The notes beneath the pieces are model-generated. The model did no database searches. It saw only the letters and a list, made by a program, of their open reading frames with translations, and was not told where the DNA came from. A DNA stretch of 64,000 nt. It comes from Polytrichum commune (Eukaryota; Streptophyta; Polytrichopsida; Polytrichales; Polytrichaceae). Where the stretch lies: assembly GCA_950295325.1 (NCBI GenBank), contig OX485807.1, forward strand, positions 17,889,666 to 17,953,665, in the 5' to 3' direction. This document shows positions 1-64,000 of the stretch, in pieces (positions within the stretch are counted from its first letter, which is position 1; every line of letters starts with the position of its first letter). The position numbers were made by a program, and so were the translations under genes.

Positions 1-858
1 CGTTCTTTGGGGGGCACTCCCTTGTTTAGTTTCATCTATGCATGCAAAGCTTGCAAGAAGCCCAACACAAGTTTTCAATCTCCCTCGCAAATCCAAGCTC
101 CACCACACAAAAGTTGAAACAAATGGAGTTTTTTGATATTTATGGTGAGCTTCATGGACTATGTTGCATGTGCAACAAGTAGATTACACTAAATATGGTA
201 TTTAGTCACCAATTCCATTTGTCTTGCTCAATATTAATTGCCAACCTCCCATGTAGTGTCACCAACACTAAATGTTGACCTAACATTATTTTTCATTCCT
301 TGTAAATTTTTTTGGGGCATCGTAGATTTACAATGTTGCAATTATTGTCACTTACTAAGTGATTTTTCATCCAAAATCTCAACCATCCATAAAAAAAATT
401 TCATTACAGGATTGTTGTTAGGATACAAAATATACCAAATTCTCATATCCGTTTTTCATAGTTTGGCATGGATTTCATCCAAATTTCAATCATCCACTAT
501 GGTATTTGTAAACTAATGTACAAGAAGTGTCATTAGAAAAGTTGCCATAGTGACATAAATACAATATTTAGTGTAGTGGGTGCAAGCACGGTCAAGTACA
601 CAATTCCGTTACCATGCATAGGTTTAAGTGAAAGTAATTCCAAACTATATATACTAACTTTGAATTTTGTGAAGGGAAAAATCATAAATTATTGGAAAAC
701 ACGTTGATCTACAAAGCCAAGCAATTTATGTTGACAAATTATTTTTCAAGAAAAGTCTACATATTCTAGAAGATGGCGCAAGTAGTGTGCAAGTAGGTAT
801 ATTGAACACGTGATTATCTAGAATTTATATAAAATATGACAAAATTACATTCAATTGA
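1..858. other. gene-free AT-rich stretch
   Basis: I see no coding pattern, RNA gene or clear repeat here. The only open frame (about 238-516, +) has low-complexity composition and resembles no family I know. Confidence 0.5.
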
Positions 859-861
859 TGT

Positions 862-1157
862 TTTTCCACAAATTTTGTTTATGGTACCCTCAAGTTTATA
901 ATGGATTCAAGAAAATATGAAAAAATTCCAACTTCCCAATATTTAAGGCCATGAAATGTATGCCCAAAACCAAATTTAGCCATTACCTTTTGATAAGTTA
1001 TCATTAAACTTGCTTATCAAGAGGTAATGCCTAAATTTGGTTTTGGACATACATTTCACGGCCTCAAATTTTTTGAAGTTGGATTTTTTTTTCATATTTC
1101 TTGAATCCATTATAAACTTGAGGGCAACATAAACAAATTTTTGTAGAAAAACATGAA
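862..1157. repeat. fold-back (long inverted repeat) element, about 295 bp
   Basis: Two arms of about 130 bp (862-990 and 1019-1157) are reverse complements with scattered mismatches around a short AT-rich centre. The left arm carries CCCTCAAGTTTATAATGG and the right arm its complement CCATTATAAACTTGAGGG. The arms flank GGTAATG-type inner ends. The size and structure fit a MITE or fold-back transposon remnant. I could not fix a target-site duplication, so the family is unassigned. Confidence 0.8.
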
Positions 1158-2578
1158 GATCTCATCTTGATATATTATGTTGAGGACCTAACACAACAAT
1201 AGAGGGCGCCATGAAAAATAATCCAATTTAGACAATACTTTACTACTACTTCTAGATATTTGACTAGAAAATTGATGGTTTAATATATATGAGCATTTTT
1301 CCCTTCCCTAGTACTATAGAGGGGTCTCATATTCATCTTTACCAATGCAAGAATGTAGTTTTCACAAGGGATTCAAGTGGGTCACAACCAATGCATGACT
1401 GACAAGTGTCAAAAATTAAGGGAAAAAATTAACGTATGTCAAAATAATGAGCCCTCTATAAATAAATAAATATATTCATTCATTCTGTGGGAATGGAGGG
1501 ACCTCTACGGTAACGTTTGGATGAATGAGAACGTTGTTATGGATGATACTTGAGTCCTCCGGGGATGAACGGTTGGTTGGGCAATGAATTGCCAGCTGAA
1601 AGTGGTCCCTCAACGAGGGATTTCGGAGCTGAGATTGCCGTTGATATGCTGGATGATTTTAAGTACTCTCAAAAACATTAGGTTAGAGAGAAGGCGGGGG
1701 AACTTTGATGCAATCTGGACTTGCAAAAGCATTTGATGGCAAATGCAGGGTCGTGATCGGAGGTAAGGGTGAAGATCTGAAGCATGTACAAGTAGAGAAG
1801 CAAATATCTGCTACCATTGCTATTATGATGAATCCGTGGAATCCGACAACAATCCGGGGCGGAGATTTCGTAGATAATGATTCATCTTTTCGCGAATTTA
1901 TTGGTGACACAAACACACAATTCTTATCTATCTTTATAATACTGGGGGAGATGGGGTTAGGGCCTCATCACATCATCACAAGAAGAGAGTGAAGGATCGG
2001 CGCTTGTTTGATGCGGCGTACCATTGTCCATGTGTAGAATTGCGGAGAGTATTCATCCTTAGAGCGACGATCACGAATTTGGCGCCTTGTTTTTGGCTGT
2101 GTCAGGTTTGACATTTATAGAATTTTGAGAGGAATCCGGAACAGGAGGTTTCGGAGCTGATGTATCATCTGTTCACCTGCGGTGACAGAAAAACCCAAAT
2201 TTGTATCATAAAGAATCGGCAGTAGAGGATATTAGGGCACTCGTAACATCGTCACACGAAAAGGTTGGAGCATCGCCAAAGCATTGTAGAGGATTTGCAA
2301 GTGCAGGAACTGTGCATTTCCTTCCTTCTTCGTGCTTCAAATCTTCATTCTTAGAGACGGCCACGAATATTGTTACTCCTTTTTTTAAAACTCCTCGTGC
2401 AATATGGCCTGACATTGTTGATGCAATGCTGATGAAGAGGTTTAGGAGCTGATGAAATCATCTTTTCGCAATTGGTGGCACAGAACACACTTTGTATCAC
2501 AAAGTAAGTACACTGGAGGAGATTAGGACACTCATAACATCATTATAGCATCATCATCGCATTGTTGTTGCAAGGCTG
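1158..2578. repeat. upstream region of the CNGC gene with degenerate direct repeats
   Basis: This stretch precedes the first long CNGC exon and may hold its promoter and 5' UTR. It contains related blocks at about 2144-2250 and 2436-2545 (period 292, each starting with a GGAGCTGATG motif and running through a 'GTATCA.AAAG' and 'ACTCATAACATC'-like stretch). A weaker third relative lies at about 1855-1925, and a stray GGAGCTGA near 1627. No TATA box could be assigned with confidence. Confidence 0.5.
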
Positions 2579-4026
2579 ATGAAGAATCCCTGGGCGGGAG
2601 CATCAGCAGGGCAGGGTTCCCTAGAGCGGTTTATAGCAAACAAAATAGCGGTGCGAAAGGAGGAGGATCACAGCACTGCCTTTGCGCAAAGAATCTGTTC
2701 CAACTTCCACGAAGTTAGCCGTGCCGCTCCGAGAGTTAACTCTCCTCCTTCCAATAAGATCGGTGCACTCAGAGATAAAGATTACTGGTGCTCAAGAGGA
2801 TGTTCCCAAAACACGAAACAGCATGCGGGGGCAAGTAGCGAGGATCCCCATGAGGATCTGTTCCCAAGGAAGTCTTCCTCCACTGACCATGTTGCATTGG
2901 TCGCCGAAGTCGAGGAGGCCATAGCCGCATGGGTGTCTGGGCCACAAGAGATTCAGAGAAGAAGAGAGCTAAGCAGTTGCGGAGAGGGAAGCCATTACGT
3001 TGCGTTGAGGCATCCCAAGGTGCAACAGCAGACATCAACATCGAACCAAGAGCCTGCAGCAGCAGGCATAGTATTATCCTCCTTCCATTCAAGAAGACAG
3101 AAAAACATCTGCAGAGAAAGAGATCATCATCATAGTGCAATGAGGCCAAGGAAACCACCCGGTTATGATCATCACTTGGACAATATCTCAACCCCGTACC
3201 AGCAGGTTGCTCCAGTAGTTAGACATCCAGATTTCCAGTCTGTCTCAACATCGCGAGATCATGACCTAATTCAACGCTTCCCACCACGGATGGCTATGGT
3301 CTCATCGAAGGTTAGCCCGCCGAAAGTTGCACAGAGAGTAGGGTTCCGGAGACATGAGTTGTATCCATTGCCCTTACCACCGCAGGATTTTAGGGTTACT
3401 GTTAAAGCAGAGCCAGATTTGTTCTTCCCGAGTACTGCACCGGTGCGGCACGTCGTTACGCACACAGGAATTACTAATGAAGGAACAAATCCTATGCCTC
3501 TTCATGTGCAAGATGAACAAACCCCATACCAAATCTCAGCAGGGATTACTCAGAGGATGAACCTCTTACCGAAGGAGGAGGTCCCAGTTGTGCACAGTGA
3601 AGAGATGATGACAATGATGAGTCCAGGGAGATCACCAAGTGAAGAAGATTTAGGTGAGGCTCAACAGGAGTTTTTGGTTAGGGGTGGTCGTCTTTCACAG
3701 GATGCCATAAACCCGATGCAGAGAGATGTCAATTCGCATGAAGATACTACTCCAACTCCTGCTGCAATGCCTCAAGCTGCTGTCCTGGAGAGAAATGAAA
3801 GTCCTAACCCAAGAACATTGGACAACCTCGTTCGGAAGATATCTGGGATTCGATCACCGATTCCACAGATTCCATGGGAAATCCTCGCGGCATTAACGAT
3901 TCCAAGTTCATACGAGCGACCAGTTGTTGATCGGGACAACCCTCTGCTCCCACCTCCTACTACAAGGCAGACTGTCATCACTTCCGCTCCGAAGACATTG
4001 GCTTATGCCAAGTCTAACAGTAACAG
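2579..4026 (+). CDS. putative 5' exon of the CNGC gene, disordered N-terminal extension
   Basis: This is an uninterrupted frame of 494 codons from ATG 2579 to the stop at 4061-4063. If spliced at 4026 (AG|GT donor) it contributes about 482 aa. The composition is rich in Ser, Pro, Arg, Gln and Thr with no recognisable domain, as in disordered regulatory tails. Usual CNGC2/4 N-termini are far shorter (proteins of about 700 aa), so this would be an unusual extension. The alternative is an independent gene or an unrelated ORF. In favour of joining: phase 2 matches the acceptor at 4353-4354, and the following exon (4355-4557) cannot start translation by itself. Confidence 0.5.
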
Positions 4027-7000
4027 GTTACATTCAACCCTAAGTCTCCAAAAAATCTCATGAGCTTCCAACTCATGGGTAGAGGTGACAACTTGATCAT
4101 TTCAATAGGAGAAGTCACTAGATCATACTCTTCCTCGGAAACCATTTGAGGATTTTCCACAGGTTAGCGAGATATGTAGATCGTGTGAGTTGAACCCTGT
4201 TGATTCTGGGTCACTACACATGCATGTCATTCTCTTCATCCCTTCGTACATAAGGCACAGGCAGACAGACATTGGCGATGAACAATTCTAATGGTAAAAG
4301 GGAATCGTACTGAATGTAGCGAATGGCGATGCATATACTGCTGTGAATTTACAGACTTCGGGTGTTGGTGGGCAGGGTGCGGAAGAGGCGAAACACTTTT
4401 GAAACTGTGAGAGCAGCGTTCCTTGGCAAGAGCTCTTCAAGCAGGAAATTTCAGGAACCTCTGGAACCCCCCATTGCATGTCCACTCTGTTCAGCAGCTG
4501 ATAGAGCTGGTGTTGCACACAAACCTTGTGATCACAAGTTTGCGTTTGAAGAAGGCGGTAAGCATCTAAGTCCAACACTGAAGCTCAAGCACTTATGCAA
4601 TTTTAGGATTATGAATCGTAGGGTTACGAATGGGATTCGCTGAATTTGATCCATAGGTTACCGACAGAGGATGCTCGTATTAACACACAAGACATGCTTA
4701 TTCCTGGGGTGTAGGCTAAGGGGGTGATCCTTTGCATTATGGAGCAAGATGTGCAGTGCTGCGTTTGAAATGGGGGGAAATTAAAACTTCTGGTGGCAGG
4801 AGGTGCCTTTCATTTCCACGGAGGGACTTTGAAACCTGGACCAAATGATAACAGCACAAAGTGGATATTCGGGAGAGTCCTGGACCCACGCAGCCAGAAT
4901 ATTCGAAGATGGAACCGACTCTTTCTTCTGTCATCTACATGGAGCACTGCAGTAGACCCTCTGTTTTTCTATCTCTTAAGCATTAGCAAAGAGCTCTCCT
5001 GTCTCTATGTCGACAGAGACTTTGCTCTCGCCGTCACGTTTCTCAGGACACTGTTCGACTCCTTTAAACTGGTGCACATGTATCTGCAGCTTCGGCTGGC
5101 ATACTTGTCCTCGGAGTCACTGGTTCTTGGCTACCATGACCTTGTATGGGATGCTCGCAAGGTCGTCTACAACTACTTATACTCAGGAGGTTCCTTTCTT
5201 TTAGACTTGTATGTCGTTATACCCCTTCCTCAGGTAGATCAATTTCCTCGTTGATGAATTTCCTTGTAGCAACCAAATGGCTTAAGATAATTACTGCTAA
5301 TAGTAGAGTCTTCAGCATTTTGCAAGTCTCTGATTGCAGTTTGTGGAATTTGGTCTCTCTCTCTCTCTCTCTCTCTCTACACCTTTGCATCCTCAAGCTT
5401 TGTAAAGTCTATGGGTTCAGTTCCTACATAATTTCCAAGATTCAGAAGTGACAGAATCATTTTGTCTGTCATTGTGACTAGAAATTTGTAACGTGTCTTT
5501 GTAGTCTAGTGGTCCATGGATCTAAGGAACATGGGGTTCGTTACTAATGCATATATTTCTGCAATTCTTAAGCTGTTCAATTTTGCAAGTAGGGAGACTT
5601 CGGAACAGCAAGGCTCCATCAATGGCTGATGTTTCTCTGGCATTGTGTGCCTGGGGATTGTGGAAAACGATGGATGGAACACAGATGATGGTGTGGTGGA
5701 TAGTTCCTGACATGATTGCTCAGGGCTTGAATTCACCAAAGATTATGTATTACTTTCTGCTCACATCTTTGTTGCAGTACATTCCAAGGATCTTCCACAC
5801 ACTTCATGCCAGTCGGCGTATGGAAAATGTGATTGGCTTTGTCTTTGGCACTGCCTGGTGGGCATTCTTAATTAATTTGACGTATTACTTCCTAGCTGCC
5901 CATGTAAGTAGTCTCACCACCCTAGAATAACTTCAATTATTCTCACAATTTCTTGGAAGTTTTCTTGCTAGAAAGCTGTAATGATTGTGTCCCTTTGGCC
6001 CTTAGGGCTGTTGCCACCTGTGAGAAGTTGAAAACTAGACACCACCCAACTGGAAATTGGAGTTATGTGGAGGCCCAATTATTTCTGAACCACCAAATAG
6101 AAGAGGTCTGGGAAGGCCCTGAACTTGTTATAACTTCAGAGGACCAGTTCACCTAGTGACCCAAATCATACCCTGGCTCAAGTCATAAATCTGTTCTCAG
6201 GCACCTGGAAAATTGGGACATGGTTACATACTTCAATGTATTGCTTCAAAGTCTTAATAATCCAAGAAGAGCTTCATTAAAATGTCGAGACCACTGAATG
6301 TAACCGGTACCCTGTTTCATTCATTGACATTTCTACTCATCTTTCTGATATTTTTGTGTACCTCTGTTGCATCCTTCTCAAAATTAAGAATCTTGTGAGG
6401 TCCTCATCTTCAGACTCTTTAAATTTTCATTTTCAGACTCTTTATTGAATCTGTTTCTCAAAAACGGTTTTGAAATGGCTACCTTGAGATAGGCAGATAG
6501 CGGGAGCATATTGGTATCTGTTGGGAATCCAAAATGTACAGCAGTGTATGGCTAATTACTGTACCGATGCTGAAAAGGACCTATGCAATCCAAGATACTT
6601 GGGCTGCCCTGAACCTACTTTTACAGGCAAACAGGTTTCGACTGACGAAACTCGGCTTGCATGGGCCAAGAATCCTAATATCACTAATAACTGCCTCTAC
6701 ATTGGAAAAAATTATAATGGAGACTACGACTTTGGGATCTACATCAACGTAGTACGTTTGACAGAGACCAGCCTAGTGAACCGCATGCTGTTCCCATTGT
6801 TCTGGGGTCTGATGACTTTGAGGTAAGAATTCACTGCCTTCCTTTGAAGGGGATACTTACCTACTGACTGCTTTATCAAAGACAATGTGGTAGCTTACAG
6901 GAACAAGTAAGAACCTGATATTATCTTAGAACCAACATAGGTTAGGATGCTAAAATGTTTTATGTGCTCCGATGGGCTAATGCAATAATCAGTCGTGGAG

Positions 7001-10000
7001 GTGCTGAAATGATACCTGCATCGTGTAATCTCACATGGGACATATTGTGTAATCTATACTCTAGACTAAAGAGGTTGGCTAATGATTTCGTGTGGTCTGT
7101 TCATCAGCACATTTGGAAACGCTTTAACACCTTCTAGCCAAATCCTGGAGATTTTTTTCTGCATGACGCTCGTAATCAGCGGTCTTGCCTTGTTCTTGCT
7201 GCTTATAGGGAACATTCAGGCATGTTTCCATCAACATTTCAACTCCTCATACATCCCTTCCCAGTGTCTCCAGATTTCACCTTGCCTTGTGTTAGCAGTG
7301 CATATGATTCCTTATGTCTACGCTTCCTTTCATGAACAATATATTGGACTATGTGCTTCTTTATTTTTTTCTCTTCCCTTTTCTTAAATCTCCACTCCTA
7401 GCTGCAATGGTGGCTTAAACCCAAGGCCTTGACCTGGATCCCATGGGAACTCGTCAATTAAGCCGCCTAGGCTGGAATAGTATTTGGATGGGTGATCCTC
7501 CTAGCACTTGATTTCATGTGTACCCTACCACCTATGGTCCATCCAACCATGTGGAAACCTAGGGGCTTCACCTTGGGAGCAAAAGATGCAAGTTGGCTTG
7601 TCCATGCCTGTTCAAGCCATGTGGGTTGGCTTGGCTAATGGTTTTGTGTGGTCTTTTCATCAGCACATTTGGAAACGCTTTAAAACCTTCTAGCCAAATG
7701 CTGGCGATTTTTTTCTGCATAGCGCTCGTAATCGGCGATCTTGTCTTGTTCTTGCTGCTCATAGGCAACATTCAGGCATGTTCCCATCAACATTTCAATT
7801 AAGCCGCCTAGGCTGGAATAGTTACTTGGATGGGTGACCTTACTAGCACTTGATTTCCTGTGCACCCTATCACCTATGGTCCATCCAACCATGTGGGAAC
7901 CTAGGGGCTTCACCTCGGGAGTGATAGATGCGGGTTGGCTTGTCCATGCCCGTTCAAGGTGTTCATCTTTGAAAATGGCAGTAGTCTTCGGGGGCCCTTT
8001 ATTTCTCATGGTGCCCATTTCAGGACAACATATAGACTTAGACCGACTCAAAGATGAAGCAACACCATAATTTATGCCAATGGCAACATCAAAGTCATCT
8101 TTCCTAGCTGCAAACCTTTCAGACACTGTGAGATATCTAGTTTACTTCTACACCTTAGAGAATGAAAGTGTGCAAGGTGTCAAGATTCATGTGGAATGGG
8201 ACAAACATCTCAGGTTTTCCTCCGCTCTATTGTAAGCAAGAAAGAGGAGATGCAGCTCCGAAACCGTGATATAGAGTGGTGGATGGCGAGGCGCCAACTT
8301 CCACGTGATGTTTGTCAGAGGGTGAGGAGATATGAACGTCACCGATGGGCAGCTCTCCGAGGTGTTGAAGAATCTCATCTTGTTAATGACCTGCCTGATG
8401 CCATCCGTCGAGATATCAAGCGCCATCTCTGTCTACAACTTGTTCGCAGTGTAATGTGTACTGCCATCACCTTGAATTTTCCTTATTTTGGCTCTTCCAT
8501 ATTCTTTTGCTATCTCTACATTTTCCCACGTATTAATTGAGAACCATTTTCTAGATCCATTTTCAATAGTGAACAAGTGTTAATTTCATACGCCTTTGTC
8601 CTATGAGTGTGCGGTGCAAAGGAAGGACACATGTCCATGGTATTTTTGATGTATACTGCATAAGGTCTTAGTTTACTAAGTTCATACACCACGCACACAG
8701 GAGGGCTTGCCAACTCGACATGTTAATTAATGTTCATCTCTTCTTGTTTTGGGTGACCAGCTTGAAATGGTCACCAGCCGCCAAAGACGAGGAGATGAAC
8801 ACTAACTACGTTTTGGTTGCCATTTTTGAGTTGACAAGCCCACATGGGCAAGTGCTGTGTAAGTGTGCTAGTAATGTTGTCGTGTCTGTCTTTGATGCAA
8901 ACAGTGGACAATTTTCCAGTAGAGTTAATGACTTATGCACTCATGGTGGTGGTAAATGGTTTGTCAGGCTGATTGTAAAAGCTTCATTTATGTGAAGGTT
9001 CTATATTTCTCAAAATAACTTATCTTCTTACACGGATGGTGAGCATTCCGAAATGGTCACCCCTGTATTTGAAGCAGCTCATTCCAAGGTGACGAACTCG
9101 AAATGGTCACCATCCGCCAAAGACAAGAAGAAACGAACATTAATTACCTGTTGGTTGCCATTTCGAATTGACAAGCTCTCATGTGCGAGTGCTGTATAAG
9201 TGCGCTGGTAATGTTGTTGTGTCTGTCTTTGATGGAAACAGTGCATAATTTTCTGTTAGAATCAATGATTTGTGCACTCCTGGTGGTAATAATTTGTCAG
9301 GCTGACTTGTAAAAGCTCCATTTTTGTGAAGGTTCTAAATAACTTTCGAAGGCAAAATTTTGATGTGAAACCAATAATACATTGAAAAGAACATCATTTT
9401 CGATTAATTTGTGTTGGTCCTCACTTCTTGTCACCGTATGCAGATCCCCTTGTTCCAGCACCTGGATTCCATAGTGCTCGACAGCATCTGTGAGCGTCTT
9501 AAACCTCATATCTTCATCCAGCAAGAGCCAGTACGTTCACATCCCCTTGTATGGTTTGGAAGAAAGTTTTCTTACATCATCTTTATGTGTCAGTTTGCAT
9601 TCTGCCCTTACTTCTTCAGACTTTTTTGGATACTGTACTGCCATGACATCTCCAGTTCTTCCAGTTGCCAACCTCCTACACTGGCCACATGGTTGAGCTT
9701 ATTTCCATACTGAAAACATTGGGGATTCTACTGTGGGTGCAACCTATTCACCAACCCACAGTGTTCAACAACTGAAGTCCACGTTGTAGGTTACACTATT
9801 TTTATTGGATTGAAAGACTTCCAATGTTAGGGGTAGGAAGTGGGTATGTTATGGGGCATCACTAGTGTAACAACTAGGATTGCACACTATTATGATGCTG
9901 TATGTTGTGGAGCAAACTACAGGGTTGCCCGGGCTAAAGTTGCACTATACATATGCCCACACTATTTACAATGTTCAATGTACTTCCCTCAACTTCACAC

Positions 10001-11163
10001 ACACAGTAGAGTTACAAAGTGAACCATACTAACATTTCTTAAGGTAAGCGGGTCTTAAAACAAGCACTTTGAGCTTTGCACCCACTTCTCATTCAACATG
10101 AAAGACATAATTATTGGAAGATGATTAGCGAATCCAAATTGTAGCCATAGCTATTTTCCTCATAATTTTTGGAGTTCATATGAATATCTTAATCATTGTC
10201 AAAGTGAGGATTCTCACCCTCATTAAAATAATCATATAGGTCCCTTCCAATTATGTTGACTATAGAGCCTAGGATGGTTATCAAATTTTAAGCATGAAAT
10301 TCAATCTCTTTTTAACACATGTGTGTTTTTCTGTCCGTCCTTATATCCACATCTAACCACACCACTCAAATATAGGTGTTTGTTAAAGAAGAGTAACTGA
10401 ATTATGCCCACTTACCTTACTCTTTAGCAGACCCCAAATTTGACAATCTGAATCGAAGCTGCTTAAATTTATATCTCCACAACGAAATGCAATCACGTTG
10501 ATGCAGGTATATAAAGAGGGTGATCCAGTGACGAAAATGCATTTTGTGTCACGAGGCCATTTTGAAAGCTCCTACAGATTGAACGACAACGATTACAGCT
10601 TATGTGTACTTGGACCTGGCAGTTTCTGTGGGGATGAGCTACTGTCATGGGCTTTGCGTCAACCCCACGTCGAGACATTCCCTCCATCCACAGCCACACT
10701 TAAGAGCCTGGATGTCACTGAAGTATTTTCTCTTGAGGCATCCGACCTCAAGTATGTGACGGACCATTACCGCTACAAGTTTGAGACCGAAACCCTCCGT
10801 CGTGCTGTACGGTTTTATTCGGTGAGTTGGCGCATGTGGGGAGCCCTTACCATTCAGTTAGCGTGGCGCAGATGCAAGTTGAGAATGGCAGCTAAAAAAG
10901 CAGCATTGGCGGTGGTGAGGACGGGTGGAAAGATTGGACCTCCTCCAAAAGATGATGAAGAAATTCTAGGTCTCCCACCAAATTCCAAGAACAGAAATCC
11001 CACTGATTCAAACAAGCGTGCAAGCAAGTCACTTCCGACCGTGCACGAGGAGACTGATGAAGAAACCGAAAGCATGGAGAACATTCATGGGCAAGATGAT
11101 ACACACATGCCTGATACAATTTTGCCATCATCTATTCCGAAATCGCAAGAGAAACTAGCCTGA
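2579..11163 (+). CDS. cyclic nucleotide-gated ion channel, CNGC2/CNGC4 (group IVb) clade
   Basis: This is a plasma-membrane cation channel; relatives conduct Ca2+ in defence and development. Proposed exons: 2579-4026, 4355-4557, 4800-5233, 5685-5903, 6497-6822, 7108-7219, 8214-8450, 9444-9530, 10507-11163, giving about 1240 aa. Every junction agrees in phase. All introns are GT-AG except the one after 7219, whose donor is GC. Visible landmarks: a Cys-rich segment (ACPLCS, about residue 525); FGRVLDPRS before S1; WNRLFLLS and DPLFFY in S1; IPLPQ in S3; WGLMTL-STFGN pore joining exons 5 and 6; RDIEWWM and LP..RRDIKRHLC in the C-linker; a CNBD with GPGSFCGDELLSW (about 1058-1070); and an IQ motif IQLAWRR (about 1137). 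The STFGN filter and RDIEWWM are typical of the CNGC2/4 group. The first exon (about 483 aa, Ser/Pro-rich, no domain) is the least certain part. It is phase-compatible, and the next exon has no Met, so some upstream exon is required. Confidence 0.9.
7108..7219 (+). CDS. CNGC exon 6, copy 1: selectivity filter and S6
   Basis: This 112-nt exon (phase 2 in, phase 0 out) completes WGLMTL with STFGNALTPSS and encodes the S6 helix ending LLLIGNIQ. It matches the corresponding CNGC2/4 exon exactly in position. The acceptor is TTCATCAG|C. The donor is CAG|GCATGT, a GC-type 5' splice site; no in-frame GT donor is nearby. It joins cleanly to VFLRSIV at 8214. Confidence 0.88.
7431..7502 (+). mobile_element. 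5S rRNA-derived repeat (copy 1), Cassandra-type TRIM or 5S-SINE fossil
   Basis: The stretch aligns by eye to the 3' half of plant 5S rRNA: GGATCCCAT.. GAACTC, then AATTAAGC.. with the A-box region, then GGATGGGTGA of the C-box region. It lacks the 5' half and is not a functional 5S gene. 5S-derived sequences of this kind are known from Cassandra terminal-repeat retrotransposons and some SINEs; I cannot tell which. It is an old, partial copy. Confidence 0.65.
7664..7775 (+). CDS. duplicated CNGC exon 6 (copy 2), candidate mutually exclusive exon
   Basis: It is the same length (112 nt) as 7108-7219, with the same acceptor (TTTTCATCAG|C) and the same GC donor. It has about 10 substitutions and no indel, and keeps an open frame STFGNALKPSS...LLLIGNIQ. 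About eight of the ten changes alter the protein. One puts Asp in place of a Gly in the middle of S6, in the SGL motif. Using both copies would shift the frame (112 is not divisible by 3), so only one can be productive per mRNA. It may be a real alternative pore exon or a decaying duplicate; the high share of replacement changes leans to the latter. Confidence 0.6.
7797..8110 (+). mobile_element. 5S rRNA-derived repeat (copy 2) with longer body
   Basis: The 5S-like head (7797-7844, with GGATGGGTGACC) is followed by a body shared with 7503-7627 and extending to about 8110. The distal part of the body recurs in reverse orientation at about 45820-46140, so this is a dispersed element and not a 5S gene. 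Treated as a fossil of a TRIM/LTR or SINE type. Confidence 0.6.
10180..10385 (-). repeat. dispersed repeat family R1, reverse copy in the last CNGC intron
   Basis: Reverse-complemented, this matches 40390-40590 closely, including CTATATTTGAGTGGT, ATGTGGAT, AGAGATTG and TTTGATAACCAT.CTAGG. Other copies lie at 41330-41400, 46250-46410, 46660-46810 and 47850-48030. It has no coding capacity and no visible terminal inverted repeats, so the class is unknown. Confidence 0.7.
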
Positions 11164-11505
11164 AGGTTTAGGGTTTAGGGCTCCTTTACGTACACCTTTC
11201 CTGGTTTTGCACATGTCTTAAAATCCAATGGTTCATGTTCATGTGTCAATGTCCACTGATTCAAACAAGCGTGCAAGCAAATCACTTACGACCGTGCACG
11301 AGGAGACTGATGAAGAAACCGAAAGCATGGAGAGCATTCATGAGCAAGATGATACACACATGCCTGATACCATTTTGCCATCATCTATTTCGAAATCGCA
11401 AGAGAAACCAGCCTGGAGGTTTAGGGTTTAGGGTTCCTTTACGTACACCTTTCCTGGTTTTGCACATGTCTTAAAATCTAATGGTTCATGTTCATGTGTC
11501 AATCT
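11002..11505 (+). repeat. tandem duplication of the CNGC 3' end (period 253)
   Basis: Unit 1 (11002-11254) covers the last about 53 codons, the stop and the start of the 3' UTR. Unit 2 (11255-about 11505) repeats it with few changes, leaving a second, non-coding copy of the C-terminal tail just downstream of the stop. Each unit carries two TTTAGGG-like motifs after the stop. The high identity suggests a recent event. Confidence 0.9.
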
Positions 11506-11509
11506 TACA

Positions 11510-14500
11510 TTGTTCAAGACCACTATGGTCCCACACTCAGGTAGCCGTGTCTTAACTGGGCACTTTCTGAGATTGAAGACTTCTAGTGGGAAATGTTCGA
11601 GACTTAGATTTTTGAGGTACTTGCAAATGCGTGTGGAGGAGATAGCAAAAATCCAATACCAATTCATTGTTCGTGAGAATTGGCTATGAGTTTCTAAACA
11701 CAAGATTCTTCTTCTACCCATAAATTAGCCATGTAGCAACATTCCATGTCACTCTCGTTTTGAGTCATATGTCGCATATTTTGGGCCATATAGAACATCT
11801 TAGCATAAGACACGTCTACCGTAGATCAAGACATTAAACTTATTATTTACATGTCAAAAATTAGTCATTGGTTTCCGAAATGATGTGAGACAAACAACCT
11901 TAAGTCCTTTCCACCAAATTCAACCCTAGGCAGCAGTTGGAGTGTCATTAAAGTTGTTAATATATATGATAAGCACATGCCCAAACTGGTGAAATTTGTA
12001 CTCATGAGAAATTTCGAACCACTGCCATTTAGAATTTTCTCAAATGATGATTATAAGCCCTAACTTAGTAAGGGGTGAATTACTCGTACGTGTATTATTT
12101 TATCATCTCTTTATACCTTTTCCTAAAGATGTTTTCACTCTTACAAGAATCTTTGGCATTGTAGAAAACCCTTAAGTATCTAAGGGATAAGCTTCTTCTT
12201 TACCTATCGATCCTCCTTAGAAAAGACTTCGACATAAATTAATTAGTTGGAACTTGCACCATTCTAAATCACTTGTGCAAAAGAAGTTCATTTACTTGTT
12301 CAACTCTCGTCTACTCGTATGGATGCATTCTTTCAAGGACAAAGGTGAGTAGGTCAAAGCACATGTTTCAATTTGTGTCACGGCCCAAACCTACACTTGG
12401 TTCAAAGGCGACATGTTGTCTAACAATGGTGACCGCCAAGTGGGACTCATTGGTTTTAGGATGCCACTCACTTTGCCCAACCAAGGTCAGGCATAAATTA
12501 GTCCAATTTCTTTCATTACACCTAAGTGTGGAGTGCATAAGACAAGCCCCACTACTATATACCTCGGAACCCGGTGCCAATGGGGTTTAGAGTTGGGAAT
12601 CACCCTGATTCATTCATGGTCCTAGCGTCATGCCCCAAACTCCACGCAAGCTACCATTGCCACTCATTAGCCTTGGGATTTTGGGATATGCCCTTACCAA
12701 TGTGGGTTGCTAAGGAACCCAAATGGCTCCAATGAGAACAATTGCACTACCCGAGGAAGTCCCATGACACCACCCCATGACTTCACTACCCTTCTCCACT
12801 TATACTTATGAAGTTTGAACCTCCGTGCAAGACCCCCATCTCAATGTCAAAGAATGGTGTGTCCACCCCAAAGTGAGACTATTTCTGGAATTCAAAGCTC
12901 ATGCAAACCTTGGAGGGCTTTGTAGGCCTTGTTTGACTGGGATGTTGTTTAAACAGTTGGAAATTTATTTCCAATGGTAGGCTAAGAATCCAACTAGATA
13001 AAATCCCGATTTTAGGCAATCGAAATAATATTGTTTGTCCCTAGATGGCAATGTGCAGCTCCTCTCATGACATTCCCCACTTAGCCTTCATGAGGCTTAG
13101 TGTGGCCCTTAGCACCTCTTTAGACCCACACATGCACTTAACCGCCCCCATGTAGATGGCCATCGTCTCGTCACCTAGCATGTGTTGGATGTCACATCAA
13201 GGTCCACACCCATAAACGCCATGTCTCGTCACTCCAATAGGAATTCGACAAGATTATTCTATCTTAAGAATTCCATAATAAAAATAATAAAAAAATAGAT
13301 GCAATAAAATTAATCTAGATCGTTGGAGTTTGAATCCACTTTGAAAGGCTAATCAATGAGACAATTGACACATAAAATAAATCGCATTCAGTATCCAAAC
13401 TTGCCACAACATTGGGATACAGGCATCAAGGCCAAATAAACCGAGATTAAGTCAAAGCCAATGCTAGAGTCAGAGACCACACCACAGCCACAACAAATTT
13501 GTACCATTTAAATGAATATTCAAGCTGTTTTCGGAGATATTCGACTTTGTGCAAAGGGCACATGTTCACAACGCATGTTGTTGGAGAGGGTGAAAATGTT
13601 GATTCCTATATACAACCCAAGATTTAATATTTTGAAATAATTTAACATGGAAATCGGAGTCATAGACCTCAAATTAGTCTATTGAAAGTTATTTTATATG
13701 AATCCTGTTGCAAACCTCCAAAGAGTACACCTTTGCATAGATGATTAACATGAAACTTGGAATGGCAACTTCATTCCATAGTCGCTTGTGCATGGCAAAT
13801 TCATTCACTCGGTAGAACCTCTCATTCATCTACTCACATGGACGCATTCATTCAAGGACAAAGGTGCACTGCCAGGGCTCAAGCTTTTTACTTTTCAAAG
13901 CACTCTTGAGGAATGCTGAGCTCACTTTAGGTCTTCCGGAGATCCTCATCGCCTCGAATTCCATTTCGAAAGGAGCGACAAATGCCCCGTACTGTTGCAG
14001 TCTCTTCTCGACATGCTAGTGGAGTTGAAGATTTTTGGAAACCAGGAATCCGTTTTGGTGCGTTTTCTATGACCCAAGTAAGGTCTGAATTGCGAGTGTG
14101 ATTTTTCTGTGGAGTGGTGCTGGTGCCAATTTGGCCATCAAGTATGTCTTCGAGATGTCTTTGTATTAATGTTTGCGATGTAAATCCGGCTATAGTGGAT
14201 CTCAGTGGCTTTCATATCTTGTGAAATTCAGACCACAAGTCACCCTTAGAAGTTTTGTTGGCCAGACTGAAGAATTCTGGTTCCAGGGCTTAGTTTTAGT
14301 TTCTTATTGCCTGTTGTTGAATGTTTCGTTACTGAAGTATGCGGTTTCACAAATCCAGCTAAGCGGTGGATGGTGCTAAAACCTTTACTCTAATTGCTGA
14401 GTGTATCTAGTCTTATAAGATTGATAAAGTTTGGATGTTTCGCGTTAGCAATTGGAAGTGGATTCCAACGCACCAATGCATGCCTTATTTGAATTCAGTA

Positions 14501-15636
14501 TGCAAACTTGGAAGGGTTCAGAGCTTTATTCTTAGATGGCCCAAAACCAATACAGGTGCATGATGTTAAGGTGGTGGACATTTCAAAATTAATATGTACA
14601 TATTGTGCAAAATTTAGGGTGTTGGTTTTCGCTGGGCTGGGGTGTTAGTTCAAGCATGATCTACCCTAAATGCAACCATTCTCAAGGTTATGGATAAGTC
14701 CATGGCGAAGGGCATTCTGCTTATTGCTTATTAGGTTAGGCTACAGTGACTTCTTCCAGTTTCAATGGCGAAACTCTATCCGTATAAATCGATGTCGTGA
14801 AAATCCTGTCAATTCTGGGCCAACTTTGCTAAAAACATTGGAGGGAGGGACTGATGAAGTTGAAGTCTGATGAAGTTGGCATTATTATTCATACCGGTCA
14901 TGATGTGCTGGAGGTCAATCCAGTGTAATTTGAAATTCGAGAGCTCTGATGCTGCAGCACTACGGACAGCAACTGGCTCAAGTGACATCTTTGTTGTAAA
15001 TGTATCTTTCGAGTCTTAGCTTTGTGATGAGCATTTATGAACGTCCATGAGGATTTATGTCGTCGCCACTTAAAACCCTAAACCCTAAAATATGTATTCC
15101 GTTCTATCAGTCTGTGGTCTTTACCAATAGCAACTAGTTGGTCATGTCCAAAGTGCCTGACGTCCGAAGTGCACTTTGTATAATGTTTGTCTGCTTGTTG
15201 CTGTGTGTAGACTTATACATCGGGTATATCGCTTTCACAATGATGAGTTGATACAGTCAGGTCTTATGAGTTTGTTGTAGGATGATGTTGATGAGAGTGC
15301 TGGTTGTTTTTTTAGTTGCCTGATTATTTGGTTCGTCATGTATGACTTTAATGGTCACATGGTTGATGCTTAAGTTTGAGGATTATCAGAAGCTTCGAAG
15401 AGACATTTATCAGCCAATGAAATGATGTTTGCTACTACCAGAGTTTTCACCATTGATAATGCACCAGTGGACTTAAGAAGAATGTCTAAGTTACACAGAA
15501 TGATCACATCAAAAAATTGACTGATGACTGATGACTGATGACAGGATCTGTTCAGGTGTTGGCCCCCTTGATAGAGTATATGCAATTCCAACATGAGGAG
15601 GGAGTCCAGAAATTGAGCTTCTATGTAGCTTGAGTA
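11510..15636. other. intergenic region with repeat traces and a telo-box-like motif
   Basis: No gene is supported. A 65-bp direct repeat occurs at about 12287-12350 and 13797-13866 (sharing TTCAAGGACAAAGGTG), and 12376-13240 has the look of old repeat DNA. Two AAACCCTAA-like units at about 15074-15092 resemble a plant telo-box, about 550 bp before the PPR start. The last few hundred bases probably include the PPR promoter and leader. Confidence 0.45.
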
Positions 15637-18600
15637 ATGTCCTGGCATCTTCTGGCTATGGGAGCAATAAAGTACCTGCTCATTAATCGGTATTCAGGGT
15701 CATTCATTTCATATGGACTTCAAAGGATTATACTGCACACAAAGGCTTTCAGAGTACTCAATCACAGGTTGTTTGATCTGGCAGTATTTGCAAGACCACT
15801 TGCTTTGTCGAGTTCAAGATTACTAGGGGTATTGCAAGAAGGTGACTGTAACCTTAAACAGCTGAGTTGGTCAAAAGCTCTGAATGATGGGTACATTATT
15901 TGCTGTTCGAAGGTGTCTCTACAACATAAAGATTACATGGCACTTAGATCTAGAGGGATGGACTTGTGGGGAGTCCACTGTAATCATATCTCGGACCATA
16001 GGCAGATGACGCGAAACCTCCACACGTGTGCCAATGAAGCAAGGGCGACTTTTCACAAGAGCAAGGATATCAAGAACCTAGAATGTTTTCGGCCCATAAG
16101 GAATGATTCTTCATCTGCTAGTAAGCCTTTTAAACTTATTAATGCAGAATGAGTTATATGTCCTATACAGACCCTTTTGGAAGGGACACACATCCTATTT
16201 ACGCAGATAAGCCACATTGCTCCCTACTTTCAATTTGTCACTTGCTTTAGAGTAAAGAAACAAAACATTTTCTCTGTTCCTGGCTAAGCTTATAATGAAG
16301 AACAGAGATCCCTGAATAATAACATAGACCAAGTTCGCTCAAAGTTTTGTGGCCTGCACAGATTTATTATCTCCCTAGGTAGTCAGATGCTCTAGTTTAT
16401 CTGATTTGCTTCCAAGATGGATGATCTAGTATGGTTTTTGCAAAATGTGCAGACCTTGGACAACAGATAATAAGGACGCTTGCTGATAGGAGCTGGGGAC
16501 TGAAGTTACATGAGGTACTTGGGAAACTTCATGTTTTTCTTGTTCCTTCTATTGTCAATGAGGTACTGACATACCAATCAGACATAAAGAAAGCAATGAT
16601 TTTTTTCTGTTGGGCTGGGGCACAGAAGGGATACAAGCACACATCTTCTATTTACAACCATATGATACAGAAACTAGCGACGGCCAAGGACTTTAAGGTT
16701 CTTTTGAAGGTCATGGAGGAGATGAAAGGGAATGGTATTGAGATGACTAATGGCACACTTCGCAATGTACTCCTTACATGTGGTGCTAATGGGAAACCTG
16801 TTGAGGCACTGCAAATTTTCCATCTAGCAGTACATTTACAGCAGAAGCCCAATACAAATGCATACAATATTCTTATTATGGTGTTAACTTCTGGGGGATA
16901 CTGCCACACAGCCTATCGTATGTTCCGGAGCATGTCAAAGGTAGACATTCGACCAGACGCTTACACATACCACCTTCTTATTCATAGGTTTCTGAAACTG
17001 AAGAGAGTGGGGGTGGCTACTCATCTACTTGAAGCCATGAATCGAAGGGGTCTCACACCCAATGTTATCACACTCAATGCCATGATTGACTCTTTCGGCA
17101 AGAATGGTAATTTGATAGCAGCCAGAAATCTTTTCCAGGAAATGAAAAAAAAAGGGTCAAACTCCCCTCCAGATGTGTGCACCTACAATACCTTATTGAA
17201 CATACTTTGCAAACAAGGGAAAGGCTCTGAAGCTTGTGAGCTTTACAAAGAAATGAGAGATGCAGGGTATGTGGCTGATCTTCCCACTTACAGGAGTATT
17301 ATAGGTGGGCTTTGCAAGATTGGCAAAATTCAAGATGCCATACAAATTTTTAGGGATATGACTCCAAGAGGGAATACGGATGCTATTGGGAAAGATAATA
17401 GTGTGCCAGATGAATACATATACAGCCAGCTGATTGAGGCACTTAGGGAGGTTGGAGACTTTAGTAGTGCACTTAAACTCTTCAAGGAAATGACTGGTGG
17501 AGGGTATGTTGGTAACAGTGGCTTGTACATTTCGTTAATTAGTAGCTTAGGAAAGGCAGGGAGATTCTCTGAAGCAAACTTGGTACTAAATGAAATGATG
17601 AAGAACGGTCTTAGGTCAGATGTGGTTGCTTATGGTGCCCTAATTGATGGCTACACAAAAGCTAGCTTGATGGAACATGCCATGGAGGTGTTCTGGGAAA
17701 TGAAAGAGAAAAATATTGCCCCAAATACGATTGTGTACAACACTCTTATTGCGGGCTTTGGGAGGATTACAGACTGGCGTGCAGCACAAGAAGTGTATGA
17801 CAACATGATGAAAGATGGCTGCATTCCTGATTTTGTGACCTACAAATGTTTAGTACGCATTTTGGGCCAGGCTGGCAGGGTTGAGGAGTGTTATAAGCTT
17901 CTAAAGGAAATGGAGAAGAGAGGGATTGTCTCTGACACTTCACATTACAATGTCCTCATCCTCAGTTTCTGTGCAGTACCAAGCCTTATAGGGGAGTCCG
18001 TTCGGTTAATCGAAAGGATGCGCAAGCGGGGACTTTCTCCTCAACATCATGTACAGAATGCTGTCATACAGGCCTGCATAAAGGGAGAAAAATGGGAGGA
18101 AGCACTGATTTTCCTTGAATCCATGTTGAAACACAAGTGCGTTGTGGAAACAACAACATATACCTCCCTCGTTAGCCTTCTCACAAAGAAGGGGGAATTT
18201 GACAAAGCCTGCTCTGTGTTCAAAGATATGAATGAATTGGGCTGTCTTTTGGACGAGGCTGCGTATAATTTGCAGTTACAATGCTTGGGCAGGACCGGAA
18301 ACATACGTGACGCAGTCAAACTTATGGAAGTGAATGAGAGAAAATTTTCTGTGACTAAAGTAACTTATGCTTCTCTTTTAGCAGACTCATGGCGAGCCCA
18401 TGACTTGGATGCTGCATGCAAGTTTTACAAAGAGACAACTGAGCTGGGCTTAAACCATGATGCTCTTGGGTTTGATGACTTTATCAAATCACTCAGTCAC
18501 GCAGGAAAAATAAGGAGGGCAAGTGAACTGTTTGAGTTTGTAACAGCGAAAGGGATAAATCCCAGTGCCAGCTCTTACAGTGCTCTAATCAGAGGCTTGG

Positions 18601-18833
18601 CTTTAGCAGATCAAGTTACCGATGCTTGTAACTTGTTTGAAGACATGAATGAAAAAGGCATCCAGGCAGACGCTGCTATGTTTGTTGTTTTGATCAATTC
18701 TTTGGGCCAAATTGGCCAAGTGGATGCAGCCCTGGAACTCTTTGACGAAATGAATGAAAGGGGCTTAAGACCGAGTTCTCACTCTTATAAAGGACTTCTT
18801 GAGAACCTTGTTCGATGGGGCGTGTACAAGTAG
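15637..18833 (+). CDS. P-class pentatricopeptide repeat (PPR) protein, probably organellar
   Basis: PPR proteins bind organellar RNA one base per repeat; P-class members mostly act in RNA stabilisation, splicing or translation. Two exons are proposed: 15637-16120 and 16453-18833, joined through a 332-nt GT-AG intron with matching phase, about 954 aa. The main exon has about 20 consecutive 35-residue motifs (about residues 225-935), for example TYNTLLNILCK and VYNTLIAGFG, ending in a partial repeat. No E, DYW or SMR domain follows. The N-terminal exon is rich in Arg, Lys, Ser and hydrophobics with few acids (GAIKYLLINRYSG..), as in a mitochondrial or plastid transit peptide. Without the first exon the protein could start at ATG 16431, inside the proposed intron, and would lack the presequence. 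The repeat region is near certain; the first exon is likely. Confidence 0.9.
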
Positions 18834-21800
18834 AAATTCTGAACTTCTTTGGCACCTCCAACTTGGATTCTTCTTACAAAACTGCAGCTCTGAATACCAG
18901 GACCCTGCAAGCAGAACAGACACTGGAGATAAAAGCTGGTTGGGACACAATGCCGGGGTACTCACATATGGAGGTACTCATCCTTCCACAAATGTCTAAG
19001 AATTAAGAACATCTAGTGAGTAGTTTTGGAACTATCTGAGCTGATGTGAGTAACAAAAGTTTCACTTTTGGTACTTTCTAGCTAGATTGCACTTTAGTGG
19101 TGTCCACTTCCATAAGTTTGAAACTTCTTGCTTGAACTTATATTGATAATTTGCATTTATGGGTCAAAAGGGCAACTTATTGAGTAGACACATTTCCTTC
19201 ATGAGAAGTGTGATTATTCTGCCTGGTCATCCGATCGTGAGGAGGCCGGTCTTTATGCACATGTAACATTAGTTGTCGATACAGATTGTTGAAGATTATT
19301 AGTCAAGACTGAAGGACAGTGTCTTGCTTTCTCTTTTGTTAGTTTCTAAGCAATCTAAACCCATTAATGCAATTGGTAATCCGAGGCTTATATTTGAAGC
19401 TGAAGTACCTGGAGTTTGTGGGTGGATATCTGGGGACAGAACTTCAATTCAGTTTTAGTCAGTAAAGCGCAAAATTTGCATCAAGGTCCTTCAATTAGAC
19501 TCTACAACATCAGATGAAGTTGCGATACACAGCAAGTAGCTGTCCAGACTATCTATTTTCATGATGGCCATGGAAGCTCTATTCTAGTCTCTGTATTGCA
19601 TTAATGATGACACCCAAACCCTTGCCACTGGGACATGAAAGTTGTATTATTTGCACCACTGATTACCAATTTTGCGTTCACACCATAATATTCTTGAGTA
19701 TTTTTTGTGAACCCAAGTAAATAATGGTGCAAGCTCACAGAGGCTTAAAAATGTTATGATTGTGCGTGTGACCTTTCAGAGATATGATTGAAGAATAGAA
19801 TATTGGAGGACAACCGTTTTGCGGGAATATTAAAGGATATTCCTCAATTTCTTCAAACATGACCCAGACTTCATTCTAAAACCATTGCATTGGAAATCCT
19901 AAAATTGTTGACTAGATGTTTCTACTCTTCCCAGCGGTTGAATTGCAAACTTATAATTGGACATTGACATGTATGTTAATAAATATCCAGGGTCAAATAC
20001 ATGACCCTAATCCGAGCACATATTGTGTGTATTTGGTCCCTATGCTGCATATAACCATATTTACAATTTCTTTTTGTAATAATTTGTGTTTAAAATAGTA
20101 TCAAGCTCGTGGACCAACAACATTGAATATTACTCAGCCTATTCCCTTTGCACTCTCTCTAAAAGGGGAGGGAAGTCCCAAGGTCATAGACTCCCAATAT
20201 TCTATTGGTGTAGAATATCCTATTCTATTAAAAAGCCTGTAGATTTGGCCAGCAGCCTGGGGTTCCACGTGGGGCCCTTGCCAGTCGGAAAATAGGCATG
20301 AATGCATGTTGAATGAATTATTTGAACATCATAGCTGGTAATTCCCACTCATGTTTTGTTCGTTGTTTGTAAACAATGGCATATGATGAACGATGTTTAA
20401 GCTGAATGTTGTTCATCTTGTAGGGGAAGGCCAGAATAAAATAAGGCTTAATGCTCAACAAATTCCCAATCCCTTGGTGCATAGGCCTACAATTAAGTAA
20501 TGTTATGAAAAATGTGATGTTGATACTTGATGAGGGCTTGCAGAATCAGTGCAACAAACGCCATACAATGGACCCCTAATATCAGTTCTTGTTTGGATCC
20601 AAGTTGGTTTGGCCAACCTCCATGGTATTCTTTAGTGCTTCCAAGTTGGTTTGGCCAACCTCCATGGTATTCTTTAGTGCTTACAAATGCTTTGTCCACA
20701 GTGGACCCCTTGATCCATGGTCGTGTGTGTTCTTTGGGTACTTCCATGCAAGGAGCTCCACATTAATGCAGGATGAACTTTTTCATATACACACATGAAG
20801 GTGCATCACCTTTTCATTTAACCTTTATCCTCCAATCAAGACTCTTCATTTCATGGAGAATTTTGACCATGTTGGAAGCATGGTCAAATTGTTGTTCTCT
20901 TCCCATAAAGACTCAAGGACAATGTGTCATGACAAATGCGTGAGAAGATACCATATTCAACTTGAATTTGACACATCCAAAGCATCATTTGACAATCCCC
21001 ATAAATTCCTATGCCCACAAAGGCCTTGTGACCCTTGGGTTGAATAATGTTATGGCTAGTTCTCCATAAGTTTGAAACAAATTCTATGAAAAAAACGCCT
21101 CGAAGAGATATTTACGTGTAACATATTGATCTCATGGTTATGCAACTTTATTAGCTTTGCATATTGGGGGGGGGGGGGGAACTAAGACTATGGCAATTGT
21201 TTAAAAATATTTAGAACTCATGGTCATATTTTCAAGATAGAGTGCTACTGTTATCTAGAGGCTCTATGTAAGAACAATGAGAGTATTGCACTCTGCTATT
21301 GCATGGGGTTAGTCTTTTCGACACCCTCTTGATGTATTTTTAGTCTCAAAAGTCTTTTGGCTTCCCGGACTTTAGATTCAATTTCATTTCATTAGAATGT
21401 TCCTTTTCATATTTCAGAATGCAATACTAGGTAGTTTGAAGTCTTTCTTTCAACTGGACCATCAAACTGATATTAGCCCCTATCTTATTGAGGCCGCTCC
21501 ACTCTACTACTTTGGGGATTAACCACCTTGATGTACTTCTAATCCCATAAACCTTTTGGCTTCCGAGCTTTAAACTCAATTTCATTTCATAAGGTAATTT
21601 CATCAAATCATGAAATTTGGTAACGAAAAGGAAAGCTCTTGGGACTCTCTCTTCACTCAATTTTCATTTCCTTTCTGAGCTTGCTCTTGCTTATTCCTAT
21701 TGAATGCATTGCTCCAAAATCATGAAGGTAGTTTCCTCTTATCGTGTAAGCAAAGGGTCCACATTGAAAGCAACAAGGAATCTGACATTGCAAGCTACAA

Positions 21801-22700
21801 AACACGTAGAAAGTGTGAAATTTTGCTCTCTTGCCTTTAGGGTCTAAGGTCTAAGGTTTTAAGGTTGCATGGACACATGGCCGGGGTTAAGACTAGTGGA
21901 TAGGCTTTGGGATCCTTTAGGGCTTAAGAAGTAGGGTTGTCACTCTCAAATCATAGCCATGAAGCATAAATATAGGAGTAGATTGTAACCAAGGAGCACT
22001 TTTGGGACCTCCTTGTCAAATAATCATAGATTAGAGCATGTTCACTTATTATCAATACATGCCCCGCAATGGAACATCAACATATTTTAGTCCAAGAGTT
22101 GGACCTGCGCATGATGTCCAATCGCTATTCCACCGCTAGTAGGGCCTAGAAAGCTCTTTTGGGTCGAAATAGCTTGGGTCTATTCTAGTCCAACTTTCAA
22201 CTCCTCTATAAGAGAATTAACTATTAATACCTCACAATCTTTGATCAAATAAAATCTTAGCTTCTATGTAAACCTTATGTATTATAAGATATAGTTTTGA
22301 TCATGGAAACAATAATTTATGAAGCTCATATAGAGTGAACGTGTGGGACATATGATGAGACTACTCCCCTCTAAAATAATGTTACCCGATTTAGCACCCC
22401 TTTGTGTTTGGGTTTGGTGTACAACTTGTGAGCATGCCATGAAAGAAAAAGAATATGCCAATATTCATGAACATCCATCCAGACTACCCCAACTTGAGAA
22501 CATAAAAATCTGCAACCCCGAGTGAGAATTTCAAAGATTTCTTCCTACTCATGCATTTTGGAAGTAGTTGATGTTGGAAAAGTGGGTGGAAGGTGGGGTG
22601 TTAAACTTGGTCGGAGCATTACATGGAGGGTTGCGAGATTGGTGAAGCGAATGCATGATGACTTGAGTTGCGTTGATGGTAAGGAGAGGATCTGAAAGTC
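18834..22700. other. intergenic region, no gene recognised
   Basis: Short open frames here are random in composition. Small repeats are listed separately. A run of 12 G lies at about 21167-21179. Two related stretches of about 80 bp (about 21320-21398 and 21518-21602), both with CTTTTGGCTTCC and CAATTTCATTTCAT, form another local direct repeat. Confidence 0.5.
20598..20681. repeat. perfect 42-bp tandem duplication
   Basis: The unit TCCAAGTTGGTTTGGCCAAC... occurs twice back to back with no difference seen, so it is recent. The unit contains the palindrome TTGGCCAA. 42 is a multiple of three, so it leaves open frames on both strands, but nothing else supports coding. Confidence 0.9.
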
Positions 22701-22706
22701 TTTTTC

Positions 22707-23205
22707 TTTGTAACATTGACTTAATTTGTGTTACAATGTCACACTCATCTGCGGGGAGGGTGTGTGAATTGATGAGGTTGCTTGCAATTCTTTTTGCTCC
22801 CTTCATCACAGATCTGCTCACCGTTTTCTTGACCATCTTGTTACCAAGACAAGGCACGGGGTTAGCAGATCCTCACAACATTCTAATCGTATGGAATCTT
22901 GTAACCACTCGAGCTAGGGTTTATAGTTAGTCTCGAATTTCATAAGTATGTCATTGCATTTAGGGCAAGTGGGGAGTAGATGTGAAGTCTCTTCTTTGTC
23001 ACATTGCCTTACTTTGTGTTACAATGTCAGACTCAACTGTGGGGAGGGTGTATGAATTGACGAGGTTGCTTGCAATTCCTTTTACATTCTTTATCCAGAT
23101 CCATTAAGCACTTTCTCGACCATCTTGCAGGTTTAGCAGATCTCTGCACATTCAAAATCTGCGGAATGTTGTGACTCCTTGAGCTCAGGATTAGGGTTGA
23201 AGGGT
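22707..23205. repeat. tandem duplication immediately upstream of the DTW gene (period 288)
   Basis: Block 1 (22707-22930) and block 2 (22993-23205) share GTGTTACAATGTCA, GGGGAGGGTGT, TGAGGTTGCTTGCAATTC-like text, a 'CTCGACCATCTTG' stretch and a closing AGCT..GG.TTAGGGTT-like end. Block 2 ends about 60 bp before the start codon, so it probably includes the core promoter or 5' UTR. Block 1 would be a second, diverged copy. Confidence 0.8.
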
Positions 23206-23264
23206 GGAGGCAAGGATTGATAGAGGACACTGGAGGGAGCGTAGGAATTTGGAGGAGGCATGCG

Positions 23265-24703
23265 ATGAGGCCGTGGTGCGAGGGTTGTGCTCGGCCAAAC
23301 ACTGTGTGCCTATGTGACGTCCTCCCTGCGCCTCCGGGATGGCCCACGCGCACCCGTATCCTCATTTTGCAGCACCCACACGAACTTAAGCACAAGCTCG
23401 CCACCGTCCCCCTCTTGGCCCGTTGTCTCCCCGCTTGCCAGGTGGTCGTCGGCCGCCGCCTGCACTCCACTTCGTCGCCCCTCCTCCCGCCGCCCTCGCC
23501 CTCCCACCTGCCCCTGCTCCTTTTCCCCGGCCCTCATGCACAGGAGTTGGGGTCGTGGTATGCAGCGTTCACCTCCTCGCAGCAGCTGCAAGAAGGCATT
23601 GCTTCAGCTCCATTGCAGGTTCGTCGCCTGCTCTTAACTGGCATTTGAGTTAGATGTAGAGATTGTTGTGCGCATTCCGCACTGTTAATCCTGATGGCTA
23701 CTGTGAGAAAACTGTCATGACGTAATATTGAAGAAGACTATTCAAGTTTGTCCATTGCCCAACCCGGTTTGTTGGCACCCCTAACCTAATTGTAGCATGT
23801 ATATATTTGGCACAAAGAATGTTTTAATTTTTATCTCAATGAACGGCCTTCATTTAGACTTGAGGCATGTCGTTTAACTTTAGTATGTTGGTTTTGTTAG
23901 AACTACACAAACATCCAGTTGGAGCAACACACAGTTTCATATTCAATAATGTGAAGCATCACCTTGCCCCATGGGATTGCCCAGGTCCTTTTTTAGTAGG
24001 AAATGCACTGCAATTATGACTTCATAACAGCTTATGGAACCAATGGGAGCATTTCATAAGATTATGCCAAACTTGGTGATGATGTGTTGCCATGTTTATA
24101 TTGTGTCATGTTCATTTCCGTATTCCACAATTTTGTGTTCTTGTGATTTTCCAGGTTCATGAAGCCCAAGTACACGCAGATGGTAAGGAACAATCTGTAA
24201 CTACAAATAGTGAAGTTAAAGGATGTGGCCAGGATACCAACCTTATTGACCATGGCTCAAAAGTGGCACAGAAGGACGAGATTGACAAAACAAAAGCCAG
24301 GAGTGTACAAATCACTTTAGTTGTTGTTGATGGCACTTGGGAGCACGCACAGGAGATGGTGAAAGCTAGTTTGCCTTTTCTCTCCCAATTTGTAGTACAA
24401 GTATGCCTACCATTTGATAAACACTCAGAGGGGGATGGCATGGGCGACTCGGATCTGATCATGAGGAAGGAGCCATTTGGTGGATGTGTTAGCACAATGG
24501 AAGCAGTAGCACGATCACTAGCATTTCTTGAAGCTGATGGTCACATCATCGAAGAGAAACTCATGGCTGTATTGCGCAAGATGGTTTTGCTACAGGCATC
24601 TCACTTTGGCCTTCCAAAGATACGTCCTAAGCTAAAAAAGAAATCTAAAAGGATGGACACTGACCCACATATGCCATTAGCCAAGATGTCAGGTGAAGGT
24701 TGA
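23265..24703 (+). CDS. DTW-domain protein, tRNA-uridine aminocarboxypropyltransferase (DTWD/TapT family)
   Basis: The family transfers an aminocarboxypropyl group from SAM to uridine in tRNA (acp3U). Two exons are proposed: 23265-23618 and 24155-24703 (phase 0, GT-AG), 300 aa. Visible motifs in order: the zinc-type cluster CEGC..(6)..CLC near the N-terminus; QHPHE; LLFPG; DGTW (the DTW signature) with EHAQEM; RKEPFGGCVSTMEAVAR; and a basic tail PKLKKKSKR that may be a nuclear or nucleolar signal. The ATG at 23265 lies four codons before the first Cys; no earlier in-frame ATG is seen. A Gln/Lys-rich insert of about 50 aa at the start of exon 2 separates the LFPG and DTW motifs. Exon 1 is clearly GC-richer than exon 2. 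All key motifs are present. Confidence 0.92.
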
Positions 24704-24829
24704 GCAAGTAGATCTTCATGCAAGTCAAGCCAACCAACGTTTTAAGAAAATGTGATCTATCAATTGAGGATCCATAGACTCCAGGGCTCCTGCCATTCAA
24801 GTGATAGCTTGGCTGGATTATCAGAACAA

Positions 24830-25670
24830 AATGAGGCCATTGGCCACAAAAATGCCAAGTAAGGTAAGATCATCCAACTTGCTCCTATACATGCAAGGAT
24901 CTGCTTTTGATGGGATGAGATCACTTTTTGCAAATTTGGGTCAAACTTCCTATTCCACTGATGAGCACCCTGTTTCAGTCCGTAGAGTCATTGCAAGAGT
25001 ACACATACAAATTTGGGATACTCATTGTCAATGAACCCCTCTAGTTGAACATAAAAGTAATTTTGTCCAGTGAGCTGTTGAGGTAAGTGGTACAAATGTC
25101 AAACTGTCTTGTATGTAGATTAGAATGAGGTGTTGTGACAAACATTGTCCTCGTGGAATCTGACTTAATCACTGGAGAGTATGTGTTGCTGTAGTCCACC
25201 CCTGCGATTTGCAAAAATTGTTTTGCAACTAAGCATGCTTTTTACTTATCAATCTGTCCTGAAGGCTTGTATTTCACCTTAAGAACCCATTTTCTTTTGA
25301 TAGCGCAGCGTCCTTCGGAAGAGCTACCAGCTTCCATGTCTTGTTGACCTTTAAGGACTCAATTTCTGACTTCATGGCTTTCAGCCAAAGTTCAGCTTCT
25401 GGTAGGGACATAGCTTCTTGATAAGTAGGTTCTTGTACTCCAGATGTAGAAGCCATGCAGGCTTCAGAAATTCTGATGGCATCTTAGATACTCTGATGTT
25501 CATCATAGATCCATACCCCAAATTGTTGAGGAGCTTGCCTAGTTCCTGGTTGTGGAAGTAACCACGGGTACTGATTCTGGAGATGAACTAGATGCTGTGT
25601 CGTTAGTATGAGTAAAAACTGTCCATATTAATTTGCATAAAGAGAGCCTTGAGGTCATCCTAGATGCACA
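24830..25670 (-). mobile_element. Ty1-copia LTR retrotransposon fossil (reverse transcriptase region)
   Basis: Read on the minus strand, the stretch shows the start of the copia RT domain (EPTYQEAMSLPEAELWLKAM, then KTWKLVALPK) with matching text farther on, including a YGLKQ-like motif. Only part of pol is seen. No LTRs or gag were found, and it is clearly broken. It sits 3' of the DTW gene in opposite orientation. Confidence 0.85.
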
Positions 25671-26017
25671 ACCGAAACAGTGGGTTCACCTCGAGAGGGA
25701 GTCATGGATGCTTCTGCAAGGTATTTTTATTGCTTACGTTTTTGTTAGTTCCCTGCATCCTTCCTAGAGTTATCACCAAGTATAATAATAAAAACATGTT
25801 TTCCACAACTGCCTCAATCATGAAATTGTTGAACCAAGCAGGACCAGGAGCATGCAATCAGAGTCCAGATCGAGTAGATAGCAAACTTTACAATGAAAGT
25901 CCTGGCCTCTACTAGCTCAAAGTGAGGATTGTATTCAGATTGATTATTGTGCATGATGCTAGTTCTAGAAATGCACATTGGGTTTGTCTGAAAAGAAACA
26001 TCTGCCAATTGCTTACA

Positions 26018-26090
26018 GATGTGAAGTTTGCAGTTTTGGTTGCAGGTGCCAGCTTGGAAGCACAAATTGAGCAGCTAGCAAGAAATCCTG
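26018..26090 (+). pseudogene. fragment resembling DEAD-box RNA helicase (DDX54/RH29 type)
   Basis: One frame reads VLVAGASLEAQIEQLARNPD, which matches the LVGGDSMEDQFEEL..PDV stretch between motifs Ia and Ib of DDX54-type helicases. The glycines and aspartate normally found there are partly replaced, and the frame does not continue into the ATPGR motif. No other helicase motif was found nearby, so this is probably an exon scrap carried by duplication or transposition. Confidence 0.45.
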
Positions 26091-26229
26091 ATGTGAACAT
26101 GCTCTATGGTATGCAGGCCTGACGCATGATATGTGGATTGTCCTAGATCATTATGATAACATTAGTTCAAAGTGCTTATATGAAAACTTTAATGGTGCGC
26201 AGAGTTCATTTAAACAAATGTCTCCATGC

Positions 26230-26480
26230 AGTAACAGTTACAGCACCTGCATGCTTTCGATTCCCTGTTGCAACCTTACAATTGTCTCTGGTAAATAGTT
26301 ATTTTCAAGCTTTCTTTTTTGTAATGGTGTTGGTCTTTGATACTGTTCTGTATTTTGCAGAGATATGAAATATTTCTCACTGAAACCTCTGCGTCATGTT
26401 TGATAATAGAGGAAGGAGCAACCCATAACAGAGCAGCACGTGTCACCTGCATAGGCAAATATAAGCACCATATATAGTGT
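26230..26480 (+). other. possible short exons of unknown origin
   Basis: A stretch after CATGCAG (about 26231) reads APACFRFPVATLQLSL up to a GTAAAT donor at about 26291. A second stretch after TTTTGCAG (about 26361) reads RYEIFLTETSASCLIIEEG and onward to a stop near 26477. The splice signals and phases are plausible but I recognise no family. It could be a remnant of the same unit as the helicase-like scrap. Confidence 0.25.
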
Positions 26481-26529
26481 TTGGTATGGTTCTTATCTTC
26501 TGTCATGATTCAGAAAGGACTCTAATGTT

Positions 26530-28540
26530 TTAGATTAAGATTTATGTTACCCTTTATCCAAAGTAAAATCAAGCTCTTTGGTTATTTCCCTACTTGTTAG
26601 TATGTGACTGGGTGCATTCATCAAAACCTATTTTTATTTCTAATCCTCTCAAGGTCATGTAGTCTATTATACACAATTGCCAAATTGCCTTTGGACTTGA
26701 CTGTCAGTTTGCTGCACTCTATGATTCCGTTCTCTTAAATAAACCGGATAAAATGTACTGCAACAACAACTATGCCCTCTTGGCGATATCTGCTAGTAAA
26801 AAATGTACAATTTACTGGCCACAACGTTTTAAAGATAAGATATAGTTTTTATTGCGTTTGTATGTACTTGTAGTTGGGCTTGTACTCTTGGAACAACAGT
26901 GCCATAAACACATTAAAAATTTACAGAAAGGCACTTCAAAACCTATTCCTAGTTTGCCTTTTAAAGTTTGAAGGCCTCTTATGTCAGGCCAGGCCATAAA
27001 CTAGAACACTGCGCCCATATTCTTGGTTTGAATCAAATTACTCTTGCTCAACTGGTTTTGAGCTTCGCTTTTCAATGGCAGTTGCAGTGTCCTTGTTATA
27101 ATTGGTGCAAAGAAAAAATCATTTGCTTTCAACAACGTTAGCTTTGGTGAGGGACAGCCTACAACCTTTTTCTGTTTCCATGTGCATTTTACATAGTTAT
27201 TGTACACTAATATGTGCAATTAGATTGTTTTGTGCTAATTTATCAACATTCCACACTATTTTGAATATTTTTAACCATGGAAAACTTAAATGAACTAATA
27301 TTTTACTGTGGTTGCTATATGGATGAATGAACAAACTTGTAAGTTTTTGTGATCTTATTTTGACCTAGGTAATTTGCATGGGTAAAGAGGCAACATATTT
27401 GTGAAGGCAATCTAATTGCACATGTCATTGTAGTTGTTGTAGTGCAATGACAATAGCCCAGTGTGTTGACCAGAGGATCTCTACTCCCCCCCCTCAAGAG
27501 ATCCATGCATTTCTATTGAAAATAGTCTCTCATCTAGAGGGTTCAATTAACCATGTGGGAATATTAGAATTAGGAACCAAGCATAGTGCTCTTTCTTCTA
27601 TCTAGTGTGGGTTTCATTATTTTCAAGTTTGTGACTAAATTAGATATCTTTATTTACTCTGGTACACACTCTAGTAGTATATCACATTGTTCAACAAAAT
27701 AGAGAAAATTAATGTATTGTGCAAGACTTTACATTTCACAATTTAACAAGGGATTAAACCCATAACCACACACCTAACCACATTAAAGGACTTAAAATAA
27801 ATAAATAAAAAGTCTAGAACACACTATCCATGTCAAGTGGTAGTAGTATCAAGGCATGATAGTCATCTTGAGATTTTAGAGATATTATTCACTTTGAGAC
27901 TACATAGTGGTGACCGTGGGCAAGGAGCGGTGCTAAGACAATGGTGGCAAAAGCCCATGTAATGACTAATGAGGACAACAATCATTCTATTGTGCCACTA
28001 TTTCACCAAAATCCTTCAACTAAAGACGATCACCCTAATTTGATGGTACGTTATTTAAGAGCCCACACTAGATAGAAGAAAGAGTGTAAATTGCCACTAC
28101 AAGCCATTCTCTCTCTAAAATGTGAACTTCCTTCACATCCAGGCATCATGAGCATTATAGGGCCCACGAAGACTATTGCCTCCTCTTAAAGGTAAACACC
28201 TTGAACAAGCGCAAACAAGCCAACCCAAACTTAAAGTATGTGTGCCTAAAAGTAACACCACTCTTAAAAGCAACACTTGCATTTCATCCTTAAAGTGTCA
28301 ACAAGTGAGTGCAATGGTGCATTGAGTAAACCAAAGATAAAAGCCACTAATCATATGCAGCATGTAATACAAATTACACCACTTTGGCCATTTATAATGG
28401 CGGTGTTAGGATGAAGAATGGTCAAAGAAGAGTTTTGACCCATCACAAGGGATTATCTAGGATCTACATGCTTAACAAGGTGGAGTAAGAGGCATTCCTC
28501 AAGAGATGAACAATACCATCATTGAATAGAAAATTCTTAC
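26530..28540. other. intergenic region, nothing recognised
   Basis: AT-rich DNA without a supported gene. Short open frames on both strands have no recognisable motifs. Confidence 0.5.
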
Positions 28541-28547
28541 GCACTGT

Positions 28548-28640
28548 AAAATCGATTTTGAGACGTTTTTCACCTAGCAATCCAGCATTTATAATAAAAT
28601 CGATTTTGAGATGTTTTTCACCTAGCAATCCAGCATTAAT
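28548..28640. repeat. 48-bp tandem duplication
   Basis: AAAATCGATTTTGAGA.GTTTTTC... is repeated twice with a period of 48 and one or two differences. The unit contains the palindrome AAAATCGATTTT. Confidence 0.85.
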
Positions 28641-29462
28641 AGAGCCCCTACATGACATCAAAAGACTCAATGCCACAGTGCAATCTAACAATTTATAGGG
28701 TTCACCCAAAAACTATTTTTCAAATATATTTCTTGATGAACATGTTTGTAACCAAAATACAAAAACCTGGCCGGTTACATGGACCGAAGACCCCGAACCT
28801 ATGGTTCAACTTGTTGAAAGGTGGACTCTGTTCCCAGATGCAGCGTTGAATCTGGAAAAGCAAAACACATCCCCACATTCCTCGATACAAGAACAATTCC
28901 ACAAGATCCTGCGGCCCACATTATAAGCCCCAACACCAGAAAGTTTGATAAATCCCAGAAATAGGTAGCCCTTCGCTAAAATCTTCAACTCTAGAATTCT
29001 TGGAGGGAGACCTGGATCCAATGGACGGGGAGAATCGACCGCTAAGTTACGGATGAACCGGTTGAGTTTGAGCAATAACCGATTCAATTCAAGACTTCAG
29101 GGGAATTACCAACTCGTTTAGAGGAATTTACAGAATACTATTCCTCAATTTATTAAAGGAAAATCGAAAGATACCAACATGTAACCGGAGGGTGTTGGAA
29201 ACACTAGGATATCGACCGATTTTGCCCAAAAATCTGTCCGGACACTGCCTGGGTCTCCCTCCCATCCAATCAGATCTCGCGGAGACCCAAATTGGGTGTT
29301 GAAATCTCCACCTGGTAAGTCCCCCAGGTCGCCGCTCGCAGGTAGCCAAATACGAAGCCGAGGGCCACCCAGGAATTGCAGTCAAGTCAGCCCTTTGACC
29401 CCAAACTACCTAGAGTCCATGACTAATTTCTTCGCTCATTTCAATGAGCACATGTCGTATAT

Positions 29463-29491
29463 TAGTGTGTGTGTGTGTATATATATATATG
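29463..29491 (+). promoter_or_regulatory. (GT)n(AT)n microsatellite with possible TATA box of the polyketide synthase gene
   Basis: A GT run followed by TATATATATATATGG lies about 330 bp before the start codon. It is the only TATA-like sequence in the right place, so it may serve as the core promoter, but it is also an ordinary dinucleotide repeat. Confidence 0.35.
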
Positions 29492-29814
29492 GAGCGTCAG
29501 ATGCTTCTTAGATCCACACTCAATCCGTCCTCAACAGCAGCTACAAACTCCTTCCTATATTTACCAGGTGCGAATCATCAAGATCATCAAGGTCCGGGTG
29601 GCAGGAGATTTGCAGCAATCCAAGCTTCTCAAGTGATTGAATCGGTGGCTGCAGTATTTCGTAGAGAACGTAAAGGAGTTTGTGCACAAAAGCAGGAAGC
29701 TGAAGAAGAGTCTTGACCCAGTCCTGATCAACAAGCGCGAGTGCTAATTCTAGTTCGGTAGTGGAGCATACTACAAGGAGCTTCGGAGTTTCTGAATTAG
29801 CTGCAGAAATTAAT

Positions 29815-31487
29815 ATGGCAGCCATGACTAATGGTGATGTGAAGAGCAGGCGGCAGTTGCAGGCGGCGGAGGGGCCGGCCACCGTGATGGCCATTGGAAC
29901 AGCCGTGCCACCCTTTGTGCATGAGCAGAGCACGTATGCCGATTACTACTTCGATGTCACCAACTGCAACCACAAGACGGAGTTGAAGGCCAAGTTCAAG
30001 CGCATCTGTGAGTCTCAGGATGATAATATTCATCGTCTCCATATTTAGTATGCATAGCCTGCCTGCCATGTGAACAACATTGTGTGTCGTAGGGTTAATT
30101 ATTAGCGAATGCCAGCTACAACATAGTACCGTGCAAGGTTCGGAAATCGCTAATGATGCAATCCAGGAAATTAATCGGTTATGGGTTATCCGATGCTGAA
30201 GTTGGTATCTCCAAGTTCAAAAGAGTTCTCTGTGGACGACTGTTCGTCGATTGATTGAGATCTTGAGGAATTCACCTAGCCTGGTTGGACCAGTTGTGGG
30301 AGTCTGATTTTTAGTGGATGCTCATGATCAAAGCTATTCTTAAACCATGATCTTGAAGAAGGGGGCGAGAGTAGCGTCATCACCATGGGTCCAAATTAGC
30401 AAGCTCATTAATCCTCTCTATGATTTTCAGTTCACATTGTTGAGTGGCAGGCTTAAACTAACATGTTATGTGCTTCGATGTAATTCCAGGTGACAAGATG
30501 CAAGTGGACAAGCGCCACATGGTGGTGCGACGGGAGCTGCTCGAGGAAACTCCATCGTTGGCATCGTACATGGACAACTCCATGAGCGCACGCCACGACA
30601 TTGTGATGGAGTGGGTGCCCAAGCTGGCCAAGGAGGCCGCAGAGAAGGCCATCAAGGAATGGGGCCGCAGTGTGTCCGACATCACACACATCGTCTTCGC
30701 CACCACCAGCGTCATCAACATGCCCGGCGTCGACCTGCTCGTCGCCAAGTCGCTCGGCCTTTCTCCCAAAGTGCGTCGCGTCATGATGTACCAGACGGGG
30801 TGTTGGGGCGGCGCCGCGGCGCTGCGAGTGGCCAAGGACTTGGCCGAGAACAATCGCGGCGCCCGTGTCTTGGTGGCGTGCAGCGAAATCACCGCCAGCT
30901 TCTTCCGAGCGCCCAACGAAGAGTATTTGGACGGACTGGTGGGTCAGGGTCTATTCGGCGATGGCGCCGCCGCTGTCATCGTGGGCGCCGATCCCATCCC
31001 CAACGTGGAGCGCCCCTTGTACGAGTTCGAATGGAGTGGCGAGATGGTAGTGCCCGACAGCGAGGGAGCCATCGACGGCCACTTCATGGAAGCCGGCATG
31101 TACTACCATTTGAGGCCCGAGATCCCAAAATTGGTGTCCAAGAGCATAGAGGAGTTCGTGACAGACGCCCGAGCCGCAGCCGAAGGCAAGGAGTGCAACG
31201 AACTGTTCTGGGCAGTTCACCCAGGCGGCGTGGCCATCCTCAACCAGATCGAAACCCAGCTGAGCCTGACACCCGAGAAGCTGGGAGCCAGCAGGGAGAT
31301 TCTTCGCAACTATGGCAACATGGCCAGTGCGTGCGTGTTGTTTGTATTGGATGAGGTGCGGAACAGGTCAATCAAAGCAGGATCTGCCAACACTGGCGAG
31401 GGCAAGGATTATGGGTTGCTCATCGGAATCGGGCCCGGGCTCACCATGGAGTGCTGTGTGTTGAAGAGCCTGCCACTCCTCCAATAA
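29815..31487 (+). CDS. chalcone synthase-like type III polyketide synthase, bryophyte stilbenecarboxylate-synthase-like
   Basis: These cytosolic homodimers extend a CoA-linked starter with malonyl-CoA and cyclise the product. Exons 29815-30007 and 30490-31487 encode 396 aa, the usual family length. The single intron splits a Cys codon (residue 65) at the position conserved in plant CHS genes. The catalytic triad is intact: Cys169 (QTGCWGG), His308 (AVHPGG), Asn341 (YGNMAS), equal to Medicago Cys164, His303 and Asn336. The gatekeeper Phe215 is kept (VGQGLFGDG), as is Gly256. Cavity positions differ from CHS: Thr197 to Phe, Val196 to Ser, Phe265 to Tyr, Ser338 to Ala, Gly134 to Val. The Trp after the catalytic Cys is unusual. 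Product specificity therefore probably differs from naringenin chalcone. The YQTGC context resembles, from memory, bryophyte stilbenecarboxylate synthases. Exon 2 is GC-rich compared with its surroundings. A second ATG at 29824 is an alternative start. Confidence 0.95.
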
Positions 31488-33971
31488 ATTCCTGCTTAAC
31501 AGTGGAACAATTGGTTATGAAACATACCAACTCAACAAACCAGATATTTCCTCTGCCAGACCAGAAAAGTGAAGGAAAGGTTATCCAATCGGGAGTTACA
31601 GCCCACAATGTGTACCCGGCAGGCGTCACATTAGCTGTCTAATTTTAGGAACAATATTCTTTGAAGAATGCCAAGTATCAACAGTATGCAAGGCACTCTC
31701 CCGGATCTGTCAACTCTAGCTCCATAGACTTCATTCACTGGTCCCAACTGCGCATATGAGCAGGAAGTGCCATCGTAGGGGAACAACTTTGTTGACGTTG
31801 TGTACTCAACTAGGTCGGCAATCAAACAAACGAACATAGCTTAAGAATGATCCCGGAGTCTGACTCGGAATTCTTTGATCTTCATGCAGTTCGAAGATAT
31901 GTAAATCTCCGTCACACATGATGATCTGTGAAGATGTAATGAAAATGGGTGTTGGTCCTAACACCATAATATTTCTGATCATTTTCAAACAAGCAAAGTA
32001 AAAGACGAGACAGGTTTTTCATATTTCCATCACTAGTGATAGCCTGGGGCCGGACACCGGCTTGATGACTAGATTATTCAACAAAAATGTATTCAAATCT
32101 TAAAAAATACAATGAATTTTTTGGTCTACACTACAGTAATGATTGTCAATGATACTTTGAATCTCTTCTTGAGAATAAACTTCCTATGAAGACAATTCTA
32201 AAAACACTCCAATCTCGTCATTCTCAGCCGGTTTCAACTTCCTGTCATGTTTTGTGTAACTAAGAGACTTTTGAAGGTATAGGTACAACTTGCAGCCTAC
32301 ACATAATAAGTTCAATGGTACACCATTATTGGTATATAGTGTCACTTACTATTTGGAATTATGCGAGGTCATAATCCCTTATTATAGATTATATGTTTTA
32401 CCAAAAGAGGTTAAATAGGTTAAATATACTTTACTTCATGAAAACTTACATTCTCAACAAAAAGTTAGAGCATTGTGTAACCTCATGTAGTAAGTGACAC
32501 TAGATATCATAAATTTAAACTCAACAAAACTATTAGATAAGTTGAAGTTGGGCCCAACCATTTGGTGCAGTCGGTTTTCCTTCCCACGCCCAATTTCCTC
32601 AAATTTGCCTAGATATTGTGGCTTCAATTTTCATCAACCTAGCTCAAGACTTAAGGCTTTTCTAACCAATCCAACCGTAAAGATGTTTGCAAGTTAGAGG
32701 TGGTTGCTCACAGTCCAAAATTTAAATGCCAAAGTTTTGTTATGTAGGAGATTATTATAGGAATGTCAATAGTGGTCTTGAGGGGCAGCACTTTAGAAAT
32801 TAAATTTGGGTTCGGTTTTTTTTATCAAACCTCCACTCAAATGACAAAATACTACCCTCATTCAAAAGAGGGGCACTAGACCTACTCAAATCAGCACACC
32901 ATGTGGCTAAACTGCACTGCTGCAACTCAATTCAAGCACTGTTGCATCTGTGGCTTAGGTGGCAAGGCATGACTTCATTAGTATCTTGGTGTCTTGTGAT
33001 TTTACTGCGAGTGTTACTAAAGTTGTAGTGCATGAGGGGTGCATGAGGGGTATAGCTCTTTTTCATCATCCAGTCACAGACAAAAAGCATTGCTCCTCCA
33101 TGTATGAGAGATGTCAGGCTGGACTGCATCTAATCACTAGATACGTCATTCTAGACCAACATGTAACTCTTTACCATACCTAGGGAAATGATGTTGGCTT
33201 TACAATTTACATTTTCTTAACCTCTCATCACTCTCATCAACTTTCCTCGGTCTTTGAAATACAGATCCATACTAGGGAGTAATATCACTATTAGTGAACT
33301 CATGATTGCAAGATTCAACCGGAAGATGGACATATTTTAAACCACAGTATTGCGGTGCCACGGGATGATAGTCAGGATTCCAGTCTGTAGTTGTCCACAA
33401 AGGTCTACACATACAAGCCTATAGTAATTCCAGCTCAAAGCAAAAGCAATAGAGCTGCATGACCTTTCCAAGTATATCTTGTGAGAAAACACACATTTCA
33501 TTTGGCAGGGTTTGCTCATCTTAGTAGGACCAGGAAATTGTAATCAGAACAAGATTGTGACGTGACTTCACTAACTATGTTTGATCATATCTCATGCAAA
33601 AGTCCAGGGAAAACAAAAATGTTCACTCCATATTATAGAGGCAAAGATTACAAATTCAACACACACTAAACAAGTATTGACCAGTTCTCTACATAGACAT
33701 GGCGAAATTTAACATCATCCTAGTAAGATTCCACATCATTCAGCTACCAGGTTGTGGCAGTGCAGAAGCATGACCTAGTATCAAGGCCTGCTAGACTGAG
33801 CTCACTTGTCCATTCTTGGATAGATGCTTACAAGCTGACAGCTCATACATTTTGACTTCCTTGAGCATCACATCAGATTTAAATAAAATCTCCACCTAAG
33901 CTCACAACATGAAGCTGAGAGAGTAGTGCCACTGAAGAATTTGATCTAACAAATCAAGGAGGTGAATTAGT
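31488..33971. other. intergenic region between convergent genes
   Basis: It holds the 3' ends of the polyketide synthase gene (+) and the ATP6AP2-like gene (-). No other gene, RNA or clear repeat is seen. Confidence 0.5.
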
Positions 33972-36900
33972 CTAGTCCATTTTCGCTCCGGAATACAGCA
34001 ATGAGTCCTTGGTAATCGGCATGGTGAACATACAGCACGTCTGTAAAGCCACCACAGAACCAATCACCAGATCAGAAATGAGCCCATTCACATTCTGGTT
34101 CTCTGGTGGACTTAAGACTGGAATAGTAGTGGACTTAGACTGGATCAATGGTGGACTTAGACCATTCAACTACGACCATTTAGATCATCAATGTCATTTT
34201 TCATTCATTGCATGGTTCACAAATATCATTAGGGTGGTCTGATGGATGAGAACTGGAGTACTGCAAGGAAAACACCAGTAGGACAAGCTTGAAATGTCTG
34301 GTTCATTTAGAAACTCTAAGCTGACGTATGCATCAGGAATGCAGTGTAAGCCATCATCATTGTAAGGGAAGAGCACATACTGACATTATGGTGCATACCC
34401 ACTTCAAAATTCAAAAATATAATAATTCAAAATTAATGACTCAAAGTCTACAGGTTGCTGAGAATAATATTTGCAGGTGCATAATTCCAATCAAGACTGC
34501 ATAGTTTGGTGAAGAACCCAGACCTTCACTTTCAATCAGATTTAAGATAAATGATTTCTAACAGCAGGCACAAAGGAGCTTACCGAGAGTACAAGAGCCA
34601 GAAGCAATATAAGTACAGTAAAGAAGATGACGGCCTGGCCCGATAGATGCAGAGCCTGCTGTTCTGGATAGATCTCGCTTCCTGGAGTAGGAGCTGCAGC
34701 TTGGAGAATCCGAGGGCGTTTCTCCAGGACAGTGCCCTTAAATAAACTTTCCCCAGCAGTTGCTTTTGTGAAAGTAAAGACACCCACCACTTCATCTGAA
34801 AAACATGAAGACACAACAGTGGATGTGAAGATATTAAACATCTCCCAACTATCCATGCATAAGATAATCCCAACTCCAGAAATGTAACATGATGGATCCC
34901 CGTAACCTAGGTCTCAGTCATGTATTGCATGGAACAGTGAGCTGCTTTGAAACCTTGACAAACCTACATGTACTTTCATGAGCACATGTACACATGACAT
35001 GGTACAATATCATCTTTGTCAAAATAATAGTAGTCCAGAAATTCCACTCGTTCAAAGAAAATGGCTAGACAATCCTCCATGGTTCAGAAGGTTATAAATA
35101 CAGTAAGTGTGAAAACTCTCGTCTGATTCTTTCAAGTGCTTCTCACCATTATAGTTAGCCTGCAAAAATTGAAGAGCCTTGGTCACTGCATGCAACACAA
35201 ACTTGGAAGCAAGTTGAGTACGAGCTCCACTGCCATAATGTTTTTTCAACTCCTACACAAAATGTACCAAAAACTAGGTTAAAAACAAAAACACTAGAGA
35301 AAGATCATCATCAATCATGCAAAACATTGGCCAGACATGATGAAAGCCAAAGCACTTACAACCTACCAGTTTGCATCCTACTCTGATTCCAATCATGCAT
35401 GTAGGACATGGTCTTGAACAGGAAAAATCAGCATGCACTAGAAGCATGTAACTCCATCATCATTTATGGAGCGGGGAAGGTCAAAGACTAAACCCTGTGC
35501 CAACCAGCCCAATCTAGCTCAGCAAGGTTAAGGGGAACATACATCAATCCCATTAAAAGTTCCAAAATAAAGTTCTGCTGGCTTCTCAGAAGCCTTGTGT
35601 GAAACAACAGCTCGCTTGATATTTCTGAAGAGAACTGCCAACTCCTTGACAAAAGCTTGATCCACCCTCTGCAAGCAAATCCAGCATTTAGCCACTTGTA
35701 GCTCAAACACCCAGAAGAGCTGATTGAACATGAAGGATATTCTATTATTACCAATAAGTCATTATATTCCACTGAAATCCTCGAAGTTGTACATTGTTTC
35801 AAGCCAAATGTAAACAACTAATGCTGAATGCAGGCTTACCTCAGATAAATCAAATCTGATAGTTTCATCCTTGTTCAGGGCCCATGACACTGTCCCAGTT
35901 TGAGGTTTAGAATCACTATTAGATGTGCAGAAGCCTCCCATGACACATTCCTGAGAAACAAATGAACCATTTTAAGACAAACTTGCAGTACATTTTCTCA
36001 AACTTGTGGTGTCCAACTGAGGACTTTTAAGTGAAATAAAAATCATAAACCCACACAGCTGACGATGATGATAAGATACACTTCACAGTAAGAAATAACA
36101 GCCGCAGATAGTAAGAAATAACAATTTCAACAAGCAGTCAACTGCTAAGAACAAACAGGATTGGATGATCCTTTACCATGATACTGAGTTCTTCCTCAGA
36201 AACCTGAGCATCCTTCTCCACTGACTCTGAAAGGGCCACAACTTTCAGGGAACCTGCAAAATAATTTTGTGATCAGGAAACATTAACACTAAGATCACAT
36301 TATGCAGCAATCAAAGACAGAATACTCATCAGAACATGGCATCCTTCAGGAACCTCAGAAACAAGCAGTGATTAATTTCAGGAGAATATCAAGGAGAGTA
36401 TGGCCAAGGTTTAAAATTCAATTGGTTGTGCAAATCAGATGGAGACTACAGGACACTACAAGGTGCGAGGTGTAAGCTGTCAAGGAGACATCCTTGGACT
36501 GCTAGCCTTATAATTCTAACAATTGAGAATCAAATCCATATCCAAAACGTAAAGCCCACTTTACTGGATGAAAACTACTTCTCAGGACGACAAGAGTTAT
36601 AGTATTCTGAGTTTAAGGCTTACCCCTGAAAACAAGATCTGAATGTCCAGTGACCAATGGACGCTGCTGGAATGACTTCACACCAAGAGCTTTCAGTGCC
36701 TCTCCTTTATTAACCAGATCTGTGCAGTAGAGAAAATAATTAGAACATGCGGCATTCAGAAATTTGTAGTTCACTAGATGCAGCCTTTCTCTTAATATGG
36801 ATTGAATTAGGGAATTCTCACCAGCCTCGATTCCTCCAATGCTCAAGGACAAAACAGCTTGTGGTCGAAGAAATAGATCAGGCGACACCAGAGAGTCAAG

Positions 36901-38924
36901 CTGCCAGACAAACAATAAGATTGTCATAAATCTAGCAGCTTGCAAGGATCTCCCTGTTTCCAAAATTAGATCAATTTTGTACATTTGACATATTGATTTT
37001 AAAATCTATTCTCAAACCCTGTATAATGCTCCTGACAACTCCACACCACCCTCAATCTGCACAACTGAGATGCTAATGTTGTCCATTCATACTTATAGCA
37101 CCCACATTACTCTCTTCAGCAGAAATGTAGGAGCTTTACTATTACACTGTACCTTGGAGGAAATTATATCATCCACAGGAAGTTGCGGAACTCCTCCGAG
37201 CAACACTGTCACGGACGTTGCAACATCATCATATGAAAACACTGGTATCTGCATCCAGACAGTTTGTGCTTTAGCCACTTACTTGTGACAATTTCATCAA
37301 CTTGCACACAAAGTCATAGCAAATGGGAATGCCAAAAACAACAGTGCAGGCAGCCTATCAGTTCTCCTCTATAAATGGCAGAGGACAAAGCCAATTTTCC
37401 TAATCTACCTAGCAGTCAGGCACTAGTGGCCTACCTCCGATTCAGATACAGGATGGTCAATCCGCAAATATTGTTGCTTGCTACTGCTATCCACAAAGAT
37501 AACTGTCCCGTCTGCCTGCAATTCCAGCCATACTTGCTCAGATGAAACTACTGAAGATGTAAGATGAATCAAAGAGACAACTCAAAGTATCTATGAACTG
37601 TACACAAGACAGCAAGAACTGAATTCCACAAGAAATTACAGTGAAAATATGCTTATAGATAACCAGAAACCTTCTCAACAGAGGAAACTTGCAAAAGGTA
37701 GCACTGTGGAGCCAGACTTAAGCATTACCTCATACACAACAGCAATTTGCCAACAATGTTAATAGAATGACGATCTTCACAGTCTCAAACCACATTATTT
37801 GAGCTAAATACCTTGTCATATGCAAAGTGAATTTCTGTGTTGATAATAGAATAATACTTCAGTCAAAAATTGTAGTGAGAAATGCACCAATACATTCGAA
37901 TTTTGCATCTCTGTTAACAGTTAGTTCAAAGTTATGAAGGTTCTTAAAAGTCACAATAAATCTGTAAGTGAGGATGGAGAATTGCATGTTCTCAAATAGT
38001 TGTCTTCACATTAGCGACTCGTTTCTTTGAACCATGACTTTAGTCTCAGGGCTTAATAATAGGTAAATAATCAGCTAACTGCCTCAGATGGCATAATTCG
38101 TCACACCAGCTCATGGATCACCCCAATTCAGGATCCTCTAAGTGTTCACTCCTAGACAAGTGGGATACCTGTTAAGTACGGCCATTCGAATACGGAATTG
38201 CAAAGCCACATTCATTCAATCACTACATAGTGACACAGCACATAATCCGCAGACTAAAGTTCATCTTCGTTTTGCATCAATCTAGTGTAAACCTAAATTT
38301 TCCAAGATTCTACCCTCACGGAGACTGTTAATTAGAGGTACAGGGTCGTGATTTCCATCACTCCAATATATCTGGCAATCTGCTACGCCCACTACTCCTC
38401 CCAATTAATATGAATTCCCCCATCCATGCACCACTCAATACAGAGCATGTTTGCACACATGCCCTAAACAGAGTTACCCTTCCCCAAAGGAGCAAATCTA
38501 AAGGCCCAACAACGAGACCAAAACCCTATCTGAGCACAGACCCATGGTCCACTAACCCTCGTCTCTTTCCCAGCTGAACAATTGCTGAAAGCTTTCTCTC
38601 GATGCAAGCTTTCTGAGATGTTACGGACATAAAACCTCTCGAACTACAATCATCGGGAACAGAAACATAGGTCACCAATTTGAGGTACGGGGTCATGATT
38701 TCCATCATACAAATCTGTCTGACAATCAAATATGCCCATCACTCCTCCTAATTACTATGAATTTCCCCATCCATGCACCACTCAATACACGACATGTTTG
38801 CACACATGCCCTATTGAAAGAGTTACCTTCTCCGAAACAGCAAATGTAAATGTAAAGGCCCAAAGAGGAGACCTAAACCCAGTTGGTCATCATCTCTCGT
38901 CTCTTCTCCCAGCTGAACTGTTAA

Positions 38925-38967
<43 letters not shown>

Positions 38968-39153
38968 AGGCTTGCATCGCAAACTTCTGAGATGTTACGG
39001 ATTTCAAAGGTCTCTCGAACTTCAATCATCGGGAACAGAAACATAAGTCACCAACTTTTGAGATTTTACCTGCTCAGTGGATGCGGCTACGAGTTGCACA
39101 AGAAGCAAGGAAAGTAAGAAACCAGCGCGGCATCTTCTGAGGTCCGCCATCAT
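33972..39153 (-). CDS. type I membrane protein, probable plant homologue of ATP6AP2 (V-ATPase accessory subunit/prorenin receptor-like)
   Basis: Eleven exons on the minus strand: 39153-39070, 37515-37435, 37248-37153, 36900-36822, 36719-36624, 36253-36177, 35950-35840, 35668-35543, 35252-35147, 34795-34584, 34040-33972. All junctions are GT-AG and agree in phase, giving 378 aa. Residues 1-25 form a signal peptide (FLLSLLLVQLVAAS). A luminal domain follows, then one membrane helix (FFTVLILLLALVLS, about 343-356) and a short tail MPITKDSLLYSGAKMD. Several blocks align with animal ATP6AP2: DLFLRPQAVLSLSI with its LFHRPRATVMVMV; FNGIDELKKHYG..QLASK..L.ALQF with LAGLDEIGKRYG..FRDASK..VDALQKF; and the tail with DSIIY...KIRMD. 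Plants carry a conserved family of this kind, often labelled as an unknown transmembrane protein (possibly DUF7794). Role in V-ATPase assembly is inferred from homology. The ATG at 39150 is an alternative start. Confidence 0.85.
38335..39058. repeat. tandem duplication in intron 1 of the ATP6AP2-like gene (period 347) with a CT microsatellite
   Basis: Copy a (38335-38681) and copy b (38682-39058) share GAGGTAC.GGGTC.TGATTTC, CCCATCCATGCACCACTCAA, GTTTGCACACATGCCCTA, ATCATCGGGAACAGAAACAT and more. Copy b also carries a pure (CT) run at 38929-38962, whose expansion explains most of the length difference. Copy b abuts exon 1, so the duplicated piece includes the region just after the first donor. 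Confidence 0.88.
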
Positions 39154-39600
39154 GCCTCTTCTATTCTCTTCTCTTCGCCTCCAAAGGCGAATCCAGAGAA
39201 AGTTTCCACTGGGTTAACAGAAACGGCTAAAGTGTGAAACACACTGGATCTAATGATGTCACCACATTCAAGCCCGAGAGAGTCCTAGGGTTTCGGATCT
39301 GCAATCAAAATTGAAGACCGAGGGCGGGGATTTTTCGGTCCCCCTGCGACCCTCAGAGCTCTGCGAGGCCCAGAGGTACAACCTAGGGTTTGGAAGCCTT
39401 GATCTTGAGATGATGGCGCAGCGTTGTTGAATCCTTCGATAGCAAGAGCGATGGAAAGGGACCGAGGGGCGCGGGAGACGGAGAGAGAGAGACGACCGCC
39501 TTGCCAGGTCATCCGGTGGCCGCCACGTCATTCTTAACGCCCTGCCAACGTGGAAGAGATTATGCCCTCCACCCAAAGTTTCTTAGGTTGAACCACACAT
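39154..39600 (-). promoter_or_regulatory. 5' flank (promoter and 5' UTR) of the ATP6AP2-like gene
   Basis: This GC-rich stretch with GA/CT-rich tracts lies just upstream of the first exon, unlike the AT-rich DNA beyond 39600. It lacks an obvious TATA box, as is common for housekeeping genes. An open frame at about 39268-39576 (-) is judged a composition artefact. Confidence 0.4.
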
Positions 39601-40191
39601 TCAAACACAGCGAGAGGAAATCATGGCATATACATGTATCTCTCATTCATCTAACGTAAAAGTCCTAACACAATATGCAGATTGGAAGTCGCATTTCTCA
39701 GTTGATTTGGCTTTGGAATCAGTCTAGAAGACCCTATTTAGCCTCTAGTCCAAAACATTTGAGATGAACCCAATCACAACTTACATGGGGTTAAGTTTTT
39801 ATGTTGGTGGATGAGAATATGTGCGTAAGCAGAAATTCCTTCTTTGCCTCCAGTGAAGACACACCATAAGGATGATTCACCCTTGATCATAGTTGCCCCT
39901 CTTGCCTTCAAATACATCTACCTCGTTCAATAATATATCATACAACAAGGCATAACAAACCTCAAGGTGGGGCTTACACCGAGGTCCAAGACCAAATAAA
40001 CTCCCATATTGAGTGACCCTATTGTTGAGAGCAAAGTTTTGGACCCAAGGGGTTTACACTAGGGTTTGGGTCCAATTTGTGAAAAATGGAAGTGGTGTTC
40101 ATGTGGCATCAGTTTCCTTCCAAACCTTATTGGTCATGAGTCAATAAAATACTCCTCTCGATTTGAGGAACAAGTTTCCAAGTTTGGGTCC

Positions 40192-41400
40192 AATGTTGAG
40201 TCCCAAAATGACATCCATTAGGGGATGATTTGGAAATTTGGGCCTCGAGTTTCTTGGACCTAGACCCTAATCTTAACCCACCCTAAGCGTTAATCTCAAC
40301 CATCCCTCTCTAAACATGGCGTGCTTGGAGCTCATGGCTCCCACTATGTCAAAGTCGCATTGCTATTAGGAAGGCATGCCTAATTTGGTTACTTGTCTTT
40401 GATACCTATATTTGAGTGGTTTGCGGTTACATGTGGATCTAAGAACGGAGACCATGATAACTTGTGTTCTAAAGAGATTGGACTACATGCTCATAATTTG
40501 ATAACCATTCTAGGCTTCATAGTCAATATATTTTGGAGAGGCAATATGGTCATTCAATAAGATGAAGAATCCTCACCCTGATTACAAATAAGATATGTGT
40601 TAGACCTCTATAAGTAATCTAGGATATCCCTACAACTGTGATACATGTTTCCTAATATTCTCACATTATTCATGTGTTTCAAACACCTAGAAAAGTTCAA
40701 TGCACAATTAAGGTGTATGATTCAAGATGCTTACCTTACATGTGCCTTAGATTGTCATATTTAAAATAAAAAAGTTGCCTATGTTCGATTGTGATTTGAA
40801 TTGTATATGTCAAGGCTCGTCATTGTGAATGAACACCAAAAACGACATGGGTTACAATGAAATTGGTCTATATCTTTCAAAAAATGATAACCATTCTAGG
40901 TTTGATAATGATATTGGAATAGTATATGTGATCGCTTAAAGAGAGGATGATTCTTTATTCCAATCTCTCGTAATTTTTGCATTTAGACTTCAAATATGAA
41001 ACTTGAAAAGAAATGCAATCTTCAAGGTTTGCAATAGCTACCCATATGAAACTCGATTTGATATAATGGAGGATATAATTTGTGGAGTTTAAATTGCCCA
41101 CAATAGAGTCACAACTTGTTAGTATATGGTCCAATGTTGAGTCTGAAAGGAACATCCATTAGGGGATAATTTGGAAATTTGGACCTTGCATTTCTTGAAC
41201 CTATAATCAACTATTAACCCACCCTAGGCTTTAATATCAATGCATCCCTCTCTAAACATGACATGCTTGGAGCCCCCACTCTGTCAAAGGTCACATTGCT
41301 ATTAGGTAAGCGTGCCTTATTTGGTTACTTGTCTTTGATACCTATATTTGAGTGGTTTGCAGTTACACGTGAATCTAAGAATGGAGACCATAATAACTAT
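40192..41400. repeat. two direct repeats of about 265 bp, partly R1 family
   Basis: Blocks 40192-40465 and 41135-41397 are about 80-85% alike by eye (CATCCATTAGGGGAT, CATCCCTCTCTAAACATG, TTGGTTACTTGTCTTTGATACC, CCTATATTTGAGTGGTTTGC). The first continues into R1-type sequence to about 40590, and a weaker R1 trace is at about 40860-40960. Spacing is about 940 bp. They could be ends of one element, but no LTR-type termini, primer site or coding region was seen. Confidence 0.7.
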
Positions 41401-43805
41401 TATGCGTGGCTCTAAGAACATACACCAATATGGTCTAGCATATGGTTTATAGGATTCTTCAACAGAGTTCACAATCTCTTTTCAAAAGAAATGACATTAC
41501 TTAGTGGCCATTGGTGGGACCCAACTTGTGGTCATTTCCCACTCAACCTTTGGCATCTGATGCTCGTTTGCCCAAAAACAATTTACAAGGTAGTATGAGT
41601 ATTATCTTTCTTTGTAAATGTGGTGTTTGTGAAAACATCACATGGCACACAAAAATGTCACAAATGTCATTTTCTTGAATACCAAGAGAATTAGCTTGAA
41701 TTGGTCTTTGGAGGCAATTTTTGTAACATGCTTCACGAGTAAGAAGCAACAACTCAAAACTTTAAAAAAAAAACTAGGATTCAAGTAAATATGGACAAAA
41801 TTCTATAATGCACATGAGATTGTTTTATGCACAATTGAGACATGCGCATTGTAAAACAAATTATTTAGAGTATTAAATTATAATAATACATATAATCCCC
41901 AACTATACATACCTTGAGAAGTAATATAGTCAAATATTTCCTTTAGATGTGTATTTTTCACAAATAATATAATATTATGCAATTAAAGCATACTACAACA
42001 AGAGATGCAGTCCACACATGCTATCAATTTTATCATAGAGTTTGCCAATAGAATTACATACATGAATTTTCATTATGTTCAAAACTCATAAATAAGTTTT
42101 AAATTACTTAAAGCATAGTTAAAACTGATGTATTGTTATTGGTGCTCAAAATACAAAGAGTTTAGCTCACTTGCACTTGTATCATCTGAAATATATAATA
42201 GTATATTAGCAAGGCATGTGTCGTGTGTCTTAAGTAGGGCTCAATTGCTATTATAGACCCATATTTATTCATCATGTAAAGTTCATGGAGAACTTGAAAT
42301 TATATTGAATACAAAGGAAAACAAAGTACACAAACTGCATGCTCGGTTTGTCATGTTGAATTACTTATGTGAGTAAGTAAAGCACCTCTACTATAACGAT
42401 CACCACTCGCACCACATTTAGCAAATATTTAGTAAACTTGTAGTGGTAACAAAAAGCCAAGTGTTCTCCTCATCATGCACATGAAAGAGTCTTTGCATGG
42501 AGGTGTTAGGGTTTAAGTATTGTTTAGTAAGGCGCGGTGGTTACCTTGGGTCATAGATCATGGTGTGTGGCTACTTAGGCTTCATCACCATGGTCAATCA
42601 TTCATGGTTATTATATAGTTGGATTCCCAATTTGATTTTGCCTAAACTATTTCTTCATCATCAAATTTTGTTTCAAATACTTAGCTCATTACTCGTATTT
42701 ACCAAGGGGTGGACACTGGACTCTCTATGCTACGTATGAACTAACGTGAGTGTAGGAAGAGGTGGTATTTGAGGCGATAGCGTACATAATATAAGGGAGA
42801 GGTGTTTTTTTTCTTTCTAATTTCACTAAATTTCACAATTTCACTAACCTCTTTGTGTGTGGTGGTCCAAATCGGGAAGCATTGGGTTTATTTATTTGTT
42901 TGTATTTATAGGCACATAATAAGTGACAACTTCCATAGCAAATTATGGAGCTCTATAACAACAACAACCACAACCAACCCCCAAAAAAACTACTAACACA
43001 AGAAAAAAACACTATTGGTATTCGTGCAATGGAAAAGAGTTCCCAACATTTCATTTCAATGTGATTTCTTTGTGGGAGCTTGTAATGGCATGGGCCTTTA
43101 CGAGGCCTTCAATGACCTCTTAATTTCAACTAAATGGATGCCTAACAACTATGAATCTAGAACATCCCAATGGTGGATGTTCCTTGAATGTGCCCATCTA
43201 AGTTACCAACCTCCAAAATCTCAACAACATCTTCTAGGCTTTGGCATCACCACATGTGGCATCACGGTATTGGGCCGTTTCCGGGCATGCTTGGACAACG
43301 GCAAGGCTTGCCCGGACCCTCAAACCCCCGGTTCTAGAAGATTCCCCACGCCATGCTAATTGCAAATCCGTTTATTTCAATGTGTTCACAAAGGGACCAC
43401 CCAACTCTTTGCCCGAAAAACATTACAATTCAATACAACTAGAAACCCTAACCAAGGCTTTTGCCGGGATGGGCGGTCAATTATGACCCGGGGAGTCTTT
43501 AGGAGGTTAACATACTCTCTTTGCCAAGGAATTGAATGCGCGATGCTTGGGAGTGGAGCTCTTGAACATTAAATTGCTCTAACTTCCACTCATGGTACCG
43601 TAGTTGCCTACATGGTTCGAAATCGTGTCATTGACATTTGGAAAGGAACTTTTCATGTGCCATCATTGCGGTAGTTGTGGCCTCCAACATCCCCAAGTGG
43701 AAATTACGTTTTGCCAATCAAAGATGATTGAATCGTATAAGTTAGCCCTCTATGATAGTTGTTTTGGCCTCGTGTTCTATGTAGGAATATTCATGGTATC
43801 AATTA
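41401..43805. other. gene-free stretch
   Basis: Mostly AT-rich DNA with no supported feature. An open frame at 43015-43359 (+) is locally GC-richer (about 43230-43500), but its product resembles nothing I know. Confidence 0.45.
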
Positions 43806-44315
43806 CCCCTTTTGTGAGATGAATTCACATAAGTGCAAACTTTATTTCATGACTTTAGAAATCAATTTAGCAATAGGTTATATCAATTTCATTGGAATCA
43901 TGAACCAAATTCATGATATAGACAACCAATTTCAGTATATGTTGTTAACAATTTCATTAACATATAACTTTATTTCACATAGAACGATACATCATGTATA
44001 AGATTCTCCCAATCATTCTCCATGACTAGCTCTACCAAAATGAAATTCAAAGTTGAGAGTACGAAAACCGCAAAGTGTGAAGATATTTTTGAGATTGGTT
44101 TGGAAGATTCATGAATTGCTAGAGGTAAAGGTCCACTGTCTCAAATTGAGGTGTGCCACATGTCAAGTCGGTTTAGAAAAGTCATGAACTAAATTTAAAA
44201 AGTTCATGAAATTGGTAGAACATTGTGGTAACATTGGCTGGAAGGTTCATGAACTAGCTTGGAACCTTCATGAAAATTGAGTTTGCACTTATGTGAAGTC
44301 TACTCATCAAAGGAG
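43806..44315. mobile_element. Stowaway-like (Tc1/mariner-type) MITE, about 510 bp
   Basis: Terminal inverted repeats of about 45 bp: the left end begins CCCCTTTTGTGAG and contains TTCACATAAGTGCAAACT; the right end, reverse-complemented, begins CTCCTTTGATGAG and contains the same 18-mer. Both ends are flanked by TA (43804-43805 and 44316-44317). A TA duplication and CTCC-type ends are typical of Stowaway. The interior is rich in TTCATGAA-type motifs and has no transposase. Confidence 0.65.
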
Positions 44316-44317
44316 TA

Positions 44318-45819
44318 TAATGAAGCCAATTCAAAGAGGAAACACATCCGCAGTGATGCATGAATATTTCCTTGTAACGAACGGACTTTATTCATACAAG
44401 TGCTAAGAAGTATTTTGTGTTTATTTAATTCAATTGTGGATCAAGTAAAAAGAAGACAAAACAAAAGCACCATTTTAAACTATTGGTTTTCTTTCGTAAT
44501 AAATACTATACTTGAGTATGGCTATAGAGACATTGATTTACTGCAATGCAACTCGTGGTGGTTTACACAAGGGTCAAAGTCCAAGAAATTTGGGATCCAA
44601 TATATACTTTAAATGATCCCTAGTTGTGGACTCCAAATGAAAACTAGGTTTGAAGTTTAAATTCTCAAATTAGGTGAAATATTTTTATTGAATTGGGACC
44701 AACAAGATTTGGCATGAAAGTGGTGTCACATAAGCACCACTTCATTTCTCATATTGTGGACTCAAACCCCAATTTAACCTCCTTTGGGTCCAAATTTTTA
44801 CACACAACCATCAAGATTACTCGATTTAAGGTTTCTTTGGTGTTGGACCCTAATGTCAAACACACCCTCGTTAGAACTCCAAAAAACCAAACTCGGCTCA
44901 AGTAGTTCAAGGATAGCTTGGTGAACCTCGTGCATCTCACTCGGGTATTTTGCTGCCACTCTAAGAACATGAACATCGCATAATAAAATGTTTGGAAAAA
45001 GCACATCATGATTGATGCGCTGGAAATCATGTAGTCTAAGTGGAGGTCCAAGATGACCCTAAACTACTGGGTGATAGTGGAGAGGTACCGAATGGAGTGG
45101 TTGACGGTTCGATTCCCGCTGTGAATCTTCTCTCTTATTGACAGAAAAAACTAGCTAGGTAAGTAGGAAGCCAAGAGCCCACTCACCGCAAGGTAGGCAG
45201 TAAACTCCACCTTACACCGAGAAGATTCTTGAATATGGTAGGACCAACAAGCTCAAATTCATGTCGGATTGCCTGACGTTGGTTAGTTATTTATTTAGTC
45301 TGAGTGACATGTCTACTCCCACAAACAAATGGGAATTCAAATGTACGTTTTTAACAAATTATGATGCTACGCGGCATATGGGCTAGCAGGTCCACCAACA
45401 AATCAATACCGTTTTCATTTAATTTGTAGCATTGTCGTACACAACAAAAAAAAAAAAAAAACTCGGAGACTCTTAGATTTGGTGGGCATGATGTGGGTTT
45501 TGAGACACGGAGATCTCTACTTATTATTATGTATATGCATGGTCAAAGTTTGAATAATTCCACAACCCAACTTAGTACGGGCGGAGGTATGCTAAAGGAA
45601 TGTCAATGGTTTCATGATAGTAATGTGGTACTCTAGGTTCCGTGTAGTTGTGGGAATGTGTGGTGGCCATAAACCGCCCCATTTTGCCATATATACAATA
45701 CAAGGAAACGTGAAGATTTTAAAACGTAAACTAAGTTGACGAGGGGAAAAAAAAAGGAAGTAAAAGAAAAGAAAATGGAGAACAAAAGAAAACCAAAGGG
45801 GAAAAAAGAGAAGAAAAAA
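44318..45819. other. gene-free stretch with a possible SINE trace
   Basis: No gene is supported. At about 45060-45150 the text GGTTCGATTCCCGC fits a tRNA-type pol III B box and an upstream TGATAGTGGAGAGG is a poor A box, so a tRNA-derived SINE is possible but weak. No intact tRNA can be folded from it. Confidence 0.3.
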
Positions 45820-46140
45820 GACGACTTTGATGTAGTCACTGGCATGAATCATGATCTTGTTTCATTTTTGAGTTGGTTTAATTTTAAGTTTATATGTAAT
45901 TTTGAAACATGTGGTACGAAAATCAAAGAGGTGAAGGCAAGGTCCGAAAGAGTATTGCCTACTTTTGAAGGTGAACGTCATGAAAGGGCGCAACGGAGCC
46001 GGCCAGCATCTATCTCCCTAGGGTAAGTCCTTACGTTTCCACATGGTTGGTTGAAAATGTCCGGTTCACATGGATATCCCAACTATGATTGGGTGGATCA
46101 TAGGTGGAGGGTGCACCCGGAACGAAGCGTTGGTACTTGA
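45820..46140 (-). repeat. dispersed copy of the repeat body next to the CNGC 5S-like element
   Basis: The reverse complement resembles 7860-8110 in the CNGC intron: shared words include GACTTTGATGT, AAGGTGAACG, CCAACCATGTGG and a TAGGTG.AGGGTGCAC stretch. The 5S-like head itself is not evident here. Open frames across both copies look alike only because the DNA is related. Confidence 0.55.
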
Positions 46141-46249
46141 CAAAGAAGCCAGGTCTAATGATTAATCTCATAAAGTTTCGTAGCTAATCTTCAAATTGTT
46201 AGCAATTATCAAAGTCCACTGACAATGAGCCTTAAATAGGTAACATGGG

Positions 46250-46410
46250 TCCCCCCCGTCCCCCAAGTCATGTTGACTGATGACCCTAGATCGGTTACTA
46301 GATTTTGAATATGTAGTCCAATCTCTTTCAAACAAATGTCTTTCTTGTGTCTGTTCTTGGATGTGCACCTACCCACCCACCACTTAAATACAAGTGTATG
46401 AGTGAGACAA
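46250..46410 (-). repeat. R1 family copy, reverse
   Basis: Diverged copy of the repeat at 10180-10385 (CCTAGATCGGTTA, CCAATCTCTTT.AA, TTCTTGGATGTGCACCTA, CCACTTAAATACA). Confidence 0.55.
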
Positions 46411-46659
46411 TGAACCAAATATGGCCCATCTACCTTATGTGTGAATATATTGTATGACACATTTTGAATGGATAGGATGTCACACATTCATGATTGATGT
46501 AAGCATGATTTAAACAAACATTTCTAGCCTTGCACCTACTATTTGTTGAAACATGAAATTAATGCGAGATTATTAACAATTCGAAACTTATCATGCATAT
46601 GATCATTTTCCTCATAATATTGTATTCATTATAAAATGAGATTTATCTCTTGCACGCCA

Positions 46660-46810
46660 CCCTCGTCCCAATTGTACTAACCATTGAGCCTAGAATGGTT
46701 AGCAATTTTGAGCATACAATCCAATATATTTTTAACACATGCATTTTTTGGGTGGATGTTCTTAGATCCAAACCTAATCTTGCACCACTTAGACATAATC
46801 ACCTTGTACG
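46660..46810 (-). repeat. R1 family copy, reverse
   Basis: Close to the copies at 10180 and 46250: GAGCCTAGAATGGTTA, CAATATATTTTTAACACATG, TTCTTAGATCCAAACCTAA. Two reverse copies within 400 bp suggest a local tandem event or nested insertion. Confidence 0.6.
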
Positions 46811-47849
46811 ATCTAACTTGGAGGTCTATGGGTAGCTAATTTACAAATCTAAAAGTAAGTGGTCAAAAATGCAATACCAACCACTAAATACCTCATGGGC
46901 ACGGAATCGTGCTATCCATAGAAGTTGAAGACAAAACAAACCCTTGGCCTTGCTTTATAGTTTGAATATACCTTTTCCAAACCTTTTACATGGTCCTATA
47001 ATTACTATCAAAGACCTCAAATTAGTGTGGAGATAATCAATTGGCATAAACTTATAGAGGATAGATTGTTACCATACCCCCCTTTAACATGTTTGCCACA
47101 AATTATAAGACCCACCTTGTGAACATGTGCTCGGGTTGTTATTGACCACAAGTTATTGACCACAAACTAGGTCAACCAATTAGCATCGAGCGTAACGAAG
47201 GTGGTCACTCCCAAGAAGATAATGTTCGGTTTTGGTACACGTGACACTACGAAAATTGCAAAGATTTGTCTTGGTTTCCATCCATTAGGTGTTGTCAATA
47301 TGTAGCACGTGTATAGATTTTGGTACCATCTAGTGGACAATATCATCTAGTGGCAAAGCTACACAATTCTTGAATTGTATATCCACACGCATGTCCAAAT
47401 GCATTTCGAAGAAAATACATATTAAGTACAAGACAACATCACAAGGCTAAGGATTCGTGGTGTCTAACACAAACTCATCCACTGTGAAGGTGACAACACA
47501 TTGAATTGTATTTTAACATGTACGTGACTGTTTTTAGACGGATTGTCTCCGAAAGTAGAGTCACATACCCAACTTAGTCTAGTGATGATGAATTGGAATG
47601 GGCCAGCCCTTGATCTTGTAGGATATTTTTATGTCATACTGCAGCCCCTTCATCCAGGATGGACGAGTTTACGTAGATGCCACGAATCCCAAGCCCACAT
47701 CATGGCAATTGTTGCTAGGAAGCATGGGTCTAGAGTGCACACATGTGGTCCTTGACAAACGACCCAAATCTATGAATTATACATCAATGTTTCTAGGTAG
47801 TGAAGTGAAGTTGTGCTTTAAGGTAGACATGCCTACTTCAATTACTTAT

Positions 47850-48030
47850 CCTAATCAGACACCTATATATTAGGTGTGCATCCAAGAATGGACAACAACA
47901 ACAAATGAGTTCAAAGGGATTGGACTAAAAGCTCTAAATATGCTACCAATATAAGTTCAATAGTCAAAAGACATGGGAGACTTGTATGATCATTTAAAGA
48001 GAACAAGATTCTTCACTTTGACGATGAATA
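47850..48030 (+). repeat. R1 family copy, forward
   Basis: Matches 40400-40590: ACACCTATATATTAGGTGTGCATCCAAGAATGGAC-like start, GGGATTGGACTA, then GATCATTTAAAGAGAA.AAGATTCTTCA. It is more diverged than the 40.4-kb copy. Confidence 0.55.
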
Positions 48031-49574
48031 ATATAGTCATTGAGCTCAAAAAATTTAAGGGGAAAGTGGCTATGGCCACAAACTATATGTGCTAACTCGT
48101 CTCGTTCTAATATGGTGTTTCATGTCATAGGAGACGTATTCTACATTCATAATCCCAATTAGCGAGGGTGGTAATAATTCTTGAGGCACACACTATTTAG
48201 CCAAATATCAATGTTACTTAGGGCTGAAATCTGTATTAAGTGACACTAAATTCATGAATACATGCTCATTTGCCATATGTAGGTTTCATGAAAATCAATG
48301 CATGCATGCGACTAATGCGTGCCACATGCTTGTCAATGAATAGCGCCATGTTCCGATGCCTTCAGTGAATAGTGCCGAGTGCTAGTACTTTTGGTGAATA
48401 GTGATGATATCAACAATGTTATGAATTAATAATATTAGGGCACACATCCTTCCTAAATCTTTTGGTTGGCACTAATTCCATAGCATAAATAAATTTAGTG
48501 TTACCTTCACTAACTTTCCACACTCACTATTAGCCCACCCTCACTAATTTAGATCATCAATGTAGGAGGAAGAGTAATCATTTAAGATATATCTACGTTA
48601 TGTGAAATCAATAGTTGGATCAATCAATACATCATTTGACAAAACAACCATCCCTTATAGATTAATTAACTAGACAAACAACTTAACATCGCACTGCCAT
48701 AGAGGGCCCTCTATTTCATATTTAGTGAAATTGGAATGTAGATTTCATGTAAGATATAATTGGGTCTTAGCCAATGTGAGCATGACACATGGCAATCGTA
48801 AGGAAGACGGATTTTATTTCAATATGGTCGGAATTGGAGACCTCTACAGTACTACAAAACCTTAAGCATGAACGTCACTAAAGGTTGCAAACTCCCATGT
48901 TTACCACGCAAATCACATGTACATTGAAATATTTTCTTTCTTTTGAGAAAGAATTTGGGGGGGGGGGGGGGTGGATCATGAAGGCGGTTTTTGAGATTAA
49001 CAAAAACTTGACTCAAGTGAATCATCTTTCTTAGATCTGTTATTTTTATACTTTCAAAATTTCTTACCACAACTTCATCATTGGTAAAGTACCACTGCGT
49101 GTTTCAATTAGACCCCCCCCCCCAAAAAAAAAAGAAGAAGAAGAAGAAGAAAAGAATAGAAAGGTAAAAATTAAAAAAAAAAATGGTATGCATCCGATAC
49201 CCCGTGAGAATTATGGAGTTAAGTTACTTAAGGGCATGACAATGCTAGGGGGGGGGGGACCTCCCTATACTTAATTTCATGTTCATTAGAATGTCTTCCT
49301 CAGTTGTTGTTACACAACAACTATCCATCCCATTTTTTATGATTGACACCTAGTGATTCCAATAACATTTTAAGTGGGTCGATGATGAATAGTGTGGACT
49401 ACACTAAATCAAAATATACAGTGTAGTGGCACAATGTGGATTTCTATAGCCCATTAGACTTGTACTCCCATTGGGATAGATGGTGAAACACAAGGATAGA
49501 AAAGAAAAAGAAAAAGAATCCATAGTTTCAATGTGTAATTATTCTTGTGTAGCTTGGCTCTCGTGTGTCAAGAC
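48031..49574. other. gene-free stretch with homopolymer G/C runs
   Basis: No gene is seen. G runs of 9 or more occur at about 48957-48971 and 49250-49258, a C run at about 49111-49120, and a short (AAG)n at about 49132-49152. Confidence 0.5.
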
Positions 49575-49579
49575 CTGAT

Positions 49580-50803
49580 AATAAACACATAATCAACATT
49601 TTTTCCCTTCTATTCTCAACTACACTTGATCCCGCATTGTTTTATAATGGGAACATGTAAATCAAGCATGGGGGCTTTTTGCAAGCCACACGATTGATGG
49701 AGCTACCATGTCTATATCCGAGAACATAACAAAGCGGTATGGGAAATACGCAAACTCATTGTATCAACCTGAATATCAAGACATTATACATTAATGAATG
49801 CAGGAACACATAATGAACTACCCCAAGAAAATACAGTTCCCCCATGGTTACTCCCATGCATATGTGATACCCAAAGGTGTCATTGCAACGCTAGGCTTAA
49901 ACCAGACATACTATGCATTATAGGCCATCCATATAACCACCCCCCCATGATCCCCCACGCCCGATATAACCATACAGTTCATTGAATTCACATACTGCAA
50001 TGATAGATTCGCCACTGAAACCCTGGATAGAAAAATCATAAAATACCAACCACTCGTAAATAACATCATAGCAAAGGGTTGGAACGTAGCCCCACTCATG
50101 GTACTAGTCGCAGGAGCAAGAGGCACAACACATATCCCATCAATGAACAAATTGGAAACAACGTTCACAATCCCTACCACGAAAATCAAAAACACGTTTA
50201 AACAAATTAACATAATTGCCACACAATATGCACATTCCATATTAGTCCACAAACGAAGACTAGAAAATCGACAAACTATTAATGATCTCCAAGACCTCGC
50301 ATAAATAAATAATACTTCCAACCCAATACAGATCCCCCTCCACTAACTACCCCAAAACAAGACTCATACATAATAACTGGCTACCAAAATTTACTGTCGG
50401 TTACTAAATATAGTGTCTACGTCTTGCAAAGGGCGAAGTAGTTTTACATCTAACGCCACTGCAGTAAGGCATGGCCTACGGTGTTCTACGAACAAACACT
50501 TTATTCACTCCAGCCTCCTCTGGAGACCGGAGTTCTTATTCTTCTTCTATATCCGAGAATAAATTGTTGGAAGCAATGAGTTTCTGGCATACACACCAAA
50601 CATGACATGTATCGCCGAACAACTGGATAGTTGCTCCCGGCCTTCTAGAAATAACTCCATATACTTATGAATAGACATAAAATCAACGGATTTTCCCTCC
50701 TATTCTCAACCGCACTTAGTCCCAAATTGTTTTATCTCGGGAACATGTAAATCGAGCATGGGAGCTTTTTGGGAGCCAGAAGATTGATGGAGCTAACATG
50801 TAT
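49580..50803. repeat. direct repeats 49580-49712 and 50673-50803 (spacing 1093)
   Basis: Both copies share ATCAAC.GATTTTCCC-like text, CTATTCTCAAC, GGGAACATGTAAATC.AGCATGGG and GATTGATGGAGCTA.CATGT. They could be remnant terminal repeats or a local duplication. Between them lies a LINE tail, which does not fit a simple LTR element. Confidence 0.6.
49790..50304 (+). mobile_element. LINE 3' tail: zinc knuckle and restriction-like endonuclease region
   Basis: The 3' end of a non-LTR retrotransposon ORF. In order: ENTVPPWLL, a C-x-C-x5-C-x-C zinc knuckle, KPDI..IIG, then IEFTYCNDRF...LDRKIIKYQPL and GWNVAPLMVLVAGARG with a basic end. The order CCHC, then PD..E..K, then KY.PL is that of restriction-like endonuclease LINEs (R2/Dualen type) as I know them. 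It has a frame break and no RT, so it is 5' truncated. A second copy of the family is at 54880-57515 on the other strand. Confidence 0.7.
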
Positions 50804-51485
50804 ATATATGATTCCCACTAAAGTTAGCGTTTCGTCTCTCTTCTCTATATCCGGAAGTATTTGTTGGAAACAGTGAGTTTAAGGGGCGGTTTACACTATG
50901 GACCATGGAGTCGTCCCACGTAAGAGGCCTATTTTGCGTGGGACGACTTCATGGGACGACTTCCATGGTCCGAGTTACTAAAATATTAGTTTTCATGGTT
51001 CATGGGCCCTTCACTAGGTGTAAACCGAATGTGGACCATGAAGAATGACCATGCACCAAAAAGTGGAGGTGCTGATTTTTTTAATAATAAAAAAGGAAGT
51101 TTTTGGAAAAAGTCAAGTTTAATTAAGTCGGGAAAAAAAATCATTAAAACGGCATTTTTCTGACATGGGCCCTTGCTATTTTTCCCGGACCACCTCTTTT
51201 GCTTGTCCCAACGGAAAACCCGTTGGACCATGGCAGTGGATAGAGTAGGCTTAAAAAAATAAATTTTGTGGACCTCAACCTCCGTGGTCACTCTGCCATT
51301 TTTTCCTTGGTGTAAACCCAAGTCGTCCCGGGACGACTTCAACGTCTAATCACATCGCTTAGACGGCCGTGGGACGACTTCATGGTCCATAGTGTAAACC
51401 GCCCCTAAGGTATGTGCACCAAACATGAGATGCACCGCCAAACAACTGGACAATTGCTCCCAACCCTCTAAAAAAAACTCTACAT
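50556..51485. repeat. local duplication giving an empty-site copy for the MITE at 50883
   Basis: The uninterrupted block 50556-50660 (GTTGGAAGCAATGAGTTTCTGGCATACACACCAAAC...) corresponds to 50845-50882 plus 51406-51485. In the latter the related text is split by the MITE after GAGTTTAA. The two blocks are about 295 bp apart before the insertion. Confidence 0.8.
50883..51405. mobile_element. PIF/Harbinger-type (Tourist-like) MITE, 523 bp
   Basis: Perfect or near-perfect terminal inverted repeats of about 40 bp begin GGGGCGGTTTACACTATGGA and end with the complement. They are flanked by a 3-bp TAA duplication (50880-50882, 51406-51408), as expected of PIF/Harbinger. The motif GGGACGACTT recurs several times inside in both orientations. 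No transposase is present. An empty-site paralogue nearby supports the boundaries. Confidence 0.88.
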
Positions 51486-51954
51486 ACTACCTCTCTAAAG
51501 TTACACAATGTTTATGATGTTGAGAACATACATGGAGTAGGATGCTATGCATGTTATCAGCATCATCGACGTCATCATCTTTATCAATGTTACGTCATCT
51601 ACTACCATTAGGGACAAATCAATTGCATAACAAAGGGAACACAAAAAAAACACCGGCGATTGGGGACGACTCCACGAACTCTCCGTATATTACAATATTG
51701 TCCTCACCAATGTTGTGAATCAAAGGCACCCCGGCCCTCCGAGTCCCCCTCCCCCTTGCAACCCCACCACCAATAAATGGAATCCACCCACCCCTCCATC
51801 ATTAGCATGCCACCTCAGCACGCCACCTCAGCACGGCCACGTCACACACGCCCTCCGCCCTTGCCGAAGTGGAGACAGCAAACAAACAACCCCGGCAATC
51901 AATCGCCCCACCCCATTGGCTGCCACGGCATAATAAATCCGGGGCTCTGGCTGA

Positions 51955-52553
51955 CTGCCCCGGGCTAGATCACATCTGCCCAGGCTGGCCCCACCCCGGG
52001 CACGCCTCCTTCGCTGCCCGAACGAAGCCCATGCTCCTTGCCCGCTCTGCCCGCCTTCGAAAATTAAATTTGTCCTTGCATTTTTGAAGGCCGGTTGTCT
52101 ACATAACCCATATTGAGTGTTCTTCATTTTCAAGCTCCAGAATCCAACATACATGTCCACTTCCATCGAGAAATCACACTTAATTAGAATGACAAAGACC
52201 CTTTCAATGATAAGTCACAAGAATTACAACCTCAGTGCTAACGAGGGTTTTGTAATATTGTTGACTTCCAAGTTAATTACATGCTTTATTGACGGTTTCA
52301 CTTCGAAAAATGAAATCCCCATCAAATTGCTTATTATCTCAATGGAAGTGAACATGTATATTGGATTTTGGACCTTGAAGATGAAGTGCACTCGATATCG
52401 GTTACACGGACAAGTGCCCTTCAAAAATGTAAGGGCAATTTTAGTTTTCGAAGTCGGGCGGAGAGGGGCAGGGAGCATGGGCTTCATTCAAGCGGTGAAA
52501 GAGGCGTGCCCGAGGTGGGGCCCAGATCCGGGCAGATGTGATCCTGCCCGCAC
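51955..52553. repeat. GC-rich fold-back element, about 600 bp
   Basis: The left arm (about 51965-52170) and right arm (about 52340-52545) are reverse complements at about 80% identity. They share GATCACATCTGCCC, CGGGCACGCCTC, GAAGCCCATGCTCC and ACATGT.CACTTCCAT. The loop of about 170 bp is AT-rich. Open frames read outward from the loop in mirror image, but an indel shifts one against the other, so conserved coding is not supported. Confidence 0.8.
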
Positions 52554-52783
52554 GAAGCTCTCCACATTGAGCCTACAAGTAGGGCACTTGAGGATTGGGG
52601 TCCGGGACGGGAACCTTCCACCACACCCAAGGGTTGGCTGGGAAACCGGGCAATTGGAAAATTTAATACAACTATGAGCTTATAATAAGTAGCGGAGATG
52701 TAGGGGGCGCTTTTTAGAATGTGAAGCTCCTGATGTTCAGTTGACCCTGTCACTTGGGCGCTCTTTTCTAGGGAGCGGTCCAT

Positions 52784-54137
52784 TGGCTGTATTATGTGGA
52801 CGCCACGTCACACGCTCGGTTTCGAAACGGGACCGGAGACCGGTGGGCCCTAAGGTACGAGAATCATGGCCTTCGCATGTGTCTTATGACCTCGAGAGGT
52901 TGGTTCCGTCTAACGTATTATTGGCTATGCCTTGTGGGAAGAGACCTAGGGGTGGTCTTTGAAGTGGATCAAAACCCGGCAGCCAACCGGAACGGGTCAT
53001 TGGTGTTCGTTGCAAGGGATTGTGTGATGTCTGTCAAGTGGTCTGTAAAACGAGTTAATTTGGTTGTTTTTTTGTGGACACCACGTCACACACTCGGTTT
53101 CGAAACGGAGACCGGTGGGGCCAAGGTACAAGAATCGTGGCCTTCGCATGTGTCTTATGACCTTGAGAGGGTGGTTCCGTCTAACTTATCGGCTATGCCT
53201 TGTGGGAAGAGACCTAGGGGTGGTCTTTGAAGTGGATCAAAACCTGGCAGCCAACCAGAACGGGTCATTGGTGTTCGTTGCAAGTGATTGTGTGATGTCT
53301 GTCGAGTCGTCTGTAAAACGAGTTAATTTGGTTGTATTATGTGGAAGCCACGTCACATGCGCAATTTCAAAACGGAGACCGGTGGGGCCAGGGTATAAGA
53401 GTCGTGGCCTTGAGTCCTTGACATGTGTATTATGACCTTGAGAGGTTTGGTTTTGTCTAACTTATCGGCTATGCCTTGTGGGAAGAGACCTAGGGGTGGT
53501 CTTTGAAGTGGATCAAAGTCCGGCAGCCAACCGGAACGGGTCATTGGTGTTCGTTGCAAGTGATTGTGTGATGTCGAGTGGTTTGTAAAACGAGTTAAAA
53601 TGGTTGTATTATGTGGACGCCACGTCACATGCGCAATTTCGAAACGGAAACCGGTGGGGCCATGGTACAAGAGTTGTGGCCTTGAAATGTGTATTATGAC
53701 CTTGAGAGGTTTGGTTTTGTCTAACTTATTGGCTATGCCTTGTGGGAAGAGACTCAGGGGTGGTTTTTGAATTGGATCAAAGTTCCGCAACCAACCAAAA
53801 CGGGTCATTGTTGTTCGTTGCAAGTGATTGTGTGATGTAGAGTGGTTTGTAGAACGAGTTAAAATGGTTGTATTATGTGGACGCCACGTCACACACGCGG
53901 TTTCGAAACAGAGACCAAAAACCGGTGGGGCCAAGGTGCAAGAATCATGGCGGCCTTGACATGTCTTTTGAACTTGAGAGTTTGGTGTTGTCTAACTTAT
54001 TAGCTATGCCTTATGGGAAGAGACTTAGGGGTGGTCTTTGAAATGGATAAAAGTCCGACATCCAACCAGAACGGGTCATTTGGTGTTAGTTGCAATTGAT
54101 TATGTGATGTGGAGTGGTCTGTAAAACGAGTTTAATT
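52784..54137. repeat. tandem array of about five units of about 270 bp (satellite-like)
   Basis: Units start with GTGGACGCCACGTCAC-like text at about 52796, 53073, 53341, 53613 and 53877 (periods 277, 268, 272, 264). Each continues through GAAACGGAGACCGGTGGG, CTTATGACCTTGAGAGG, GGCTATGCCTTGTGGGAAGA, GAACGGGTCATTGGTGTTCG and GTAAAACGAGTTAA. Identity falls toward the right end. Long open frames cross the units in several phases only because the units repeat. Confidence 0.95.
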
Positions 54138-54830
54138 GGTCTTGATTGGACAATCAGCCATAGTTGGTCACATGTGCAAGATAATACACAATAACCTCCT
54201 TAATATCATGCTCATGGCAACCAAAGTGCACGTGGTATTATGTAGGTTTGTAGTACTAACATGGATGCATGATAATAGAGAATTAGTGTAGGATGTGACA
54301 TTATGGAATGACACAAAGTCAACATTGCAATAACCACAACGATGACAATGTGATGTGTGCGAGCATGTGGTTTCAATTCATTGGTGGATCATTTTAATAT
54401 TAAAACTTGTGATATATGGGAGGGAAATGTGACAATGAGGGAGATTTAAACTAAGCACATCCGTTCGACACTTGACTCTTTATAGGTTTGTGCCCAATTC
54501 ACCTCAAATGACATGAACAACATATAACTCATGTTTGTAAACATTATTTCGATGTCAATTTATATATAAAAAGTGTCCTTCATTATGCATATTATTTATG
54601 GACTCGTATGTTGGATGAATAAGAGGTACATTCATATGTGAGAACTTCCTCTCTTCCTCCCCTTCCCTTTTTGGGAGTTGTGGGTAGTTCATTCCAATTA
54701 GATTACATTGGATTAATCTTTGGAAGTTTATGTTGATTGTGAAGTCCAAATTATTTCAAAAGAGATTTCAGTGTTATGTGTAGTTGATTGCCCTTTCACC
54801 ATAGGCAAGATTGATGGGGGTCAATACTAA
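54138..54830. other. gene-free stretch
   Basis: AT-rich DNA between the tandem array and the LINE. Nothing was recognised. Confidence 0.5.
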
Positions 54831-54879
54831 ACCAATTTCAAAGAAAAAGAAAAACCAACATTGGTGTTATTACTGACAT

Positions 54880-57515
54880 GAATTTGAGCTCGTACAATAG
54901 AGGGTTTACTTGCCTACCTTGCGGTAGGTGAGCTCTAGTTTGTTGTCCATTGGTTGAGTGGCGGGAGGTTTTATCCGCATAGGCGGGGGGGGGGGGGTAT
55001 ATAGGTGTTTGTTCGTTGCTTAGTGTTTGTTTGTTTAGAACCAAATATGTGAGGTATTTAATGGCTAGCATGTGTGTATTTTTCATTGATTTTTTAATAA
55101 ATGCCATGGGTATGTGTAGACTATGAAGTTCTTTGAGATTTTGTATGACGGTTCCTCTAACGCCTATAATAATCACTTGAAGGGGTAAATTGTCCATCCG
55201 TGTTTGTGAATTTTTCAATTAGTGGGTCGTATTTGTGTTTTTCTGGCTTGGATGGTGTATTTATCGTGGGTAAATGTGAATGCAATTATTTGTATGGAGA
55301 GGTTGGGTGTGGGTCTAAATGGCCATGTTTGTTATGTTGTTGTTCCTTGTATGTATATGATGTTTGGGCATGGTTTGGCAATGCATGCACATTTTGAGGT
55401 GTTGCGTGTGCAACAAAGTATCCATGGTGAGATGGTGTTGCCTTGAAATGTGTTGTTTATTGTTCCAACATCAATGAGTGTGAGGTGTCGTGTGTGTATG
55501 CATGATGTTAGTAGATTGGTTAATTGGTGGACAACAATGTTGTGTCTTACTATTCAAAGTCCTTTGGGGATTCTTTTTTTTTTATTAAATTTTAAATAAG
55601 GAGAGGAGGTGCAGTCACGTGTATTTGTTGTTTCTAGAGCATAGGGTACAATTGGGGTACTTGTGTATGTGAGAGCAAAATAAGTTTTCTGGTGACATCC
55701 CATGTACTACGAGGAGCAAAATTTGAGAACCTATGTAATTTGGGCATATGTGGTTTGCACGGTTTCCCATTAGTGGTTCGAGAATTTTTGGTATGTTTGG
55801 TCGTTGTTTATCCATTTTCCACGTATAGGAGTTTTTGGGTGTGTTGGATTGTGAGCCTAGTATGTTCCTTTTGTATGTAGGATTGTAGATTTCTAATGAT
55901 GTGGTTGAGGGGGTTTGGCGAAACTGTATTGGGTGGTGTGCGCTATATGTATGTGAGGTACGAATGTTATGGTGCTTTTAAGGGCACCTTCATTTGCTAG
56001 TGTGTGAGACAATTCGTTGTCTTCGATGCATGTGGATGCGCGGACTTTGTGTATGGTAGTTTTGTGTTGGGACCATATATATGATGAAGTGCACTATTGA
56101 TGCTACCATGTGTTTGTTGGGGTGGTTGTGTTGGGTAGATGGACGTTTAATGTGGTTGTTTATGAGATATATATTGTTGAGGTTATCGGTACATAAGTGT
56201 ATGCCGTGTGGAGTGTTTTGGGTGTTGGCTATTGCTAGCCATAATAACATAAACTTTGGAGCAAAGTATGATTTGGAATCCCGGAAATGTTTTGGCAAGT
56301 TGCATGTTGTTGATTGGGTTATATACACACGTGGATCTTCTTTACCTACCATTTGAGCCCAATGTATGGATTGTGTTATGGTTTGATAGGTTGTGGATTG
56401 TGTTGGATGGATAGGCCACGAATGAACATTATTTCTTGATTTCCACTTGGGTTGCGTTGGTTCGCCCATGTTGGTTGTATTTTGGGTTCTTTTTGCAATT
56501 GATTTCTCAAATTGTGCCAAAAAAAAAAGAAAAAGAAGAAGAAGATAATGTGTGGATTGTGTGTATATTGCACATTCCATTGCAACGATAACGCTTGTCC
56601 TTGTGAGACGAAGATTGTGTCTCTACGGTGAGGTGAGTTGTATCTTGTGATGGGGATCAAGCATGGAAGTGGTGCGGAATAGTGCAAGTGAGTGGGTTGG
56701 AAGGATTTAATGACAAGGTTGATCATTGTGGGATGTAGGTTGATGTGTTGGTTTATGGGTAGGATGTGTTTGACTTTTTTTTTTGGTAGCGCGATAAAAT
56801 ATTTGTATAAGAACCACAAGTCCGGTTTTAATATTTTGGGGGGTGGTGGTATAAGTGTGGTTGGGAGTGAATTGTTTGTATTTTCATAGTGGTTTTTTTT
56901 TCCAAAGCCAGTGTAACCGTTCTATAGTTATCGTAGCTACGTAAGAACCGTTGTGGTCGAAAACTAGTGTGTCTTAGTTGTGCATTTGTATTGTTGGTCA
57001 TTTACCTTGTATGTCTTTGTCTAGGTTACATTCTTGGATGTTGAAATTGACATGGGGCGTCCTAATGGGTGGTCGGAAAAACCTCAAGTCCACAGATTGT
57101 GGGTTATTGAAGGTGCTTATGTAATTTAATGATTTATTTTGGCTATGCTTGTGGCAGAGCAATTTGTTTACTAATGTTAGGTCGTCTTTGTGGAGGATGT
57201 GTTGTTTGTCTACTCATTTTACTATGTTGTCTAGGGGGTGTTCCACATGCACGAGAATTATTTGTGGGTGGCCCGTGCTCCCCATTTATCTTTTAGCTTT
57301 TGTGTTCTTTCACTTGTAATTTCTTGTATTGGTGTTTCAATTGTTGTGGGTTCTTGGATGTGGGGTGCGTTTGTATTAGTTTTGTTGGTTTGTCTTGATG
57401 TTTGTGAGTGTTGTGGTGGTATTTTATAGTGGAGGTGAAGGAGGGGGGGGGGGTGAAGATGATTTTTGCTTGTTTTAGGGCTAGAGAACAAAACATCTAG
57501 CGTTGGTTGTGCCAT
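54880..57515 (-). mobile_element. 5'-truncated LINE: post-RT region, RNase H, zinc knuckle, endonuclease tail
   Basis: On the minus strand, from 57515 downward: a region reading SERTQKLKDKWGARATHK of the kind found after the RT domain; an RNase H domain around 56300-55990 with CTDNLNNIYLINNHI and HPNKHMVASIVHFI; NTISPWIL with Cys residues and P.I..I.G (about 55450-55330), matching the zinc knuckle of the 49.8-kb copy; and LQVIIIGVRGTVI...LAIKYLTYLVLNK (about 55190-55030), matching its tail. Several frame breaks show it is dead. The RT domain is missing, as in ordinary LINE truncation. Homopolymer G/C runs lie near its 3' end (about 54986) and 5' end (about 57446). Confidence 0.75.
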
Positions 57516-58559
57516 TGGTTGATGGACAAGATAGCACGAAGATTGAAGGTTTGGTTATGGGAACAAACATGGCTAAGTTAGGGTTGCTGCACATGGATGC
57601 CAGGTCCTAATTCCCATGTCTCTTGAGGTCAATCCATGCAATATCCACCGTCGAGAGCATGGAAGTTGGGACTTACCACTTCACACGGGGTCTCAAGTCT
57701 TAAGTCCCAAGTAATGACTTAGGATGATATGGATGCCTACAACTAGGATTTAAGTATATTTGGATTTTTGCGTGAATTTTGGACAATTCCAACTGCCAAT
57801 ATGATGTACACTAAATCGCAAAACTACACAAATATTGTGGTTGATGAACATGGATTACAAGAATTCAAAGTTGTGATTGTTGTGTTGTTGCTTTTGTTGT
57901 TGTCCTTTGATGTTTTTTACCTCATAAGTGCACATCTCTTATTATTTAAGACAAGTGATTTGACCATTTATACTTAAATGTTAGTTCTACATGGCAACAC
58001 TTTTTGGAAATGAGGTTTAGGACTTGTGTTGAGAGTTGAGTCTAGCAAAACGCTAGACCCAACTCGATACACAAGTCTTGAGAATTTGTTTGTAAAAAAA
58101 ATCAAGATTAGACTTTAATGAATATAGATCATATTTTAAGGGTTTCTTGAGGCTCAAAAATTGGGACTTCGCCTCCATGGTAGGACTTGTTGACTTATTG
58201 GAGAGAAATGCATGGCCTCGTCAATCTTTCTCCATGCTTCATTACCACTTCATAATAATCTCCCAAACCCTCTTCAAAGATACCATTGGACTTGGCTTTT
58301 TTTTTTGTAGTGCTTTAAATTGGATCATTTGGAAACATATAAATGATCCATCTCTAATTCCATCCATTGCCATGTTGAGAAAACTCAACAACATGTTGGG
58401 GTGCTCTCCTTGACTATGGCAGGATTAAGTGGCAAAGGGCCCTTAAGGTTCTTGAGAAAGCACTTGATGTTGCTCATGGTGATGTCTTGAATATTTTTGA
58501 TAATGCTTAGTGTATCAAAAGCCTTCTTGCCACTTGGAGCAATTTAGGGGGACTCAAGA
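57516..58559. other. gene-free stretch with a 57-nt hairpin
   Basis: No gene is supported. At 58021-58077 two 26-nt arms pair at about 22 positions around an AAAAC loop (GAGTTGAGTCTAGC against GCTAGACCCAACTC). The loop is shorter than in usual plant microRNA precursors, so I read it as a small fold-back repeat. Confidence 0.5.
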
Positions 58560-58562
58560 TAA

Positions 58563-58938
58563 GAGCAAGCCCAATCGTTCTTGGATATGCATCTGCATCC
58601 GGGAATGAAAAGTGGCCTCCACCCAAAATGCATATGCATACCTAGGCAAAACTGCCACTCATTCTACCTTACTACCTCAGAATTTCCTCTAGAATGATTT
58701 GTAGTTTTCTGTGGCCCTACCATATTGAGTTGTCTTTAGTTAAAAGCCGCCATGAAGTTGTTTGTCCTTAGCTGATAGCATGCTCCCTGCATATCTCGTC
58801 GAAATGCAGGGAGTTCTGCACTTCCTGTATTATTTTAAAGTATAGCAAGGTGACTAGGCCAGTATCATGCATTTGCATCCACATCGCGGATGAGAAAGTG
58901 CAAATGCAGATGCAGGTGCAGGATCATTGGGCTTGCCC
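58563..58938. mobile_element. MITE with TAA duplication, 376 bp
   Basis: Inverted ends GAGCAAGCCCAATCGTTC and, from the right, GGGCAAGCCCAATGATCC lie next to TAA on both sides (58560-58562, 58939-58941). Sub-terminal ATGCATCTGCAT-type repeats occur in both halves. The TAA duplication fits PIF/Harbinger. No coding region. Confidence 0.75.
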
Positions 58939-59644
58939 TAAGTATTATCACATATGGATCCTTCAACATGTTTTTCCCCACAATCGTTTGTATTCGACTT
59001 ACCTTTTGCAATTGAATATATTCAATCTGCAACAAAAAAACCAAAATATTACAGTGTGGTGACATCATTAGATGAGTTACAAATGTTCAACTTTATGTGA
59101 TGGACCATTAAAGAACAAGAAATCAATCTCATAAAGGCTTCCAAACATAATATGAAAAGTTTAGTTCCGTGATAGATATTGTAAGAGAAGCAAATTTTGT
59201 AACTTCAACTGTGGGTAGGTTTAGAGCACTACTCAGGAAGTTTTTGGGCATAGTCAGTCAAGATCCTAGTGATTCTTAATCCAACCGGTGACATGTTGAC
59301 ATCTTCCGGTTTTGCTTTATTCATTCGAGATATATTATATAGATTCCTCTAAATTGATAAGCGATTCTCCTAAGGTCTCGAATTTCAACCTTTTATTTCT
59401 CATACTCAACCGGTTCATCTGCAACTAACTGCCCGGTTCTCCCCGAGCACTGGTTTAGAGGTTGTTATATGCAAAGGTGCAAGATACATGCAACATCGAA
59501 TGCATGGGATGGTCCAATTTTATATTCACTTAAAAGCATGCAACTTAATTACAACCCTCTAAACATCTATTCTTTTATTAGTGACAACATCTCTTGAGCT
59601 CCACTATCAAGCATGCCACAAATCCATCTTTATCTAGGTATTAA

Positions 59645-60574
59645 GAACATCCGCAACGCACCTGCTAGCGGCTCTTGTCAACCGTGCTTGGCGGGCGTGG
59701 TAATTTTGGCACGTCTAATGGGCTTGGGAAGACTCCCGTTAGTCTCCTGTGTCTCACCAAATACCTCCCGGTTTCAGCAAGTTTTGTCCCTTTGCCGTGA
59801 GCTTTATTCCTCCCACTAGACGAAGTCAACGCCATGATGGCAGTCGTAGCTGCATTTTTATTGAATTTGCAGCTCCAAGTGCTATATATATAGGGTTGAA
59901 CTTCTTTCTTTATTTCACACATGCAGGTGTAATCAAAAATTGTATTGCAACTCCATGTCGGTTTCGCAGCTACAACAACATTTTCATTTTTTTAGCCTTG
60001 TTTGGTTGACGTCATTGCCGTGGTTTCCTGTCTTCTTGATCGTGGTTTCTTTTTTCTTTTTTCTTTTTTAATGTCTCAATGTTGGTCTCATTTTTGGCTC
60101 TCCGTTTTGTGTCTTCATGCTAGCCTGGTTTTTTTGCTTTTCATTTTATGTCTTTATGTTGGTCTTTCTTTTCAATCTTCGTTAAAATCACAATCATATT
60201 AGTGCATTGTGATTAATGCGACTAATGCCCTAACAATGCATTAGTCACATTAGTGCAATGTGATTAATGTGACTAATGCCCTTAGTCACAATAATCACAA
60301 TGTACTAAATCATCCATAACTCTCACATATTCATTCTAAAATTCATGCAATTTTTTTTTACTTTTACTTTAATTTGTTTCACTTTTATGTTGCTCTTCAT
60401 GCTTCTACAAACCCATGCCACCGTGGCCTTGGGAATGGGTACCGGGACTGCATGGCGGGTGCCACGTTGAGATGCATGCTCGGCACCTCCTCACGCCTCT
60501 CACCCGCACTACCCCAGGAACCCATCAAATGACCTTTGACATGCACATCTAATGGGCGCCCATTAGCGATGCTC
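59645..60574. mobile_element. PIF/Harbinger-type non-autonomous element, about 930 bp
   Basis: The ends are GAACATCCGCAACG and, from the right, GAGCATCGCTAATG, of the common plant GAGCATC type, flanked by TAA (59642-59644, 60575-60577). The middle holds a nested palindromic stretch at about 60205-60302 built from ATTGTGATTAATG and CATTAGTCACATT units. No transposase is seen. Confidence 0.65.
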
Positions 60575-60577
60575 TAA

Positions 60578-63500
60578 CACCCTTACAATGCCGAATCAAT
60601 GGAACATCGCCTTCTGTTGGTTAAAAACAATTGTCTACAAACCTACTCTCGAGCCCATTACAAATCCACCGTGACTACAATTTCATCATTAAATTTGATG
60701 CAATAAATATGACTTCCGTAAACGAAGGTTTACTGTACGTTATGTATTATGCTATAATTTGTTGCATTTTCACATGATGTAAGATTTGTGGGCAAGGGCA
60801 GGTGACAACTTCAAGAACACATCGTCTACACTAAATAGGCTCATCAATGCAACCTGTAGAATAGTACGATTTATCCTTGCCCACATGCATGGGAGCTTGT
60901 GGATTTAGATTACAAAATAGCAAACGTGTGGAGCACATGGGAGAAGAAAGCAACTCTTCATGAGCCTATTACAAACCCTCCCTCTAACATATTCAAGTAA
61001 TGTGTTGGATATGACGTATCATAGTAGACATATACAAATTGAGGTTTAAGCGATTTAACATATTATAGTAAAAGTGATTCATTGGGTTTTCATATTAGGT
61101 AAGATTGGTGGGATTATTAAGAACATCCCACGTAACTAGACATAACAAAGCGGTTTGGCAAATACATGAACTATTTCTTTCCCACTTCGAGACACATGAC
61201 GTGTAAGCCACATTTTTTGGCAAAATAGTTCAACCATAGGCTAGAGAGAAGAAGTAGGATGAAGTTCATCCCGATCGATGAAAATAGTTGAACTATAGGC
61301 ATAAAAGGTAGTTACAGTAACTACCATCGTCTCCCCGCTCCCGTAAGAGGGCTGGCGCGGGAGAAGAAGGCAGACATTTCTTAGATCATTGTTGAGCGCA
61401 GTGTAGAACAAATTGACTTGTCTCCCTCGACACTGATTGTGCGAGGATAATAGTGAAACTATATTAAGAGGAAACTGAGCAATTACCGCAGTGAATGCAG
61501 GATTGCCAGACTCTGCTTATGTTTATTTTACTTTTTGATTATTGTTGATGGCTGAATCAATGTCGAACTATTGTTGTGAGTGGAATACATGAATGAGAGG
61601 TTGGAAACTATAGTATGTGGAAACAATTACATTTATCTGAGTAGGGATTGACAAGCATAACTGAGTGACCTATAATCGGAATAAAAATGAGAAATGAGAA
61701 CTGTTGCGGAGGAAGTAAAGTGGGAAATGAGTTGAGCAATTTGAGAAACAACAGAGAGTACGAGATTGAGAGACGTACGTGGAATTGTGGAATGATAATG
61801 AAGTGAAGACGATTACTGCAAGAGATGGAACATTGTGTAACTATCGTTTGAGTGTGAGTAATTGAATATGGCTGAGTAAAGAGGAACTGTGAGTCAAGAG
61901 TGTGAGCATTGTTGAAGAAGGAAGCTAAGATTGAGTGAACAGTCATTGTTGCGAGGAATATAGAGATAGAGATATGAGAGTAACGTAAATAAGAATTGAG
62001 TCAAACTATGGGCAGGGGAGTTCTTTATAATCCGAGCTTATGTTATATTCTTGGCCGAAGAAGGTGAGATTGAATTGAGAGAAAATGAGAAGCAGTGAGA
62101 GCGAGAGTTATCAGCGAGTAAATCAAAATTGGTGTAACAATGAGCATACGGAGGGAAGTGGAATATAGTTGCACCTATTGGTCTCGTAAACTGAGAGGGT
62201 AAATCGATCGATTGTGAGAGAAACCTGTGGTCGAATTGAGAAATAGATCTGGAAGAAAAGATAGAATTCAAGAGAGGAATGACGAGAGGGAGAGAAGAGG
62301 CATAAAACTATGGACAGAGGAATTGAAAGAACATAGTTGAACCATGGCCAAGTGGTAGAAGAAGTTGGAAATTTGAGCGTCAGCCTGGAGTGGAACTTAT
62401 GAGCGAGGGACCCTGTGAGAAGGCAGAGCCGAGTGAGAATGATAGAAGAGAGGAAGCGAGAGAGTCTGGCAGAAGGCCAAGTGTCAGAGCCGAGAGTTAA
62501 TCAACATATAGTGTCACTATGGGCTATTGTTGAGACTTAAGTTAAACATTGAGGTGAAGTGTAAGGCCAAAGGCCCGCCCACGAGGTGAAATGATTATTG
62601 TTAACCAGAAGAGAGGCAGAAAAGAGTGAGGTGACGATAGTGCGGCCGAAAAGAGATCATAGTTGAATTTGATATCTTAGGCTGTTAGAGTTATCATTTG
62701 AAAAGTGAGTTTAAGGAGAGAATCTTAATCAATTGAAGTGATGAGAAATCACTTCTGATCAATTGATTAGGAAGAAAAATGAGAGATATAAGAGAGATTC
62801 AATGAACTTAGAATAGGATTAACTTTGGAGTATAAAGGAAACCTAGGCATAAGTTAATCTCATTCCAATTGAAGTGTGAGTCGATAATTAGTCAAGAGAT
62901 TAGGTCTTTGAGTACGAAGTGCAAATAAATATTATCAATTATTATCTGGTGTGTTACCCTGGTTATTGTTGTTTGCAGGATTGCAGGGCAACCAAGATTA
63001 TAGCTTTACCGCAAAAGATAAATAATAGCATAAGTTGTAAGTGATAACTAAAGCGGAATTAAGGAATAAACACATTATCTTGTATTGAAATTAACCTTGA
63101 CCAACTAATTAAGGAATTGCTTTTGGATTGAAGATGCATTGGCCAATGGTTATCAAAGACAATTGTGTTACTCAAAGACTATTGTTCTACTCAAATCTCA
63201 TGGCGAGATGGTTACTACTGAGACTGACACACATACCCTACTGAATGAGACACAGTGAGAGGAAATCAAGAGAGAGAAAGAGAGTGAAAGACATACCAGT
63301 CATGTTCTAGAGTGAATATAGCAAACTCTTTGGTCTAATTACTGAACTATGAAGTGACAAATGCCTGTAATAGACACTAGTTAAGCCTTCCTTGAGAGTC
63401 TGTACCCTAGTGTTTTGGGTTATTTAAGTGAGAGCAAAAACTAACTACATGACGCTTTCCTTATGAATGTGGGAACACACTCTTAGGAACCCCCCCCCTC

Positions 63501-64000
63501 CCCCTGTTGGCAAAAAAATTAAAATTCCATTCCCACGTGCCCATGCAAATACCTCACCATATTTAAATATAAAATAAGATTATCACCTCCAACTCTTCAC
63601 AAACACCTCCCCAATTTACCAAAGAAACTTCTAACCTTGACTTCATAGAATTCATCTTCTGCCAAGATCAAAAGCCCACAACAACAATACAACCCAAAAA
63701 ACCAAATACCAAACCTCGTTGGATACACTAAAAAATGTCAGTTGGTATGTCACCCTTATCATCATCACAACAAGTATTTGTAAAGGCATCAACACGTATT
63801 GCATCACTAAATAATTCGCACAATGCTACATCCCCTTCATGCCTACTCATGTGTGTATGCAACAATTTGAGCTCACAACTATGATCAAGATGAAGTTGCC
63901 CTCATTCTTGCCAACACTGCATGTTGGTGTCATTTTTTTCACTCTTTGTTGGTGAAGACCGACTCAATGAGCAATACTTTCTAATCAATGCCCACCCACA
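60578..64000. other. gene-free stretch, partly GA-rich
   Basis: From about 61650 to 63300 the + strand is rich in GAGAG and TTGAG words with many short degenerate repeats, as in decayed repeat DNA. No coding domain, RNA gene or element end was found. At about 61130-61180 there is a short match to 49715-49770 (ACATAACAAAGCGGT). Confidence 0.45.

Follow-up and report, generated by a model that had tools for sequence, protein, structure and literature searches.

The window, by which we mean the whole analysed stretch of 64,000 nt from Polytrichum commune, carries on its forward strand a CNGC-type channel gene in which a pore exon and its surroundings lie in two copies. Further genes and repeats were observed in the same stretch: a long frame for a PPR-repeat protein (16425-18833, 802 codons), a DTW-domain gene with at least two exons (23175-24703), a type III polyketide synthase of the chalcone synthase family (30462-31487) and a tandem array with a unit of approximately 270 nt that occurs in several copies at 82-88% identity (52783-54140). 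The best PDB matches of the polyketide synthase are the chalcone synthases 6dx7, 9jl6 and 9kah and the stilbenecarboxylate synthase 2p0u, of which we take 6dx7 to be a moss protein and 2p0u to be a liverwort protein. Two tandem repeats of other parts of the channel gene were also observed. The first (8752-9337) is a 252-nt duplication at 83% identity in a later intron and begins with the palindrome-like GGTGACCAGCTTGAAATGGTCACC; the second (11000-11503) is a 251-nt repeat at 96% identity that comprises the last 164 coding nucleotides and the start of the 3' untranslated region, so that the end of the coding sequence recurs in this untranslated region. The features of the channel gene that are discussed below are the following:

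2579-11163, + strand, CNGC-type channel gene, our model with nine exons including one pore exon
2579-4026, 4355-4557, 4800-5233, 5685-5903 and 6497-6822, + strand, model exons 5' of the pore exon
7108-7219 (or 7664-7775), + strand, model pore exon
8214-8450, 9444-9530 and 10507-11163, + strand, model exons 3' of the pore exon
7108-7219, + strand, pore/S6 exon copy A, encoding the selectivity-filter region and S6, with a GC donor and gapless collinearity with three plant CNGC structures
7664-7775, + strand, pore/S6 exon copy B, with a GC donor and an open frame, and with E14A and G25D at columns invariant in three plant CNGCs
7075-7616, + strand, copy 1 of the duplicated unit, with a CTAAT branch-like site, acceptor, exon A, intron and a 5S-related element cut at 7616
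7631-7958, + strand, copy 2 of the duplicated unit, without a counterpart of 7239-7453, its element continuing downstream to approximately 8102
7432-7502, + strand, first copy of a 5S-rRNA-like stretch
7796-7840, + strand, second, truncated copy of the 5S-rRNA-like stretch

The channel gene and its two pore exons

Three parts of the gene model are provisional choices of ours: the start codon, the N-terminal region of approximately 480 residues and the acceptor at 4800. The channel part of 575 aa aligns over residues 5-573 with plant CNGC structures at E-values from 8e-129 to 5e-116, the best matches being CNGC15b (9kcu, E 8.3e-129) and CNGC15b with calmodulin (9kcv), followed by CNGC5 (9j35) and CNGC1 (9j34, E 4.8e-116). 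Judged by this similarity, which spans S1-S6, the linker and the cyclic-nucleotide-binding fold, the gene is a plant CNGC. A Pfam search of the protein gave cNMP_binding at 26.8 bits, slightly below the cut-off of 27.5, and at E 0.001 no other family and no ion-channel family. The protein is collinear with MtCNGC15b (9kcu), CNGC5 (9j35) and CNGC1 (9j34) over approximately 569 residues including the pore and S6, but it differs from them in the filter region, which reads GN, preceded by F, in the P. commune gene and GQ in the three structures. We presume that the channel is like those of the CNGC2/CNGC4 group (IV-B). No relative of the channel was found in a scan of viral contigs, and a scan of genome contigs gave one bacterial locus with 35% identity to query residues 113-175, outside the pore, which was set aside.

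The sequence-only reading had described two 112-nt exons at 7108-7219 and 7664-7775, and the coordinates hold, as do the shared phase (codon split AG/C), the shared acceptor end TTCATCAG, the shared donor and the lack of any indel between them. What that reading overlooked is that the donor of both exons (7219/7220 and 7775/7776) is GC, in the context CAG/GCATGT, while the remaining donors in the model are GT. The intron was read as GC-AG because the protein is then gapless across the junction when compared with the plant CNGC structures. The upstream exon ends in TTGAG/GTAAGA at 6822 and the downstream exon starts at 8214. Judged on consensus, the splice sites of both pore exons conform and are alike in acceptor end and GC donor, and a branch-point-like CTAAT, the pyrimidine tract, the acceptor and the donor are all preserved in copy B. 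Two neighbouring exons that are homologous, equally long and in the same phase, with no indel between them, represent the layout of mutually exclusive exons.

The exons are identical at 102 of 112 nt, and the ten differences comprise eight replacements (T/K, I/M, E/A, M/I, T/A, S/G, G/D and A/V, A given first), in agreement with the number of about eight given previously, and two silent changes. When either A or B by itself is joined to the other exons of the model, the frame stays open for 1240 aa, and when both are omitted a stop follows within a few codons. Inclusion of both breaks the frame, as had been predicted: the combination A+B stops after ten codons of B, at codon 923.

Extent and divergence of the duplicated unit

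The duplication, which looks recent, exceeds the exon and is wider than was described earlier. Positions 7075-7242 match 7631-7798 over 168 nt at 91.7% identity (E 1.7e-61), which is well beyond chance, and a second part of the repeat matches 7454-7616 to 7795-7958. Aligned in blocks, 7075-7238 and 7631-7794 show 14 differences in 164 positions, 7454-7480 and 7795-7821 show none in 27, and 7481-7616 and 7823-7958 show 15 in 136. Copy 2 is devoid of the 215 nt of 7239-7453, a stretch flanked by TCAA on both sides. As the unit starts at the branch-point-like CTAAT, copy 2 constitutes a complete splicing cassette.

The intronic element contained in the unit includes a stretch that resembles 5S rRNA. 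With a 5S rRNA sequence as query, the first copy reached a local alignment score of 58 against a best score of 26 in 500 shuffles (blastn E 2e-8), and the truncated second copy a score of 39 against 29 in 500 shuffles (blastn E 0.002). Rfam gave no 5S match in the whole window at gathering cut-offs, nor in 7000-8220 at E-values up to 1. Relatives of the element lie on the reverse strand at 45817-46116 and 28142-28226 and align to copy 2 beyond 7958, at 7882-8102 and 7932-8015, respectively. That the element runs past 7958 in copy 2 and ends at 7616 in copy 1 is what a duplication junction inside the element would leave behind. A stretch of approximately 70 nt that resembles 5S rRNA within an intronic repeat recalls the Cassandra-type elements, a likeness that concerns the 5S-like stretch alone; in the accessible text of one report such elements are described from vascular plants and ferns (PMC10853983), and a Cassandra-type 5S element in a bryophyte would be of interest.

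Within the duplicated unit the exon has diverged as much as its surroundings, at 10 of 112 positions (8.9%) compared with 19 of 219 noncoding positions (8.7%; Fisher p = 1.0), a noncoding count in which four bases of copy 2 were entered twice, as matches. The unit as a whole shows 21 transitions and eight transversions and has a noncoding K of 0.092. For exon A versus B, with 85.7 N sites and 26.3 S sites, dN is 0.100, dS is 0.080 and omega is 1.25. Equal exon and noncoding divergence together with an omega of approximately 1.25 give no sign of selection on both copies, in a comparison of one 112-nt exon pair that has low power. In neutral simulations ten changes gave a mean of 7.0-7.7 replacements, and no stop arose in 0.77-0.81 of trials; with five changes none arose in 0.87-0.90. 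The ratio of 8:2 and the open frame are therefore what neutrality predicts, and neither of them speaks for selection; the open frame of B was for the same reason rejected as a sign of its use. Under a model in which A stayed fixed and only B was free, the eight replacement differences observed compare with 3.7 expected (P = 0.036), and under one in which both exons were free with 7.4 (P = 0.47), which suggests that A has changed too or that B has changed fast.

The remainder of the gene was considered in the same manner. If the whole frame were drifting at 4.6%, half the divergence of the pair, 5.9-7.2 stops would be expected in 1240 codons and none is seen (P ~0.002); for the channel part minus the pore exon (537 codons) the same drift predicts 3.0-3.3 stops, and again none is seen (P ~0.04). 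Selection seems to have acted on the remaining reading frame ever since the unit was duplicated. A frame that is free of stops makes it most likely that some productive transcripts use exactly one pore exon, and it is silent on whether both exons are used.

Comparison with known channel structures gives a mixed picture of copy B. Three plant CNGC structures share 20 invariant columns, of which 15 are retained in A and 13 in B; five differ in both exons. The two columns that are lost in B only are E14 (changed to A) and G25 (changed to D), the latter located in S6. Replacement of this glycine by an aspartate would probably impair gating. Eight randomly placed positions would hit 3.2 of the 15 columns kept by A, and two or fewer with P = 0.28, so that the changes in B neither seek nor clearly avoid invariant columns. 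At the variable positions B is nearer to the plant CNGCs at 7, 19 and 27 and A at 12, 14, 24 and 25, with a tie at 20. A query of 136 aa scored higher with A than with B by 1.9-4.6 bits on four plant CNGC chains and, among the best 60 of 79 and 82 matches, also on HCN1 and SthK. Among the same best 60 of 79 and 82, B exceeds A on CNGA3 (53.7 versus 52.4 bits), on CNGA1 7lft (49.4 versus 48.0 bits) and several other CNGA1 chains, and on KCNH2 9chp (38.1 versus 35.9 bits). The view that B is simply the broken copy was thus kept only in part, given its greater nearness to plant CNGCs at positions 7, 19 and 27 and its higher scores on some animal channels. The three plant sequences are too distant for a firm assignment of the changes to one copy, and by these comparisons B is not a plainly ruined exon.

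Origin and possible use of the second pore exon

We consider it quite probable that a chance tandem duplication created the second exon, which has drifted since and is either skipped or spoils the transcript. The element would already have been in the intron when a local tandem duplication copied a segment that starts at the branch site ahead of the pore/S6 exon, includes that exon and ends in the 5S-related element of the following intron. Its junction would lie at approximately 7616-7631, within the element, with the short word GGTTGGCT near both ends, and 215 nt would later have been lost from copy 2 between the two TCAA words. Since then the two copies would have diverged as fast as noncoding sequence. 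A full channel would result from exon A and, in principle, from B on its own as well; most likely the channel is made with A, and B is for the most part left out, or else B may cost the gene some transcripts, if double inclusion leads to the early stop and thereby to decay. The demonstrated part of this explanation comprises the duplication, its extent, the equal divergence and the effects on the frame. Against it stand the intact splice signals of copy 2 and the fact that nothing in the sequence marks B as skipped. The window is rich in local duplications, with 17 direct-repeat matches of at least 40 nt within 1500 nt compared with one inverted match (four of the 17 belong to the array at 52783-54140 and two to the pore unit), and three of its duplications lie within the CNGC gene: the pore unit, 8752-9003 / 9088-9337 (83%) and 11000-11250 / 11253-11503 (96%). 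When segments were drawn at random from the gene, 23% of those of 540 nt and 2.6% of those of 252 nt contained an entire internal exon together with its splice sites. Given the frequent local duplications and this value of 23%, an accidental duplication of an exon in the CNGC gene is unsurprising.

The sequence-only reading had proposed mutually exclusive exons and had named a decaying duplicate as the alternative, and it is the alternative that fits better, with neutral divergence, an omega of approximately 1.25 and no competing pairing found. Of the original proposal the layout stands, and so do the signals kept in copy 2; neutral divergence, lack of pairing and the loss of two invariant columns count against the rest. 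With true mutually exclusive exons the gene would make two kinds of channel, distinct in the selectivity-filter region and S6; each transcript would contain one of the exons, and those with both would be eliminated by decay. The equal length and phase of the exons, their length of 112 nt that is no multiple of 3, the intact sets of splice signals, the opening of both single-exon forms through 1240 codons, the remainder of the frame that seems to be kept and the eight replacements compared with 3.7 expected if only B were free all agree with such a system. We nevertheless regard it as unlikely: exon divergence equals intron divergence and omega is not distinct from neutral, the 444-nt intron between the exons is too long for crowding, both introns are GC-AG, so that spliceosome incompatibility does not arise, and B carries an aspartate at the S6 glycine that is invariant in three plant CNGCs. 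Competing RNA pairing also received no support. Docking sites at 6823-7030 and 7960-8213 were paired with six candidate selector stretches, and none of these 12 pairings stands out against 60 dinucleotide shuffles each (z -1.05 to +1.83), so that pairing was set aside as an unsupported mechanism of exon choice. Decay of double-inclusion transcripts could still serve as a mechanism because 112 is not a multiple of 3. A real choice of the pore exon, which we judge improbable, would produce B subunits in which S6 contains an acidic residue and the filter is followed by a lysine; such subunits may be altered or dominant-negative in tetramers, and splicing would then set the calcium current.

Alternatively, B might act as a poison exon that is included together with A in some transcripts and, by accident or control, lowers the output of the channel through the stop after ten codons of B. 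The stop of A+B at codon 923 fits this, and since the donors are identical and the acceptors nearly so, double inclusion would be the simplest default; the conservation of B is, however, no greater than the neutral expectation, and persistence at approximately 9% divergence argues that any cost is small, which leaves us doubtful of this role. It is very improbable that two haplotypes or paralogues were joined end to end in the assembly, for although tandem repeats are a usual site of assembly errors, a divergence of 9%, a junction inside an element and a difference of 215 nt are unlike a false haplotype duplication, and the window has several other local duplications at 81-96% identity.

A drifting duplicate, the reading that we prefer, can be set beside what is known of exon choice elsewhere. 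In the accessible part of one paper, mutually exclusive exons are described as arising by tandem exon duplication, with competing docking/selector pairing as the main mechanism and decay of double-inclusion transcripts as one that is named (PMC6071210). The P. commune unit resembles the duplications described there in that an exon and adjacent intron were copied in tandem, and it differs in that no docking/selector pairing was found among its 12 pairings. In plants, the accessible texts record mutually exclusive exons for 11 of 2442 splicing events with peptide support in Arabidopsis (PMC13136898) and for MADS-box genes of spruce (PMC6243048); at the protein level such exons seem to be few. 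A plant CNGC with two pore exons or with a choice of pore exon was not found in the literature searched, to which most subscription papers did not belong: in the accessible parts of three papers, 'splic' does not occur (PMC7830781), 'mutually exclusive' carries another sense (PMC3570425) and CNGC is mentioned only in a reference (PMC7585205). The nearest functional parallel is the animal channel CaV1.2 (CACNA1C), in which, according to the accessible text, the IS6 segment is encoded by exon 8A, an alternative to exon 8 (PMC6964969). In both genes two alternative short exons encode an S6 segment of a cation channel, but in CaV1.2 exon choice and developmental switching were measured, whereas the P. 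commune gene is known from its sequence and the divergence of its exons is neutral.

If B is used, splicing would determine the conduction path of a plant ion channel, as with exons 8/8A of the animal CaV1.2. If B is drifting, the gene would represent a tidy example of the raw state behind mutually exclusive exons, in which a whole exon has been duplicated together with its splice signals and shifts the frame when both copies are used, in a gene that is apparently still functional.
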